The position numbers and the translations under genes are program-made. Of a DNA stretch of 64,000 nt, positions 1 through 64,000 are shown piece by piece. Source of the stretch: Sacculina carcini. Taxonomy: Eukaryota > Arthropoda > Thecostraca > Sacculinidae. The DNA is taken from assembly GCA_916048095.2 (NCBI GenBank), contig OU696571.1:9624449-9688448 (forward strand), given 5' to 3'. How positions within the stretch are numbered: position 1 is the first letter of the stretch; the number at the start of each line of letters is the position of its first letter. A model generated the notes under the pieces. That model did not search any database. It was not told the origin of the DNA and saw only the letters and a program-made list of their open reading frames with translations.

Positions 1-2493
1 CATACAAAGCAGCGGCGACAACACCAATAGATTCACGAGATATGCAAGCTTTACGAAAGATCACAAGGGAGCAAGCAGTTCGCTTAGAACAACAAATTAC
101 GCTCGAAGAACTCAAAGCCACAATGTCAAGAATGAAAAGCGGTAAATCACCAGGACCAAATGGTTTTACTATAGGTTTCTTTAAAAAATTCTGGGACCCA
201 ATCGGCCATATCTTACTTAAAGCGTTCAAAGAAACACAGTTAAGAGGTGAATTAATACGATCACATAATGAGGCATCAATAACCATGATTCCTAAGAGTG
301 GTACCACGGGCCACCAGATTAAAGATTGGCGTCTAATATCCTTATTGAACGTAGACTTCAAGATTTTATCAAGGACGATTGCCGAAAGGATCAAACAAGT
401 AATTCCAGGGTTGATCAATCAAACACAAACTGCATATATCCGAGGGAGAAACATCGCTGAAAACTCCAGATTGGTATTTGACTTCCTCCACCATTGTCAC
501 AAAAACCAAATTGCGGCCGTAATCCTGGCAGCGGATTTCCAATCGGCATTTGATACATTATCGTGGACGTATATGGAAAATATTCTAGAAGCACATAACT
601 TTGGGCCTTTTTTTAGAAGTCTTATCAATTTGTTCTATTTCAACAAGCGAAATTATTCCAGGATAGGCATGAACGGATATATAGGTGAAAAAATATTCCT
701 AGAACGCGGAATTAGACAAGGTGATCCTATATCTGGCTATTTGTTCAACCTCGCAGTAGAATTAATTGCTGTCAGGCTTGCAAAAGCAAGTGACGTCCGA
801 GGAATCAAAATACACGATCAAGTTGAAATAAAAATATCACAATATGCTGACGATACTGTTCTATTTCTCGAAGGTGACGCCCAAAATATTGAAAATGCAA
901 CCAACGAACTGGTGAAATTTGCAGAGATGTCTGGACTCAAACTGAATCAAGCAAAAACCAAGCTGCTTGCCCTTGGTGGTTATGCTCCAGTTACCCCAAC
1001 CGTAAGCAACCATTGGGTAGAAGAGCTGAAAATACTAGGAATACACTACACCGCGGACAATATGAGAATAAGAGAAAACTATACGAGAGTCATGAAAAGT
1101 GCAGAGTTAGAGCTGGCGCTGTGGTGCAAGAGAAATTTGACGCCAATAGGAAGAATAACGATAATAAAAGCACTTATCATATCCAAATTTGTGCATTTGC
1201 TCAATTCCATTCCAAGTTTAAGCAAGAATCAACTGAAAAAATTGTCAAGTATTCTGTTCAAATTTGTATGGAACAATAAGACAGATAAAATTAAGCGGAT
1301 ACAACTTATTCAGAACTGCAGCGAAGACGGATTATGTATGATCGACATCGTAGCTTTCATGCGCAGCATAAAGGCTCGATGGATAAGTAAACTGGCGAAC
1401 GAAACAGACGGGCTCTGGACTAGCTTAGCTAGGCTAAGCATTCCAGACGTCGGCGATTTAGTGAATTACAGAACACAAAAATTGAAAAAAATTGAAAGCA
1501 AAATAACAAACGAGTTTTGGAAGGACGTTATAATAGCCTGGCGATATTTTATCGAAAACTCCAATCAGGAAGACAGCACCATCATCTGTGAAAGTTTATG
1601 GTACTCCGATTATACGAAATATAAAAGCAGTAAAATTCACAAATGGGATAACGCAGGAATTCGCTTTATAGGCGATATAATAAACACAGAAGAAGCAAGA
1701 GTTTTAACGCTTGAGGAAATGCAGAATAAATTCAATATAAAAATTGATTCTCTCAATTACACTGGCCTTCTAAAAGGAATTGATAAAATAGAATCTGTAC
1801 TGCAGCATTCGAGTAATTACATTCAACCCAACATTCCCTATCGAGGGTGGATGATAAGGAATACGACAAAATTCAATCGATTTGCATATAAAAACATGAT
1901 TTCATATAAAACGAATAAATCACATTTAGTGGAATTGGGGAGAACGAAAAGAAAATGGATAGAAGATATTGGCCACTACAGAGCAGGAAGTATAAACACC
2001 ATTAAATCAGTGACAAATTCCACACACTTGCAATACTTCAACTACAAAATCACTCAAAGAATCATCCACACAAACAAAACCGCATATTTGATCGGCATGA
2101 CAAAATCACACACATGCACGTTCTGCAAAACACACACAGAAACGATATTGCACCTTTTCTGGAGCTGCCACGTTACAAGAAAATTTATACAACAAATGAA
2201 CACACACGTATTGGAGCCACTAGGTTTCCAAGTGAAAAACGATAAAAAAATGGTTTTTCCCGGTTGAAAGGAACTTAGAAACATTGATAATTACTGTCGC
2301 GAAAAGATGCATTTATACTTCACGTTATATCGACGCGAAGCCGCATATAAAAGCACTAATAGTGTCAATTATGAACGAATACGAAATAGGTCAGACATGC
2401 CGCAAACAACTACCCGATAGAGCCAAGCATGAAATGTGGAGGATATGGGAGCAGAAACAGAACGAGATAACGTGTCACTTCAATATGTCGTAA
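1..2493 (+). pseudogene. L1/Tx1-clade LINE ORF2, reverse transcriptase to C terminus
   Basis: Reverse transcriptase part of ORF2 of a non-LTR retrotransposon, which would copy its own RNA into a nicked chromosomal target. The frame is open from the left edge, so the endonuclease lies outside or is lost. Seen in order: the pre-fingers motif GKSPGPNGF (near residue 35), DWRLISLLNVDFKI, the QTQTAYIRGR block, motif A ADFQSAFDTL, motif B RGIRQGDPISGYLF, and catalytic QYADD at about residue 268 (nt 843-854). A C-terminal Cys/His cluster follows, CTFCKTHTETILHLFWSC. The main frame stops at 2267. The C-terminal tail continues in another frame at 2284-2493 (TVAKRCIYTSRY), so one frameshift near 2.27 kb breaks it. 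The INxxLLNVDxKI and LFNLAVE wording places it in the L1/Tx1 group. Otherwise well preserved, so fairly young. No host function is implied. Confidence 0.85.
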
Positions 2494-2835
2494 TAGTCGC
2501 GAGTCATGAAATACGAGCGGCAGAGTGACAAGCTTTGACGCGACAGACTCGCGTATATGATGATCTGTTCACTTGGATGATACCTGTAACGTCCGCACAC
2601 CGGTATATATGCAGTTGATGTTAAAGAATTCGGCGCATTCTGTTGAATAGAGGGGAGCGCTCAATGGATCATTTGACACAATTTCTGGAGAATTTGTTGA
2701 ATTGTCGTTCATTGTATAGCTTGTACCGTACCGCTCATTGTATAGCTACAACGCAAACATTAGACACTATACGGGCAAACGTAATGCCGTCCACTAGTGT
2801 GATTCACTGAAATGTTCCCGATGCGAGTAGTTTGT
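2494..2835 (+). other. Non-coding stretch after the L1/Tx1 ORF
   Basis: No gene is seen. It starts directly after the LINE stop codon and is probably its 3' untranslated region. A short repeated phrase (cattgtatagct) occurs twice near 2712-2750. No poly(A) tail or target duplication could be recognised. Confidence 0.4.
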
Positions 2836-3335
2836 GCTGGTGCCTCGATTGAGTTGTTTTGCTCGATTGAGTTTGTCCTGCTCTTCATGAGTCAAACTGG
2901 TCAGCCAAGTCTTTCTACTTTTCTGCTCCCCGTCTTTACAATCAACTTCCTCCTCATGTCCTGAAGCAAAAATCATACTCCTCATTCTCTTCTGCTCTGC
3001 AAATTTTTTTTGCTATCTTTGCCCACACCTCTAACTCCTCCATTCCGACAGCACTAAATCTTGTTCTCTCTACATTCGTTTTTCTTGGTTACCAGTGTTA
3101 ATCTATGATGTGATGTGTGATGTGATGTTTGTTACTGTGTAAGATATTTCTTTTGCTGTTTTATACTCGTTTTTCTCTTTTTTATCATGTGTGTTATTTT
3201 TGCTGGCTCATTTATTTTCCATCTATGAGCTAATACTCCTTTATATTGTTCGCACCAGTTTATCTCTTTTACGCGCCTCTGCTCTACTTGGCGCTATATC
3301 AAGTACATGTTTGTTTGTTTGTTTGTTTTTTTTGC
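2836..3335 (+). mobile_element. CR1-like LINE, 3'-terminal fragment with (TTTG)n tail
   Basis: Positions 2905-3010 translate to a run containing WSAKSFYFSAPRLYNQLPP, the conserved C-terminal block of the CR1/L2-like LINEs found several times in this window (49.1-51.1, 15.7-17.7 and 60.3-61.1 kb). The rest is 3' untranslated sequence ending in gcgctatatcaagtacatg followed by a TTTG run at about 3308-3330. That is the same terminal signature as the other copies. 5' truncated; non-functional. Confidence 0.75.
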
Positions 3336-3516
3336 GTTTCAATATTTCAGCCAAAATGTACAGTGGTTGTTAAATTTACGGGTGCTAACTGAATTGATAG
3401 GTGTGTGTGTGCATGTAAAGGCAAAACGTATCTATTTATATATATCTGTCTGTATTTATTATATGTGCGTGGTGATTGTCAATACACTTCTGAAATCAGA
3501 AAAAAAAGAAAAAAAA

Positions 3517-3665
3517 GTGTTACCTAAGTGTGCCCTAAGTGTTACCTAAGTGTTACCTAAGTGTTACCTAAGTGTTACCTAAGTGTTACCTAAGTGTTAC
3601 CTAAGTGTTACCTAAGTGTGCCCTAAGTGTTACCTAAGTGTACCCTAAGTGTTACCTAAGTGTTA
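3517..3665. repeat. 11-bp minisatellite, GTGTTACCTAA
   Basis: About 13-14 head-to-tail copies of GTGTTACCTAA, with scattered GTGTGCCCTAA and GTGTACCCTAA variants. It is flanked by A-rich tracts on both sides. The unit resembles no telomere repeat exactly. Confidence 0.95.
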
Positions 3666-3699
3666 AAAAATAAAAAAATAAAAAAAAAACACCAATAAA

Positions 3700-4089
3700 T
3701 CATTTTGTCCTTCAAATCCGATTAATTTTGCCACGGTATCTTCCTCTCTCACCTTCTGGCTCTTATTTTGACACACCTTATAAATGCCTATTTCCTTCAT
3801 GGGACTTTTCTCACCAGTAAAAAAGTCATTCTCATTCCTATTCTCAAAAAACCTTCCCATGACCTAAACATTCTAAAAAGTTACCGACCAGTTTCCCGTC
3901 TTCCATTTTCATCATAAATTCTTGAGTCCGCCATTTATCGTCAACTAGCATCTTACCTCTACAATAACTGGCTTATTGATGACCTACAATCAGGTTTTGC
4001 TCCTTATCGTTCCACTGAAACTGCTCTTGTCCGCCTCCATCACGATTTACTTTTTCATTTTGATCAAAAATCTTCCGTAGTCATCACTT
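3700..4089 (+). pseudogene. CR1-like LINE RT, 5' portion, interrupted at 4089
   Basis: Plus-strand translation gives the finger region of a CR1-like RT: a phrase like IPILKKPSHDLN, then SYRPVSRLP, then a DDLQSGFAPYRSTETALVRLHHDL block, reaching motif A at the phrase SVVIT. The frame is then broken by a DNA transposon at 4090-6930 and continues at 6931 with LLDMSSTFDLVDH, which is motif A of the same protein. Stop codons and small frameshifts occur within it. It is the oldest layer at this locus. Confidence 0.75.
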
Positions 4090-6930
4090 GGGCTGTCAAA
4101 AGTTGATAAAGTTACTTTTCCACCTAAAGGTCAATTTTTCATAAGCTACTTAAAACTGAATGAAAAAGTTGTGTACGATAATGATTAAAAAAGTTATTAG
4201 GTTACCAAAAGTGACTTTTTCATCGTTAGGTTACTTTTTTGCTTTTTAGGTTACTTTTTTATCGTCAGGTTATCTTTTATTATTTTTCTTGTTATTGGGT
4301 CACTTTACCACGGAATTTGGTAACTTTTTGCAGATATGAGGCCCAAAAACGATATAAATGAGGATAAAATAGAAATAGAGATGGAATCTCAGGTCTGATG
4401 ATCAAGAAATGTCCAAATTTCTGCTGTTAGGATTTTGCAATTGATCTTCACTTCAATATCTGTGCTACTCGATAGTTATAAGTTTTTGGGTGCGCAGGAT
4501 AGTATGTGTGTATGTATGTATTGGCCACTTTCAACAAAGTATCGGCGGGTTAAACAGGATAAATGCAAGTACAAAAGAACAAAATAATAAAAATATAAAT
4601 TGTCATAAGGCACATAGGCCGGTACACAAACATAGACGCAAGCTAAAGTATCGCAGAAGCTAGCTCGGTAGTTAGACAAGCATAAGCTAAGTTGCGGGCG
4701 AACAGAGGGTATACACAGCTAAGATGGTCGGTCAAGACGGTGGTTGGAAATTTCACAAGAGGTGAGGAAACCGCTACAGATGGGAACTACATGTGTCGTA
4801 GTGAGCCGAAAAGGTCAGTGGAGAGGAGGATATCATGAGGAAAAACAAGCAAAGGTAGCCCGATAGGATTCCAGAAGATGTTTATGAAGCTTAAGACTGA
4901 AATATTTATTGGACGTGGCAGGGGTTATATGAGAAGGCAGCTTGATATATAGTCGAGGATCTACGAACTGAAAAGATTGCGAGGACCAGGGAGATTCAGA
5001 CGTGGCGCGAATTTTAAGGATAACGATAGAGTACCGGGTATTATGGGCATGGGTCGTAGGGTGGAGCAGTTCCTTGAGATGGGATGGAGGAGCATGGTGA
5101 ATGTAGGATTTTGAAAATAAGGCAGCATATTTTTGGTGGACCAAAAGTATAAAGGGAAGCCATCCTAGTTTCTTAAGCAGAGTAGATGTAGGATGGCGAG
5201 CAGGGAGTCTAAAAACAATACGACACGATTGATTTAGTATAGATTGCAAGGAGGATTGTTGTTTCGCTGATCAGGAATTGAATAAGGAAGAACAATAGTT
5301 AAGATGAGGAAAAATATATGAATGTATGAGTGTGATTGAAGTACGCTGGTCAATATATTTTCTAATTATATAAAGACTGCGACTGACGAATCTACATCTG
5401 CGTACAGTTTGAGCAATATGGTGAGAAAAACTAAGACTAGAGTCAAATGTGACACCAAGATTTCCGGTGTGAAAAAGGGTTTTGAGTTGGCATGATTGGG
5501 TGTCCAAGGAAGGTGGTTGGAATAAACTAGTTTGTGTTTTGGAGGGATTGACTGATAAAGAGCATGAAGCAGCCCAAGAGGAAATGGAATTAAGTATGAG
5601 AGTAAGGTCATTTTGTCGAGATAGAGGAAGGTAGATCCGGATGTCGTCAGCGAAAATGTGGTACTGCAAAGACAGGGAGCCAAGATTGGAGCAGAGAGAG
5701 AGAGAGCATGTAAATATTGAAAATGATAGGACCGAGGACAGACCATTGAGGGACACCAGATGACAGTGGTTTCGAAAGAGACTCTTCGGAATTCAACAGC
5801 ACGGATAATGTACGGTGAGACAGATATGATTCAAGAAGAGCAAGAGCAGAATCAGAAAAGCCAAGTCCGTGGAGGTCATTTAAAAGAATACGATGATCCA
5901 TCAAGTCAAAGGCGGATCAGAGGGCAATAAGGGTCAATATGACAGGAGTTTTCGTGAAAAATTGTTGCAGAATATCGTTTTTTACTCCTAAGAGCGCCGT
6001 TTCAGAGGATCTATTAGCAATAAATCCCCAGCCTATGAAAGCAAAGAAAACACCATGAAGGAAAGAGACATTAACGAGGTGGGTGTAAAAAGGAGCAAAA
6101 AGGTAAATGCTAGAGGATATTTTCTTGAAACCAATCGGATTGAGCGGACAGGAGAAAGGTTGAGTCTTTCGTAAGAACCGAACAGTATCGAGAAGTGATA
6201 TTTGCGCAAAAGAATTGAAAGGATAAATGGAATGAGAAATGGGCGAGGGAAGGGAGCCACAAGGTTTGACAATAGAGCTGAGTAAGGATTCGATCTTGGA
6301 TGAAAGGAAATCAGAGAATGCCGAAGCTGACAAGAGGGGGGGTTTTAAATGGATTTGCCCAATTTTAAACCATAGTGCCATTTCATTCTAGGAAATGCCC
6401 ACGAACCGGAAGGTGTCGTGATATGTTTGGAGTATGTGATCTCACTATACCAGATAATGCAGTGTAGCACTTGAAAGTGTGCATTTACTAGGACAGGAAG
6501 TAGCACGTGAGCTGCAGTGCGTGAGATAGCGCCACTTTCCCACGTTTGAGCTCAAGCGCCGAAACAGTGCCTCCTTATAAGACTGTGATGATAGGTTGCT
6601 TACATAAGGACGGGAGCATTCACACATGCAGTGTGATTGCATTTTGATGACTATGCTCCTTTTGGCGATGTTAGCCAAACGATGTTATGCCACTTTTGGT
6701 GGTTTGTTGTAAAAAGGGTACCAGATAGCAGAAATGGTGGAAAATAGTAACAAATCGGAAAGAGGATAGAAAAGAGGGGCTGGTGGCTTCCTACAGAACT
6801 ACAAAAAGAAATGGACCTTTTGTGAAGGATATTTTTTGCAGGTTAGGTCATTTTAGGTTACTTTTTAGGTTATTTTTTCTCGAAAAGAAAGTTATTTTTT
6901 CTCATTATTAGGTTACTTTTTTGACAGCCC
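4090..6930. mobile_element. TIR DNA transposon (non-autonomous) inserted in a LINE
   Basis: The ends are a perfect 12-bp inverted repeat, GGGCTGTCAAAA at 4090 and TTTTGACAGCCC ending at 6930. Both ends continue into repeated ggttactttttt blocks. The flanks repeat TAGTCATCAC (4078-4087 and 6931-6940), so the target duplication is 10-12 bp. It interrupts motif A of a CR1-like RT that reads on at the other side. No transposase is seen; the interior holds an inverted LINE fragment (4830-6385). Long target duplication with A/T-rich subterminal repeats suggests a Mutator-like (MULE) or foldback-type element, but the superfamily is inference. Confidence 0.75.
4830..6385 (-). pseudogene. CR1-like LINE, RT to C terminus, decayed
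   Basis: Minus-strand frames give, from 6381 downwards: a linker with PFSCPLNPIGFKKI and VNVSFLHGVFF; a motif B region SSGVPQWSVLGPIIFNIYM (the Q-G of the usual PQGS changed to Q-W); the catalytic box YHIFADDIRIYLPLS; a thumb with NLGVTFDSSLSFS; then RLPARHPTSTLLKKLGWLPF and the C-terminal SPWSSQSFQFVDPRLY. The fingers between SFLHG and motif A are mostly missing, and several frameshifts separate the pieces. It sits inverted inside the TIR transposon at 4090-6930. Not functional. Confidence 0.75.
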
Positions 6931-7195
6931 TAGTCATCACTCTTCTTGATATGTCATCCACATTTGACCTTGTTGATCACAAAGTTATTATTCAGGATCT
7001 CTTATCCATAGGAATATCTCATTCTGATCTTTCTCTTCTCACTTCCTATCTCACTAATTGCTCCTACTCAGTTATATTTGATAGTTTTCGGTCTCAAAAT
7101 TTCCCTCTTTCATCAGGTGTCCCCCAGGGTTCTTTACTTGGTCCTATCCTTTTCAACATTTACATGACATCTCTATGTCCAATACTACGAAATTT
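6931..7195 (+). pseudogene. CR1-like LINE RT, continuation of 3700-4089
   Basis: Continues the RT interrupted at 4089: LLDMSSTFDLVDHKVII (motif A), then a connector, then LSSGVPQGSLLGPILFNIYM (motif B). It is cut off at about 7195-7200 by a minus-strand Helitron remnant before the catalytic ADD box. The first ten bases are the target duplication of the TIR transposon. Confidence 0.75.
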
Positions 7196-7200
7196 GTCTA

Positions 7201-7539
7201 TCTTGTAAAACGGAAAATTCTCTACACAGCGGTATACTCTGAATTGCTGTACCATCTCTGGTTTAGGAGATCTCGATGGCAGAATATTGACCAAAATTTT
7301 CGCATTTTTCAGGGTTCATTTTGTCTTTTTACCCTGATAACTTTTTTGGTTATGATTTTTAAAATTTAAAATTTAGCCGAAAGTGTAGACAAGAAAATTT
7401 TCAACGTGATGGTATAAATTGTTAGCGGGTACGCCCAGTGGTGGCCGAGTAGGAGCTGATATAATATGGACCAAGGAGGGTGGGACACACAGACAGACAG
7501 ACACACACAGAGGATCTCTTATATGTATAGATATATAGA
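7201..7539 (-). mobile_element. Helitron 5' end fragment (minus strand)
   Basis: Read on the minus strand it starts with TC at 7539 and a TATATA run. It then has the family's 5' signature (aagagatcctctgtg, GTCTGTCTG, cccaccctccttggtcca), then the TTATACC-rich body seen at 32.2, 37.0, 40.6 and 45.0 kb. The left end lacks the CTAG terminus, so this copy is truncated. Its first base directly abuts the terminal CTAG of the next Helitron at 7540-7543. Confidence 0.75.
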
Positions 7540-10500
7540 CTAGCATATAAACCCGCCCGTTGTGCGGAACAATTCATAAAATGAAATTCATATTTAATTC
7601 ATAAAAAATATTGAAAATTAAAAAAGAAAAAGGGTACACTCATAAAAAAAAATTATCAATATAAAAGTCTAAATTTAATCATTTTTATTTTTATTTTGAC
7701 AAAATATTTTCCTTCAACCCGCCTCATATTTAAACCCACCCGTCGTGCGAAATAACTCATAAGTCACACACGAAACAAACACAATTAAAAATGATGGAAG
7801 CGTTTCATCAGAATGCTTTAAAAATATATTTATGACTCAACATCATTCCCCAACATCATTTGTCAAGTAAGATTTTACTTTTACCACTATTATATTTACT
7901 GCTAAAAATTATCATATATTCCGCTATCATTTAAACCCAATATAACATGAACCAAACCTACCGAACCCAACCCAGCCATCCCGTCTTGCCAAACCTAACC
8001 TAACCAAATTTGAGGTGATTTCACTTATTAGTTTGTGATCACAAACTGAACTGATTCAATCATAATTTGTAATCAGAAGCCTGAGATTACACCAGGGGTC
8101 TTAATCACGCGACCCAACAATATTTTTTTCACAATCCGCCAATATAGTATCGGAACCAAACTGTAAGACAGCTAAATTCACATGTATTGCATAATGCGAT
8201 TTAATTATGCATAATTTAATTCACATTCTTATTAGTGAATTTGGATTTCGAAGTCAAGTCCATGAGTTTTGTATATGAGTTCATTCTACACTGTAAAATT
8301 GAATGTTTAAACCCGCCCGTCTTGCTGAACAATTGATAAAACAAAAGTAATACATATTTAAAAGCCAAAAGTCAGTCAAATAGAAAACTCTAAATTGTAA
8401 AATATAAACCAATAGAAAATGAATTTGCATATTCTTATTCTAATAATTGACGAATTGACGTAAGTATGAGGCGGGTTGATCATTCAATCAACCCGCCTCA
8501 TACTTAAGTCCGCCCGTCGTCAGGAATAATTTAGAAATTAAACACAAAATGAAAACAATGAAAAATGTTAAAATATTATATCATGTCTATAATTCCCGGA
8601 TAACCCGTCCGCTAATGCATCATATTCATAAAGTGTTTTGGATTACACCGATATTACAGCCCTTTTGCAATCTATGTTATGCTATGTAGTATTCCTAGTA
8701 CATTTATCATCAGATTGCCAAATATATTGAAAGGTTCACATCATTATCCAATATCATTTGTTCAAGAGCTATTCTACTTTTACCGTTAGAATATTTACTG
8801 GTAGAAATATATCATATATCTCGCTATCATTTAAATCAACTCTATATATATTCATATAAGCCCTCCCTTCGTGCGGAACAACTAATAAAATAAAACTCCT
8901 ATTCAATCCATGAAACAAGAAAACGCAAGTTGAAAACAAAAGTAAACCCATGGGAAAGTTTTAGCCAATATTAAAGTCTAAATGAGATTCTATTCCTATT
9001 TTGACAAACTACGTTTCCTCAAGACACCTCATGCTTAAAGCTGCCCGTCGTGCGGAATAATTCGGAACTCAAATACGAAACAAACACAAAAAAATTGATG
9101 AAAAATGAAAAAATGATTGTCATCGAATGCTTCCAAAATATAATTGTAACTTGATATAATTTCCCAACACCATTTGTTCAATTACTGAGCTACTTTTACC
9201 GCTATAATATTTACTGCTAAAAATTATCATCTTTTCTGCTAACTTTAAACCCAATATATCCTGAACCAAACCTACCAAACTCAACCCAACCATCCCATCT
9301 TTACCCAATCCAGCCTAATCTATGATGATATAACTGAGTAGTTTGTGATCACAAAATAAACTGACTTAATCATAATTTGTAATCAGAAACTTTAGATTAT
9401 CTACGCCAGGGGTCTCAAGCACGCGGCCCACCAGCACTATTCTCGCAGCCCGACAATATAGTATAGAAACCAAACGGTAACACATCTAAATTCACATTTA
9501 TTGCATAATGCGATTTCATTATACATCATTTAATTCACATTTTCATGAGTGAATCTGGATCTTGAAGTCAAGCCCGTGAGTTTTGTATATGGATTTATTC
9601 CACACGGTGAAATTGAATGTTTAAACCCGCTCGTCGTGCGGAAGAATCAACAAAACAAAATTAATACATATTTAAAAGCAAAAAGCCAGTCTAATAGAAA
9701 ACTCTTAATTGTAAAATCTAAACCAATAGAAAATTCTTGTTCTGAATTTGCATATTCTTATTCTATTATTTGACGAAATATTATTCAGTCAACCCGCCTC
9801 ATATTTAAGCCCGCCCGTCGTGCGGAACAATTCATAAGATAAAATTTATATTCAATTCAATTCATAAATCAAATGAAATGCAAATAGAAAGAGAAAACCA
9901 AACTCATAGGAGAGTTTTGGACAACATAAAAGTCTAAATGTGAAATTTATATTTTAATTTTGACAAAATGTTTGTCCTCAACCCGCCTCAAATTTAAAGC
10001 TGCCCGTCGTGCGGACTAATTCAGAAATCAAACACGAAACAAACACAAATACAATTGATGAAAAATGACTAAACATTGTCATCGAATGCTTCCAAAATAT
10101 ATGTATAACTCAACATCATTTCCCAAAATCATTTGCTCAAGTACTCATATACTTTTAACGCTATAATATTTACTGCTAAAATTATCATATTTTCCGCTAT
10201 CATTTGAACCCAATATAACCTGACCCAAACCTGCCAAAGTCATCCCAACAATCTTTTTGACCTAACCCAGCCTCATTTGAGGTGATCTAACTTATTAGTT
10301 TGTGATCACAAAATGAACCAATTCGATCATAATTTGTAACCAGAAGTTTGAGAGTATCTACGCCAGGGGTCTCAAACACGCAGCCCACCAATACTTTTCT
10401 CCCAACACGACAATATAGTATAGAAACCAAAATGTAAGACAGTTAAATTCATTATATCTCACATTATATATATTTTGACAAAATATTATCCCTCAATCCG

Positions 10501-10548
10501 CCTCATATTTAAACCTGCCCGTCGTGATATAGATATATAGATAAATAG
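7540..10548 (-). mobile_element. Non-autonomous Helitron with serial 3' hairpins (minus strand)
   Basis: On the minus strand it ends with hairpin CCGCACAACGGGCGG, a short spacer and CTAG (7540-7543), the usual 3' end of a Helitron (rolling-circle transposon). Upstream the same hairpin core (read on plus as GCCCGTCGTGCGGAA) recurs roughly every 150-250 bp, for example near 7740, 8315, 8513, 8872, 9046, 9631, 9812, 10003 and 10520. Each copy has flanking aacccgcctcatatttaaa. Larger sub-units of about 1.2 kb repeat (7860-8330, 9170-9640, 10120-10440). No Rep/helicase gene is present. Confidence 0.75.
8461..8506. repeat. 20-bp perfect inverted repeat in the Helitron array
   Basis: Arms 8461-8480 and 8487-8506 are perfect reverse complements (taagtatgaggcgggttgat) with a 6-nt spacer. 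The arm sequence is the normal family motif, so one motif copy has been duplicated in inverse orientation. Confidence 0.95.
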
Positions 10549-10551
10549 AAA

Positions 10552-10596
10552 TACTAGCGACAAATTCCGCACTTCGTGCGGATATTGTCGCTAGTA
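10552..10596. repeat. Near-palindrome with Helitron-like 3' end on both strands
   Basis: Two 21-bp arms (10552-10572 and 10576-10596, two mismatches) around a TTC loop. Each strand reads hairpin CCGCAC...GTGCGG, eight bases, then CTAG, which is the layout of a Helitron 3' terminus. It lies just right of the minus-strand Helitron array. The stem sequence differs from the main family (CCGCACGACGGGCGG). Confidence 0.85.
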
Positions 10597-11965
10597 GATC
10601 CGCACTGCGTGCGTCTGGTAACATCGTTGTCAATTATGGTATGTGTGTGCGTTCTTATACCACATTGTTATTCTCCTTGCCGGTTTGTTGTTTAAGTTAA
10701 AAATACAATCGTTTATTGAAAAATTGGTACAATAACATCCCATTGCTATGACGCGCTTTACAGCGAATCAAATTGAACTCCCGTTGCTGAATGTGCCTTA
10801 CAACAATCCGAATCGACATCTTGCCCTGCGGCTAGATGTGGTCACGTTGTGAGGACTAGAGATCAGGTGAGAGGCGGAAAGAGGACCCGGAGGACATGGC
10901 ATGTCCGGAGTGATAGTGGGTCAGTCGTGCGCACGAGGGACGCCGTTATGTGACGGTGATGTTAGACACGTGACTATCCACGTACAACCCACTGGAAAAA
11001 ATATCAAAGGTGATTTGTTGATTCAATTTGATGCAATTTTCTAGGAATTCTGCGTTGTCAAAAGACGATACGCCAAACACGTGAGGTTTCCAGTCATCGT
11101 ATTTTTAACTTTTTGCCGTGCAACTATTATGCATCGTAGTAATATTTGTGAATGATTTGCATGTGGTTTTATATATAAACATTTAAATGATAATTCTTGT
11201 GTTCGATTTGTGCGCAATCAGTGTATTCAATCATATTGATGGTCTTACTAGAATTATTCGTTTTATTTTTAATTTAAAATGAAGTTTTTGGCGTAAATAT
11301 ATTTGTAAAATTCATGCCATGTCATATCAATTTTGGAAATGATTGTTAGAAGCACAACATAGGCTAATTAATTCGTTGATAATTAACAAAATGTGATGTT
11401 TTTTCGACTAAGGTGCACGATTCAAGTTTTACAGTACATCTCTCAGTTGTCATATCGGCGCTTTATTGCTCGTTATCGGGCTCAACTTGTCCGCACAGCT
11501 TATATCATTCGGGAAAAACTTTTTCACTTCTATTTGCACGACCAAATGTGCGTCATGCATCTCGTGTTTCATCATACCCGGGGAAGTTCCACTACTGTTA
11601 TCGATTGAGGTGGCCTAGACTCATGAACTCTGTGTCGATAATGGGCGGTTTCGACAATAGCTGTCAAGGACAAGTCAATGACAAACGAGAGGAAGGAGGA
11701 AAAGCAGATAAATAGACAGAGGAACTACCTAGTCGTCGACCTATCTGGTATCAACTTGGTCACGCTCTGGTACAACAATATATTTGTATAGCGTTCATAC
11801 ATACCACAAGCGCGAAATGAAATAACAGTGAGTAAACGATAACATTAAACGATATCAGGATGTGAGAAAAGAGGTAGAAAGGAAAGAGGAGAAACGGTTG
11901 GTGAGAGAATACAAGAAAAGAAAGGCAAGGCAGAGGAAAATCTGTATCCAATACGTCCGTTTCTA
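10597..11965. other. Unassigned AT-rich and mixed sequence
   Basis: No gene or recognised repeat. A GC-richer patch at 10740-11000 has no long frame with familiar motifs. The short open frames at 11393-11715 show no domain. Confidence 0.4.
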
Positions 11966-12097
11966 GATCGTCCTGCCATTAAGCTTATTGTCTCTCTTAT
12001 TTTCTCTCGCATTAAATACTGCTGCTCTTTATATTTTCATGTTCCTCATTACTATTTGCGTGTTCTTCAGCGTGTGATTAATTCTTCATGTCGTTTT
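11966..12097 (+). pseudogene. CR1-like LINE fragment (RT thumb)
   Basis: The plus-strand translation contains IVSLIFSRIKYCCSLYFHVP and a following VLQRVINSSCRF. These match the block LxxSYIFxRLDYCNSLFxxLP...LQxxxNxACRF shared by the other CR1-like LINEs in this window. It ends abruptly at the start of the gypsy fragment. Confidence 0.6.
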
Positions 12098-13535
12098 GAC
12101 GCCGGCAGTATTGCGTTTGGAGTCGCAGTTGAAATTAACGGAGAGGTCGTGGAAGATTGTGGTTGGCTACGGAAAGCACAATATTAACTTTGCACAGCTG
12201 GAGGCTGTACTGCGGGGCTTGAATGTAGCAATCAAATGGAATTTAAAACATATAACGATTTATACGGATTCAGTGACGACGAAAAATTGGTTATTGTGGA
12301 CAATGGATGAAGCCAGCGTGTGGAATCTTCTAGTAATGATGAGATGTTGATACGATGCAGACTGTCGGTGCTTGATTAATTGGTTACCGATTTATCCCTC
12401 GAAGTTCCGGTGAAAGTCGTTTCATTCCATGAAAACAAGGATGATGATCTCACACGTATACCGAAAGTATGACTGAAAAAGCGCCTCCTGTGTGATATAT
12501 CAGTGAATCACACGCTCGTTATCATTTTGGAGTTGACCTCACGTTAGCATTAGCTAGGATAGTGGACCCTGAAGTCAAGAGAAGTAAAGTGAAACCTTGT
12601 GTTAGGAATTGTGTCCGATTTCAGTCTATCGATCCGTCTCCTATGAAATTAGTGAAAGGAAATGATGATATTCTGTCTGTGAAAAAACTGGACGCGGGTT
12701 GCAATGGATGTAACGCATTTTCGATATAAGCTATATTTGACAATAATCGATTGTGTTCCGAGCAGATTTATGATTTGGAAAGAGATTCCATCTGAAACTG
12801 TCAGTGTCATTCCGAGGATAATAGATGAGATATGTAGAGAGCGAGGTCCCGTAGATGAAATAATATTGGATAATATTACTAGGTTTCGGTCTTACAATGT
12901 AGCAGAGACATGTGAACGATTGTCTATTCGTCACATTTATAGTGCGCCGCACTATAAATGTGACGATTAAACCGCCGCACTATTAGTGCGGCGTATCGGC
13001 CATCTGGTAATGTCATCGTTGAACGGAGTCACAGAACAGTAGAACGTTCAGCGGAACGTGCTGGAATTTCTCCATTAATGGCTGTATTCGGGATGAATTT
13101 GGCACCACGGTCAAATAACAATTGGCACCATGTGCTCAAAGTTTCAAAAATCGATGGAAGGTTCCTGAACGAAATGCGTCTCAACCGGGTGAAGATGTTT
13201 CTGGAGAAGTTCCTGTATCAATCGGAGATAATGTTTGGGTCAAGCCAGCTGAAGTAAAGTGTACTTCTCAGTGGTCTGCCGGCAAGGTAACTGGTATTGA
13301 TTCCAGTAAGAATGTTCAAGTAAACGGCATGCCTCGCCATATTGAAGATACTCGCCGCATGTTTTTGGACCAGGAGTCGTGTACATCAGCGGACAGCGAC
13401 TCTAGAGATACGGATAAAGATAGCGACAGCAGCACTAGTGGGGAAGATGAAGATGGTGCGGAGCGGCGTGAATATTCACCTAGGCTTGTTTGTGATCGCC
13501 GCAGGCCAGCTCGTTTTGCCGATTATGTGACCTAG
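12098..13535 (+). pseudogene. Gypsy-like pol fragment: RNase H, integrase and C-terminal tail
   Basis: Part of a Ty3/gypsy-like LTR retrotransposon. It starts inside RNase H (DAGSIAFGVAVEINGEVVED, then the FAQLEAV helix and YTDSVTTKNW). Integrase follows: an HHFG zinc-finger region near 12520, then TIIDCVPSRF, then the second catalytic Asp in IILDN (about 12870), and the catalytic Glu in SGNVIVERSH (about 13030). The tail at 13122-13535 has GDNVWVKPAEVKC, VNGMPRHIED, an acidic Ser/Asp/Glu stretch and RRRPARFADYVT. The same tail ends the 48-54 kb element, so both belong to one family. Frameshifts and two small palindromic insertions (12929-12993) break the integrase. gag, protease, RT and a clear LTR are missing. 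Confidence 0.8.
12929..12993. repeat. Two adjacent perfect palindromes inside integrase
   Basis: 12929-12946 and 12948-12965 are 18-bp perfect inverted copies around a single C. Directly after, 12973-12993 is a second palindrome with 10-bp arms around one T. They fall where related integrases go straight from the HIYSAPH-like segment to SGNxIVERSH, so about 40 bp has been added and the frame broken. Confidence 0.9.
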
Positions 13536-13629
13536 TATTGATGGCGTCGTACTATTCAGTGAGTGTTTGTAATCGATTCTTGTTGTGATTCTTGATTCTT
13601 GTTGTGAATCGATTCTTGTTGTTTTGTTG

Positions 13630-14425
13630 TTTTAGTCGCCCGGTGTTCAAGTGTAATTTTGGATGTATTTGAGAATTTTGCCAATTTTACTCGTTTTTTG
13701 TATCATTTGTGGGTATAAATTATACCTTTGCTTGTAGAACACAAAATTCTCTACACAGTAGTATATTCCTGTGTAATCGCAAGTGCGCATAATAGCTGTC
13801 AAATTGGCAATATGTCCTTTTGAGTTTACACCGCCGTAACTTCCTTCAGATACTTTTTGGAAAATTACAAATTATACCGTATTGTAGAAAACAAGATTTC
13901 TAGCACGATGGTATAATTTATTTTTATGTATAACAAATAGTTACTGAGAAATAGTAGAAAAATCAATTAATTTTAGTCACCCGGTGTTCAAGTGTAATTT
14001 TGGATGTATTTGAGAATGTTGCCAATTTTACACGTTTTTTGTATCACTTGTGGGTATAAATTATAGCTTATCTTGTAGAACACAAAATTCTCTACACAGT
14101 AGTATATTCCTGTGTAATCGCAAGTGCGTAAATTGTTATTGGACTTCAGTGAAATTAAATCAATGTATATTCATGTGTAATCGCATGTGTGCATAATAGC
14201 TGTCAAATTGGCAACATGACATTTTGAATTTATACCGCCGTAACTTCCTTCAGATACACTTTGGAAAATTAAAAATTATACCGTATTGTAGAAAAAAATT
14301 CCTAGCACGATGGTATAATTTATTTTAATGTGTGACAAATAGTTCCTGAGAAATAGGTAGAAAAATGAATTAATTTTAGTCACCCGGTGTTCAAGTGTAA
14401 TTTTGGATGTATTTGAGAATTTCGA
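13630..14425 (-). repeat. Satellite A (341-bp Helitron unit), about 2.3 copies
   Basis: Copies of the Helitron internal repeat in inverse orientation, marked by cccggtgttcaagtg at about 13639, 13980 and 14383. The first spacing is 341 bp; the second is 403 bp because of a 62-64-bp extra segment also seen in the Helitrons at 38.2 and 41.9 kb. No Helitron terminus flanks it here, so it is a detached piece or a deeply truncated copy. Confidence 0.85.
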
Positions 14426-14645
14426 GACATTTCTGTCTCACAAGATTTGGCCATCGTTTATGCGTCTCTCTTTGTTGCCAGCTGATTAATTATTCTTGAG
14501 AAGTATAAAGGTCTCCAAACACCGAGATGTCCCAATTAGGGAACGTCAATAAACTCTTATCTGTTCATTGGAATCAATGTCTCGGCAACACAACGCAAAG
14601 CTGAATTCCTTTTGTCACTAACGGTTTTGGTGGCACCGACTGACT
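14426..14645 (+). mobile_element. Probable solo LTR or LTR plus primer site
   Basis: A distinct block with a TATA-like tataaag (about 14503) and an AATAAA signal (about 14549). It is followed by TGGTGGCACCGACTGAC at 14628, which begins with TGG as LTR-element primer sites do. The LTR start could be TGTCTCACAAG near 14433. No gag or pol follows, and I could not assign the primer tRNA. Moderate to low certainty. Confidence 0.4.
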
Positions 14646-15655
14646 GACCTAAATCTCTCGCCCCTTGAGCACCTGCACACACTTTTTATTTTATCTATAT
14701 TGTTGTATATTATACGCGCCCGTGGAAAATGCTTGCGCTAAATCAAATACATATTGTATTGCTTTGTTTTTTAAATATCATGAAAATCTGTAAATACTTT
14801 CCGATTGTAAACTAAGTATGCATCCGGAATTCATACACAAACGTTGTTCATATATATGTTAAATTGCTTAATTTGGTTTAATTTTGTTGTTCTATTGTTT
14901 AATTTATCATGTTTATTTGCTTAATTTCATATGTTTTATTTTTCCCAATTCACCTTTAGCGTTCCATGCTTTGTGTACATGCATTGGCTGAATGTATTGG
15001 TTGAATCTAACATATTAATTTTAAGGCTGATTGTTCACTAAATAATTTGATTTTTGTGTTAACAGTATCACACAAGTATATTATTGCAATTATGTATGCT
15101 TAAAATTTATTTAATGATCGAAATATTAGACAAAAACGGAAAGAGTAACTATCAGTTGAAATTTTGTACACGCGAGTGCCGAATATCATCATTCGTTGAC
15201 ATCATGGGCGTATATTTGTGTCGAGGCTCGGGGGGATGACAGACATCATGCATTATCAATGCATGCATCAAAGTTGACTCAGTTGGTCAATTACATGAGA
15301 CCCTAAACTATTTTCAGCCTATTCATTTACAACCCATATACCACAATGAAAAGTATATTGCGTAATATAATTATTCACATATTTATAATTTCTTACATTT
15401 TTGGTGTATTGTCATATGCCTTGTTTGCTGATTTTCATGATAATATCTCAACGAACTGAACTCAACAGAATTTCACTGATTAATTGAAATTCACTGAAAA
15501 ATTGCGACCAGACAAATAAGATTTGAGAAGAGACAAAGCAGATGAAGACAACCCCAGTAAAGCAAAATCATTTATGAGAATGGCATGATACCGCTCGCGA
15601 AAACAGGGATAACGAATGTCAGGCGGAGTATGCCAATGAATTACAATGAAAATTT
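14646..15655. other. AT-rich intergenic sequence with a LINE 3' tip
   Basis: 14720-14775 contains gcgctaaatcaaatacat, the terminal motif of the CR1-like LINEs, so a LINE 3' tip lies here. The remainder is AT-rich with no frame or repeat that I recognise. Confidence 0.45.
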
Positions 15656-17690
15656 ATGCCAATACATTTCATCGTTGTGTCTGATTTTGTAATGATTACT
15701 TGGATATTTGTTTGTCTATATTGGTCTAGCTTTTGTTTATCTCGTCGCTCGTTTCTATCTACTCTTTGTTCTCAAAAAGCCAACATCCACTGCCCTCGTC
15801 TTTCTTCCAATTCCCGTGCTCCTATGAATCAGTGGTCAATCCTAAGATCCTTAACTGCCGGACGTACCTCACCTTGCCTCATACCTGCTTTCGTCTTCGC
15901 CACATTCTTTCCTGATAAACTAAACTCTGTCCGATCTCAACTTCCTACGTCCAGTGTGCCTCTGACTCATATAAAGTCAAATTTAAACCTCTCGAGTTTT
16001 TTGGACATCAATATTTATCATACCTCTCGCCTAATTTATAAGCTGAAAATGTCCCGTTGTCCGCTTGATCCTTTAAAGTTTTTGCCTCTCTGATTATTTA
16101 CATCTATTAGCTCTAGTCTTCTGTCATCTGATCAACTCTTCTTTCCTCCATGGATCCTTCTTAGCCGACAAACATGTTATAGTTATCCCTATTCTCAAAA
16201 CAACTTTCTCTCGATCCTCACTGTCCTAATAATTATCGTCATATATCGCTTTCAAGTCTTCCTTCCAAACCCCTTGAGTCAGCTATTCACGAACAACTCT
16301 CTCCTGTGATAAATCCTATTCTCGGCCCATTCCAGTCCGGCTTCGTCTCACATCATTCTACCGAATCTCTTTTACTTTGCTTTGTAAATGCTATCTTCCA
16401 ATACTTTGCCTCTGGTGATTCAGTCCTCCTCATCCTACTTGATGTTTCCTCCGCTTTCGATCTTGTAAATTACCCTATATTGCTCAAATACCTCGCTTCT
16501 TCTGGCTTATCCTCGTCTGTTCTCTCACTCATGACTTCATATTTTTCTGGCCGTTCATTTTCTGTGCGTTCTAACTCTTCCTTTGCTTCCCCTATTTTGT
16601 TTTCTAACGGTGTGCCTCAGGGCTCTATTCTTTGTCCTCTCCTTTTCAATCTGTATATGTTTTCATTCTGCCCTATTCTATTTATATTCCTCATTTCATA
16701 CCATATCTACGCTGATGATCTGCAACTATACATTCCGTTATCAAAATTCTCATATAATCTGATCTGAAAGTTATTTTGCGACATCACATCCTGGTCATCT
16801 TCCCGCCAACTCATCATCAACCATTCTAAAACCAAACACATGGTCTTCCATCCTCCTATAATCTCTCCCCCGTCTCTATCTATCTCCCTATTAGCTTGTG
16901 TTTGCAATCTTGGTGTCTACTTCGATCCCTCTCTGCCATTCGCTAACAATTTTGCGCATATATCGCGATCCTGCAGGCTCATTATCAGACAACTCTCTCC
17001 CATCCGTGCTTACATTCACACTAACTCGGCCATTACTCTCATCCAATCCTTAATTTTCCATCGTCTAGACTATTGCAACTCTTTGTTCCTTCACGCCTCA
17101 TCTAAATCTCTTCGCTCCCTATAAATGTTATTGAATCAGTCATGTCGCTTTGCCTTCCGTCTTTCTCCGCGCACGCCAACTTCTCCCTACTTACGTAAAC
17201 TTGGCTGGCTTCCAGTTCAGGCTGTGATTAACTATAAACTGTGCTGTCTTATCGTTCAACTTATCCACTCACCCTCCTCCCCTTCTTACCTCCGCTCTCT
17301 ACTATCTGAACCTCAACACTCAGGTCGTCGTCTTCACTCTCTTCACTGTCCTCGAGCAGTTTTGAGTCGCCTTGGTCGGCGAAATCTTTCTACTTTTTTG
17401 CTCCTCGTCTCTACAACTCCTTGCCTTGTCGTATCCGGTCATCACCTTCACTTATATCCTTCTCTTCTGCTTTTCATGCACATCTTATTGAGTCTACCTC
17501 TCCCTGTTGTATGGTTTCGTGTTTTTGTTTTGTATATACGTCTGTCCAATTTTGTCTGTCATGCTCTTAGCTATTCTGATATCTGTTTCACATATTATAT
17601 AAACATACATTTTATATTGTTTTTATTTCATCCTGTCATCGTACAATTGTATATTTGGCGCTATATTAAATACATGTTGTTGTTGTTGTT
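15656..17690 (+). pseudogene. CR1-like LINE with (TTG)n tail, directly before the CHST exon
   Basis: 5'-truncated CR1/L2-like LINE. Plus-strand pieces in order: linker (15656-16093, with SRCPLDPLKFLPL); RT fingers and palm (16306-16767) with LDVSSAFDLVN (motif A), SNGVPQGSILCPLLFNLYM (motif B) and YHIYADDLQLYIPLS (catalytic ADD at 16708-16719); thumb (16840-17124) with NLGVYFDPSLPFA; and C terminus from 17125 with LNQSCRFAFRLSPRTPTSP and LRKLGWLPVQAVINYK. Several stops and frameshifts separate the pieces. The 3' end is gcgctatattaaatacatg plus (TTG)n at 17674-17690. The long open frame starting at 17125 runs by chance into the host exon; it is not a fusion gene. Confidence 0.85.
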
Positions 17691-17722
17691 TTATTTTCTG
17701 TTCATTGATATTATTTCGGCAG

Positions 17723-17950
17723 GTGATTTGATTGTGATTGGTCGACGCATAATGTCTCGTGACAAGCTGGAAGGGCGTCATGGGTTGATGAAGCGAGCTG
17801 TTTTGAGTATCTTTGCCGTGGCAACTCTCTGGCTGTTTCTGATGATGCTATTTTCTGACTCGCGGTGGCTGGATTCAAGTGAGAACGTTAAAGTGAGGTG
17901 GTTCACTCAACAAGTCAGCAATGACACATTTGACCCTGCTGATGATGACG
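17723..17950 (+). CDS. Carbohydrate sulfotransferase, first coding exon (signal anchor)
   Basis: First coding exon of a Golgi carbohydrate sulfotransferase, a type II membrane enzyme that would move sulfate from PAPS to the 6-position of GlcNAc or Gal in glycans. An acceptor (ttatttcggcag) ends at 17722. The ATG at 17752 has A at -3 and begins MSRDKLEGRHGLMKRA. A hydrophobic segment AVLSIFAVATLWLFLMMLFS (about residues 16-35) follows basic residues, as in a signal anchor. The stem contains an NDT glycosylation sequon and ends in DPADDD. A donor gttagt starts at 17951, leaving one base of a split codon. The exon at 54593 supplies two bases, so phases match. Family identity rests on the later exons. 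An upstream 5'-UTR exon would be expected outside the visible pieces. Confidence 0.75.
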
Positions 17951-18600
17951 GTTAGTATCTGATATTTTATTCATTGCATCGCAGTCTCTTCGCAGAGAGT
18001 TTATTAGTTTTTCCGATCATATATACATTTATACCTTGAATTAGGATGGACGAATCTGATCCACACTTGACGATGAATGAAACAAGAAACAGTTTCGTTT
18101 AAGCAAAATATATTAATTCAGACGACAGAATGGTAGGATTTCTGTGGTACACACACAGTCCAACGATATATTTCGTCTTACACGACAAGAGACGATCTAC
18201 ATCCTCGACACAATCACCACCAGCCCCCGACGCAAGGGCGCTTTCGCACTAAAAACCTTCATCACACGACATTTGTCGTCAATACATGCGCACACATACA
18301 TTCTGTACAGAGGCGATTTGCTTGATTGGCGTCTCATTGAATTGTGTGCTTCACTGTGTGGGTGTGTCATTGCGCGTTCTTTGTGTTGTAATGTGTATAT
18401 ACCTGTGTGTTAGTTCATGTGCGTGTATTCGCTTAGCTGTGCGTGCATGTGCGTGCGTGTCTGTGTGCTGTGTGACCGTCTGCGTGCACGTGCTTATCTC
18501 TGTGTCGTGTATGCGTGAGTGCGTTGTGTCATGTCATCGTGTCTGTGTCTGTGTGTGTGTGTACTTTCAAAACGCACACATACACAAAATTATGTAAAGT
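17951..18600 (+). other. Start of sulfotransferase intron 1, GT-rich
   Basis: Non-coding. It begins at the gttagt donor. 18280-18590 is rich in gtgtgtg/gtgcgtg runs, which create spurious Cys/Val frames. No gene is seen. Confidence 0.6.
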
Positions 18601-18880
18601 AGCCCAGTTGGCAAATGGCTGCGGTGTTACCGCGGACGACAGCCAGACCGATCCGCTGTCTCAACCAGGCAGTTTCGCGGGGCTCTCCGCTCCTTTCACT
18701 CATGCGATGACCGAGGCACTTTATCAGCTCTTCGAAAGCCTCGCCTAGTACGCCGGTGGTCTCCACGTCTCCATGTGTGTGTGTATGTGTTTGTAAGTCG
18801 TTGGATTATGAAATACAGTCAGTGAGTGTAGGTGGTATTGTGTGCGTTGCGCGTCTTGTGGTTATACCAACACCACCAAT
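18600..18880 (+). mobile_element. Probable 3' part of a 5' LTR (Mag-like gypsy element)
   Basis: Sequence directly upstream of a clear tRNA-Trp primer site. It ends ...caccaccaat before the TGG, so the LTR would end in CA two bases before the site. The LTR start could not be fixed because no second copy was found. Inferred from position. Confidence 0.45.
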
Positions 18881-18899
18881 TGGTGACCCCGACGTGATT
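18881..18899 (+). promoter_or_regulatory. Primer-binding site, tRNA-Trp type
   Basis: TGGTGACCCCGACGTGATT is the complement of the last 19 bases of the conserved animal tRNA-Trp including CCA (recalled from knowledge of that tRNA). It lies 55 bp before the gag start, the normal place for the minus-strand primer of a gypsy-like element. Confidence 0.75.
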
Positions 18900-18953
18900 G
18901 GTGTTCATTATGAGATATTTGTGTTTCATATTGTTCTATTTTCATACTTAGCA

Positions 18954-19712
18954 ATGGAATCTACGCCTCAAACACCGAATGAAGCCAGTGTGAATCGAGC
19001 TGCTATCAAGGCACCTCAATTCATGGAGGCTGCAGTGAACGGCTCGTTCATGATTCTCGAAGCTCAGTTTTACTTGCAGAATATTGTGTCTGAAGAAACA
19101 AAGTTTTACCATGTAATTTCTGCATGGCCACCCAATATTATTACTCGGTTGACACAAGCGTGCATCACGAAGTAAAGTTATATGGAGTTGAAGGAGGATG
19201 TTGTACAGCTGCATGAGCGCACCAAGCCAGACCTGTTTGAGGAATTGACTTCCAAGCGTCCTCCGACTGGCCGGCCGTCAGTCCGCATGAGTGAACTTCA
19301 ATCTGGCGCTAGAAAGGTCGGTGCCTCGAAGGATTTCGTGCGCCACGAGTTTATAAAGTCACTACCCGCAAATGTCAGCACTGTTGTGGCGGCTCTGAAA
19401 TACTTATCTCTCAGTCAGGCTGCTAAGCTCGCCGACGAATTGGTGCCCATGTCTGCAAATTATCAATGTATGACAGTGACCGGTATTCATCGAGACATGT
19501 GTAACCCAGCAGTCCGACGGGATTGTCGTCAATCTGTAACTTCTTCAACATCGTCGTCAATGACGCTGCGGCCGTATTATGAGGTCCAGCGTCCATTTGT
19601 GTGCCGTGCACACATTTTTTATGGTCAGCGGGCTCGTACGTGCAGGCCTTGGTGCAGCTGGCCAAACAAACGGACCAATCTCCAGATACAGCCTTCGTCT
19701 CTTCCTGATTAG
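18954..19712 (+). pseudogene. Mag-like gypsy gag, frameshifted
   Basis: Capsid/nucleocapsid of a Mag-like Ty3/gypsy element. The ATG at 18954 starts MESTPQTPNEASVN. The capsid core shows ILEAQFYLQNIVSEETKFYHVI, then a stop at 19173. It resumes in another frame at 19182 with a FEELTSKRP stretch, then FVRHEFIKSLPANVSTVVAAL and LSQAAKLADELV, all familiar parts of this gag family. Near 19600 the nucleocapsid motif CRAHIFYGQRARTCRPWCSW shows the CxxHxxFGxxAxxCxxxCxW pattern typical of the group. At least one frameshift and a stop disable it. Confidence 0.75.
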
Positions 19713-19768
19713 CGCTCAAAATCTCCGGATCGTGCGACGTCGGCGGAAAACTGAAGAGGCAGGCCAGT

Positions 19769-20215
19769 GTGAATGCGACGACTGACCTGCCGCTCGTTGA
19801 AGTCGCAGTTTGTTTGCCGCGAAACGATTCGGTAAATTTCGTTGTCGATGCGGGAGCAGGCGTTTCCGTCATACCAAAACGGTGTGTTTCTCTTGGATGT
19901 GCACTCGAGCCGACTACCGTCCTACTTACCCAAGCTGGTGGTGCGCCACTTACCGTCTATGGTGAGGTAACATTGAACATATCTATAAGATCGCTACGTC
20001 GTTGCTTTTTGTGGGTATTTGTAGTAGCTGATGTTATACATCCGTTACTTGGTTATGATTTTCTATCCAATTTTAATATTGTGGTTGAATGTGCGGGACG
20101 TCGTCTTCGGGACTTGACCACAGCAGTCACGACGCGGATGGCGTTGTCGCCAGCATTGCAGACAATTTCTGTCAACACTCTGGAATGTGACGCCAGTGAC
20201 AGTGCCGAGGTGTGA
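19769..20215 (+). pseudogene. Mag-like gypsy aspartic protease fragment
   Basis: Retropepsin domain that would cleave gag-pol. It has a beta strand LVEVAVCLP, the active-site strand FVVDAGAGVSVIP (the usual DTGA/DSGA reads DAGA, probably inactive), a flap-side strand, and FVVADVIHPLLGYDFLSNFNI, the conserved C-terminal hydrophobic turn (ILGxDFL). It is in a different frame from gag, about 60 bp downstream. The element ends near 20215 in CA-rich repeats; RT, RNase H and integrase are missing. Confidence 0.75.
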
Positions 20216-20310
20216 CTTGGACTGACAGCAAGATCCACGCTGGCGGACCCACACACGATCTCCCACATTGTACATACAGCGTGAGGCCGATGCATCAGCG
20301 TGATGCCGAT

Positions 20311-20476
20311 GCATACACACACTCACACTCACACTCACAATCATACTCACACTCACACTCACACTCACACTCACACTAGCACTCACACTCACACTCACAC
20401 TCACACTCACACTCACACTCACACTACACTCGCACTCACACTCACACTCACACTCACACTCACACACACACATACA
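20311..20476. repeat. CACACT/CACTCA microsatellite
   Basis: About 165 bp of cactca hexamers with few interruptions. It follows the protease fragment directly. Frames through it give only Thr-His or Val-Ser-Cys repeats. Confidence 0.95.
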
Positions 20477-20870
20477 CATGCACACACTCACACGTGTTAT
20501 ATGTGTGGGAGTGTGGTTGTGGTTGTAGGTGTGTATATGTGTGAGTGTTTGGGTTAAACAAAGGTGTAAGTTGCCGAATATAAATCGGTATGCTCGCGTG
20601 TGTGCGCGTGTGTGAGTGCGTGTGTGCTGTATGATAATTACTCCTGTTCTTCTTAATAGCGTTGTTTGTCATTAATCTTGAAAATGTGTAGGTTGTGATT
20701 ATGTTTATATGTATGTAGGACATATCACATGTAAGTGCCAGTGCATTTGGTGTTCTGGCACCGATAAGTCCGTGAAGAAGCTTTTGCTTAACGGACTTTG
20801 TCACCATTGATCTGTTTGTCTTTTTCAATTGTATGCATTGATACTGGAATGGGACACTATACTTACTTAC
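20477..20870. other. Non-coding between microsatellites
   Basis: GT/CA-rich at 20477-20560 and otherwise mixed AT. No gene seen. Confidence 0.5.
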
Positions 20871-20909
20871 TTACACACACACATTCACACACACACATAC
20901 ACACATAAA

Positions 20910-20957
<48 letters not shown>
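20871..20957. repeat. (CA)n microsatellite
   Basis: Nearly pure ca dinucleotides with two interruptions near 20885-20910. Confidence 0.95.
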
Positions 20958-20958
<1 letters not shown>

Positions 20959-21004
20959 CAACGCGCTCACACTCTTTCTCTCTCTCACAATACATAATAA
21001 AACA

Positions 21005-21640
21005 AAATATGTTTGGACAAATCACCTCGACAAGAATGAACTTTTAACTGATGAACAGTATGAATTTAGAAAGCAAAGGCAATGCTCAACTAATCAGCTG
21101 GATTTTTATACGAGGCTCATTGATGAAACCCAAAAGGACAGCTGGGCTGACTGTGAATATTTAAACTTAAAAATGGCATTCGACAAGTTTCCGCACAAAT
21201 GGTTGATATGGAAATTGTGACATCATGGAGGAGTGCAGGGCAAATTGTTGGAATGAATGGAAGATTACCTACAAGAAGGGCAAATATAAATTGTTATTCA
21301 TGGCAAAAAGTCTGGGATAGTTGAGCGTGAAAAGTGGAGTGGCCCAGGGCTAGGAACTAGGACCGATTATGCTCATCATATACGTCAATGACACGGTTGA
21401 TATTGTGAGCAGCTACGGGAGTATGTTTGCTGATGACGTCAAGGTTATGAGGCGAATTTAAAATGTCAGAAACTGTGCAACACTCCAGAATGATTTAGAT
21501 AACATTTATAAATGGAGTCAGTGCTTGTAAAATGGAGTTTGGTATCGAAAAATGTGAAGTGACGGAAGTTGGAAAAAGTAGAAATAGGCCGTCTAGAAAA
21601 TACAAAATGAGACAAAAATATTGCATAAAGTGACAGAATA
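21005..21640 (+). pseudogene. Decayed LINE reverse transcriptase
   Basis: Frames with many stops still show RT motifs: LTDEQYEFRKQRQCSTNQLDF (fingers), MAFDKFPHKWLI (motif A remnant), ESGVAQG-ELGPIMLIIYVNDTVD (motif B) and SSYGSMFADDVKVMRRI (catalytic FADD near 21431). The VQGKLLEW and FADDxKVMRRI phrases differ from the CR1-like copies above, so it is another jockey/CR1-group family. Confidence 0.65.
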
Positions 21641-22480
21641 AGGATTTTGGAATTATAATGACTACTTGGAGAGACTGAAAATTCTCAGGCTGTACTCGCT
21701 GCAAAGAAGAAGGGAGAGATACATAGTGATATATGTCTGGAAGATACTAGAAGCAAGTGTCCCAAACGTAGGCCTGCAGCACAAAGCTCACCAAAGACGA
21801 GGCAGGTTATGTTACGTGGAAACAACTCAAGCGTTCTCACAGAAACTGGGTACTATCATCCATAGTTCGTTCAGACACAATGGCAGACGTCTGTTCAACT
21901 GTATACCTCGAGAACTGAGAAGCTGTGTTTGATACATACTGTCTTTTGATACATTGATGTGGATATGTTGAAGAAGCTGATTAGACAATGATTCGACCAA
22001 GACTAGAATATGCTGCAGTGGTATGGTCTCCGTCTTTGAAGAAGCATATCGACAAACTCGAGAGGCTCAGAGAGCAGCAACGAAAATCGCACTAAGTTTA
22101 AAAAGTTCGGAATTCGCACAAAGGTTAAGCAAACTAGGACTGACCACGCTCGAAAAGAGAAGACAGAGAGGGTATTTAATGCAAATTTTAAAATACATGA
22201 GATAATTTAAAAAAATGGATCGAAAAGGTTTCATTGTTTGGAATGAGAGGGATAAATGGGACCATGGTATGAAGTTGAAACACAAGATGCTGGCAGAAGA
22301 TCAAACAGGAGAGTTTCTCTCATAGGAGCATAGAAAAGTGAAATTCTTTAGACAGCGGAACGGTAAAAACGAGAACAATTCAACCGTTCAAGAAGAGCCT
22401 AGATAAATCATGATTTGGAAACGGGACAGCTCGAGCGTAAGCTCATATCCCATCATTTAAAAATAGGTGAGCACAAAAAA
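21641..22480 (+). pseudogene. LINE C-terminal fragments, two overlapping in content
   Basis: 21666-21932 gives LERLKILRLYSLQRRRERYIVIYVWKIL and a RRGRLCYV phrase. 21990-22200 gives IRPRLEYAAVVWSPSLKK and QRAATKIALSL...LGLTTLEKRRQRGYL. These are equivalent C-terminal blocks of two LINE families, so the copies are adjacent rather than one continuous protein. Both are riddled with stops. Confidence 0.55.
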
Positions 22481-22639
22481 GGTAAACACATACACACATA
22501 CAAACTATAAACAATACACAATCACAGAACAATCACTCTCATGCCGTCAAATCAAAAGTAGGTTTTCGTGTGTTTGCCGGCTAACTTTTGCCTGCTATTG
22601 TACAGCATTCGCTATGATGCTCAAAAATGTGTCTTGAGT

Positions 22640-23340
22640 CTTGAGTCTTGTTCTCTTGAGTCTTGAGTCTTATTAATTGTATATTTATTCATATTTATTG
22701 TTATTTATTCATGCTTATTGTTATTTATTCATGCTTATTGTTATTTATTTTCTATTTATTTATATTTATTCCTATTTATATATATATATATATATACTCT
22801 CTATTTATTACTATTTATTATTGGTTGTTGTTATTTATTAAATTATACTTCTACTCAGTGTTGGCTGTTGTTGTTTATTGAATCATATTTATTGTTGTTG
22901 CTGTTTATTGAGTCATATTTATTGTTGTTGTTGTTTGTTGAATCATATTTATTGTTGTTGCTGTTTATTGAATCATATTTATTGTTGTTGTTGTTTATTG
23001 AATCATATTTATTGTTGTTGCTGTTTATTGAATCATATTTATTGTTTTTGTTGTTTATTGAATCATATTTATTGGTGTTATTGTTTATTGAATCATATTT
23101 ATTTGTGTTGTTGTTACTTATTGAATCATATTTATGTTTATTGTTGGATGTTTCTTATTGAATCATATGTATTGTTCTTGATTGTTATTTATTACTTATT
23201 TATTAGTATTTATTCTTATTTATTGATGGCTGTTATTTACTGAATCACATATTTATTGTTGATTGTTATTATTTATTGAGGAACGTGGGCGGTGTGACAT
23301 TATGGATTGTTATCGGATGATGGTTTATTATTTATTGTTA
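22640..23340. repeat. TTATT-rich DNA with a 30-bp minisatellite
   Basis: 22860-23130 holds about nine copies of a 30-bp unit (attgttgttg-tgtttattgaatcatattt). It is flanked by irregular tatttattg repeats from 22680 to 23340. Because 30 is divisible by three all frames stay open, giving false repetitive ORFs. Confidence 0.9.
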
Positions 23341-23578
23341 TTTATTTATTATTTTCTTTCCAACTCTCTTTCTAGACTATTTTCTCTTCGAACTCTCTTT
23401 CTCTCTTAATCTTTTGGGCGCTTCCGGTACATGGGGCCACCTTAGGGTGGTAATAGTGCTAGCACTCTTCCCATGCTACTGGATTTGCCTGTAATTAATA
23501 ATAATAATAATAATAATAAATACTTCACCTGAGTATTTTAGGTATCCTGGTAGTAGTCAACTTTGGAGCCAATGTCAG
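23341..23578 (+). mobile_element. Possible LINE 3' end with (TAA)n tail
   Basis: 23420-23500 is a compact non-coding block (ttccggtacatggggccacc, tgctagcactcttccc) ending in (aat)n at 23495-23520, which looks like a retroposon 3' end. It could be the tail of the LINE remnants at 21-22.5 kb. Tentative. Confidence 0.4.
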
Positions 23579-23640
23579 TGTGGTGTATAATTGCGTTGGA
23601 AATATGTATCTAGTGGGCTTTACATGTGTGTGTGCGTATC

Positions 23641-23670
<30 letters not shown>
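23579..23670 (+). mobile_element. Gypsy-like 5' LTR, piece 1 of 3
   Basis: TGTGGTGTATAATTGCG and the following bases match the first ~90 bases of the complete 3' LTR at 53637, up to its first (GT)n run, with few differences. The match stops inside the GT run where LINE-A begins. The rest of the same LTR follows at 28774 and 47763 in order and orientation. Confidence 0.85.
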
Positions 23671-23675
<5 letters not shown>

Positions 23676-23690
23676 TGTAAGATGTAAGAT

Positions 23691-24880
23691 GTATATTTGT
23701 CAACATCATCAGTATTATATCAGTACATACATATTATATCAGTTTTTTTTTCATTTCACGTTGACTATGCCCAATAAGCCTATGGCTTCTTTTAGGGCAT
23801 GCTCAGTAACACAATATTGTGACAATGTACAGTACGTCTAAATAACACTTCTAGCATTCATACATTCGTACACAAAATTCCTACCGCGAACATTCATACA
23901 TTCCTACCGCGAACATTCATAGATTCGCACATTCTTACCGCGAACATTCATACATGCACACATACATACACACACACATTCGTACTACGAACATTCATAC
24001 GTTCATACACACACATCCCCACTACGAACATTAGTACATTCATACGCACATTTATACTACGAGCATTCATCCATTCATAAAAACTCATTCCTACTTCGAA
24101 CATTAATTCATTCATACAAACCCACATTCATGCTACGAACATTCATACATCCATACATACATACATTCATGCATTCATTAATATTCACGTTCATGCTACA
24201 GACATTCATTCACACAGATATTCGTTCATCAATAGCAATACAGTGAACATTCGCTCTACAAAGCTCATATAAACATGAAATCATTTTGCAAACTTCCAGA
24301 TTCAACTGAACGCATACTACAAATGCAGTATGCGTTCACACACAGGTAGTAGCGTGATTCACACACACGCATGATTCACATGTTTCATTCCGCCATATCA
24401 TATGGTGGTCCCGCGCATGTGTCGCGTGACTCGGCGGCCAGAGTTGGCGCTATTTACACCACTGGGAGATCGTGTTTCACCTTCGGAACTGCTTGTCGCC
24501 TAGCAACACTTGATACTGAAATAACACACAGATTCTGCACTCGCTATCTGTGCAACGTATCTATATTGAATGGTGTGACCCGGTGAGTGAGTCATTCTAG
24601 CGTGAGTAATGCTGTCACGCTGCAGCGTGCAGACGTATCGCATTCCTACATATTTTTGTTTGTGCTAAAGCCTCCATTCATACATTCTTTCGTTCTACTA
24701 CACTCATACACACATTCATTCATACTATCTTCGTACAAAATCCGTTTCTTCACACTTCTTCACACAACATTCATTCATCCATTCTTTCTCACTATGATAA
24801 TCATTCCTACATTCATTCACGCTATGACATTCATTTATACATTCTTCTTGATCTAACATTTGTTCCTACGCACATGCCCG
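23691..24880 (-). other. LINE-A 3' region
   Basis: Non-coding. Contains an irregular tandem array of cattcatac/taccgcgaa units (about 23850-24230) and further attcat repeats near 24670-24860. No frame with recognised motifs. A separate small insertion cannot be excluded at 24290-24640, where composition is richer in GC. Confidence 0.5.
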
Positions 24881-26911
24881 TTACAACGTGTTGTTAAGTA
24901 GATTTTTTGAGAGTTTGAGTTTGAATGTGTAATAATTTCCTTGTGTTATTAACAGTTTGATTTCCGTAGGTAATGTATTGAAACACCTTGGTGCAAACTG
25001 GAAGATGCTGTTTTTGAATAGTTCTGTCCTGAAGGGGGGCACGTGTATGTCTGTTGTGTTAGCTCTGGTGTTCCTGCCGTGTTCCACAAAAGTGAAGAGT
25101 GATCGTGAATTAAACGTTTTGTATAATAGCAGTATTGAGTAGAATTTGTGTATGTTGCTTACATCCATGATATGTTTCTCTGTATAAATATTTCTAACTG
25201 AATCAAATATATTTAGAAAGTATATACACCTAAAGAATTTGTTCTGTGCTATGGCCAGTGGTTTGGTGAGCGATGGCCAGGTACTGGCCCACAGCGATAT
25301 GCAGTATGTAAGGTGGGGATAGAACAGCGAGTAGTAAAGCATATGCATAATGTCTGTTGTCAGATTATGTCGGATGCGGTACATTATGCCTGTAATTTTA
25401 GATAACTTTGTACATACATGGCTGATCTGATGCTTCCAGTTCAAGTTTTCATCAATGTATAGGCCCAAAAACTTGGTGTTCGTGGCAATATCTATTGCTT
25501 GATCGTTTATTGTTATCGGAGGTAAACTGGTCTCAATTGATCTGTTTTTGAAAAGTATACATTTAGTTTTGTTCGTGTTTAGTTTCAGTTTGTTTACCTT
25601 GGTCCATTCGTGAATTAATCCAAGTTCTCTTTCAAGGGTAGAACGTAACGACTCTATGCTTTTCTGTTTTGCCAGTAAAGTGATATCATCGGCGTACACT
25701 GTATAGTGAAATTCGGAGCTGACGTTCGTAATGTCATTGATGTAGATTGTAAATAGTATAGGTCCCAGTATAGACCCCTGTGGAACCCCTCTTCTTATTT
25801 GTTCAACAGATGATGTTTGATCATTACAGCAGACGTATTGCTGGCGGTTCTTGAGATAACTCTTGAACAAGTTGAGACATGAGCCTCTCAGTCCCATATG
25901 TTCCAGCTTGCAAAATAGAATATCATGATTAAGGGTATCGAACGCTTTTGATAGGTCAATGAATATGCCAGCTACTAGTTCTTTTTCTTCTAGACCTTTG
26001 TAGGCTGCATTCACAAAATCTAGTACAGCTAGTTCTGTTGATCGATTTTTCCTAAATCCAAATTGTGCTTTTGTTAGTATGTCGTATTTTTCCAGATATG
26101 AAGTCAGTCTATAGCATATGACTTTCTCGAAAATTTTACTCAAGGCAGGTAAATTTGAGATGGGTCTGTAATTTAAAATGCTTGCTTCGTCCCCCGATTT
26201 GTGTATTGGCAATACTTTGGCTATTTTAAGTTTGTCCGGGAAAACTCCCTCTTTGAGGCATAGATTTAGAATATGTGTCAATGGTAGTGCTATTATATTT
26301 GCTGTCATGATCAATAATTTTGGCGGTATTTCATCGTGTCCGGGAGAATTTGAGGTGATTCCTTTGATTATTTTCAGTACTTCGAGGATGTGCGTAGGAG
26401 CCATGAACATTGAGAAATTTTTAGAATGTCCGAGATACTGTTTGTGCTTATGGTCCATGCACTGTGTACTTTCATCAATCGGATTGTTCAAGAAATGTGC
26501 ATTGAACTTATCGGCCAAATTTGTGCAAGTTGGGTCAGTGTTTATTGTTGGTGATTTTTTAGTGTTTCTACCCATGAGCGACCTCAAAACTTGCCATTGT
26601 TTCTTTGAGTCCTTATAGCATTCAATGAGCTTATCTTTGAAATATTTGTTCTTTGCTGCCCTCAACGTCATTGTGAGAATGTTTCGATATTTCGTGTAGT
26701 AGCTTCTGTAGGTTGTTGGCCAAATCTTGCTGAGCCGTTTGAGTCTATTTTTTTCTTGTATTGATTTTCTGAGAGAAGGCGTGATGTGCGGACTTGTTGC
26801 TATTTTGTTGTTATATTTAATTTCTTTTTGAGGGAACTCTTTATTAAACTCAGCTGTGAACTTGACGTAAAATATGTCAAAAGATTCGCCAGCATTATTA
26901 GAGGCCAGCAC
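24881..26911 (-). CDS. LINE-A ORF2, reverse transcriptase part
   Basis: RT-bearing part of ORF2, 676 residues with no internal stop. Seen in order: GHDEIPPKLL (fingers), LNYRPISNLPALSKIFEKVI, LTKAQFGFRKNRSTELAVLDF, motif A GIFIDLSKAFDTLNHDIL, motif B RRGVPQGSILGPILFTIYIN, the catalytic box YTVYADDITLLAKQ (25685-25696), motif D KVNKLKLNTNKTKCILF, motif E FLGLYIDENLNWKHQI, then thumb and a C-terminal PRCFNTLPTEIK block. All RT catalytic residues are present. The upstream endonuclease lies in other frames (26932-27186 and 27319-27816). A T run near 26972-26985 is a likely site of one frameshift. The CR1/jockey group is the best fit; the exact clade needs a phylogeny. Confidence 0.9.
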   Translation of the reverse strand: MLASNNAGESFDIFYVKFTAEFNKEFPQKEIKYNNKIATSPHITPSLRKSIQEKNRLKRLSKIWPTTYRSYYTKYRNILTMTLRAAKNKYFKDKLIECYKDSKKQWQVLRSLMGRNTKKSPTINTDPTCTNLADKFNAHFLNNPIDESTQCMDHKHKQYLGHSKNFSMFMAPTHILEVLKIIKGITSNSPGHDEIPPKLLIMTANIIALPLTHILNLCLKEGVFPDKLKIAKVLPIHKSGDEASILNYRPISNLPALSKIFEKVICYRLTSYLEKYDILTKAQFGFRKNRSTELAVLDFVNAAYKGLEEKELVAGIFIDLSKAFDTLNHDILFCKLEHMGLRGSCLNLFKSYLKNRQQYVCCNDQTSSVEQIRRGVPQGSILGPILFTIYINDITNVSSEFHYTVYADDITLLAKQKSIESLRSTLERELGLIHEWTKVNKLKLNTNKTKCILFKNRSIETSLPPITINDQAIDIATNTKFLGLYIDENLNWKHQISHVCTKLSKITGIMYRIRHNLTTDIMHMLYYSLFYPHLTYCISLWASTWPSLTKPLAIAQNKFFRCIYFLNIFDSVRNIYTEKHIMDVSNIHKFYSILLLYKTFNSRSLFTFVEHGRNTRANTTDIHVPPFRTELFKNSIFQFAPRCFNTLPTEIKLLITQGNYYTFKLKLSKNLLNNTL

Positions 26912-26931
26912 TTCACTCCAATCGACTTGTT

Positions 26932-27816
26932 CTATTTTTCCGATGAAAGCTTGTGTATTGACAGCGTTGATATTTTTTTTTTTTTATATAATGGTGGTTC
27001 AACTGTTTTTCCGTGGTGATTCCATTGCGCCATAACAGGATAATGATCAGTTATATCTACTTCAATGATACCATTTCTAATGTTGTTATCTATTTGACTT
27101 GTCCATATATGATCGATCAGCGTTGACGAGTGGTCTGTTATCCTGGTAGGTCCTGTTATCATCGGAAAGAGAGAGAACGAGTACATGAGATTAATAAACG
27201 ATACATTATATTATGTCGGGTTCAGCAAGTCAATGTTTAGATCTCCGCATATAATTATGTTCTTGTATTGTTTAGTATTTCTTATTCTCGTTAATGTGTC
27301 GTGCATATGTTCATGAAATTATTGCATGTTTCCGCCGGGTGGTCGATATGCGCAGATATATATAGATTTTTGCTGTTTGTCCTGCACCTCTAGACATAAA
27401 GTTTCCAGGTATGGTCTTAATATTGTCAAGTCCTCTATGAGTTGAGCTGAGTAAAAATTGTCCATATAAACAGCAATTCCACCTCCGTGTACATTTCTCG
27501 AATTTGTATACATTTTATATCCAGCTATTTTGTACAGTGATGCATTCTCGCCGTTTAGTCTTGTTTCGTTCAATCCGATAATATTGGCTTTGAATGGGCA
27601 CTCTGAAATAATTTCATCTAAAAACTGTTGGAAATTTCTCGCCATTGACCTGATATTAAAATTCAGTATGGTGAAAGTTTTCATAGAATTTTTAGTTAGA
27701 TTTTGTGGTGTAACATACTCTGTTTTGGGTATTATGTTGTGTTTCATAAATTCTTCTACATCGCCTTTCAAGTGTTTGTTAGTGGTTTGATGTATTTGAA
27801 ATTCTATGGTGTTCAT
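26932..27816 (-). pseudogene. LINE-A ORF2, apurinic-type endonuclease, frameshifted
   Basis: N-terminal endonuclease that would nick the target DNA. 27816-27319 carries FTILNFNIRSMARNFQQFL (first Asn strand), NIIGLNETRLNGENASLY (catalytic Glu), NVHGGGIAVYMD and SIYICAYRPPGGN (Tyr strand). The next part continues in another frame at 27186-26932 with TRITDHSSTLIDHIWTS and DITDHYPVMAQW (the Asp-His end of the domain). About 130 bp between 27319 and 27186 contains the frame change. It directly precedes the RT frame. Confidence 0.8.
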
Positions 27817-27875
27817 GTTGGTGATTTAGTGTAAATATAGTTATATGTTGTTCTGAAAAATAGTTGGCTAGATTT

Positions 27876-28715
27876 TTAGGCCTTATCTGATGTTTGACGG
27901 CGTTCCCGTCTCTGTCGCTGTCCACCATTCTTGACACCGACAGCCGTGTTCGCCGTTGCAGCCACCGTCTCTGCGCTGGCTCTGCTGTTTGTGGTCTTGT
28001 CGATTTGCTTGCGGGTGTCAACGTTTATCACAACGCTGCTGCTCGCGTTCTGTGGCCGGTCGATCACAATCAGCCTGGTATTTCTGAAAAAAGCAATCTT
28101 GCCTTCGGCTCTTGCTTTTTTCATTTCTGGTATTTGACTGTTGATGATTTTCATTGATGCTGGGCAAAGATCATTATTGAGGTAGATCTTGGTCCCCTTC
28201 AGTTTTTTGGCGTTCCTCATGACCGCCTCCTTGTATGTCATGTTGTCCAGACTTGCGATGATGGTCCGTTTTGCTTCGCTGTTTCGCGGTCCCATTCGCT
28301 TCGCATGTTTCACTGTCACCGGCGGCAGTTGTAATTTGTCGGTGATCAGTTTTTTCACGAGCTCGGCTGTGTGCTCGTGCGTCTCATTATCCTCCTCCGG
28401 CAGTCCGCTGATCTTGATGTTTTGTCGTCTCTGCTGATCTTCCTGGTAATTCATCCTCTTTTCATGCTCATCGAGCGTGTTCTGCAGACGGGCAATATTC
28501 TGCTGCTGCTCTTGAATGACTTTTTGGGCGCTTGTATGCTCCCTTTTCATATCCGCGAGTTCAGCTTGCGAATACTCCAAGCTTCCTGTTAAGTCAGGGA
28601 CTTTCTCCTCTAGTCTGTTCACTCGATCTTTGAATTGTTCCGTGACAATATCAAGCGCTCGGTGAAACACATCGCTCTGCGATTCGATGAGTAATTTGAC
28701 CGCAGCTACGTCCAT
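27876..28715 (-). CDS. LINE-A ORF1 RNA-binding protein
   Basis: ORF1 of a non-LTR retrotransposon, expected to coat the element RNA. The first ATG is at 28715 (MDVAAVKLLIESQSDVFHRA); an upstream TTG frame extends to 28742. Residues about 15-95 are a long heptad-rich coiled coil (VNRLEEKVPDLTGSLEYSQ, IQEQQQNIARLQNTLDEHEK). An RRM-like and C-terminal domain follow: RRQNIKISGLPEEDNETHEH, KHAKRMGPRN, KRTIIASLDNMTYKEAVMRN, IYLNNDLCPASMKIINSQIP. The tail is basic. This is the layout of L1/CR1-type ORF1 proteins (coiled coil, RRM, C-terminal domain). It is open throughout. ORF2 starts about 60 bp downstream. Confidence 0.85.
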   Translation of the reverse strand: MDVAAVKLLIESQSDVFHRALDIVTEQFKDRVNRLEEKVPDLTGSLEYSQAELADMKREHTSAQKVIQEQQQNIARLQNTLDEHEKRMNYQEDQQRRQNIKISGLPEEDNETHEHTAELVKKLITDKLQLPPVTVKHAKRMGPRNSEAKRTIIASLDNMTYKEAVMRNAKKLKGTKIYLNNDLCPASMKIINSQIPEMKKARAEGKIAFFRNTRLIVIDRPQNASSSVVINVDTRKQIDKTTNSRASAETVAATANTAVGVKNGGQRQRRERRQTSDKA

Positions 28716-28770
28716 TGTTCCAAAAATTTGCGCACGAGCCAACCACGTCCGTTCACTGTCACTGTCTAAT

Positions 28771-28773
<3 letters not shown>

Positions 28774-28838
<65 letters not shown>

Positions 28839-28905
28839 CGATCGCGATCGCTTGTGAGTGTACACATGCTGGCATGGTCTGTAGTGGAATCAAAAGGTGT
28901 GTGTG
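28774..28905 (+). mobile_element. Gypsy-like 5' LTR, piece 2 of 3
   Basis: Begins with (GT)n at 28774-28836, then matches the 3' LTR at about 53753-53825: gcgatcg, gcttgtgagtgtacacatg, ctggcatggtctgtagtgg, and aatcaaaaggtgtgtgtg. It stops inside the second GT run, where LINE-B begins. Confidence 0.85.
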
Positions 28906-29106
28906 AAAGAAAGAAACATGTATTGGCGCTCAGACTGTTAGTATGGAGCGCTGCTCCAATTCACAATACATAATATACTATATACATCGCAAATATATAC
29001 AAAATATCAATATAAAACAGTATTAGTTTGAAAATCCATAAAATGTCCTTATCAGCAGTGCATACGATCATATCAAAGACCATGCAAGGTCCATCGCAAT
29101 TGGTTA
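28906..29106 (-). other. LINE-B 3' region
   Basis: About 200 bp after the ORF2 stop, AT-rich, with a short gaaagaaagaaac tail (plus strand) at the junction with the LTR. No gene. Confidence 0.55.
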
Positions 29107-32100
29107 TCATGCAACGCACATTTTGAAGCATTCATCGAAAAATTTTGCAAGGTTTTTCATAACATCAATGTTTTTGCACTTCATCAATTTGACAAATTTG
29201 TATTGCGCTTGCACTTGCCAGTATTGTTCCGGTATATATTTTGTCCTCAGTTGTACTATAGTCGGGTTCTGACACTGTATCATCATGTGGTACTCGTCTC
29301 CAATTCTGTTATCATTGCACAAGTCACAGTATCGTTGATGTCGTGGTGTCCCACTGTAGCGGCCTCTAGTCACTGCCAGCCGGTGATTACCTGTCCTTAT
29401 TTTTGTTAAATATATCCGATCTTGTTTATTGAGTTTAATTAGGTAATCTTCCAACTCGTAAGTCGTCTTATATAGTCTATAATTACAGCACAACGTTTTA
29501 CTTGCCATATTCGAATACCATTGGTTAATCCATATATCTTTGAGTTTTCTTTTAACCATATGCATTGTCCTAACGGGATTATATATATTCTGTAGTGTCC
29601 ATAAGCTGCACAGTCCGCACTCATTACAAATGTTGCGTATATACAATAACCACGGTGCAACGTATGTTCCGTCGTTGAACATCTTAAGTAGGCAATTATA
29701 CATTATATAACTGAGTTTTGTGTTTTTACCAGATATTATGCGAATCCAGTAGTTGAATGCCATACTTTTTAAATAGATCTCTATGGGGTATATTCCAGTT
29801 TCACCATATACCATATCATTGCATGCCCTCTTATGAACAAATAAAATGTGCTTCAGAAACTTGGTTTGTAGCAGCTCGATTTCTCTTATTGCCTCGCTTG
29901 CCCACACTTCGCACCCATATGTCAGTATCGGCATGATCATACTTTTGTACATTTGCAACTGTATATCTACTGGTAAACTGTGTTTACGAATTGTTCCGAT
30001 AACACTATACATGGCCTTTGTGGCTCTTTCTGTAAGATCCAATTGACCTTTCCTGAATTTGCCATTATAATTGAATATTATTCCCAGGTACTTATATTCA
30101 TCGACCACTTCTATTGTGTCGTCATTCAGTCTGAAATCGAGCCAGTCTGGTTGAGTCTTGGCCTTACTGAAAACAACTATTTTAGTTTTATTAGTATTTA
30201 TTTTCAGTTTCCATCTGTCACAGTAATCTTGTAGTGAATTCATTGCTTTTTTCATTTGTTGTTCATCTTCAGCCAAAATTACAGTGTCATCCGCGCACAT
30301 CAGTATCATGACTTCAAGACATCTGTCTAGCATTTCATCGACAAATTCGATGAAAGTACAACCATCTTTGAGCAATTTATCCTCCATATCTCTCACATAT
30401 AATGCAAATAATAATGGGGACAGATTTTCACCTTGTCGAATACCCATATTAACACGGAAACATTTTGACAACCCTTTGTCCAACGACACACATGATTCCA
30501 CATTTTTGTACATACTACGAACAATATTAAAAATTTTACCTTTCACATTAGCTTGCACCAGCTTATACCACAAACCATTCCTCCACACTGTGTCAAATGC
30601 TTTTTGATAATCAACAAAAAGGCAGAAAAGTTTTTTCTTGTGAAGATCTCTATTACATTTTTTACAAGAAAAATGTGATCCAGCGTTGAGTATCCTCTTC
30701 TGAAGCCAGTTTGTGTTTCTCCTATCAGGGCACATTCTTCTGCATATTTGCACAGTCTATCATTGATTATTGACGTGAACAATTTGCCAAGACAGCTCAG
30801 TAGAGTAATTCCTCGATTACTGTTTGGGTTGCTAATGTTGCCTTTATTCTTGTATATTGGGATAATTATTCCAGTGGACCAGTATGACGGGAACACCCCA
30901 TCATCCAGTACCTTGTTGAAAAAGCCAGCATACAATGAACGAAATATATCTTTTGTATTCTTTATGTACTCGTTAGTAATGTTGTCGATTCCCGGTGATT
31001 TGCCATTTTTTAACTTATTGATACAAGCAATTACTTCCTCTGGGGTTATTCGCTCGTCTAGAAAAGAATTTTCGCAATCATCAGCTATGTGAGAATGGAC
31101 ATCGTCATGATAATCGTCTCCTAAATTTTCCCCTGTCAGCAAGTCCTTAAAATGTTCATAAAACTCCATCAATGATACCGCGCATTCCTCTTTTGGTCGC
31201 GAATTTCTCAGTATTCTCCAATAGTCCTTAGGGTTTTCCTTTTCGGCATTTCTTAATCGCGAGACGATTTGGATGGACCTTTGTTCTTTGACCCGGTAAA
31301 TTTCTTGCTTATATTTTCTGCTCATCAGCTTCAATTGTTCTAGTGTATCATTGGTCTTTAATTTATTGTCTATTTTTAGCACTATGGTATTTTTTCTTTG
31401 TATCAGACATCTATCATCATATCCATATATGCATGCACCGTTACTCTGTTTTGTGTGTTTCCTCATTGATTTGACGGGAAATGTTTTTCTAGCCGGCTCG
31501 AGAAGCAGTTTTTGTATTGAATTATTTATCTCATCTATTGTCAGAGAAGACATGTTAGCAAATATATTGTTGACAGATTCAGCACATACATTCTGTCTGT
31601 ACATTTCTACTTTATCAGCTGTCCACCTACCTGGTCTGACGTTTTCTAGTTCATATGTGTTTGATTCAGATTTCTGGTATTGATCATCCGTTGACGTTTT
31701 AATCTTCCATTTCACATTAATCAAAACTGTGACCCCACAGTGCACATCAGAAATCAAAGGATCAAAATCAAGTACTCTGAATCCAGATATCATATTCAGA
31801 ATGTGGTATGTTCCCATTATGTAGTCAACAGTTGTTTTGAATGTGGTTGTAGCCTTTCCAACACCGTAATCATCATCTACTCTTCCGTTTAATATGATTA
31901 CTCTATTATTTTTACATATTTTTAACAATTTTTTCCCATAATAGCTCCTATCAGCATTTTGATCTTCGTTGAATCTCTCCACAGAAATGTTATACGCTTT
32001 CATTGTTTCTTCAACATCTATTTGATAATCATTATCACTCCCACAATCAGCTATATCTGAGCGAACACCAGTGTGTGCATTAAAATCGTCGCATATTATG

Positions 32101-32195
32101 TGTCTGCAGTCCGCATTTGAGAGCAAAAAATCATATAATTCATCAAAGTGATTTACTTTGCCATATCTAGAATGACTTGGAGGTATATACATACA
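29107..32195 (-). pseudogene. LINE-B ORF2: distal endonuclease, RT and zinc knuckle
   Basis: 32192-30543 begins MYIPPSHSRYG in the endonuclease, then shows HIICDDFNAHTG, TTVDYIMG and ISDVHCGV (catalytic Asp-His pair). A linker follows, then the RT fingers GKSPGIDNITNEYI and RGITLLSCLGKLF, and ETQTGFRRGYSTLDHIFL. A frameshift near 30.63 kb moves the frame to 30753-29107. There: motif A LFVDYQKAFDTVW, motif B MGIRQGENLSPLLFALYV, the catalytic box MCADDTVIL (Cys replacing the usual Tyr), KINTNKTKIVVF, DEYKYLGIIFNYNGKF. Near the end is a C-x2-C-x8-H-x4-C knuckle, CDLCNDNRIGDEYHMMIQC. One frameshift here and one stop in the proximal part disable the copy. Clade not assigned. Confidence 0.85.
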
Positions 32196-32299
32196 TCTAT
32201 ATATATAAAAGAGATCCTCTGTGTGTGTGTGTGTGTAAGTGTGTGTCTGTGTGTCTGTCCAACCCTCCTTGGTCCATTTTCTATCAGCTATTATTTGGC

Positions 32300-33600
32300 C
32301 ACCACTTGGCCTACCCGCTAACGATTTATACCATCACGTTGGAAATTTTCTTGTCTACACTTTAGATTAAATTTTAAATTTCAAAAATAAAATCAAAAAA
32401 AGTTATAGCGGTGAAAAAACAAAATGAACCCTGAAAAATGCGAAAATTTTGGTCAATTTTCTGAAGACTACTCCTCCTAAACCAGCAATGGCACAACTAT
32501 ACAAATTATACCACTGTGTAGACAATTTTCTGTTCTACTCAACGAATTATAACTTATACCCAAAAATTAAATATGAAACATGTAAAATGGAAAAAAATCA
32601 ATCTACATTCAAAATTTTATTTAAACTTCACTCGTCTGATTTTCTATACTTTTTTCTCTATTTCTCAAAACCTAATAATCACACATCTAAATAAATAATA
32701 CCATCATGCTGGGAATTGTGTTTGCTACATCACGGTATAATTTTTAATTTTCCAAAGTGTATTAAAAAAAAGTTACGGCGGTGTGAAGTGTAAATGACAA
32801 AAAAGCAAAAAGGCAAAATTAGCACACTAAAACGTGAATATTTTGGTCAATATTCAATTATCCATTCCTCATACACCAGCAATATTACAGCTATAAAAAT
32901 TGTACTATTGTGTAGATAATCCTGTGTTCTACAAGAAAAGGTATAATTTATACCCACAAATGATACAAAAAACGTGTAAAATTGGCAAAATTCTTAAATA
33001 CATCCAAAATTACACTTGAACACCGGGAGACTAAAATTAATTAATTTTTCTACTATTTCTCAGTAACTATTTGTTATACATAAAAATAAATTATACCATC
33101 GTGCTAGAAATCTTGTTTTCTACAATACGGTATAATTCTTAATTTTCCAAAGTGTATCTGAAGGAAGTTACGGCGGTGTAAACTCAAAAGGACATATTGC
33201 CAATTTGACAGCTATTATGCGCACTTGCGATTACACAGGAATATACTACTGTGTAGAGAATTTTGTGTTCTACAAGCAAAGGTATAATTTATACCCACAA
33301 ATGATACAAAAAACGTGTAAAATTGGCAAAATTCTCAAATACATCCAAAATTACACTTGAACACCGGGCGACTAAAATTAATTCATTTTTCTACTATTTC
33401 TCAGTAACTATTTGTTATACATAAAAATAAATTATACCATCGTGCTAGAAATCTTGTTTTCTACAATACGGTATAATTTTTAATTTTCCAAAGGGTATCT
33501 GAAGGAAGTTACGGCGGTGTAAAGTCAAAAGGACATATTGGCAATTTGACAGCTATTATGCGCACTTGCGATTACACAGGAATATACACCGATTAAATTT
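32300..33600 (+). repeat. Satellite A block, Helitron copy 1
   Basis: Diverged first copies, then regular 341-bp units marked by caccggg at 33021 and 33362. Each unit contains ggtataatttatacc palindromes and the phrase ttacggcggtgt. Confidence 0.85.
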
Positions 33601-33739
33601 CACTGAAGCCCAATCACAATTAGGAATGCATCATATTATCTCCAAGCATGGATGGTGTGTTTTTTTTGCGTACAGTGTAATTAATGCTACACTATACTGA
33701 ATAGAAAGTCTTTATTGTCCTCAATATTTACACATCAAA

Positions 33740-36700
33740 TGTTCCGCACGACGGGCGGGTAAAATGCTACTTGGAACAAAGTAAGCTACTGAATTTTACT
33801 GTGTAATTTAATTGGTTTAATTTCAAGCTGCATACGCTTAAGTTGCATAAGGATACGGGTTGTAATATCATGCAATGCCAAGTATATGCATATGCTGTTT
33901 TAGAGGAAGCATTAATCTGGAATTATAGAGATGTTTCATTGTTTTGATAGTGTTACACCTCTGAATTACTACACACGAAGGACGGGTGTGAATTTGAGTA
34001 GTGTTGAGGGAAAAACATCGTCAATAATTAAAACAAGAATTTACAAATTTGACTTTTCTATTGGTCGTTTTTCATCAATTTTCTTTGTGTTTGTTTCGTG
34101 TTTGAGTTCTGAATTATTCCGCACGACGGGCAGCTTTAAATATGAGGCGGGTTGTGGAAAAACATGTTTTCTAAATTGAAACATAAATTTTACATTTAGA
34201 CTTTTATATTAGCTAAAACTTTCCTGTGGGTTTGTTTTTCCTTTTCAATTTGCACTAATTTTTTATGAATTTAATATTAATTATATTTTATGAACTGTTC
34301 CGCACGACGGGCGAATTAAATGTATCTATAAAGAGTGGGCTTAAATGATAGCGAGGTATATGATATTTTGCTAGCAGTAAATATTCTAGCGATAAAAGTA
34401 GAATAGCTCTTAAGCAAATGATTTTGGAGAATGATGTTAACCTTTAAATATATTTTGCGATCTGATGATATATGTATTAGGAATAATACGTAGCAGAATA
34501 TAGATTGCATAATATAATATCGGCTGTAATATCAAGGGCTGTAATACCGATGTAATCCAAAAAATAACAACTGTATGAATATGATTCATTAGTGGAAGCA
34601 TTAACCGGGAATTATGAGATAATATGATAATGGTGTATAATTATATCGCATTATGCAACAAATGTGAATTTAGCTGCCTTACAGTTTGGTCCCGATACTA
34701 TATTGGCGGGTTGAGAGAAAAGTATTGGTGGGCCGCGTGTTTGGGACCCCTGGGGTAGATAATCTCAGTCTTCTGATTACAAATTATGATCGCATCAGTA
34801 TATTTTGTGATCACAAACTAATAAGTTAAATCACCTCAGACTAGGCTGAGAGCGGTCAAGATTGAATGGTTGGGTTGGGTTGGGTAGGTTTGACTCAGGT
34901 TATATTGGGTTTTAATGATAGCGGAAAATATATAAATTTTAACAATAAATATTATAGCGGTAAAAGTGAAATAGTACTTAAGCAAATGATATTGGGGAAT
35001 GATGTTAAGTAATAAATATAGTTTGGAAACATTCTGATGAAAAGATTTCATCATCTTTCATTGTTTGTTTCGTGTTTGTGTTCTGAATTATACCACACGA
35101 CGGGCAGATTTATATATCAGGCGGGTTGAGGGATAATATTTGTCAAAATAAGAACAAAAATATTCACATTTAGACTTTTCTATTGGTTAAGATATTTATA
35201 GGTTACATTTTTTGGTTTTCAATTTGTATTCATTATATTTTATGGATTTGATATGAATTTTATTGTATGAATTGTTCCGCACGACGGGTGGGTTTAAAAA
35301 AGTGTTTTTAGATCATTTTTTCAAATGGTTCATTTAAAAAAAGGTAATTTTTTTTACAAATAAAAATTTTCCGCGGGCAGCAACTATAGACAATAGAACG
35401 TTCAATTTTCCCTGTAGAATTAATCCATACACAAAACCAATGGATTTGACTTCAAATATGAATTTTATTGTATGAATTGTTCCGCACGAGGGGCGGGTTT
35501 AAAAAAAGTGTTTCCATTTTTTAGTTCATTTTTTCAAATAGTTCATTTAAAAAAGGTATTTAAAAAAAAATAAAAATGCTCCGCGGGCAGCAACTATAGA
35601 CAATAGAACGTTCAATTTACCCTGTAGAATTAATCCATACACAAAACCAATGGATTTGACTTCAAGATGCAGAACGGATCGTGTTCGAGTTCTGAATTAT
35701 TCAGCACGACGGGCGGGTTTGAAAATGACTCAGGCGGACTGAGGGGAAATATTTTGTCGAAATAAAAATAATTAAACTTATAATTTTCAATTGATTAATA
35801 TTTTTATGAGTGTACCCTATTTCATTTTTATATTTTTCATTTTTCATTTTTCATTAATATGAATTTCATGTTATGAATTGCTCCGCACAACGGGCGGGTT
35901 TTAATGCTATATATATACATGAAGAAGAAATTATCTGTCTGTCTGTGTATGTATGCTTGAATATGAGGTGACATAATTGCGCTGGTTCATGGTTCGCTGG
36001 TTCATGGTTCGCTGGTTCAATGATCAGGGGCCTCAAACGCAAACGAAGCGATGGCTCATTTTTATTTCATAAAAATGTCCCGCGGGCAGCAATAAAACGT
36101 TCAATTTCACCGTATAGAATGAATTCATATACAAAACTAATGGATTTGACTTCAAGAACCAGAACGGATGGTGTTCGAGTTCTGAATTATTCCTCACGTC
36201 GGGCGGGTTTAAATATGAGGCGGGTTGAGTGAAAATATTTTGTCAAAATAAAATTAAAAGTAATGAAATTTAGACTTTTTAATTGGTTAAGGTTTTTATG
36301 AGTTTGCCTTATTTATTTTTAACTTGCATTATTTTTATGAATTGCTCATTTATTTTTATGAATTGCTCAGCACGACGGGTATGTATAAATATGAGGCGGT
36401 TTAGGCAAACTTTTTTGTGAAAATAAATATGAAAATATAGAAATTTAGACTTTTTTATGGGTTTACTCCACTCTTTTATTTAATTCATATTGCTTTTCTC
36501 TTATGAATTGAATACAAATTTAATAGTATGACCTGTTTCGCACGACGGGCGGGTTTACATGCTAGAGTTTTCATTGTTTGTTACGTGTTTGTGTTCTGAA
36601 TTATTCCGCACAGTGGGTGGGTTTATATATGAGGCGGGTTGAGGGAAAATATTATGTCAAAATAAAAATAAAAATATTCACACTTGGACTTTTCTATTGA

Positions 36701-36824
36701 GTAAGACACTTATGAGTTTTCATTTTATTTTTTAATATGGAATATTTTTTATGATTATGAATTTTCATTAATATTAATTCCATTTTATGAATTCCTCCGC
36801 ACAACGGGCGGGTTTCAATGCTAG
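33740..36824 (+). repeat. Repeat B block (serial Helitron 3' hairpins), copy 1
   Basis: The motif TTCCGCACGACGGGCGGG or a close variant recurs, for example near 33739, 34118, 34300, 35094, 35277, 35481, 35702, 35880, 36195, 36370, 36540, 36605 and 36797. It alternates with taaatatgaggcgggttgag. Between them are AT-rich spacers of 150-200 bp. Confidence 0.85.
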
Positions 36825-36998
36825 AACGCGGTGCGGTGCGGCGAATTACTGCACAAGCTCAACATCCATCATCAAAAACTCGCACGAGCGATCGAGACGA
36901 CGAAGAAGAAGATTGAAAACTGCAAAGCGGCAATCCAGTTTAATCTCGCTTGTCTGAATGAGAATATTCTTCCAGGCTACACCAATATCATATCTATA
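36825..36998 (+). other. 174-bp coding-like island between Helitron copies 1 and 2
   Basis: This lies after the CTAG of copy 1 and before the TC of copy 2 and has neither satellite A nor B. It is GC-richer and one frame is open throughout: ELLHKLNIHHQKLARAIET, then KKIENCKAAIQFNLACLNE and NILPGYTNI. It is Lys/Gln-rich and helical in character. It could be host or transposon exon sequence carried between Helitrons. A likeness to the N-terminal part of Penelope-like element proteins is only a suspicion. Confidence 0.5.
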
Positions 36999-40602
<3,604 letters not shown>

Positions 40603-43600
40603 TCTATATATATAGAAGAGATCCTCTGTCTGTCTGTCTGTCTGTTTGTCTGTCCCACCCTCCTTGGTCCATTTTCAGCAAGCTGCTACTCGGTAACCAC
40701 TTGGTGTACCCGCCAACAATTTATACGATTACGTTGGAAATTTTCTTGTCTACACGATAGGATAAATTTCAAATTTTAAAAATAATACCAAAAAAAGTTA
40801 TCGCGTTGAAAAGACAAAATGAACCCTGAAAAATTCGAACATTTTGGTCAATATTCCTGCATCTACTCCTCATAAACCAGAAATGGTACAGCCAAACAGA
40901 TTATAGCACTGTGTAGAGAATATTCTGTTCTACTCGGTAGGCTATAAATCAAATTCTAAAATTAAATAAAAATATGTAAAAATTACAAAATTACAATCTA
41001 CATTCATAATTTCATTTTAACTTAAGGCGACCAATTTTATTTACTATTTTCTCTATTTCTCAACAAATAAATATCACACATCTAAATAAATAATACCATC
41101 ATGCTGGGAATTTGGTTTTCTACAACACGGTATAATTTTTTATTTTCCTAAGTGTACTAAAAAAAGTTACTGCGGTGTGAAGTGTAAATCACAAAGTCAA
41201 AAAGGCAAAATTAGCACAAAAAAACGTGAATATTTTGGTCAATATTCCGCTATCTATTCCTCATAAACCAGCAATGGTACAGCTATAACAATTATACTAT
41301 TGTGTAAATAATTTTGTGTTCTACAAGAAAAGTTATAATTTATGCCCACAAATGATGCAAAAAACGTGTAAATTTGGCAAAATTCTCAAATTCGTCCAAA
41401 ATTACACTTGAGCACCGGGTGACTAAAATTAATTCATTTTTCTACCTATTTCTCAGAAAATATTTGTCACAAATTAAAATAAATTATACCATTGTGCTAG
41501 AAACTTTGTTTTCTACAATACGGTATAATTTGTAATTTTCCAAAGTGTATCTCAAGGAAGTTACGGCGGTGTACATTCAAAAGGACATATTGCCAATTTG
41601 ACAGCTATTATGCGCACTTGCGATTACACAGGAATATACTACTGTGTAGATAATTTTGTGTTCTACAAGATAAGCTATAATTTATACCCAAAAATGATAC
41701 AAAAAACGTGAAAATTGGCAAAATTCTCAAATACATCCAAAATTACACTTGAACACCGGGCGACTAAAATTAATTCATTTTTCTACTATTTCTCAGTAAC
41801 TATTTGTTACACATAAAAATAAATTATACCATCGTGCTAGAAATCTTGTTTTCTACAATACGGTATAATGTTTTATTTTCCAAAGTGTATCTGAAGGAAG
41901 TTACGGCGCTGTAAATTCAAATTGTCATGTTGCCAATTTGACAGCTATTATGCGCACTTGCGATTACACATGAATATACACTGATTTAATTTCACTGAAG
42001 TCCAATCACAATTTACGCACTTGCGATTACACAGGAATATACTACTGTGTAGAGAATTTTGTGTTCTACAAGATAAGCTATAATTTATACCCACAAATGA
42101 TACACAAAAAACGTGTAAAATGGCAAAATTCTCAAATACATCCAAAATTACACTTGAACACCGGGCGACTAAAATTAATTCATTTTTCTACTATTTCTCA
42201 ATAACTATTTGTTATACATAAAAATAAATTATACCATCATGCTAGAAATCTTGTTTTCTACAATTATATAATTGGTATAATTTGTAATTTTCCAAAGGGT
42301 ATCTGAAGGAAGTTACGGCGGTGTAAAGTCAAAAGGTCATATTGCCAATTTGACAGCTATTATGCGCACTTGCGATTACACAGGAATATACACCGATTAA
42401 ATTTCACTGAAGCCCAATCACAATTAAGAATGCATCATATTATCTCCAAGCATGGATGGTGTGGTTTTATTGCGTACAGTTTAATTAATGCTACACTATA
42501 CTGAATATAAAGGCTTTATTGTCCTCAATAACGTTCCGCACGACGGGCGGGTAAAATGCTATTGGGAACAAAGTAAACTACTGAATTTAACTGTGTAATT
42601 TAATTGGTTTAATTTCAAGTTGCATAAGCATAAGCTGCACAAGGATATGGGTTACAATATCATGTAATGCCAACTTATGCTGTTTTAGCGGAAACATTAA
42701 CCTGGAATTATAGCGATGACAGAAGGTTGCATTGTTTTGATAGTGTTACACTTCTGAATTACTACACACGAAGGACGGGTGTGAATTTGAGCAGTGTTGA
42801 GGGAAAAACATCGTCAATAATTAAAACAAGAATTTACAAATTTGACTTTTTCTATTGGTCGTTTTTCATCAATTTTCTTTGTGTTTGTTTCGTGTTTGAG
42901 TTCTGAATTATTCCGCACGACGGGCAGCTTTAAATATGAGGCGGGTTGTGGAAAAACATGTTTTCTAAATTGAAACATAAATTTCACATTTAGACTTTTA
43001 TATTGGCTAAAACTTTCCTATGGGTTTGTTTTTCTTTTTCAATTTGCACTAATTTTTTATGAATTGAATATTAATTATATTTTATGAACTTTTCCGCACG
43101 ACGGGCGGGCTTAAATGTATCTATAAAGAGTGGGTTAAAATGATAGCGAGGTATATGATATTTTGCTAGCAGTAAATATTCTAGCGATAAAAGTAGAATA
43201 GCTCTTGAGCAAATGATGGTGGAGAATGATGTGAACCTTCAAATATATTTTGCGTTCTGATGATATATGTATTGGGAATAATACGTAGCAGAATATAGAT
43301 TGCATGATATAATATCGGCTGTAATATCAAGGGCTGTAATATCGTTGTAATCCAAAAAATATCAACTGTATGAATATGATGCATTAGTGGAAGCATTAAC
43401 CGGGAATTATGAGATAATATTATGGAAAAAAATTCATTTATATACTAAAAAAAGTCATTGATATTTTGTGTTTACATTTCGAAATTATTCCTGACGACGG
43501 GCGGGCTTAAGTATTAGACGGGTTGACTGAATAATATGTCGTCAATTATTAGAATAAGAATATGCAAATTCAGAACAGGAATTTTATATTGGTATAGATT

Positions 43601-44939
43601 TTACAATTTAGAGTTTTCTATTAGACTGGCTGTTTGCATTTAAATATGTATTACTTTTGTTTTATTAATTGTTCCGCACGACGGATGGGTTTAAATATTA
43701 AATGTTACCGTGTAGAATGAGTTCATATACAAAACTCACGGGCTTGACTTCAAGATCCAGACTCACTAATGAAAATGTGAATTAAATGGTGTATAATTAA
43801 ATCACATTATACAATAAATGTGATTTAACCAGTCTTACAATTTGGTTTCTATACTATAATGGCGAGCTGCGAGAAAAGTATTGCTGGGCCGCGTATTTGA
43901 TGTCCCCTGGCGTAAATAATCTCAAACTTCTGATTAGAAATTATGATTGAATCGGTTCATTTTGTGATCACAAACTAATAAGTTGGATCACCTCAGATTA
44001 GGCTGGGTTAGGTCAAGATGGGGTGGTTGGGTTGGGTTGGGTAGGTTTGACTCAGGTTATATTGGGTTTTAATGATAGCGGTAAATATATAAGTTTAAGC
44101 AATACATATTATAGCGGTAAAAGTAAAATAGTACTTAAGCAAATGATGTTGGGGAATGATGTTAAGTAATAAATATAGTTTGGAAACATTCTGATGAAAA
44201 GATTTCATCATCTTTCATTGTTTGTTTCGTGTTTGTGTTCTGAAGTATACCACACGACGGGCAGATTTATATATCAGGCGGCTTGAGGGATAATATTTGT
44301 CAAAATTAAAACAAAAATATTCACATTTAGACTTTTCTATTGGTCAAGATATTTATAGCTTACATTTTTTGCTTTTCAATTTGTATTCATTATATTTTAT
44401 GGATTTGATATGAATTTTATTGTATGAATTGTTCCGCACGACGGGCGGGTTTAAAAAAAAGTGTTTTTAGTTCATTTTTTCAAATAGTTCATTTAAAAAA
44501 ATGTATTTTTTTTTAAATAAAAATGATCCGCGGGCAGCAACTATAGACAATAGAACGTTCAATTTCCCCTGTAGAATTAATCCATACACAAACCAATGGA
44601 TTTTACTTCAAGATCCAGAACGGATCGTGTTCGAGCTCTGAATTATTCAGCACGACGGGCGGGTTTAAAAATGACTCAGGCGGACTGAGGGGAAATATGT
44701 TGTCGAAATAAAAATAATTAAACTTATAATTTTCAATTGATAAATATTTTTATGAGTGTACCCTATTTCATTTTTAATTTTCCATATTTTTTTATGAATT
44801 GAATATGAATTTCATGTTATGAATTGCTCCGCACAAAGGGCGGGTATTAATGCCATATATATATACATAAAGAAGAAATTATCTGTCTGTCTGTGTATGT
44901 ATGCTTGAATATGAGGTGACATAATTGCGCTGGTTCAAT

Positions 44940-44981
<42 letters not shown>
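40603..44981 (+). mobile_element. Helitron copy 3, lacking a clean 3' end
   Basis: TC at 40603 abuts the CTAG of copy 2. Satellite A at about 40700-42420; repeat B at about 42535-44850. Instead of a CTAG end it runs into a second 5' signature (tacataaagaagaaattatctg, 44865) and an (AT)n run at 44942-44981, then copy 4. Confidence 0.75.
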
Positions 44982-44984
<3 letters not shown>

Positions 44985-46501
44985 ATATATATAAAAGAGA
45001 TCCTATGTGTATGTGTGTGTGTGTGTGTCTGTGTGTTCACCATCCTTGGTCCATTTTCTATCAGCTAATACTCGGCCACCACTTGGCGTACCCGCTAACA
45101 ATATATACCATCACGTTGGAAATTTTCTTGTCTACACTTTAGATTAAATAAGTTATAGCGGTGAAAAGACAAAATGAACCCTGAAAAACGCGAAAATTTT
45201 GGTCAATTTTCTGAAGACTACTCCTCCTAAACCAGCAATGGTACAACTATACAAATTATACCACTGTGTAGAAAATTTTCTGTTCTGCTCAACGAACTAT
45301 AATTTATACCCAAAAATTGAATATAAAACATGTAAAATGGAAAAAAATTCAATATACATTCAAAAATTTATTTAAACTCCACGCGTCCGATTTTCTATAC
45401 TTTTTTCTCTATTTCTCAAAAACTAATGATCACACATCTAAATAAATAATACTATCATGCTGGGAATTTTGTTTTCTACAACACGGTATAATTTTTAATT
45501 TTCCAAAGTGTATTAAAAAAGTTGCGGCGGTGTGAAGTGTAAATGACAAAGTCAAAAAGGCAAAATTAGCAAAAACAACGTGAATATTTTGGTTAATATT
45601 TCGCTATCTATTCCTCATGAACCAGCAATGGTACAGCTATAAAAATTATACTATTATGTAGATAATTTTGTGTTCTATAAGAACATTTATAATTCGTACC
45701 CACAAATGATACAAAAAACGTGTAAAATTGGCAAAATTCTCAAATACATCCAAAATTGCACTTGAACACCGGGCGTCTAAAATTAATTCATTTTTCTACT
45801 ATTTCTCAGTAACAATTTGTTATACATAAAAATAAAGTATACCATCGTGCTAGAAATCTTGTTTTCTACAATACGGTATAATTTGTAATTTTCCAATGTA
45901 TATCTGAAGGAAGTTACGGCGGTGTAAAGTCAAAAGGACATATTGCCAATTTGACAGCTATTATGCGCACTTGCGATTACACAGGAATATACTACTGTGT
46001 AGAGAATTTTGTGTTCTACAAGATAAGCTATAATTTATACCCATAAATGATCATATTGCCAATTTGACAGCTATTATGCGCACTTGCGATTACACAGGAA
46101 TATACTACTGTGTAGATAATTTTGTGTTCTACAAGAAAAGTTATAATTTATACCCACAAATGATACAAAAAAACGTGTAAAATTGGCAAATTTCTCAAAT
46201 ACATCCAAAATTACACTTGAACACCGGGCGACTAAAATTAATTCATTTTTCTACTATTTCTCAGTACGGTATTTCTCAGTAAGAACCAGAACGGATGGTG
46301 TTCGAGTTCTGAATTATTCCGCACGTCGGCCGGGTTTAAATATGAGGCGGGCTGAGTGAAATTATTTTGTCAAAATAAAATTAAAAATAATGAAATTTAG
46401 ACTTTTTGATTGATTAAGGTTTTTATGAGTTTGCCTTATTTATTTTTAATTTGCAATAGTTTTATTAATTGCTCCGCACAACGGGCGGGTTTTAATGCTA
46501 G
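44982..46501 (+). mobile_element. Helitron copy 4, terminal copy
   Basis: TC at 44982 after an A. Satellite A at about 45060-46270 with one unit shortened (about 46050). Repeat B is reduced to about 200 bp, ending in the hairpin and CTAG at 46501. Shortest copy; its 3' end is the junction with LINE-B. Confidence 0.8.
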
Positions 46502-46849
46502 TGATATATAAAGGTCTTCACTTGAGGTTTTCATTGGGTCTTGTGTGCATATAGTCAATATCGTCTCCTAATCATGTCGGCATTGCTTCCATGATACTTG
46601 CAATTTATGCTTAATAGCAATCATTATTCCCCCTGATTTGCTTCTACTTACTTTCCATCTGTTTTTATAGAATATATCATAGCCAATTGTACTCATAACA
46701 TTACCAACATTCTCCATGTCAGTATCATGACATTTTGTCTCTGTCAGACATATTACATCATATTCCTTGACAGTATCAGCAAATTCTTCAACTAACAGCT
46801 TAGATCGTAGACCACATACATTAAGACTGAGTATTTCAAGTGTTACCAT
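46502..46849 (-). pseudogene. LINE-B ORF2, proximal endonuclease
   Basis: The ATG at 46849 starts VTLEILSLNVCGLRSKL (first catalytic Asn strand). It continues with YDVICLTETKCHD (catalytic Glu), IFYKNRWKVSRSKSGGIMI, and reaches a TAG at 46570-46568. The same frame is open again from there to the Helitron junction at 46502 (SSEDLYIS). It joins in frame with 32195 downwards (CMYIPPSHS) once the Helitrons are ignored. So this is one endonuclease with a single premature stop. ORF2 starts about 50 bp after ORF1 ends. Confidence 0.85.
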
Positions 46850-46897
46850 ACTTTGTGTCGCTGCTGTGTTTATCGCACGTCTGGCGCCAGCGAATCC

Positions 46898-47664
46898 CTA
46901 TTGGCTGCGGTAAGACTTTGCTGCCTCGTGCTCGTCGTAGGTGACATCGGCCTTATGCAGATCTGCTAGACCGTTCACCACCACAGGCGACTTTCTGTTG
47001 GCGTACCAAATGACGAGTTTGCCGTCGTGCGTTGAAACGTTTTGCACGTTGTCTTTCTTCTTAATAGCTCTCATCATAGCTACCCTTGCTGGAGTCAGTT
47101 CCTCGTTCACATATATTTTCTTGTTTTTCAGCTTAAGCTGCTTCTTATTCCGAAGAATCTGGACTCTTTTCTTAGGCCGGCAGATTCTCACAATTACAGG
47201 TCTGTTGGTATTTGCACCAGGTTCCCTGCGGCCTGCTCTGTATACGCATGCAATGTCGTCATGCGTCAACTCCACTCCAATATCGCTAGCAACTTCAATC
47301 ACATTCCTTTCCATCACTTCCTCCGTCTCATTTTCTTTCTCTTCGAATCCAGTCAGTCTGAGATCATCTTTTTTGAGAGTTGCTCAAGCATGTCATTTTG
47401 ATGCTCGATGATTCTCTCCAGATTTGTAATCTTTGACGAGTTCTCATATATTTTTTCTGTCATTGGCTTAACTGTTGCCTCAACAGCCGTTGTAACCGCT
47501 GCCGTGATGACCTGTATCATCGCCGGCAGTATAGTTGAGAGCACATCTCTGGCCGCCTTTGAGAAACCTCTGCCTCCTTCCAGTCCTCCGTCCTCACTCA
47601 TATTGTCCACAATCGATCTCACAGTAGTATCCACTAGTTCAGTCAGGTTAGATTTCCCGCTCAT
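46898..47664 (-). pseudogene. LINE-B ORF1, one frameshift
   Basis: The ATG at 47664 starts SGKSNLTELVDTTVRS. The N-terminal third has a hydrophobic and helical stretch (LSTILPAMIQVITAAVTTAV) and a coiled coil (ENSSKITNLERIIEHQND). Near 47350 the frame shifts and the RRM/C-terminal part continues at 47317: ACVYRAGRREPGANTNRPVIV, then KKRVQILRNKKQLKLKNKKIYV, then NEELTPARVAMMRAIKKK and a GKLVIWYANRK strand. This is the usual ORF1 layout and should bind the element RNA. It is not closely similar to LINE-A ORF1. Confidence 0.8.
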
Positions 47665-47762
47665 GTCGCAAAGTATTCACAACACAATCAAGGTCACTGG
47701 TTCACACGGGCTCACAATCACCGAATCACACGTCCGCACTGTATCAAGTCACAAACACAACT

Positions 47763-48100
47763 GTGTGTGTGTGTGAGTGTGTGTACGTATGTGTGTTTGG
47801 GTTCGCGGTTACTATTACTTGTGAGTGTACTGTGGGGACATGGTGTGGTGTGGGAGCAGCAGGGATGTGGCGAACGTCGAGGGTAGTTGGTGTGAAGCGT
47901 TTGTGGAAGGAGGGTGTGTGATTGTTTGGTGAATATGAGTGTGGTTTTGGTTGTTAGGTTTTTGTGTCTGCTGGTTGGTTCTGTGATTTGCTGCTAGCAC
48001 ATACATCAAATCATCATCATCTTCATCATCTGACTCGTGCTGGACATCGGTGCTCGTGCAATATATATGTGAAAGTTTTTTCCGGCATTTATTCGTTACA
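47763..48100 (+). mobile_element. Gypsy-like 5' LTR, piece 3 of 3
   Basis: Starts in a GT run and then matches the 3' LTR from about 53845 to its end at 54140 with roughly ten to twenty differences (gagcagcagggatgtggcg, gtgaagcgtttgtggaagg, ttgctgctagcacatacatc). It ends TTATTCGTTACA at 48100. The three pieces together cover most of the 504-bp LTR. Confidence 0.9.
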
Positions 48101-48113
48101 AGCTATTTCGGCT
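48101..48113 (+). promoter_or_regulatory. Candidate primer-binding site complementary to the tRNA-Phe 5' end
   Basis: AGCTATTTCGGCT directly follows the LTR end CGTTACA, where the primer site should be. It does not begin with TGG. Its reverse complement contains GCCGAAATAGCT, which equals bases 1-12 of the conserved animal tRNA-Phe. The small LTR element at 58861 has the same 13 bases at the same place (59137-59149). Confidence 0.55.
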
Positions 48114-48116
48114 AAT

Positions 48117-48890
48117 ATGGCGAGTGTTAAGCTCACCGATGTTCTACGTCCGTTTGATGGATCGTCCAACGTTACAGATTGGATCGATAAGTTTGAATTG
48201 CTGGTGCAACTGAAGGAGATGAAGGATGAGGAAACGATACTGCCAATGTTTCTCGAAGGCAGTGTACTCGCTCTCTATACAGAGCTGAGTGCAGAACAGA
48301 AGAAAGATGTGGCAGTCATCAAGAAGGCCCTCCAGAGTGCGTTTTCTCTCAACTCCTTCAGTGCGTATGAACAGCTTGTGAGACGCATATGGCGTGACGA
48401 GCCAGCTGATGTTTACATGACCGATCTGAGGAGACTATCAAGGCAGGCTGGAATTACGTCTGATTCTGTGCTGCTGAGGGCTTTTGTTGTTGGCTTGCCA
48501 TCAGTTGTCTCAAGAGAGTTGAGAGCAATGGCAAACATTGAAGCGACGCCCTGTCAGCTGTGGTGGACCGCGCCAGAGCTTTGATGTCTGAGCTCATGGA
48601 GCGGCCTGAACCTGTGTTGTCTATGACACATGAAACGACATCAAATATTGGTCGGCGTGGGGAGAAAAATGCGACCAAGAGGACACATGAGGACAGCCGC
48701 GGTCAGATTCGGCAGTGCTATCGACGCGGCGGCCCCCACTTGATGCGTCAGTGTACGAATATTAATTTGAAGCATGTAGTTTGCTGGATTTGTGGGAAAC
48801 CGGGCCATATCTCGAGATCATGTTTTAGCTGGTCGGAAAACTTCATGGGAGAAACTTGTGCGCAGGAAGTTTCTCACACCCAGTAGCAAC
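48117..48890 (+). pseudogene. Gypsy-like gag with zinc knuckles, frameshifted
   Basis: The ATG at 48117 begins MASVKLTDVLRPFDGSSNV, four bases after the primer site. The capsid-like region has WIDKFELLVQLKEMKDEE, LPMFLEGSVLALYTELS and VLLRAFVVGLPSVVSRELRA. Near 48555 the frame changes; 48560-48886 carries the nucleocapsid with CYRRGGPHLMRQC (a knuckle lacking its second Cys) and CWICGKPGHISRSC (intact CCHC). It would package element RNA. The protease frame overlaps its end. Confidence 0.8.
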
Positions 48891-49085
48891 GGCGCTTCCG
48901 ATAGTTGATGGATTCGTTGATGATCGTCCTGCGCTAATATTGGTGGACACTGGTTGCTCCAAATCTGTCGTTGATTCCTGGATGTCGGGTTGTGTCAATT
49001 CGTGGCAAAGACGAGTGGTCGGAGTGGATGGTCATGAAGCGCGTTGTATGGGAGAAGCATCCGTGTTGATCACACTTCAGAATGT
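48856..49085 (+). pseudogene. Gypsy-like protease, N-terminal part
   Basis: Retropepsin beginning near 48880 with VATALPIVDGFVDDRPALI and the active-site strand LVDTGCSKSVV (DTG intact). It is cut at about 49083 after VLITLQN by the tail of a LINE. It continues at about 51118 with LLDGVDVVAGIDIIGLAGEV, the second half of the domain. Confidence 0.75.
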
Positions 49086-51117
49086 CACAACAACAACAAC
49101 AACAACAACAAACATGTATTTAATATAGCGCACACAATAGTTACAAGCGCGCGACACGCAAAATAATACTGGAGCAAGTGGGAAATTTGGTCAATTGCGC
49201 AGGTTGGGTGAAGTAAAAACATGCAGCGCAGAACAGAAACACAAACATGTAGCAATTATGAGTCCGGAATATGTAACTAAAATGTGCAAAAAAGAGATAA
49301 ATCATTAAATAAAAGGAAAAACGGATTAAATCAATATCAATAGGAAGAATAAATCAATTATAACATTGCCAACAAGTAAACTTAAGAAGACTCTGAGGCC
49401 AAAGAAAGGAAATGTTTGTGCAGCTCAGAGGAGAAAGATGAGTAGGATTTCATTCGGAGGAGGCGAGGAGGAAGTGAATTATAAATGCGGGGTGCAGAAA
49501 AAAAGAATGATTTCGCAGACCAAGTGGATTGGTTCAACGCAGGGGGACAGATTAGAGGAGTAGGATGGCGACGTGAACCAGAAGTACTCTCTTGAACCAG
49601 AAGTAGTGAGCGTAGATAGGCCGGGGGTGAAGGACAGTGAAGGATTTTGTACACCAAACAGCAAATTTTGTAGCGAATTCGGAAATGAGCAGTGAGCCAA
49701 CCAAGGCGGTGAAGGTGAGCTGAAGTAGGCGTTTTGGGAGGAAGTTTAAGAACGAAGCGACAGGCAAGGTTGATAATGGATTGTAGATGGCGGATACTTT
49801 TGAGGGGAAGGTGAAAAAACAAGGAGTTACAGTAATCTAGGCGAGTGAAAATGTAAGAATTGACGAGAAGAACAGCCGAAGATTCGTCCAAAAGAGAACG
49901 TATGGGATACAATTTTCTCAGAATGAAGCGGCAAGAGCGAGTGAGTTGAGAAAAGTGTTGAGAAAATGATATTGTTGGATCAAATGTGATGCCAAGGTTG
50001 CGAATTTGAGCAGCTAGAGGCAAGGAGACAGTGGTAGGGGTTATCCTTGGAGGATGAAAAGCTAAGTAGACAGTTTTGTCGTGATTAAGAAGGAGGTATC
50101 TGGAGGCAGCCCATGACGAAATATGGGAAAGAAGTTTAGATACTAAAGAAGAATTATGTAAAGATAAGGGAAAGTAAATTTGTACATCGTCAGCATAGAC
50201 GTGAAAGGAAATAGGGTATTCTCTGAGGACAGAACAAAGGGACGAGACGTAGAGGTTGAAAAGGAGTGGTCCCAGGAGAGAACCCTGTGGGACGCCAGAA
50301 GTCAACGGAACATTGACAGACATCCGGGAATTACAGCGGACAGAAAAGGAACGTTTATGAAGGTAGGAAGAGACAAGAGAAAGAGCTGAGGAAGAAAGGC
50401 CAATATGGGCGAGATCTTCACAAAGAATGGAATGATTGACGAGATCAAAGGCAGATGAAAAATCTAATGATATTAGCAGAACAGATTTGCCGAAGGAAAA
50501 GTTGGAAAAAATGTCATTAGTGAGGCGAATAAGGAGAGTTTCAGTTGAATGATTTGACATGAAGCCTGATTGACAAGGATCAAGGACCGGAGTAATAATC
50601 GGACGAAGTTGTTCAAGGATAGCGTGTTCAAGAAGTTTAGAAGGAAGCGTAAGCATAGATATAGGACGATAGTTGGAGGGGATGGCAGGATCAGCATTAG
50701 GCTTCTTCAGTATGGGTGTGATTATATCATGCTTAGAAGCTAGAAATTGACCATGAAGAAAAGAGGAATTAACCATATGGGTGAGAATGGGAGCAAGGAG
50801 GAGGATCGAATCAGAGAGAGCGGAAAAATTAATAGGATCCGAGGGGCTTCTTTTGTTGCGGAGTTTGAGGAGAAAACGAGATGTTTTATAGGGAGAAAAT
50901 TGGTACGAAGGCCGAAATAGAATTTGAGGAGGTAGGAAATGATAGAGGAAAATGACTTTTTGGAATATTTGAGAGTATTGTATCAATTTTTTGAGTGAAA
51001 AAAGAGGAGAATTGATCAGCTGAAATCATTATTGGACTCCGGGAGGCACTACCAGTTATTGATTTCAGAGTGGACCACCGAGAGTGTGAGCCCACAAGGT
51101 CAGTAGATTGTGCTGCT
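49083..51117 (-). mobile_element. LINE-C: CR1-like LINE in the gypsy protease
   Basis: Minus-strand, 5'-truncated CR1-like LINE. Its 3' end is the (TTG)n tail (plus strand caacaacaac, 49088-49108) preceded by the common terminal motif with atacatg. Its 5' limit lies near 51117, where gypsy protease sequence resumes. A target duplication was not recognised. Closest in this window to the copy at 15.7-17.7 kb. Confidence 0.85.
49382..50986 (-). CDS. LINE-C ORF2, RT to C terminus, open
   Basis: 534 residues without a stop, although 5' truncated; a further frame reaching 51117 adds a linker (SADQFSSFFTQKIDTIL). Motifs in order: SNYRPISMLTLPSKLLEHA, DPCQSGFMSNHSTETLLI, motif A ISLDFSSAFDLVNHSI, motif B LTSGVPQGSLLGPLLFNLYV, the catalytic box FHVYADDVQIYFPLS (50185-50196), LLLNHDKTVYLAFHP, NLGITFDPTISFS, then RLDYCNSLFFHLP, RLGWLTAHFRIRYK and the C-terminal STWSAKSFFFSAPRIYNSL. 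Best-preserved copy of this family here. It would need an endonuclease, absent in this truncated copy, to move itself. Confidence 0.85.
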   Translation of the reverse strand: MIQYSQIFQKVIFLYHFLPPQILFRPSYQFSPYKTSRFLLKLRNKRSPSDPINFSALSDSILLLAPILTHMVNSSFLHGQFLASKHDIITPILKKPNADPAIPSNYRPISMLTLPSKLLEHAILEQLRPIITPVLDPCQSGFMSNHSTETLLIRLTNDIFSNFSFGKSVLLISLDFSSAFDLVNHSILCEDLAHIGLSSSALSLVSSYLHKRSFSVRCNSRMSVNVPLTSGVPQGSLLGPLLFNLYVSSLCSVLREYPISFHVYADDVQIYFPLSLHNSSLVSKLLSHISSWAASRYLLLNHDKTVYLAFHPPRITPTTVSLPLAAQIRNLGITFDPTISFSQHFSQLTRSCRFILRKLYPIRSLLDESSAVLLVNSYIFTRLDYCNSLFFHLPLKSIRHLQSIINLACRFVLKLPPKTPTSAHLHRLGWLTAHFRIRYKICCLVYKILHCPSPPAYLRSLLLVQESTSGSRRHPTPLICPPALNQSTWSAKSFFFSAPRIYNSLPPRLLRMKSYSSFSSELHKHFLSLASESS

Positions 51118-52134
51118 ATGAATAAGCTGTTAGATGGTGTTGATGTAGTGGCAGGAATTGACATCATTGGGTTGGCGGGGGAAGTCGAGTGGAAGCAAGG
51201 GAAAATCAGATTTTTTTATGAATGTCGTGGGGAAACGACTGTTAGTTCGATTTGTGAAGTTACCACCAGGACGAATGGCAGGTTATGTCTCATGGACAAA
51301 GACTTCACGACTATCTTCTCTTAAGGGAAGTGGAAGGCTAAGTGGAATTGGAAAAGTACGTCTCCACCAGCCCTGAAAAATACAGTTGGGGCGTACAGTA
51401 GTGTAGAGGATGAAGCCGTGAGCAGAAAATGGAGAGAAGAACTTGATCAATGGATAATCAATGGCTATTTGAAAGAGTGTCCTGGTCAGTCTTGCTCTAA
51501 AGGAGCGCTACCGCTAATGGCTGTTGTTCAAGCTAACAAGAGTAAGGTACGACCAGTTCTCGATTATAGAAAATTGAATGAGTACGTACAGTGTCATCCG
51601 GGGTCCGACGCCGCGGTTTGCACCGAGAATTTGCGGAAATGGCGACTGCTACCACAGAGATTGAAACTTGTGGACCTGAAATCAGCATACCTTCAGGTAC
51701 ACATAGACGAGTCGTTGTGGCATTATCAAAGGGTGAATTACCTAAGAAGGATATATTATTTAACTAGACTTGGCTTTGGGTTAAATTCAGCACCGAAGAT
51801 TATGTCGAGTGTCTTGAAAACGGTACTGGCGCAAAATGACGTCGTGAGAACCGACACCGATAGTTATATCGACGACGTCATTGTCAACGAGGAGATTGTA
51901 TCGGTAGAGGAAGTGATAGCGCATCTGGCGAAATTTGGGTTGGAAACCAAGCAGTCTGAATCTCTCGATGGTGGCAGACTACTCGGACTAATTATTGGGC
52001 GGAGTCATCTTGGAGGAGCTTTACAATTCAGTAGAGGGAACACACTGTCAGTGCTGGGGAATGAAGAGAATATGTCAAAGCGAGAGCTGTTTCCAGCGTG
52101 CGGCCGCTTGGTAGGGCACTATCCAAGCGGATAA
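51118..52134 (+). pseudogene. Gypsy-like protease end and reverse transcriptase
   Basis: 51118-51400 continues the protease (MNKLLDGVDVVAGIDIIGL) into the connector. The RT frame 51418-52134 has WIINGYLKECP, SKVRPVLDYRKLNEYV (finger strand), LKLVDLKSAYLQVHID (motif A), LTRLGFGLNSAPKIM (motif B), and DSYIDDVIVN (catalytic YIDD, 51865-51876). Then LAKFGLETKQSESL and RLLGLIIG follow. All three catalytic Asp are present. The frame breaks at 52134 beside a large inverted duplication (52144-52212). Confidence 0.85.
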
Positions 52135-52143
52135 GTGATGCAA

Positions 52144-52212
52144 CTCTATCATTCCACCTATTCCCATCACTATCCAAACCGATAAGTGATGGGAATAGGT
52201 GGAATGATAGAG
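52144..52212. repeat. 28-bp perfect inverted repeat in gypsy pol
   Basis: Arms 52144-52171 and 52185-52212 are perfect reverse complements with a 13-nt spacer. The spacer (atccaaaccgata) nearly repeats atccaagcggata at 52121-52133. The pol frame is lost here. Confidence 0.95.
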
Positions 52213-53575
52213 TAGGACCTAGAGCTCAAAAATTGTTGATGGAAATACTGGACAGAGTGAGAGCTGATGACCCGGTGAAGGGTGATTTTCATGTGTCACC
52301 AGTTTATCGTGGAAGAGTGTGGTGTGACGCCAGTAGTTTTGCCCTGGGTGTTGTGGTAGAGATTGGAGGTAAACTGGTAGAAGATGCAGCTTGGCTGCGC
52401 AAACGGGATGACGCGAGCCATATCAACTTGGCGGAGGAGGATATCGATTCTGCGTGACAGCATCAATGAGCTGGGCGTTGAGCTCACTGTGAAATATTCT
52501 CCATCGTCGACGAACAAGGCGGATCGGTTGCCACGAGTGCCAAAGTCGTGGTTGAAGCCTACGCTCGGAGTACCTACTGTGTATGCAGTGACCTTGAGCG
52601 AGATGGACTCCCGGCATCATTTTGGAGTTGACAGGACGTTGTCGCTTGCCCAGATGGTGGACACGAGAACCACGAGATCCGACGTAGAGAAGTGCTTGCG
52701 GAAATGCAAGCAGTGCCAAATGATTGATCCAGCTCCAGTACGTCACGTGCCGGGTGAACTAAGTGTGAATGATAATTGGAGTCGGCTGGCAGTGGACACA
52801 ACTCATCACAGGGGGCATTGCTATTTGACTATATTGGACTCGGGACCTTGCAGACTTGCGCTTTGGAGGAGAGTTCGGTAGGAGAACAGCGAGGATGTTG
52901 GGCGAGTCTTTGAGGAGCTGTTCCAGGAGCGACGACCGATAAACGAACTACTCATGGATAACAGCAGAACATTCAGGTCTGTTCGGCTGGCGGAGCTATG
53001 TCAGAAATGGGGCATGCAGCGACGTTACACAGCGGCCTACAAGTCATCAGGAAACGGAATTGTCGAAAGAAACCACCGAACGATCAAGAGAATGGCTGAG
53101 CGTTGTCAGACAACACCGAATGAGGTATTATTTTGAGGTATTATTATTTTGGTATAATCTGGCTCCAAAAACATCAGCGGACACGAACTCATCGCCTGCT
53201 AATGGATTGTACCGGTACAAGTGGAGGCATCCATCGGTTCCTGTAGAAGCGGCGGAAGCTTCAAACAGTATGTGACGCGTGGGTGACGATGTGTGGATAA
53301 AATCTCCGGGGGCGCGCTGTACAACGTATTGGAATCGTTGACAAGTGACAAACGTAATATCAGATAATAGTGTGGATGTGGACGGTGTGCCTCGTCACGT
53401 ACTCGAAATTCGGCGCCTGCGCGAAGAGTCTGAAGACGATGGTCAAACAAAGTCAGAGACTGCCACAAAAGGTTCAGAGACTGCCGCAGAAGAGTCGGAG
53501 CCTGAGCAACAGATACAGAGGTCGACAAGAGAACGGCGGCAGCCGAGATGGATGCAAGATTATATATGTGACTAA
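52213..53575 (+). pseudogene. Gypsy-like RNase H, integrase and C-terminal tail
   Basis: RNase H at 52215-52460: VWCDASSFALGVVVEIGGK (first Asp) and HINLAEEDIDSA. Part of the domain is deleted before DSINELGVELTVKY. Integrase follows: DSRHHFGVDRTLSLAQMV...CLRKCKQC (His-His-Cys-Cys finger), first catalytic Asp in LAVDTTHHRG (about 52790), second in LLMDNSRTF (about 52955), Glu in GNGIVERNHRTIK (about 53065). The tail is GDDVWIKSPG, VDGVPRHVLEIRRL, an acidic Glu/Thr stretch, then RRQPRWMQDYICD ending at 53575. Several frameshifts. The order gag-PR-RT-RH-IN is that of Ty3/gypsy. The tail matches the fragment at 13.1-13.5 kb. Confidence 0.8.
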
Positions 53576-53636
53576 CTGTTTTCGTATGTTGATGTTAAAT
53601 ACTAGTGTTCAAAATGATTTTGATATCATGGGGGCG

Positions 53637-53698
53637 TGTGGTGTATAATTGCGTTGGAAATATGTATCTAGTGGGCTTTGGATGTGTGTGCGCGTATC

Positions 53699-53755
<57 letters not shown>

Positions 53756-54140
53756 TATCGCGATTGCTTGTGAGTGTACACATGCTGGCATGGTCTGTAG
53801 TGGAATCAAAAGGTGTGTGTGTGTGTGTGTGTGTTTGTGTGCGCGGTTACGATTGCTTGTGAGTGTACGTGTGTTGACATGGTTTGGAGTGGGAGCAGCA
53901 GGGATGTGGCGAACGACGAGGGTGGTTGGTGTGAAGCGTTTGTGGAAGGAGGGTGTGTGATTGCTTGGTGAATAAGAGTGTGGTTTTGGTTGTTGGGTTT
54001 TTGTGTCTGTTGGTTGGTTCTGTGATTTGCTGCTAGCACATACATCAAATCATTATCATCATCATCATCTGACTTGTGCTGGACCATCGGTGCTCGTGCA
54101 ATATATATGTGAAAGTTTTTTTCGGCATTTATTCGTTACA
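53637..54140 (+). mobile_element. Gypsy-like 3' LTR, complete (504 bp)
   Basis: Begins TGTGGTGTATAATTG after a purine-rich catgggggcg (53627-53636, likely polypurine tract) and ends TTATTCGTTACA, with the TG...CA termini of LTRs. It contains two GT runs (53704-53752 and 53814-53832). These are the points at which LINE-A and LINE-B entered the 5' LTR. No matching target duplication was found at 23578/54141. Confidence 0.9.
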
Positions 54141-54592
54141 GCAAAAATATGTTTAGTCAGCCCGTAATGTTGAAGGCGAGGACTTTCCATGTTATTACTA
54201 ATATAAATTTGAATGTGTGGTATTCAAATTTTTTGTCACTACTGTAAAAACATTTTGTGAATATACATAACGATACAACTGTTAGTTTTCATTGGCATAT
54301 TCATATTTCAAATGTATTGTATTTTGAAAAATTGTACCAGTGTATTTAAGAAATTATTGCACATGTCACCATTAGGATTTGACTTCGTCTGTCCACGTAC
54401 TCGTCATTTTAAATTTTCCCTAAACCAACATATTTCAATGCTGGTTTCGGCATCGAATGATGGTAAACCGAATCCCGGGTGGATCTCAGTTTTCATCAAA
54501 AATTATTTTTATTATGAAACCAATTGTACTGTTAGTGTTCCAATCACATGGTTAGCTTCTAGCCACTTATTAAATTTGTGATCACTTATTAG
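54141..54592 (+). other. Intron 1 end
   Basis: AT-rich, no gene or recognised repeat. It ends with an AG at 54591-54592 used as the exon 2 acceptor. Confidence 0.55.
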
Positions 54593-54714
54593 GTGTTGTG
54601 CGTGTGCTGCTGCTGGCGTACATGAGAAGCGGATCAACTCTTCTTTCTGAGATTCTCACGCTGAACGATTCGTTCAATCTACTCAACGAACCTCTCTGGA
54701 TGTTCACCAAATCT
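54593..54714 (+). CDS. Carbohydrate sulfotransferase exon with 5'-PAPS-binding loop
   Basis: A 122-bp exon between acceptor tattag (ends 54592) and donor gtgagt (starts 54715). The first two bases complete the codon split at 17950. It then reads VVRVLLLAYMRSGSTLLSEIL, with NDSFNLLNEPLWMFTKS after it. RSGSTL preceded by a hydrophobic strand is the 5'-phosphosulfate-binding loop of membrane sulfotransferases. The following (F/Y)xLxEPL is the hallmark of the GlcNAc/Gal/GalNAc-6-O-sulfotransferase family (CHST1-7 type). It ends in phase 0. The enzyme would sit in the Golgi with this domain luminal. Confidence 0.85.
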
Positions 54715-55277
54715 GTGAGTCGAGTGCATATTTTGATGCAACGTATACTTAGGGCTTGACTGAATGTATACAGAGCATTGCAATGCAGAACATTGCAATT
54801 CCCTATTGAGCATGCAATGCACTCATATTCATGTAAGCAGTTACGATTGCAATTGAAGTAGTAAATTTAGAATGAAGACCGCAGGTAGCGTTCAGTTCGC
54901 CACGAGTGAAGGAATGGCGAACTACCGTCACGCGGGAAAGAATGTTTCCAGACTACAAGTCGTGCAACTTACCGGCACCCTGAGGGGACCCTCTCTACGA
55001 TATGACACCAGGGACAGAAAACACGTTAGAGAGTCACTTTCCACAAGTCATGCAATCGTGGCTGGAATCTGATCTCATTTGCTGGATATACAGTCGTTTT
55101 CGATTTTCGCGACTTCAATAAGCTATCGGACAATGTGTGAATCGAACTCAGTTTGCTGGGTTAAGTACGACGCACTAACTACTTGGGTACAGTCCTGACA
55201 TCTCACCGAATGCAGGTTTAGATAAATGAATGCTTAAAGTCTGAAACCTAGTTAAAACTTAAAGACTGTTTATATAT
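54715..55277 (+). other. Intron 2, first part
   Basis: No gene or repeat recognised. Confidence 0.5.
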
Positions 55278-56319
55278 TGTGGCGTACACACTTGTTAACT
55301 ACACTTGTTAAGTAAGGTTAAACATGTATAGAATACAATTAGTAAATCAGCTATGTATTACATTCACACATTGCCAAAACATAACAATACATACATGCCA
55401 ATACATAATTTCAAGTACGATACAATACAATACAATACGATACGATACCCACAGCGGCTGGACACGTATACGCGGGGAGCACGAATAAGTAGCGGGAGCA
55501 CAATGAATTGAGCGAACAACTCTAGCACAGTGTGACAGCACGCACTTTACTCGACTCATGATGTAAGATGCTAGTGTACCCGCAGTGGCCGGACACGCAT
55601 ACACGGGGAGCACGAGTAAGTAGCGGGAGCACAATGAATCGAGCGAACACTCTAGAACTGTGTGACAGCACGCACTATACTCGACTGACTTGTCCAACAC
55701 TTGTAGCACCAGCCGGAATCAATTCACTCCATGTAGGACACCGGTCACGTGACCGTCTGGAACGTGTCGTGCGATGTCTGAGCAAAACAGTAGTGGGAAA
55801 TAGCGGGACTACCATCGTCGTGGGTAGTGTGAACACACAGTAGCACTTCCGCCGGCTTGTGTGGGGAATGGGGGCGCACACAGACGGCTCAGACGGACAA
55901 ACGCAAGCACACAGGCGGCGCGGATATACAGCGCGACACAAACACGATATAGCCAGACGGCGACGTAAACACACGGCGACGAAAATAACACATCCGGTGG
56001 TGTGCACGGTGTGAACATACATAAAAAACATATTGCAAAGTGTGTACATTTATACAATAATAATGCAATGAAACAAACACGCACAATTCGCATCACTAAA
56101 ATTATACAACGAAAATCAATACAAAATAAAATCAATAGGAAATAAACATGTGTGTGTATAAACAAGTGTGTACGCCACAGGAGCCCCCTCCTCAGATCAG
56201 GGCTATAAACGAACAGGTGGCCCGATGCGTCGGCCTGATCGAGAATGAATGTGTTGTGGCGTTGCTGTGTCAATGGATAATTGTTGTGATGATGTTGGCG
56301 CACCGGGAATTTGTTGCGA

Positions 56320-56900
56320 GCGTTGCTGCGTTGCTGCGCGTATTGCTGAGCGTGTTGCTGCGTTTCTGTGCGTGTTGCTGAGCATGTTGCTGCGCTGCTG
56401 CGCGTGTTTCTGAGCATGTTGCTGCGTTGCCGCGCGTGTTGCTGAGCATGCTGCTGAGTTGCTGAGCGTGTTGCTGAGCGTGCTGCTACGTTGCTGCGCG
56501 TGTTGCTGAGTTGCTGAGCGTGTTGCTAGGCTGCTGCGCGTGTTGATGTGCGTGTTGCTACGCTGCTGCGCGTGTTGCTGCGTTGCTGCGCGTGTTGTTG
56601 CCGTTCTGCGCGTGTTGCTGAGCATGCTGCTGAGTTGCTGAGCGTGTTGCTGCGATGCTGCGCGTGTTGCTGAGCGTGTTGCTACGTTGCTGAGCGTGTT
56701 GCTGCGTTGCTGAGCGTGTTGCTGCGATGCTGCGCGTGCTGCTGCGTTACTGGGCATGCTGCTGCGTTACTGGGCATGCTGCTGCGTTGTTGCACGTGTT
56801 GCTGCGTTGCTGCGCTGGTTGCTACGTTGTTGCGCGTGTTACTGCGTTTCTGCGCGTGCTGCTGAGCGTGTTGCTACGTTGCTGCGCGTGTTTCTATGAA
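56320..56900. repeat. GCTGCGTTGCTGCGCGTGTT minisatellite
   Basis: About 580 bp of variable 5-bp-multiple units built from ttgctg, cgttgctg and cgcgtg. It is the internal core of the composite. The minus strand is open for 184 codons (Gln/Ser/Ala/His-rich) only because of the repeat. Confidence 0.9.
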
Positions 56901-57084
56901 GATTTAGACTGACTGTCCATTTCCAGGCTAATTCAGCCAGTGTCGGTAAAACGCAGTAGGTTAAGCGCAGATGTGTACCAAAATGATATGCCGTTCGCAA
57001 GTAAAGTCGTACGCTCGAATGCAAGAACGCACGGTATAATACAAAATTATACAAGGTATATAATACAAGATTCAATATAAACCA

Positions 57085-57250
57085 AGATGCAAGATAAGCC
57101 AATACACGATGAAAGCCAAGACGCGGTGTAAGGCAAGACGCGCAAGATAAGCCAAGACGCAACACAAGACAATACGCGATACAAGGCAAGACGCGCAAGA
57201 TAAGCCAAGACGCAACACAAGGCAATACGCGATACAAGGCAAGACGCTCA
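57085..57250. repeat. Second short minisatellite, aagacgc/aagccaagacgc
   Basis: Repeats of caagataagccaagacgc and aagacaatacgcgatac, with about 53-bp higher-order copies. Purine-rich on the plus strand, just before the second direct repeat. Confidence 0.85.
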
Positions 57251-58192
57251 AAAATCAAGACCAAGATCGAGATCGAAGATCAAGACTCATCATGTAAGAT
57301 GCTAGTGTACCCGCAGCAGCTGGACACGCATACGCGGGGAGCACGAGTAAGTAGCGGGAGCGCAATGAATCTAGCGAACGCTCTAGCACTGTGTGACAGC
57401 ACGCACTATACTCGACTGACTTGTCCAACACTTGTAGCACCAGCCGGAATCCCTTCACTCCATATAGGACACCGGTCATGTGACCGTCTGGAACGTGCCG
57501 TGCGATGTCTGAGCAAAACAGTAGTGGGAAATAGCGGGACTACCATCGTCGTGGGTGGTGTGAACACCCAGTAGCACTTCCGCCGGCTTGTGTGGGGAAT
57601 GGGGGCGCACACAGACGGCTCAGACGGACAGACACAAGCACACAGGCGGCGCGGATATACAGCGCGACACAAACACGACATAGCCAGACGGCGATGATAT
57701 GGCCAGACGGTGACGTGAACACACGGCGCAAATAGGCGACGAAAATAACACATCCGGTGGTGTGCACGGTGTGAACATACATAAAAAACATATTGCAACG
57801 TGTGTTAATTTATACAATAATAATGCAATGAAACAAACACGCACAATTCGCCGCACTAAATTTATACAACGAAAATCAATACAAAATAAAATCAATATGA
57901 AAGAAACATGTGTGTGTGTGTATAAACAAGTGTGTACGCCACAATATTTAGACAAAAACACACATACTCATCGAGTTTTGCTCATCTTCACATATTAGGA
58001 TATTTTCAATCAATTAAAATCGTGACATCGATGGAGCTAATCACACGCTCGATAGAAATTCAAATGCTTGCAAGAAAAGGCTGAAAGCACAGACACTAAG
58101 ACAGATTGCAAAATAATTACTCGCCAGCATACAACTCAAATAGCCTAACTGATGCAGATCGATGTTTTGATATCTTTCTGATGATTGAACAG

Positions 58193-58423
58193 CAGAGTGG
58201 TGTGGACTGGAGCACCCCAGCTATGACCGAGTCTGCCGCCCAGATGACGGCGCGAATGTTTCATTGTGACTTCTTACTGATACGCATGCTTACCTCCAAT
58301 CGCAACATCAACCGCACGCGCTTCAACGTGTCACACTGTTCGCGACGACCGCTGCTCATCAAATCGATCCGACTACACGGCGTTGGTCTGTCGCGACTAC
58401 TACAACTGCTGCCGCGCCTTAAG
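58193..58423 (+). CDS. Carbohydrate sulfotransferase exon before the 3'-PAPS site
   Basis: The frame reads QSGVDWSTPAMTESAAQM, then MFHCDFLLIRML, NVSHCSRRPLLIKSIRLHGV and GLSRLLQLLPRLK. This matches the family stretch with a (L/M)FxCDF block, a Cys before the strand, and the (I/V)KTIR...LL...P.LK segment that leads to the 3'-PAPS motif LVRDPR. An AG at 58191-58192 (after ttgatatctttctgatgattgaac) gives the phase 0 required by exon 2. The alternative AG at 58157 does not fit that phase unless a further exon lies between. A donor GTGGGC at 58424 follows; reading on reaches a stop within nine codons without LVRDPR. The 3'-PAPS exon was not found by 64000. Confidence 0.75.
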
Positions 58424-58860
58424 GTGGGCACAACGCTTGGTCTACTGTGATGCACTGAATTCCGGAGTGTGAGAGCTTGACGATCACACAAGTGTCTAAT
58501 CATTAGGGTGACCTTTTGATTCGCTAAAAATCAAGAAAAAATGCGCTAAAAATCGTATAAGCTGCGCTAAAAAGTTGCACTTAAAATTCTGCAAAAATTT
58601 CACTAAAACCCGTAAAAGGGTAGTGAGAATCACTGAATTATGAAAAACATAGTTTTGTAAGGAAAATTTGTATTTTTTACATTCGATAACTATTACCACA
58701 ATACGTTTTGAGCACTCACGGTTGTGCTAGGATTACATGCTTCATGAGCTTCAACTGTCACCTCACTGGCGATTTGGAAGCGCTAAAATTGCAAATAATT
58801 GCGCTAATAAGTTGAGCTCAATGGTTCGCTAAATATCTTCAATTTTAAATAATAGGGTAA
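58424..58860 (+). other. Intronic sequence with repeated gcgctaaaaa
   Basis: Contains several gcgctaaaa(a/t) phrases (58533, 58562, 58781, 58801), also present in looser form at 61085-61110. No gene. Confidence 0.45.
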
Positions 58861-59729
58861 TGTAGTGTGATCGTGTGCAGTGAGAGAGTGTGTGTGAGAG
58901 ATTGTGTCTACGTTGACTGATGTTGTGTGTGCGTGAACGTGTCAGCGTCATATTGTGCCTGTGTGGTCGTGTATGGTTTAATTGTGTATGGCGTGCGAGA
59001 GTGTGTGAGCTAGCGCTCGGGTTGAAGTCTTGTCCGTGGTGCGGTTGTGGCGTGACGTCTTGTAGGCGCGCATGGGGCGGTGATGCCCACGCGCGCCTGT
59101 CTGTTAATATAACTTATATTTTTTGTTTTCGTTACAAGCTATTTCGGCTTTTTTGTTTGGAAATTGGTTTTGTCTGCGACCCGGCTTCAGCAACGGAGTG
59201 CTCTCCAGTATTAGCAGCGGCTTGGAAGACGTGGTGGGGGTGCTCGGCGGAGAGTCAGGTTGGTGCGCAGGGGGACGGCAGGAGAGCATGGTGCCGGCAG
59301 GAGGCAGCTGTGAGCTGCGGCCGAGAGTTGATCATTGTCCCGCCTGAACTGGTGTTGGACCTTTCTCCGGGCAGCTAGAAGATCGCCGGTGGAAGCTGCT
59401 AGTGCTGGATGGCAGGCGAAAGAAAGGAGCTGCTGAAGCCGGAGGAGAAAACGAAGGAGTTTAGACGACGGCGTGGCCTGCGTGAGTGGTGGCGGCACGG
59501 CTGTCGCGGCAGGGTGCTGAAGATCACCGGTGTCGACGGGAGCATGGTGGATGCTGGGGTCGTGGTGTTGTGCCCTGTCGCGGCAGCCGGCGATGAAGAG
59601 GACGCCAGGCTGCGGCGGAGCACTGAAGAGCACGGGCGAGGCGGGAGCGCGGTGGACGCTGGGGCGTGGGGCGGTGATGCCCACGCGCGCCTTACTGTTA
59701 ATATAACTTATATTTTTGTTTTCGTTACA
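58861..59729 (+). mobile_element. Small non-autonomous LTR element (TRIM-like)
   Basis: The 5' LTR is 58861-59136, TGTAGTGTGATCG to CGTTACA. The primer-site position reads AGCTATTTCGGCT. A roughly 0.5-kb GC-rich interior without a clear protein follows. The end copy 59663-59729 repeats the last ~65 bases of the LTR (gatgcccacgcgcgcct, ttaatataacttatat, cgttaca). GGTAA flanks both sides (58856-58860 and 59730-59734), a 5-bp target duplication, so it inserted as one unit. The 3' LTR is shortened. The interior has open frames, but they show only composition bias. Confidence 0.75.
59063..59092. repeat. GC hairpin near the LTR end
   Basis: AGGCGCGCATGGG pairs with CCCACGCGCGCCT around a short GCGGTGAT loop. 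The right arm recurs at 59669-59690 in the shortened 3' LTR. A fuller version sits at about 63895-63935. Confidence 0.85.
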
Positions 59730-59821
59730 GGTAATAAAATTTAAACACTGAAATCATTCCTTAACATTACACTTTGGGTGTTTCACGTTTTTGTTTCTAC
59801 TTAATTATGCATTTTGAATTT

Positions 59822-59835
59822 TCACACACACACAC

Positions 59836-59871
<36 letters not shown>

Positions 59872-59872
59872 C
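59822..59872. repeat. (AC)n(AT)n(GT)n palindromic microsatellite
   Basis: Runs of acac, then atat, then gtgt form a self-complementary array of about 50 bp. Confidence 0.9.
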
Positions 59873-60330
59873 CGTATGCGGTGCTATGCACACTCAGGAT
59901 GTCTAGCACCACACACGGACACAATGTTCACATGCATTCCAGATACATGCTCACCGAGTTTATGTTGAAAATGCATGAACATAAGCTGCATTGTACACCT
60001 TTACAACTGCAAAAATGTTCTGGATAGTGTGAAACAATTGTTCTAAAAGTTCAAAAATGTCCTAAATGTAACATGTTGATCATACGACCATGTATTGCAC
60101 ACTGTCCTGCGCCACACTCCCGAGCCCCCGCGTGCGCACCGTCAAGCCACTCCCACGACAGTGGCGTGACGCGTGACGTCACGCACTGTTCATAACACAC
60201 ACGCACATATATCTACATACATATGTGACACTAAATTTAAATAATTGTTCTTGAAAATCAAGCTCATAAAACACTGGCTTTTCCTCGTATAGATTATTGT
60301 ATTGTTATATATTTCAACACTCCGCGATGC
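59873..60330. other. Unassigned sequence
   Basis: No gene or repeat recognised. A GC-richer patch at 60105-60185 (cgtgacgcgtgacgtcacgc) contains a short palindrome. Confidence 0.45.
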
Positions 60331-61084
60331 TATTTGAAACCATTTCAGACGGTGATCAATCAATGTTGTAGATTTGTCCTCTCTCCCGTTGTTTGTGTTC
60401 ATACATCTCATCATTTGTACAATCTTCGTTGGCTACCTATTATTCCGCGAATTCATTTCCGTCTCTCCTGTATTATTTTCAAACTGCTGAACGGCATTAA
60501 TCAGCCTGAATATCTTGTACGTTTTTTATCTCGTGTCTCAAATCCCAACACCCGTATTTCACGTCCTCTACAATGTCCTAGAGCGTTGTGTGAATCCCCC
60601 TGGTCAGCAAAATCATTTACCTTTTTTGCCCCTCGTTTCTATAACTCACTTCCATCTCATTTACTTATATCTCCCTCTTTCTCTTCTTTCACTTCATCTC
60701 TGCGCACATACTTAATCTCTAAATCTTTTGATCGCTCATCTCATTGCCTTACACCATATGCCAAGATTTAGCTGTTCAAAGTGCACTCCCATCTTTTGCT
60801 TGCCTTTGTTTTTTGCATTCACGTGTTTTTGTGTGCTGTAATCAATTTTTATATCTCCTATCTCTACCTGATTATCTTTGTACTGAAAATGTGTGTGGAT
60901 TTCTTATTCTTACTGTGTGTGTATGTTTTATTCTGATGATTATTTATTGCGCTCAATGTTTGTTTCATATTGCGTCGACGTGTAGCTTTTGTATTTTTTT
61001 CTGTGCTATTTTTGTTATTTTGTAATCGCGCCATTGTTGCTATGTGCGCTAAATCAAATACATGTTGTTGTTGTTGTTGTTGAA
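60331..61084 (+). pseudogene. CR1-like LINE, C-terminal end and (TTG)n tail
   Basis: 60334-60771 reads FQTVINQCCRFVLSPVV, LYNLRWLPIIPRIHFRLS, NGINQPEYL and SPWSAKSFTFFAPRFYNSLPS, the conserved C terminus of the CR1-like family. The 3' region runs to gcgctaaatcaaatacatg and (TTG)n at 61065-61084. 5' truncated at about 60331. Confidence 0.8.
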
Positions 61085-62160
61085 AATGAAAAAGTTGCTA
61101 AAGTTGCGCTGAAAACAAAAGTTGCATTTGTAGCTTATTAAATACTCACCTCAGATCAATAAAATATTGATTTTTGGGCTCCATATGATGATCAGATTAT
61201 ATGATAAAAAAGTTGCATTTGCAACAAAATCCTACTAATCATCCTACTAATCATTGTAAAATGAATAATTGGTCGCGAAAAGAACGCGAAACTAAACTGA
61301 GAGAGAGAAAATTGAGTAAATGGATAGATAGAAAACTGGTCTGATTATAACTTTGTTATAATCCGGCACTGACCTGACCATATTCTCCTGACAAAAAATA
61401 TTATTGACACACTAAAAGTATAATACCATATAGACCAACCATAAATATAATTCAACAGCTATATACATTCAGACCGCACGACAACTCAACGCGTACTAGA
61501 CTGGTCAAACTTTTGCAAACGCAAGGCAAATACGGCGTGAGGGAGACAAATGCGGCGCAAAATATATTTAAGGCAAATTTGGCTCGTAGGAGACGAATAT
61601 GGCGCGTGGGAGATAATCAAGGGGAATGGACAATGTGTAAGGGAGGGGTATAAGCGGATCCAGCGGGGCGGAGCTAAATTAGTCGGCATATACGGGTGCA
61701 GGGGGGATGCTAAATGCGGATTGGGGTTGGTCACATACCTTACTACTCCCAACTGTACATGAAAATTTTCGTATTATTTTTAAGACCCACTGATAACATG
61801 GAGTTTAGCCCTAGAAAGAGGCCCGTTTCAAGGAGATTAGTTTTTATTCCATCAATGTGTGAAGCGATTGTGCGGTAACTACACGGTTTGGTTTTGCATA
61901 TTACAGGTGTAAGCTTCATACAAAAACCAATACAATTCTGCGACACTTTTTGTTGCATAGTTATATATCATATTTTACCAAATGGGCATGTGAGGCCCAT
62001 TGTGATACAAGCACTGTTGAACTTCGTTATGAATCTGGACTATCTAAAACATGTTGCAACATGTGCTGTTGCTGCTGCTGCTCTTTGTGCACTCTGCAAC
62101 TGCTCTCGCTTGTGTGTGCACCATTTGTAACAAGCTGCAACATGTTGTAATGTGTACACG
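61085..62160. other. Unassigned sequence
   Basis: AT-rich, then a purine-rich stretch at 61500-61720. Open frames here show no motif. A ctgctgctg run at 62070 gives short Cys/Ala tracts. Confidence 0.4.
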
Positions 62161-62189
62161 TTGATTTCATGTGCAGATAGGGTGGCGGT

Positions 62190-62462
62190 ATGTCTGTGCG
62201 CCAGTCTGCGGCTGCTCTTCTTGGCAAGATGTGTTCTTCTTACTGCCCTTCCCGTAGAAAGATGGTTCAAAATCATCTAGCAGATGAAGAGATCAGAAGG
62301 ATTCTCGCAGAAGATAATGTTGATTACAGCAGTGAATCTGAGATGAAGGATGACAATTATATACCATCCTATGATGTCGGCGAAATAGATGAAATTCTTC
62401 CAGCTATTGATATTTCTGATGAAGAAGATGATGATAGTCAGTGGTTGCCGTTTGCGATATAA
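62190..62462 (+). CDS. Small acidic ORF, possible piggyBac-like N terminus
   Basis: About 90 residues from the first ATG at 62190, or about 77 from the ATG at 62229. It contains LADEEIRRILAEDNVDYSS, then SESEMKDDNYIP and IDISDEEDDDSQWLPFAI. A basic start, an (E/D)EEI-x-x-x-L helix and a Ser/Asp/Glu tract are reminiscent of the N-terminal end of piggyBac-family transposases. No transposase core follows. It could be a relic or an unrelated short ORF; I do not recognise it with confidence. Confidence 0.3.
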   Translation: MSVRQSAAALLGKMCSSYCPSRRKMVQNHLADEEIRRILAEDNVDYSSESEMKDDNYIPSYDVGEIDEILPAIDISDEEDDDSQWLPFAI

Positions 62463-62930
62463 ATGAGCGATAAACGATAAACAATACTTATCACTGAGCT
62501 CAAACCTTTTGGCATTTATCCTTTAAAATTAAAGTTTTCTAAAATTATCGGTCATTCACTAACCGCTAGTCCCAAAAATGAGGAACGATATACGTTAAGT
62601 TCAAAAGACTTTTGTAAAAATTAAAAAATGTACACGGCGGCAGTAGTCACAACAGCAAATCTGACGTTTTCAGACCAGTTCAAGCTGAGATTATATATAG
62701 GGTAGATACTAGAGGGATCAACACTGGCTTGCAAGTGAATCCTGAAAAACCTCATGAGAGCTGCCAAGTGTGTGTGCGTAGCTGGTCAATTACATTATTA
62801 TTCACAGCTGCAGTGCGCCAGTCTCGCTGGAGTTCTTGAGCTAGGAGGGTGTGTGCCGCTCTCTCCCATGCGCCTTGACCCACCCCAACCATGGCCCCTC
62901 CGTGTTGAAGCATGTGGCCTCTGCCCTTGA
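62463..62930. other. Unassigned sequence
   Basis: No recognised gene or repeat. Confidence 0.4.
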
Positions 62931-62934
62931 AGAA

Positions 62935-63287
62935 GTCATCAATGAGAGCTAAAATATAAAGGTTGAATGCCTAAGTGGCAGCTGCTACACGGGAAGAAGC
63001 CGAAGCTTATGAACACACAGGCGTGCCCCGTGCAGATCGCTGCCACCACAGAACCGACCCTCTCCACGCTATGGCGCCACAAGGACGTAAGACGTATCAG
63101 AGAGGGCCACCTCCCCATAATGCATGGCACATCTCATGACTGATATCTGGTACCATCATTTTTCTGCTGAGTGGACAGGGGCTGTGGGATTGTAGAATTC
63201 GCCCAATGAACTTCTGATCCGCCGGGTTTCGAACCACGGACCTCCCGCTTGTGAGGTGAGTGTGTTAACAACTGCACCACGGAGTCC
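62935..63287 (-). mobile_element. tRNA-derived SINE
   Basis: On the minus strand it starts at 63287 with a degenerate tRNA-like head (63216-63287). Box A is TGGTGCAGTTG and box B is GGTTCGAAACC, with an anticodon loop CTCACAA reading CAC, as in tRNA-Val. The acceptor stem does not pair fully, so it is not a working tRNA. About 280 bp of unrelated body follows to about 62935. RNA polymerase III would use the A and B boxes. The left limit and tail are uncertain. Confidence 0.65.
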
Positions 63288-63790
63288 ACAGGTTCATCAG
63301 GAAGATTGTCACCTCCATCACATCCACACCGGACTGTGATGGATCCAGAGTGTTATTTCTTTTGACCTCTTTTAGTGAACCTCTGGGTTATGAGGAGTTG
63401 GGAGAAACATTATTTGAGGGGATTCAGCTTTCTGAGCCCCCCTCTGGGTCCACCAGTGACACCTGAGCCTCTCCCTTCCAGCCAGAAGCAGGACATGGTG
63501 ACAGAAAAGCCTGAATAAGCCAGTGACAACCCATTTGCCCTCCTGGAGAGTCCCACAGTCACGGAGGAAGGTAGGCCCTACATTGAGGAGCTGATCAAGA
63601 AGGGGGCGGACACCTGGGACAGGAGCAGGGTGGTAGAGGTGATATCCTCAGGCTCAAACGTGCATGCATGACCAGCGACAGGCTTATGAAGATGGTCTTC
63701 ACCAAGGGAAACATGCAGCTCCTGGATGCTGTCTTGAGGAGGGAGAGGAGGGAGGGAGTGTCTGAGTCAGAGATACTAATGTGGAATGGA
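63288..63790 (+). other. Coding-like but broken sequence, unidentified
   Basis: GC-richer with codon-like texture. A short plus-strand frame near 63550-63650 reads EEGRPYIEELIKKGADTWDR and another near 63670 reads SDRLMKMVFTKGN. Stops interrupt them. No family recognised; it may be a degraded transposon or gene copy. Confidence 0.3.
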
Positions 63791-63804
63791 ACTTGTAGGC
63801 CATA

Positions 63805-63945
63805 GACTGGTTCCAGTGACAGTTTTTTTTGCTTAGTTTATGTAGTATGGAAAACACAGTTTCACAAAAACAGAAACAAGATGTATAAAAAGACAGGCGC
63901 GCGTGTGGGACAGCGATGTCCCACGCGCGCCTACAAGAACACACA
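63805..63945 (-). mobile_element. LTR-like fragment with GC hairpin, minus strand
   Basis: On the minus strand, tcttgtAGGCGCGCGTGGGAC...GCGCGCCTGTCT resembles the LTR of the element at 58861 (hairpin arms and both flanks). The hairpin at 63895-63935 has a 15-bp stem with a 2-nt bulge. Only the end of an LTR is visible. Confidence 0.5.
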
Positions 63946-64000
63946 TGTTGTTGGGAGTGTTGGCTGGAAAACATTTAGCGAAAAATATTATCACAGTGGC

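Follow-up and report, generated by a model that had tools for sequence, protein, structure and literature searches.

A candidate primer binding site complementary to the 5′ end of tRNA-Phe at the LTR edge of gypsy-like and miniature elements in Sacculina carcini

The LTR elements known to us start synthesis from the 3′ end of a tRNA, from an internal tRNA end cut near the anticodon, or from their own 5′ end. In copia and Ty5 the primer is a fragment of tRNA-iMet, a half-tRNA in the case of copia. The primer of Ty5 is described as the anticodon stem-loop, released by a cut in the anticodon loop that is made by RNase P (PMC5371799). Common to these half-tRNA systems and the elements described below is that an internally cut tRNA supplies the primer (PMC5371799), a cut that we infer in the present case; the pairing here, in contrast, would take in bases 1–12 as far as the 5′ terminus itself, so that the D stem would have to be cut, and the tRNA would be tRNA-Phe or tRNA-Ile. 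Complementarity to the anticodon region of tRNA-iMet, by which a copia/Ty5-type primer binding site (PBS) is recognised, is not what we find: our sites match bases 1–12 of tRNA-Phe (canonical sequence) and of tRNA-Ile (host genes).

Conventional gypsy elements (Mag, Osvaldo) and ERVs resemble the present elements in their LTRs, which here too appear to run TG…CA, in a gag-pol region encoding reverse transcriptase (RT) and integrase, and in a site at the LTR end, and differ in that their site matches the CCA end of a tRNA rather than its 5′ end. The primers described are tRNA-Leu or tRNA-Ser (in one case tRNA-Arg) for Mag-like elements of mosquitoes and the 3′ end of tRNA-Lys for Osvaldo-like elements (PMC3286476). 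Tf1 and Tj1 likewise have a site at the LTR edge that is short and lacks TGG; here, unlike in those elements, no complement was found in the transcript’s own 5′ region (23 cluster representatives). Bivalve TRIMs and the fungal copia elements GalEa and FunCo1 are comparable in their odd or missing PBS (PMC6934838, PMC5445492): two of the biv-TRIMs match the central part of tRNA-Tyr and FunCo1 matches an internal part of tRNA-Lys, so far as the accessible text of these reports goes, which presents the matches as internal or unresolved as opposed to 5′-terminal and describes no primer switch (PMC6934838, PMC5445492). Within the literature covered by our search, outside which most subscription papers and repeat-database notes fall, we found no report of a PBS complementary to the 5′ terminus of a tRNA.

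The window (the whole 64,000-nucleotide stretch of S. carcini DNA analysed here) carries the 12-mer AGCTATTTCGGC in two LTR elements, one gypsy-like and one miniature (Table 1), and at up to one mismatch contains these two matches only; in shuffled controls the mean number of matches was 0.18, with two or more in 2 of 100 shuffles. The motif CGTTACA lies immediately 5′ at both sites, confirming the original prediction on this point. AGCTATTTCGGC is the reverse complement of bases 1–12 of the canonical animal tRNA-Phe (hereafter the Phe site). The exact 12-mer occurs in two publications, in one of which it belongs to a 5′ probe for Drosophila tRNA-Phe-GAA that agrees with the canonical bases (PMC7038984). 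The usual, although not universal, mark of a Ty3/gypsy PBS, complementarity to a tRNA 3′ end, is absent, AGCTATTTCGGC having no TGG.

Table 1. Coordinates of the gypsy-like and miniature LTR elements in the window (position 1 is the first base of the window).
Feature	Position	Strand	Basis
5′ LTR of gypsy-like element (recognisable part; left end truncated), ends CGTTACA	47777..48100	+	blastn 92.9% over 326 to 53815-54140
Predicted primer binding site AGCTATTTCGGC, complement of tRNA-Phe bases 1-12	48101..48112	+	exact in 20/20 further family copies
gag start, ATG 4 bases past site; frame later broken	48117..48584	+	similar gag starts elsewhere among the clusters
gag nucleocapsid zinc knuckle (CCHC)	48542..48886	+	Pfam zf-CCHC E 8.4e-6, above curated cut-off
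Protease-like stretch, LVDTGCS	48829..49128	+	recognised by its motif; no Pfam hit
Reverse transcriptase (YIDDV), decayed	51325..52134	+	Pfam RVT_1 E 7.7e-6, below curated cut-off
Integrase pieces (zinc-binding and core), two frames	52381..53136	+	Integrase_H2C2 E 1.3e-4, rve E 6e-6, both below curated cut-offs
3′ LTR of gypsy-like element, TGTGG…CGTTACA, G-rich tract before	53637..54140	+	left edge judged by eye
Target site duplication GGTAA (left)	58856..58860		5-bp duplication
5′ LTR of miniature LTR element	58861..59136	+	bounded by GGTAA duplication
Predicted primer binding site AGCTATTTCGGC, complement of tRNA-Phe bases 1-12	59137..59148	+	match to 12-mer
3′ LTR of miniature element; right part only aligns	59664..59729	+	94% to 59070-59136
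Target site duplication GGTAA (right)	59730..59734		5-bp duplication

The gypsy-like element is a decayed copy in which the pol order, RT before integrase, can be followed (Pfam E 1e-4 to 1e-6, below cut-offs); LVDTGCS and YIDDV are presumably its protease and RT motifs. A PDB search with the RT piece gave no hit, and a weak match of a gag piece to Pfam tRNA-synt_1d, below cut-off, was dismissed as chance. Its two LTRs are alike as far as 48100 and 54140, in both cases ending …CGTTACA. The left end of the 5′ LTR is missing, and the LTR end of the element is placed by comparison of the two LTRs and by the CA edge. Two other features were noted nearby: a LINE-like ORF (YADDVQIY) at 49382–51025 on the minus strand interrupts the element, and at 55446–57943 two near copies (95%), about 1.73 kb apart, flank a minisatellite with 12/20-bp spacing.

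Across 264.4 Mb in 43 contigs of the same assembly, exact copies of AGCTATTTCGGC number 2021 (1005 + 1016), as against 5 (2 + 3) for the reversed control. The 17-mer TTACAAGCTATTTCGGC, which is TTACA plus the Phe 12-mer, occurs 858 times (control 0). Outside the genome, 257 Gb of prokaryote genomes used as a control contain this 17-mer in 27 stretches, close to the 30 or so that simple arithmetic predicts by chance, and viral contigs contain it in 1 stretch.

For the position of the site we took the first 68 of the 100 Phe sites listed (of the 2021), all on one contig. The dinucleotide before the site is CA in 67 of these 68 and CT in the remaining one. Together with the two sites of the window they fall into 23 clusters by downstream sequence, or 25 by LTR sequence, at the nucleotide level; between clusters, the conserved block stops where the mature tRNA begins. 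By eye, the gag starts of different clusters follow a common recognisable pattern, as would not be expected of unrelated elements, and the clusters are therefore read as one broad lineage that would have diverged past nucleotide similarity with these 12 bases held fixed.

Conservation was assessed independently of the motif, in copies located through a word downstream of the site. For the gypsy family that word has 27 matches, of which 20 were fetched (the other seven being the window copy, L096 on C1 and 5 that were left out); for the miniature family it has 534, of which 20, all on C4, were read. All 20 gypsy-family copies have the exact site, as do 15 of the miniature copies, with one change in 4 and truncation in 1. 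The original prediction asked for a test of whether 13 bases are conserved: the 12 bases complementary to the tRNA are conserved and the 13th is not (A 25, C 25, T 14, G 4 in the 68 sites), and the variation between copies that would have counted against a primer site is slight. In the 19 intact miniature copies, departures from the majority amount to 4 of 228 bases in the site; the corresponding figures are 101 of 665 for the LTR tail (−40 to −6), 7 of 95 for the last five LTR bases and 46 of 380 for the 20 bases downstream of the site. The last 4 LTR bases and about 5 bases after the site are also little variable within this family; the sharp edge at base 13 is visible between families, not within the miniature one.

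The miniature elements also show where the LTR ends. The one in the window (58861–59729, 869 bp) has LTRs, a predicted PBS, a target duplication and a length below ~1 kb, as TRIMs do, though its 3′ LTR is partial; because the GGTAA duplications fix the end of its 5′ LTR, the site can be seen to start at the very next base. The longest ATG frame near the site in this cluster is 56 codons (L005, the only member tried). Among 98 site-bearing loci, which represent 61 distinct contexts, 8 have a recognisable second LTR; all 8 are miniature, and in 6 of these (L006, L033, L035, L036, L059 and L104) a fitting 5-bp duplication places the LTR end at the site. In each of the six, the two LTRs agree at 22–25 of their first 25 bases, and a polypurine-like tract, AACAGGTGGAGG or AACAGGGGGAGA, stands immediately before the 3′ copy. 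No duplication was found for the two-LTR locus L016, and a candidate in L032 was dropped as it did not fit the start of the 3′ LTR. LTR ends are thus fixed by duplications in the miniature cluster only, those of the gypsy-like families resting on the window element and the CA edge.

The gene for the presumed partner, tRNA-Phe, was not found in the assembly, where runs of N occur in some stretches, so that its absence says little; tRNA-Ile genes and intron-bearing tRNA-Tyr genes are present. The basis for the match to tRNA-Phe is the canonical animal sequence together with two tRNA-Phe-like pieces, the only ones seen, at L039 1501–1535 (bases 38–72, 94%) and L040 1501–1530 (bases 38–67, 100%). 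Both pieces start at base 38 and are fused to element DNA in inverted arrangements, with the L039 junction at TTTCGGC, a motif common to the site and to the 3′ acceptor strand of the tRNA. Base 37 of eukaryotic tRNA-Phe bears a bulky modification that stops RT, and the pieces look like cDNA of the 3′ part of the tRNA, acquired by template switching after such a stop. They support the canonical 3′ half, TTTCGGC included, and therefore GCCGAAA at the 5′ end. Elsewhere in the window, 63215–63286 on the minus strand gives a tRNA-like Rfam match of 32.4 bits (gathering score 29); ARAGORN reports no tRNA in the window.

A second 12-mer lies upstream of the Phe site in two loci, L100 and L104 (AGCTAACCGGCC and AGCTAATCGGCC). 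AGCTAACCGGCC was recognised as the complement of bases 1–12 of tRNA-Ile(AAU), and this could be verified in the host. The genome has 10 matches to GGCCGGTTAGCTCAGTTGG, all exact with 2 mismatches allowed (the reversed control gave 16 at up to 2 mismatches), and the two loci that were fetched from among them (L148 and L149) are tRNA-Ile(aat) by ARAGORN; the second site is the exact complement of bases 1–12 of host tRNA-Ile(AAU) genes. It has 377 genome copies against 2 in the control (a figure given for AGCTAACCGGCC and CAAGCTAACCGGCC). In the 20 places read, which form 9 clusters, ACA always precedes it and the 13th base is again free (A 6, T 6, C 5, G 3). Eight of these clusters have no nucleotide match to the contexts of the Phe site, and their LTR ends are putative; the start of gag in L153, with the Ile site, resembles by eye those of L057 and L088, with the Phe site. 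The two 12-mers differ at 5 of 12 bases, and each matches bases 1–12 of its tRNA.

In the ninth cluster (L156, L162, L163 and L167) the Ile 12-mer lies inside the LTR and is followed by TGTAACA. Duplications delimit this LTR at 302 bp in L104 (AAGAG) and at 297 bp in L147 (AAATG; no partner LTR seen), and in both it ends TGTAACA, although the 3′ copy of L104, which is decayed, reads TGTAAAA. The Ile 12-mer sits 7 bp inside this end, exact in L147 and with one change in each L104 copy. Directly after the LTR comes the Phe site, unaltered in L100, L104 and L167 and changed at one base in L163. In LTR elements the LTR end is set by the start of minus-strand synthesis, and because it marks that start, the Phe site appears to have replaced the Ile site as the place where synthesis begins. 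The Ile 12-mer of this LTR would accordingly be a fossil primer site, left by a switch from tRNA-Ile to tRNA-Phe, and this apparent switch is the best evidence for the Phe 12-mer as the working site. Primer switching has a precedent in mouse ETn, described as changing between two tRNA-Lys (PMC7472051).

Searches for a third tRNA 5′ site covered tRNAs with TAGCT at bases 8–12. The shape AGCTA… gave 499 matches (control 380); among the 100 matches listed, the Ile site accounted for 58, words dissimilar to both the Ile and the Phe site came up at most 3 times each, and the candidate was rejected. A further search gave 221 matches (control 90), with AGCTATACAATG 21 times, a local C24 repeat 10 times and AGCTATACTACG 6 times among the 100 listed; we know of no tRNA 5′ end that matches any of these three words. 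The repeated word TACAAGCTATACAATG lies in the window at 2710–2725 on the minus strand and accounts for 21 of the 100 matches listed in that further search; no tRNA 5′ end known to us fits it.

We consider it probable that AGCTATTTCGGC is the PBS of a large and diverse gypsy-like group and of the miniature elements, with a 5′-terminal fragment of tRNA-Phe as primer whose 3′ OH lies at or near base 12, and that tRNA-Ile serves likewise elsewhere. The site, its position and conservation, the LTR ends of the miniature elements, the matches to two tRNAs and the fossil switch belong to what is observed; the existence of the fragment, its cutting and its extension by RT are what we infer. Antiparallel pairing would put tRNA base 12 at the LTR edge and base 1 on the far side, the correct orientation for extension. 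The primer 5′-GCCGAAAUAGCU-3′ (expected bases 1–12 of the tRNA-Phe gene: GCCGAAATAGCT) would have a mature 5′ end made by RNase P and a 3′ OH at base 12, from which RT would copy U5; bases 1–12 of tRNA-Ile(AAU) would act by the same scheme in other families. Alternatively the primer may end at base 10, with AG as a spacer of 2 bases that integrase would trim from the U5 end, and the two ends are indistinguishable because both tRNAs have CU at 11–12. Bases 13–14 (CA) would need TG for pairing, but the LTR ends in CA in 67/68; a longer fragment would therefore be unpaired at its 3′ end, which is why the primer should end at base 12 (or 10). It speaks against so short a primer that known tRNA fragments are usually 16–35 nt, longer than the predicted 12 bases (PMC7515703). 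That the site ends at tRNA base 1 would fit run-off copying of the matured 5′ end, or a mere lack of pairing beyond it; in Ty1 and Ty3 the PBS is said to come from inheritance by the element and not from copying of the tRNA (PMC7472051).

An intact tRNA would be equally complementary to the site, and might be held through its 5′ 12 bases with synthesis beginning at its CCA end, paired elsewhere, or at an internal 2′-OH of the uncut molecule, the latter a retron-like form of priming. The fusion of tRNA-Phe-like pieces (38–72 and 38–67) to element DNA does suggest that the 3′ part was once copied by RT, but the LTR ends, which mark the start of priming, coincide with the 12-mer in the loci tested, and we regard this course as unlikely. 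As to a better tRNA match in the leader, which would have spoken against the original prediction, TGGTGCCGA, the word for the tRNA-Phe 3′ end, occurs within 600 bases of the site in 0 of 68 loci (0.31 expected). Its shorter form TGGTGCCG is present in 14 of the 68 (1.25 expected), where it proves to belong to the interior of two clusters, lying at +41 in 3 loci and at +151 to +181 in 11; TGGTGCC is found near the site in 22 of 68 loci (4.98 expected). With TGGTGCCGA lacking and TGGTGCCG traced to the interior of two clusters, a conventional tRNA-Phe 3′-end site nearby was rejected.

Far less probable still is that the 12-mer is kept for some other reason (integrase, packaging or coding) and resembles tRNAs by coincidence. 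ATG frames of at least 150 codons opening between −60 and +80 are present in 14 of the 23 clusters (the miniature cluster being represented by the single member L005). In 3 of the 23 (L004, L049 and L106) the longest gag frame does open 17–32 bases before the site, within the presumed 5′ LTR, and runs on across the site, which it translates as QAISA; in 11 of the 23, however, the ATG of the longest frame comes 12–31 bases past the first base of the site and leaves the site non-coding. Two sites with five differing bases, both equal to the complement of tRNA bases 1–12 and one of them verified in host genes, are also hard to square with coincidence, as is the freedom of the base after the 12-mer in both site types.

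Self-priming, in which the site would pair with the 5′ end of its own transcript, has its precedent in Tf1 and Tj1 (PMC4600332) and would suit a site that begins at the LTR edge, but we give it hardly any credence, for the longest complement within 300 or 900 bases upstream is no longer than for shuffled sites (one representative of each of 23 clusters, 0/23 below 5%), as the original prediction would have it, and there are two different sites that each match a tRNA 5′ end. Downstream (900 bases, the same 23 representatives) only L002 stood out, through a palindrome on the site itself, and was set aside. There the site is followed by CAAATAGCT, giving the imperfect palindrome AGCTATTTCGGCCAAATAGCT, possibly the product of a snap-back event.

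Priming by a 5′ tRNA-Phe fragment, as originally proposed, is thus the interpretation that the sequence evidence supports, and the tRNA-Ile site and the fossil primer switch go beyond that proposal. Taken at its widest, and held with slightly less assurance than the assignment of the site itself, the likely picture is that a whole lineage of LTR retrotransposons primes from the RNase-P-matured 5′ dodecamer of tRNAs, that it exchanged tRNA-Ile for tRNA-Phe at least once, and that it depends on a dedicated cut (or an uncut 2′-OH start) at base 12 in the D stem.

If this is true, a 5′-terminal piece of tRNA would represent a further class of priming, and 5′ tRNA fragments would gain a role in replication. 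Fragments of tRNA 3′ ends are described as repressing conventional elements through the same pairing that primes them (PMC12853362, PMC7472051); elements that pair with the 5′ end of a tRNA should escape these 3′ fragments and meet 5′ fragments instead.
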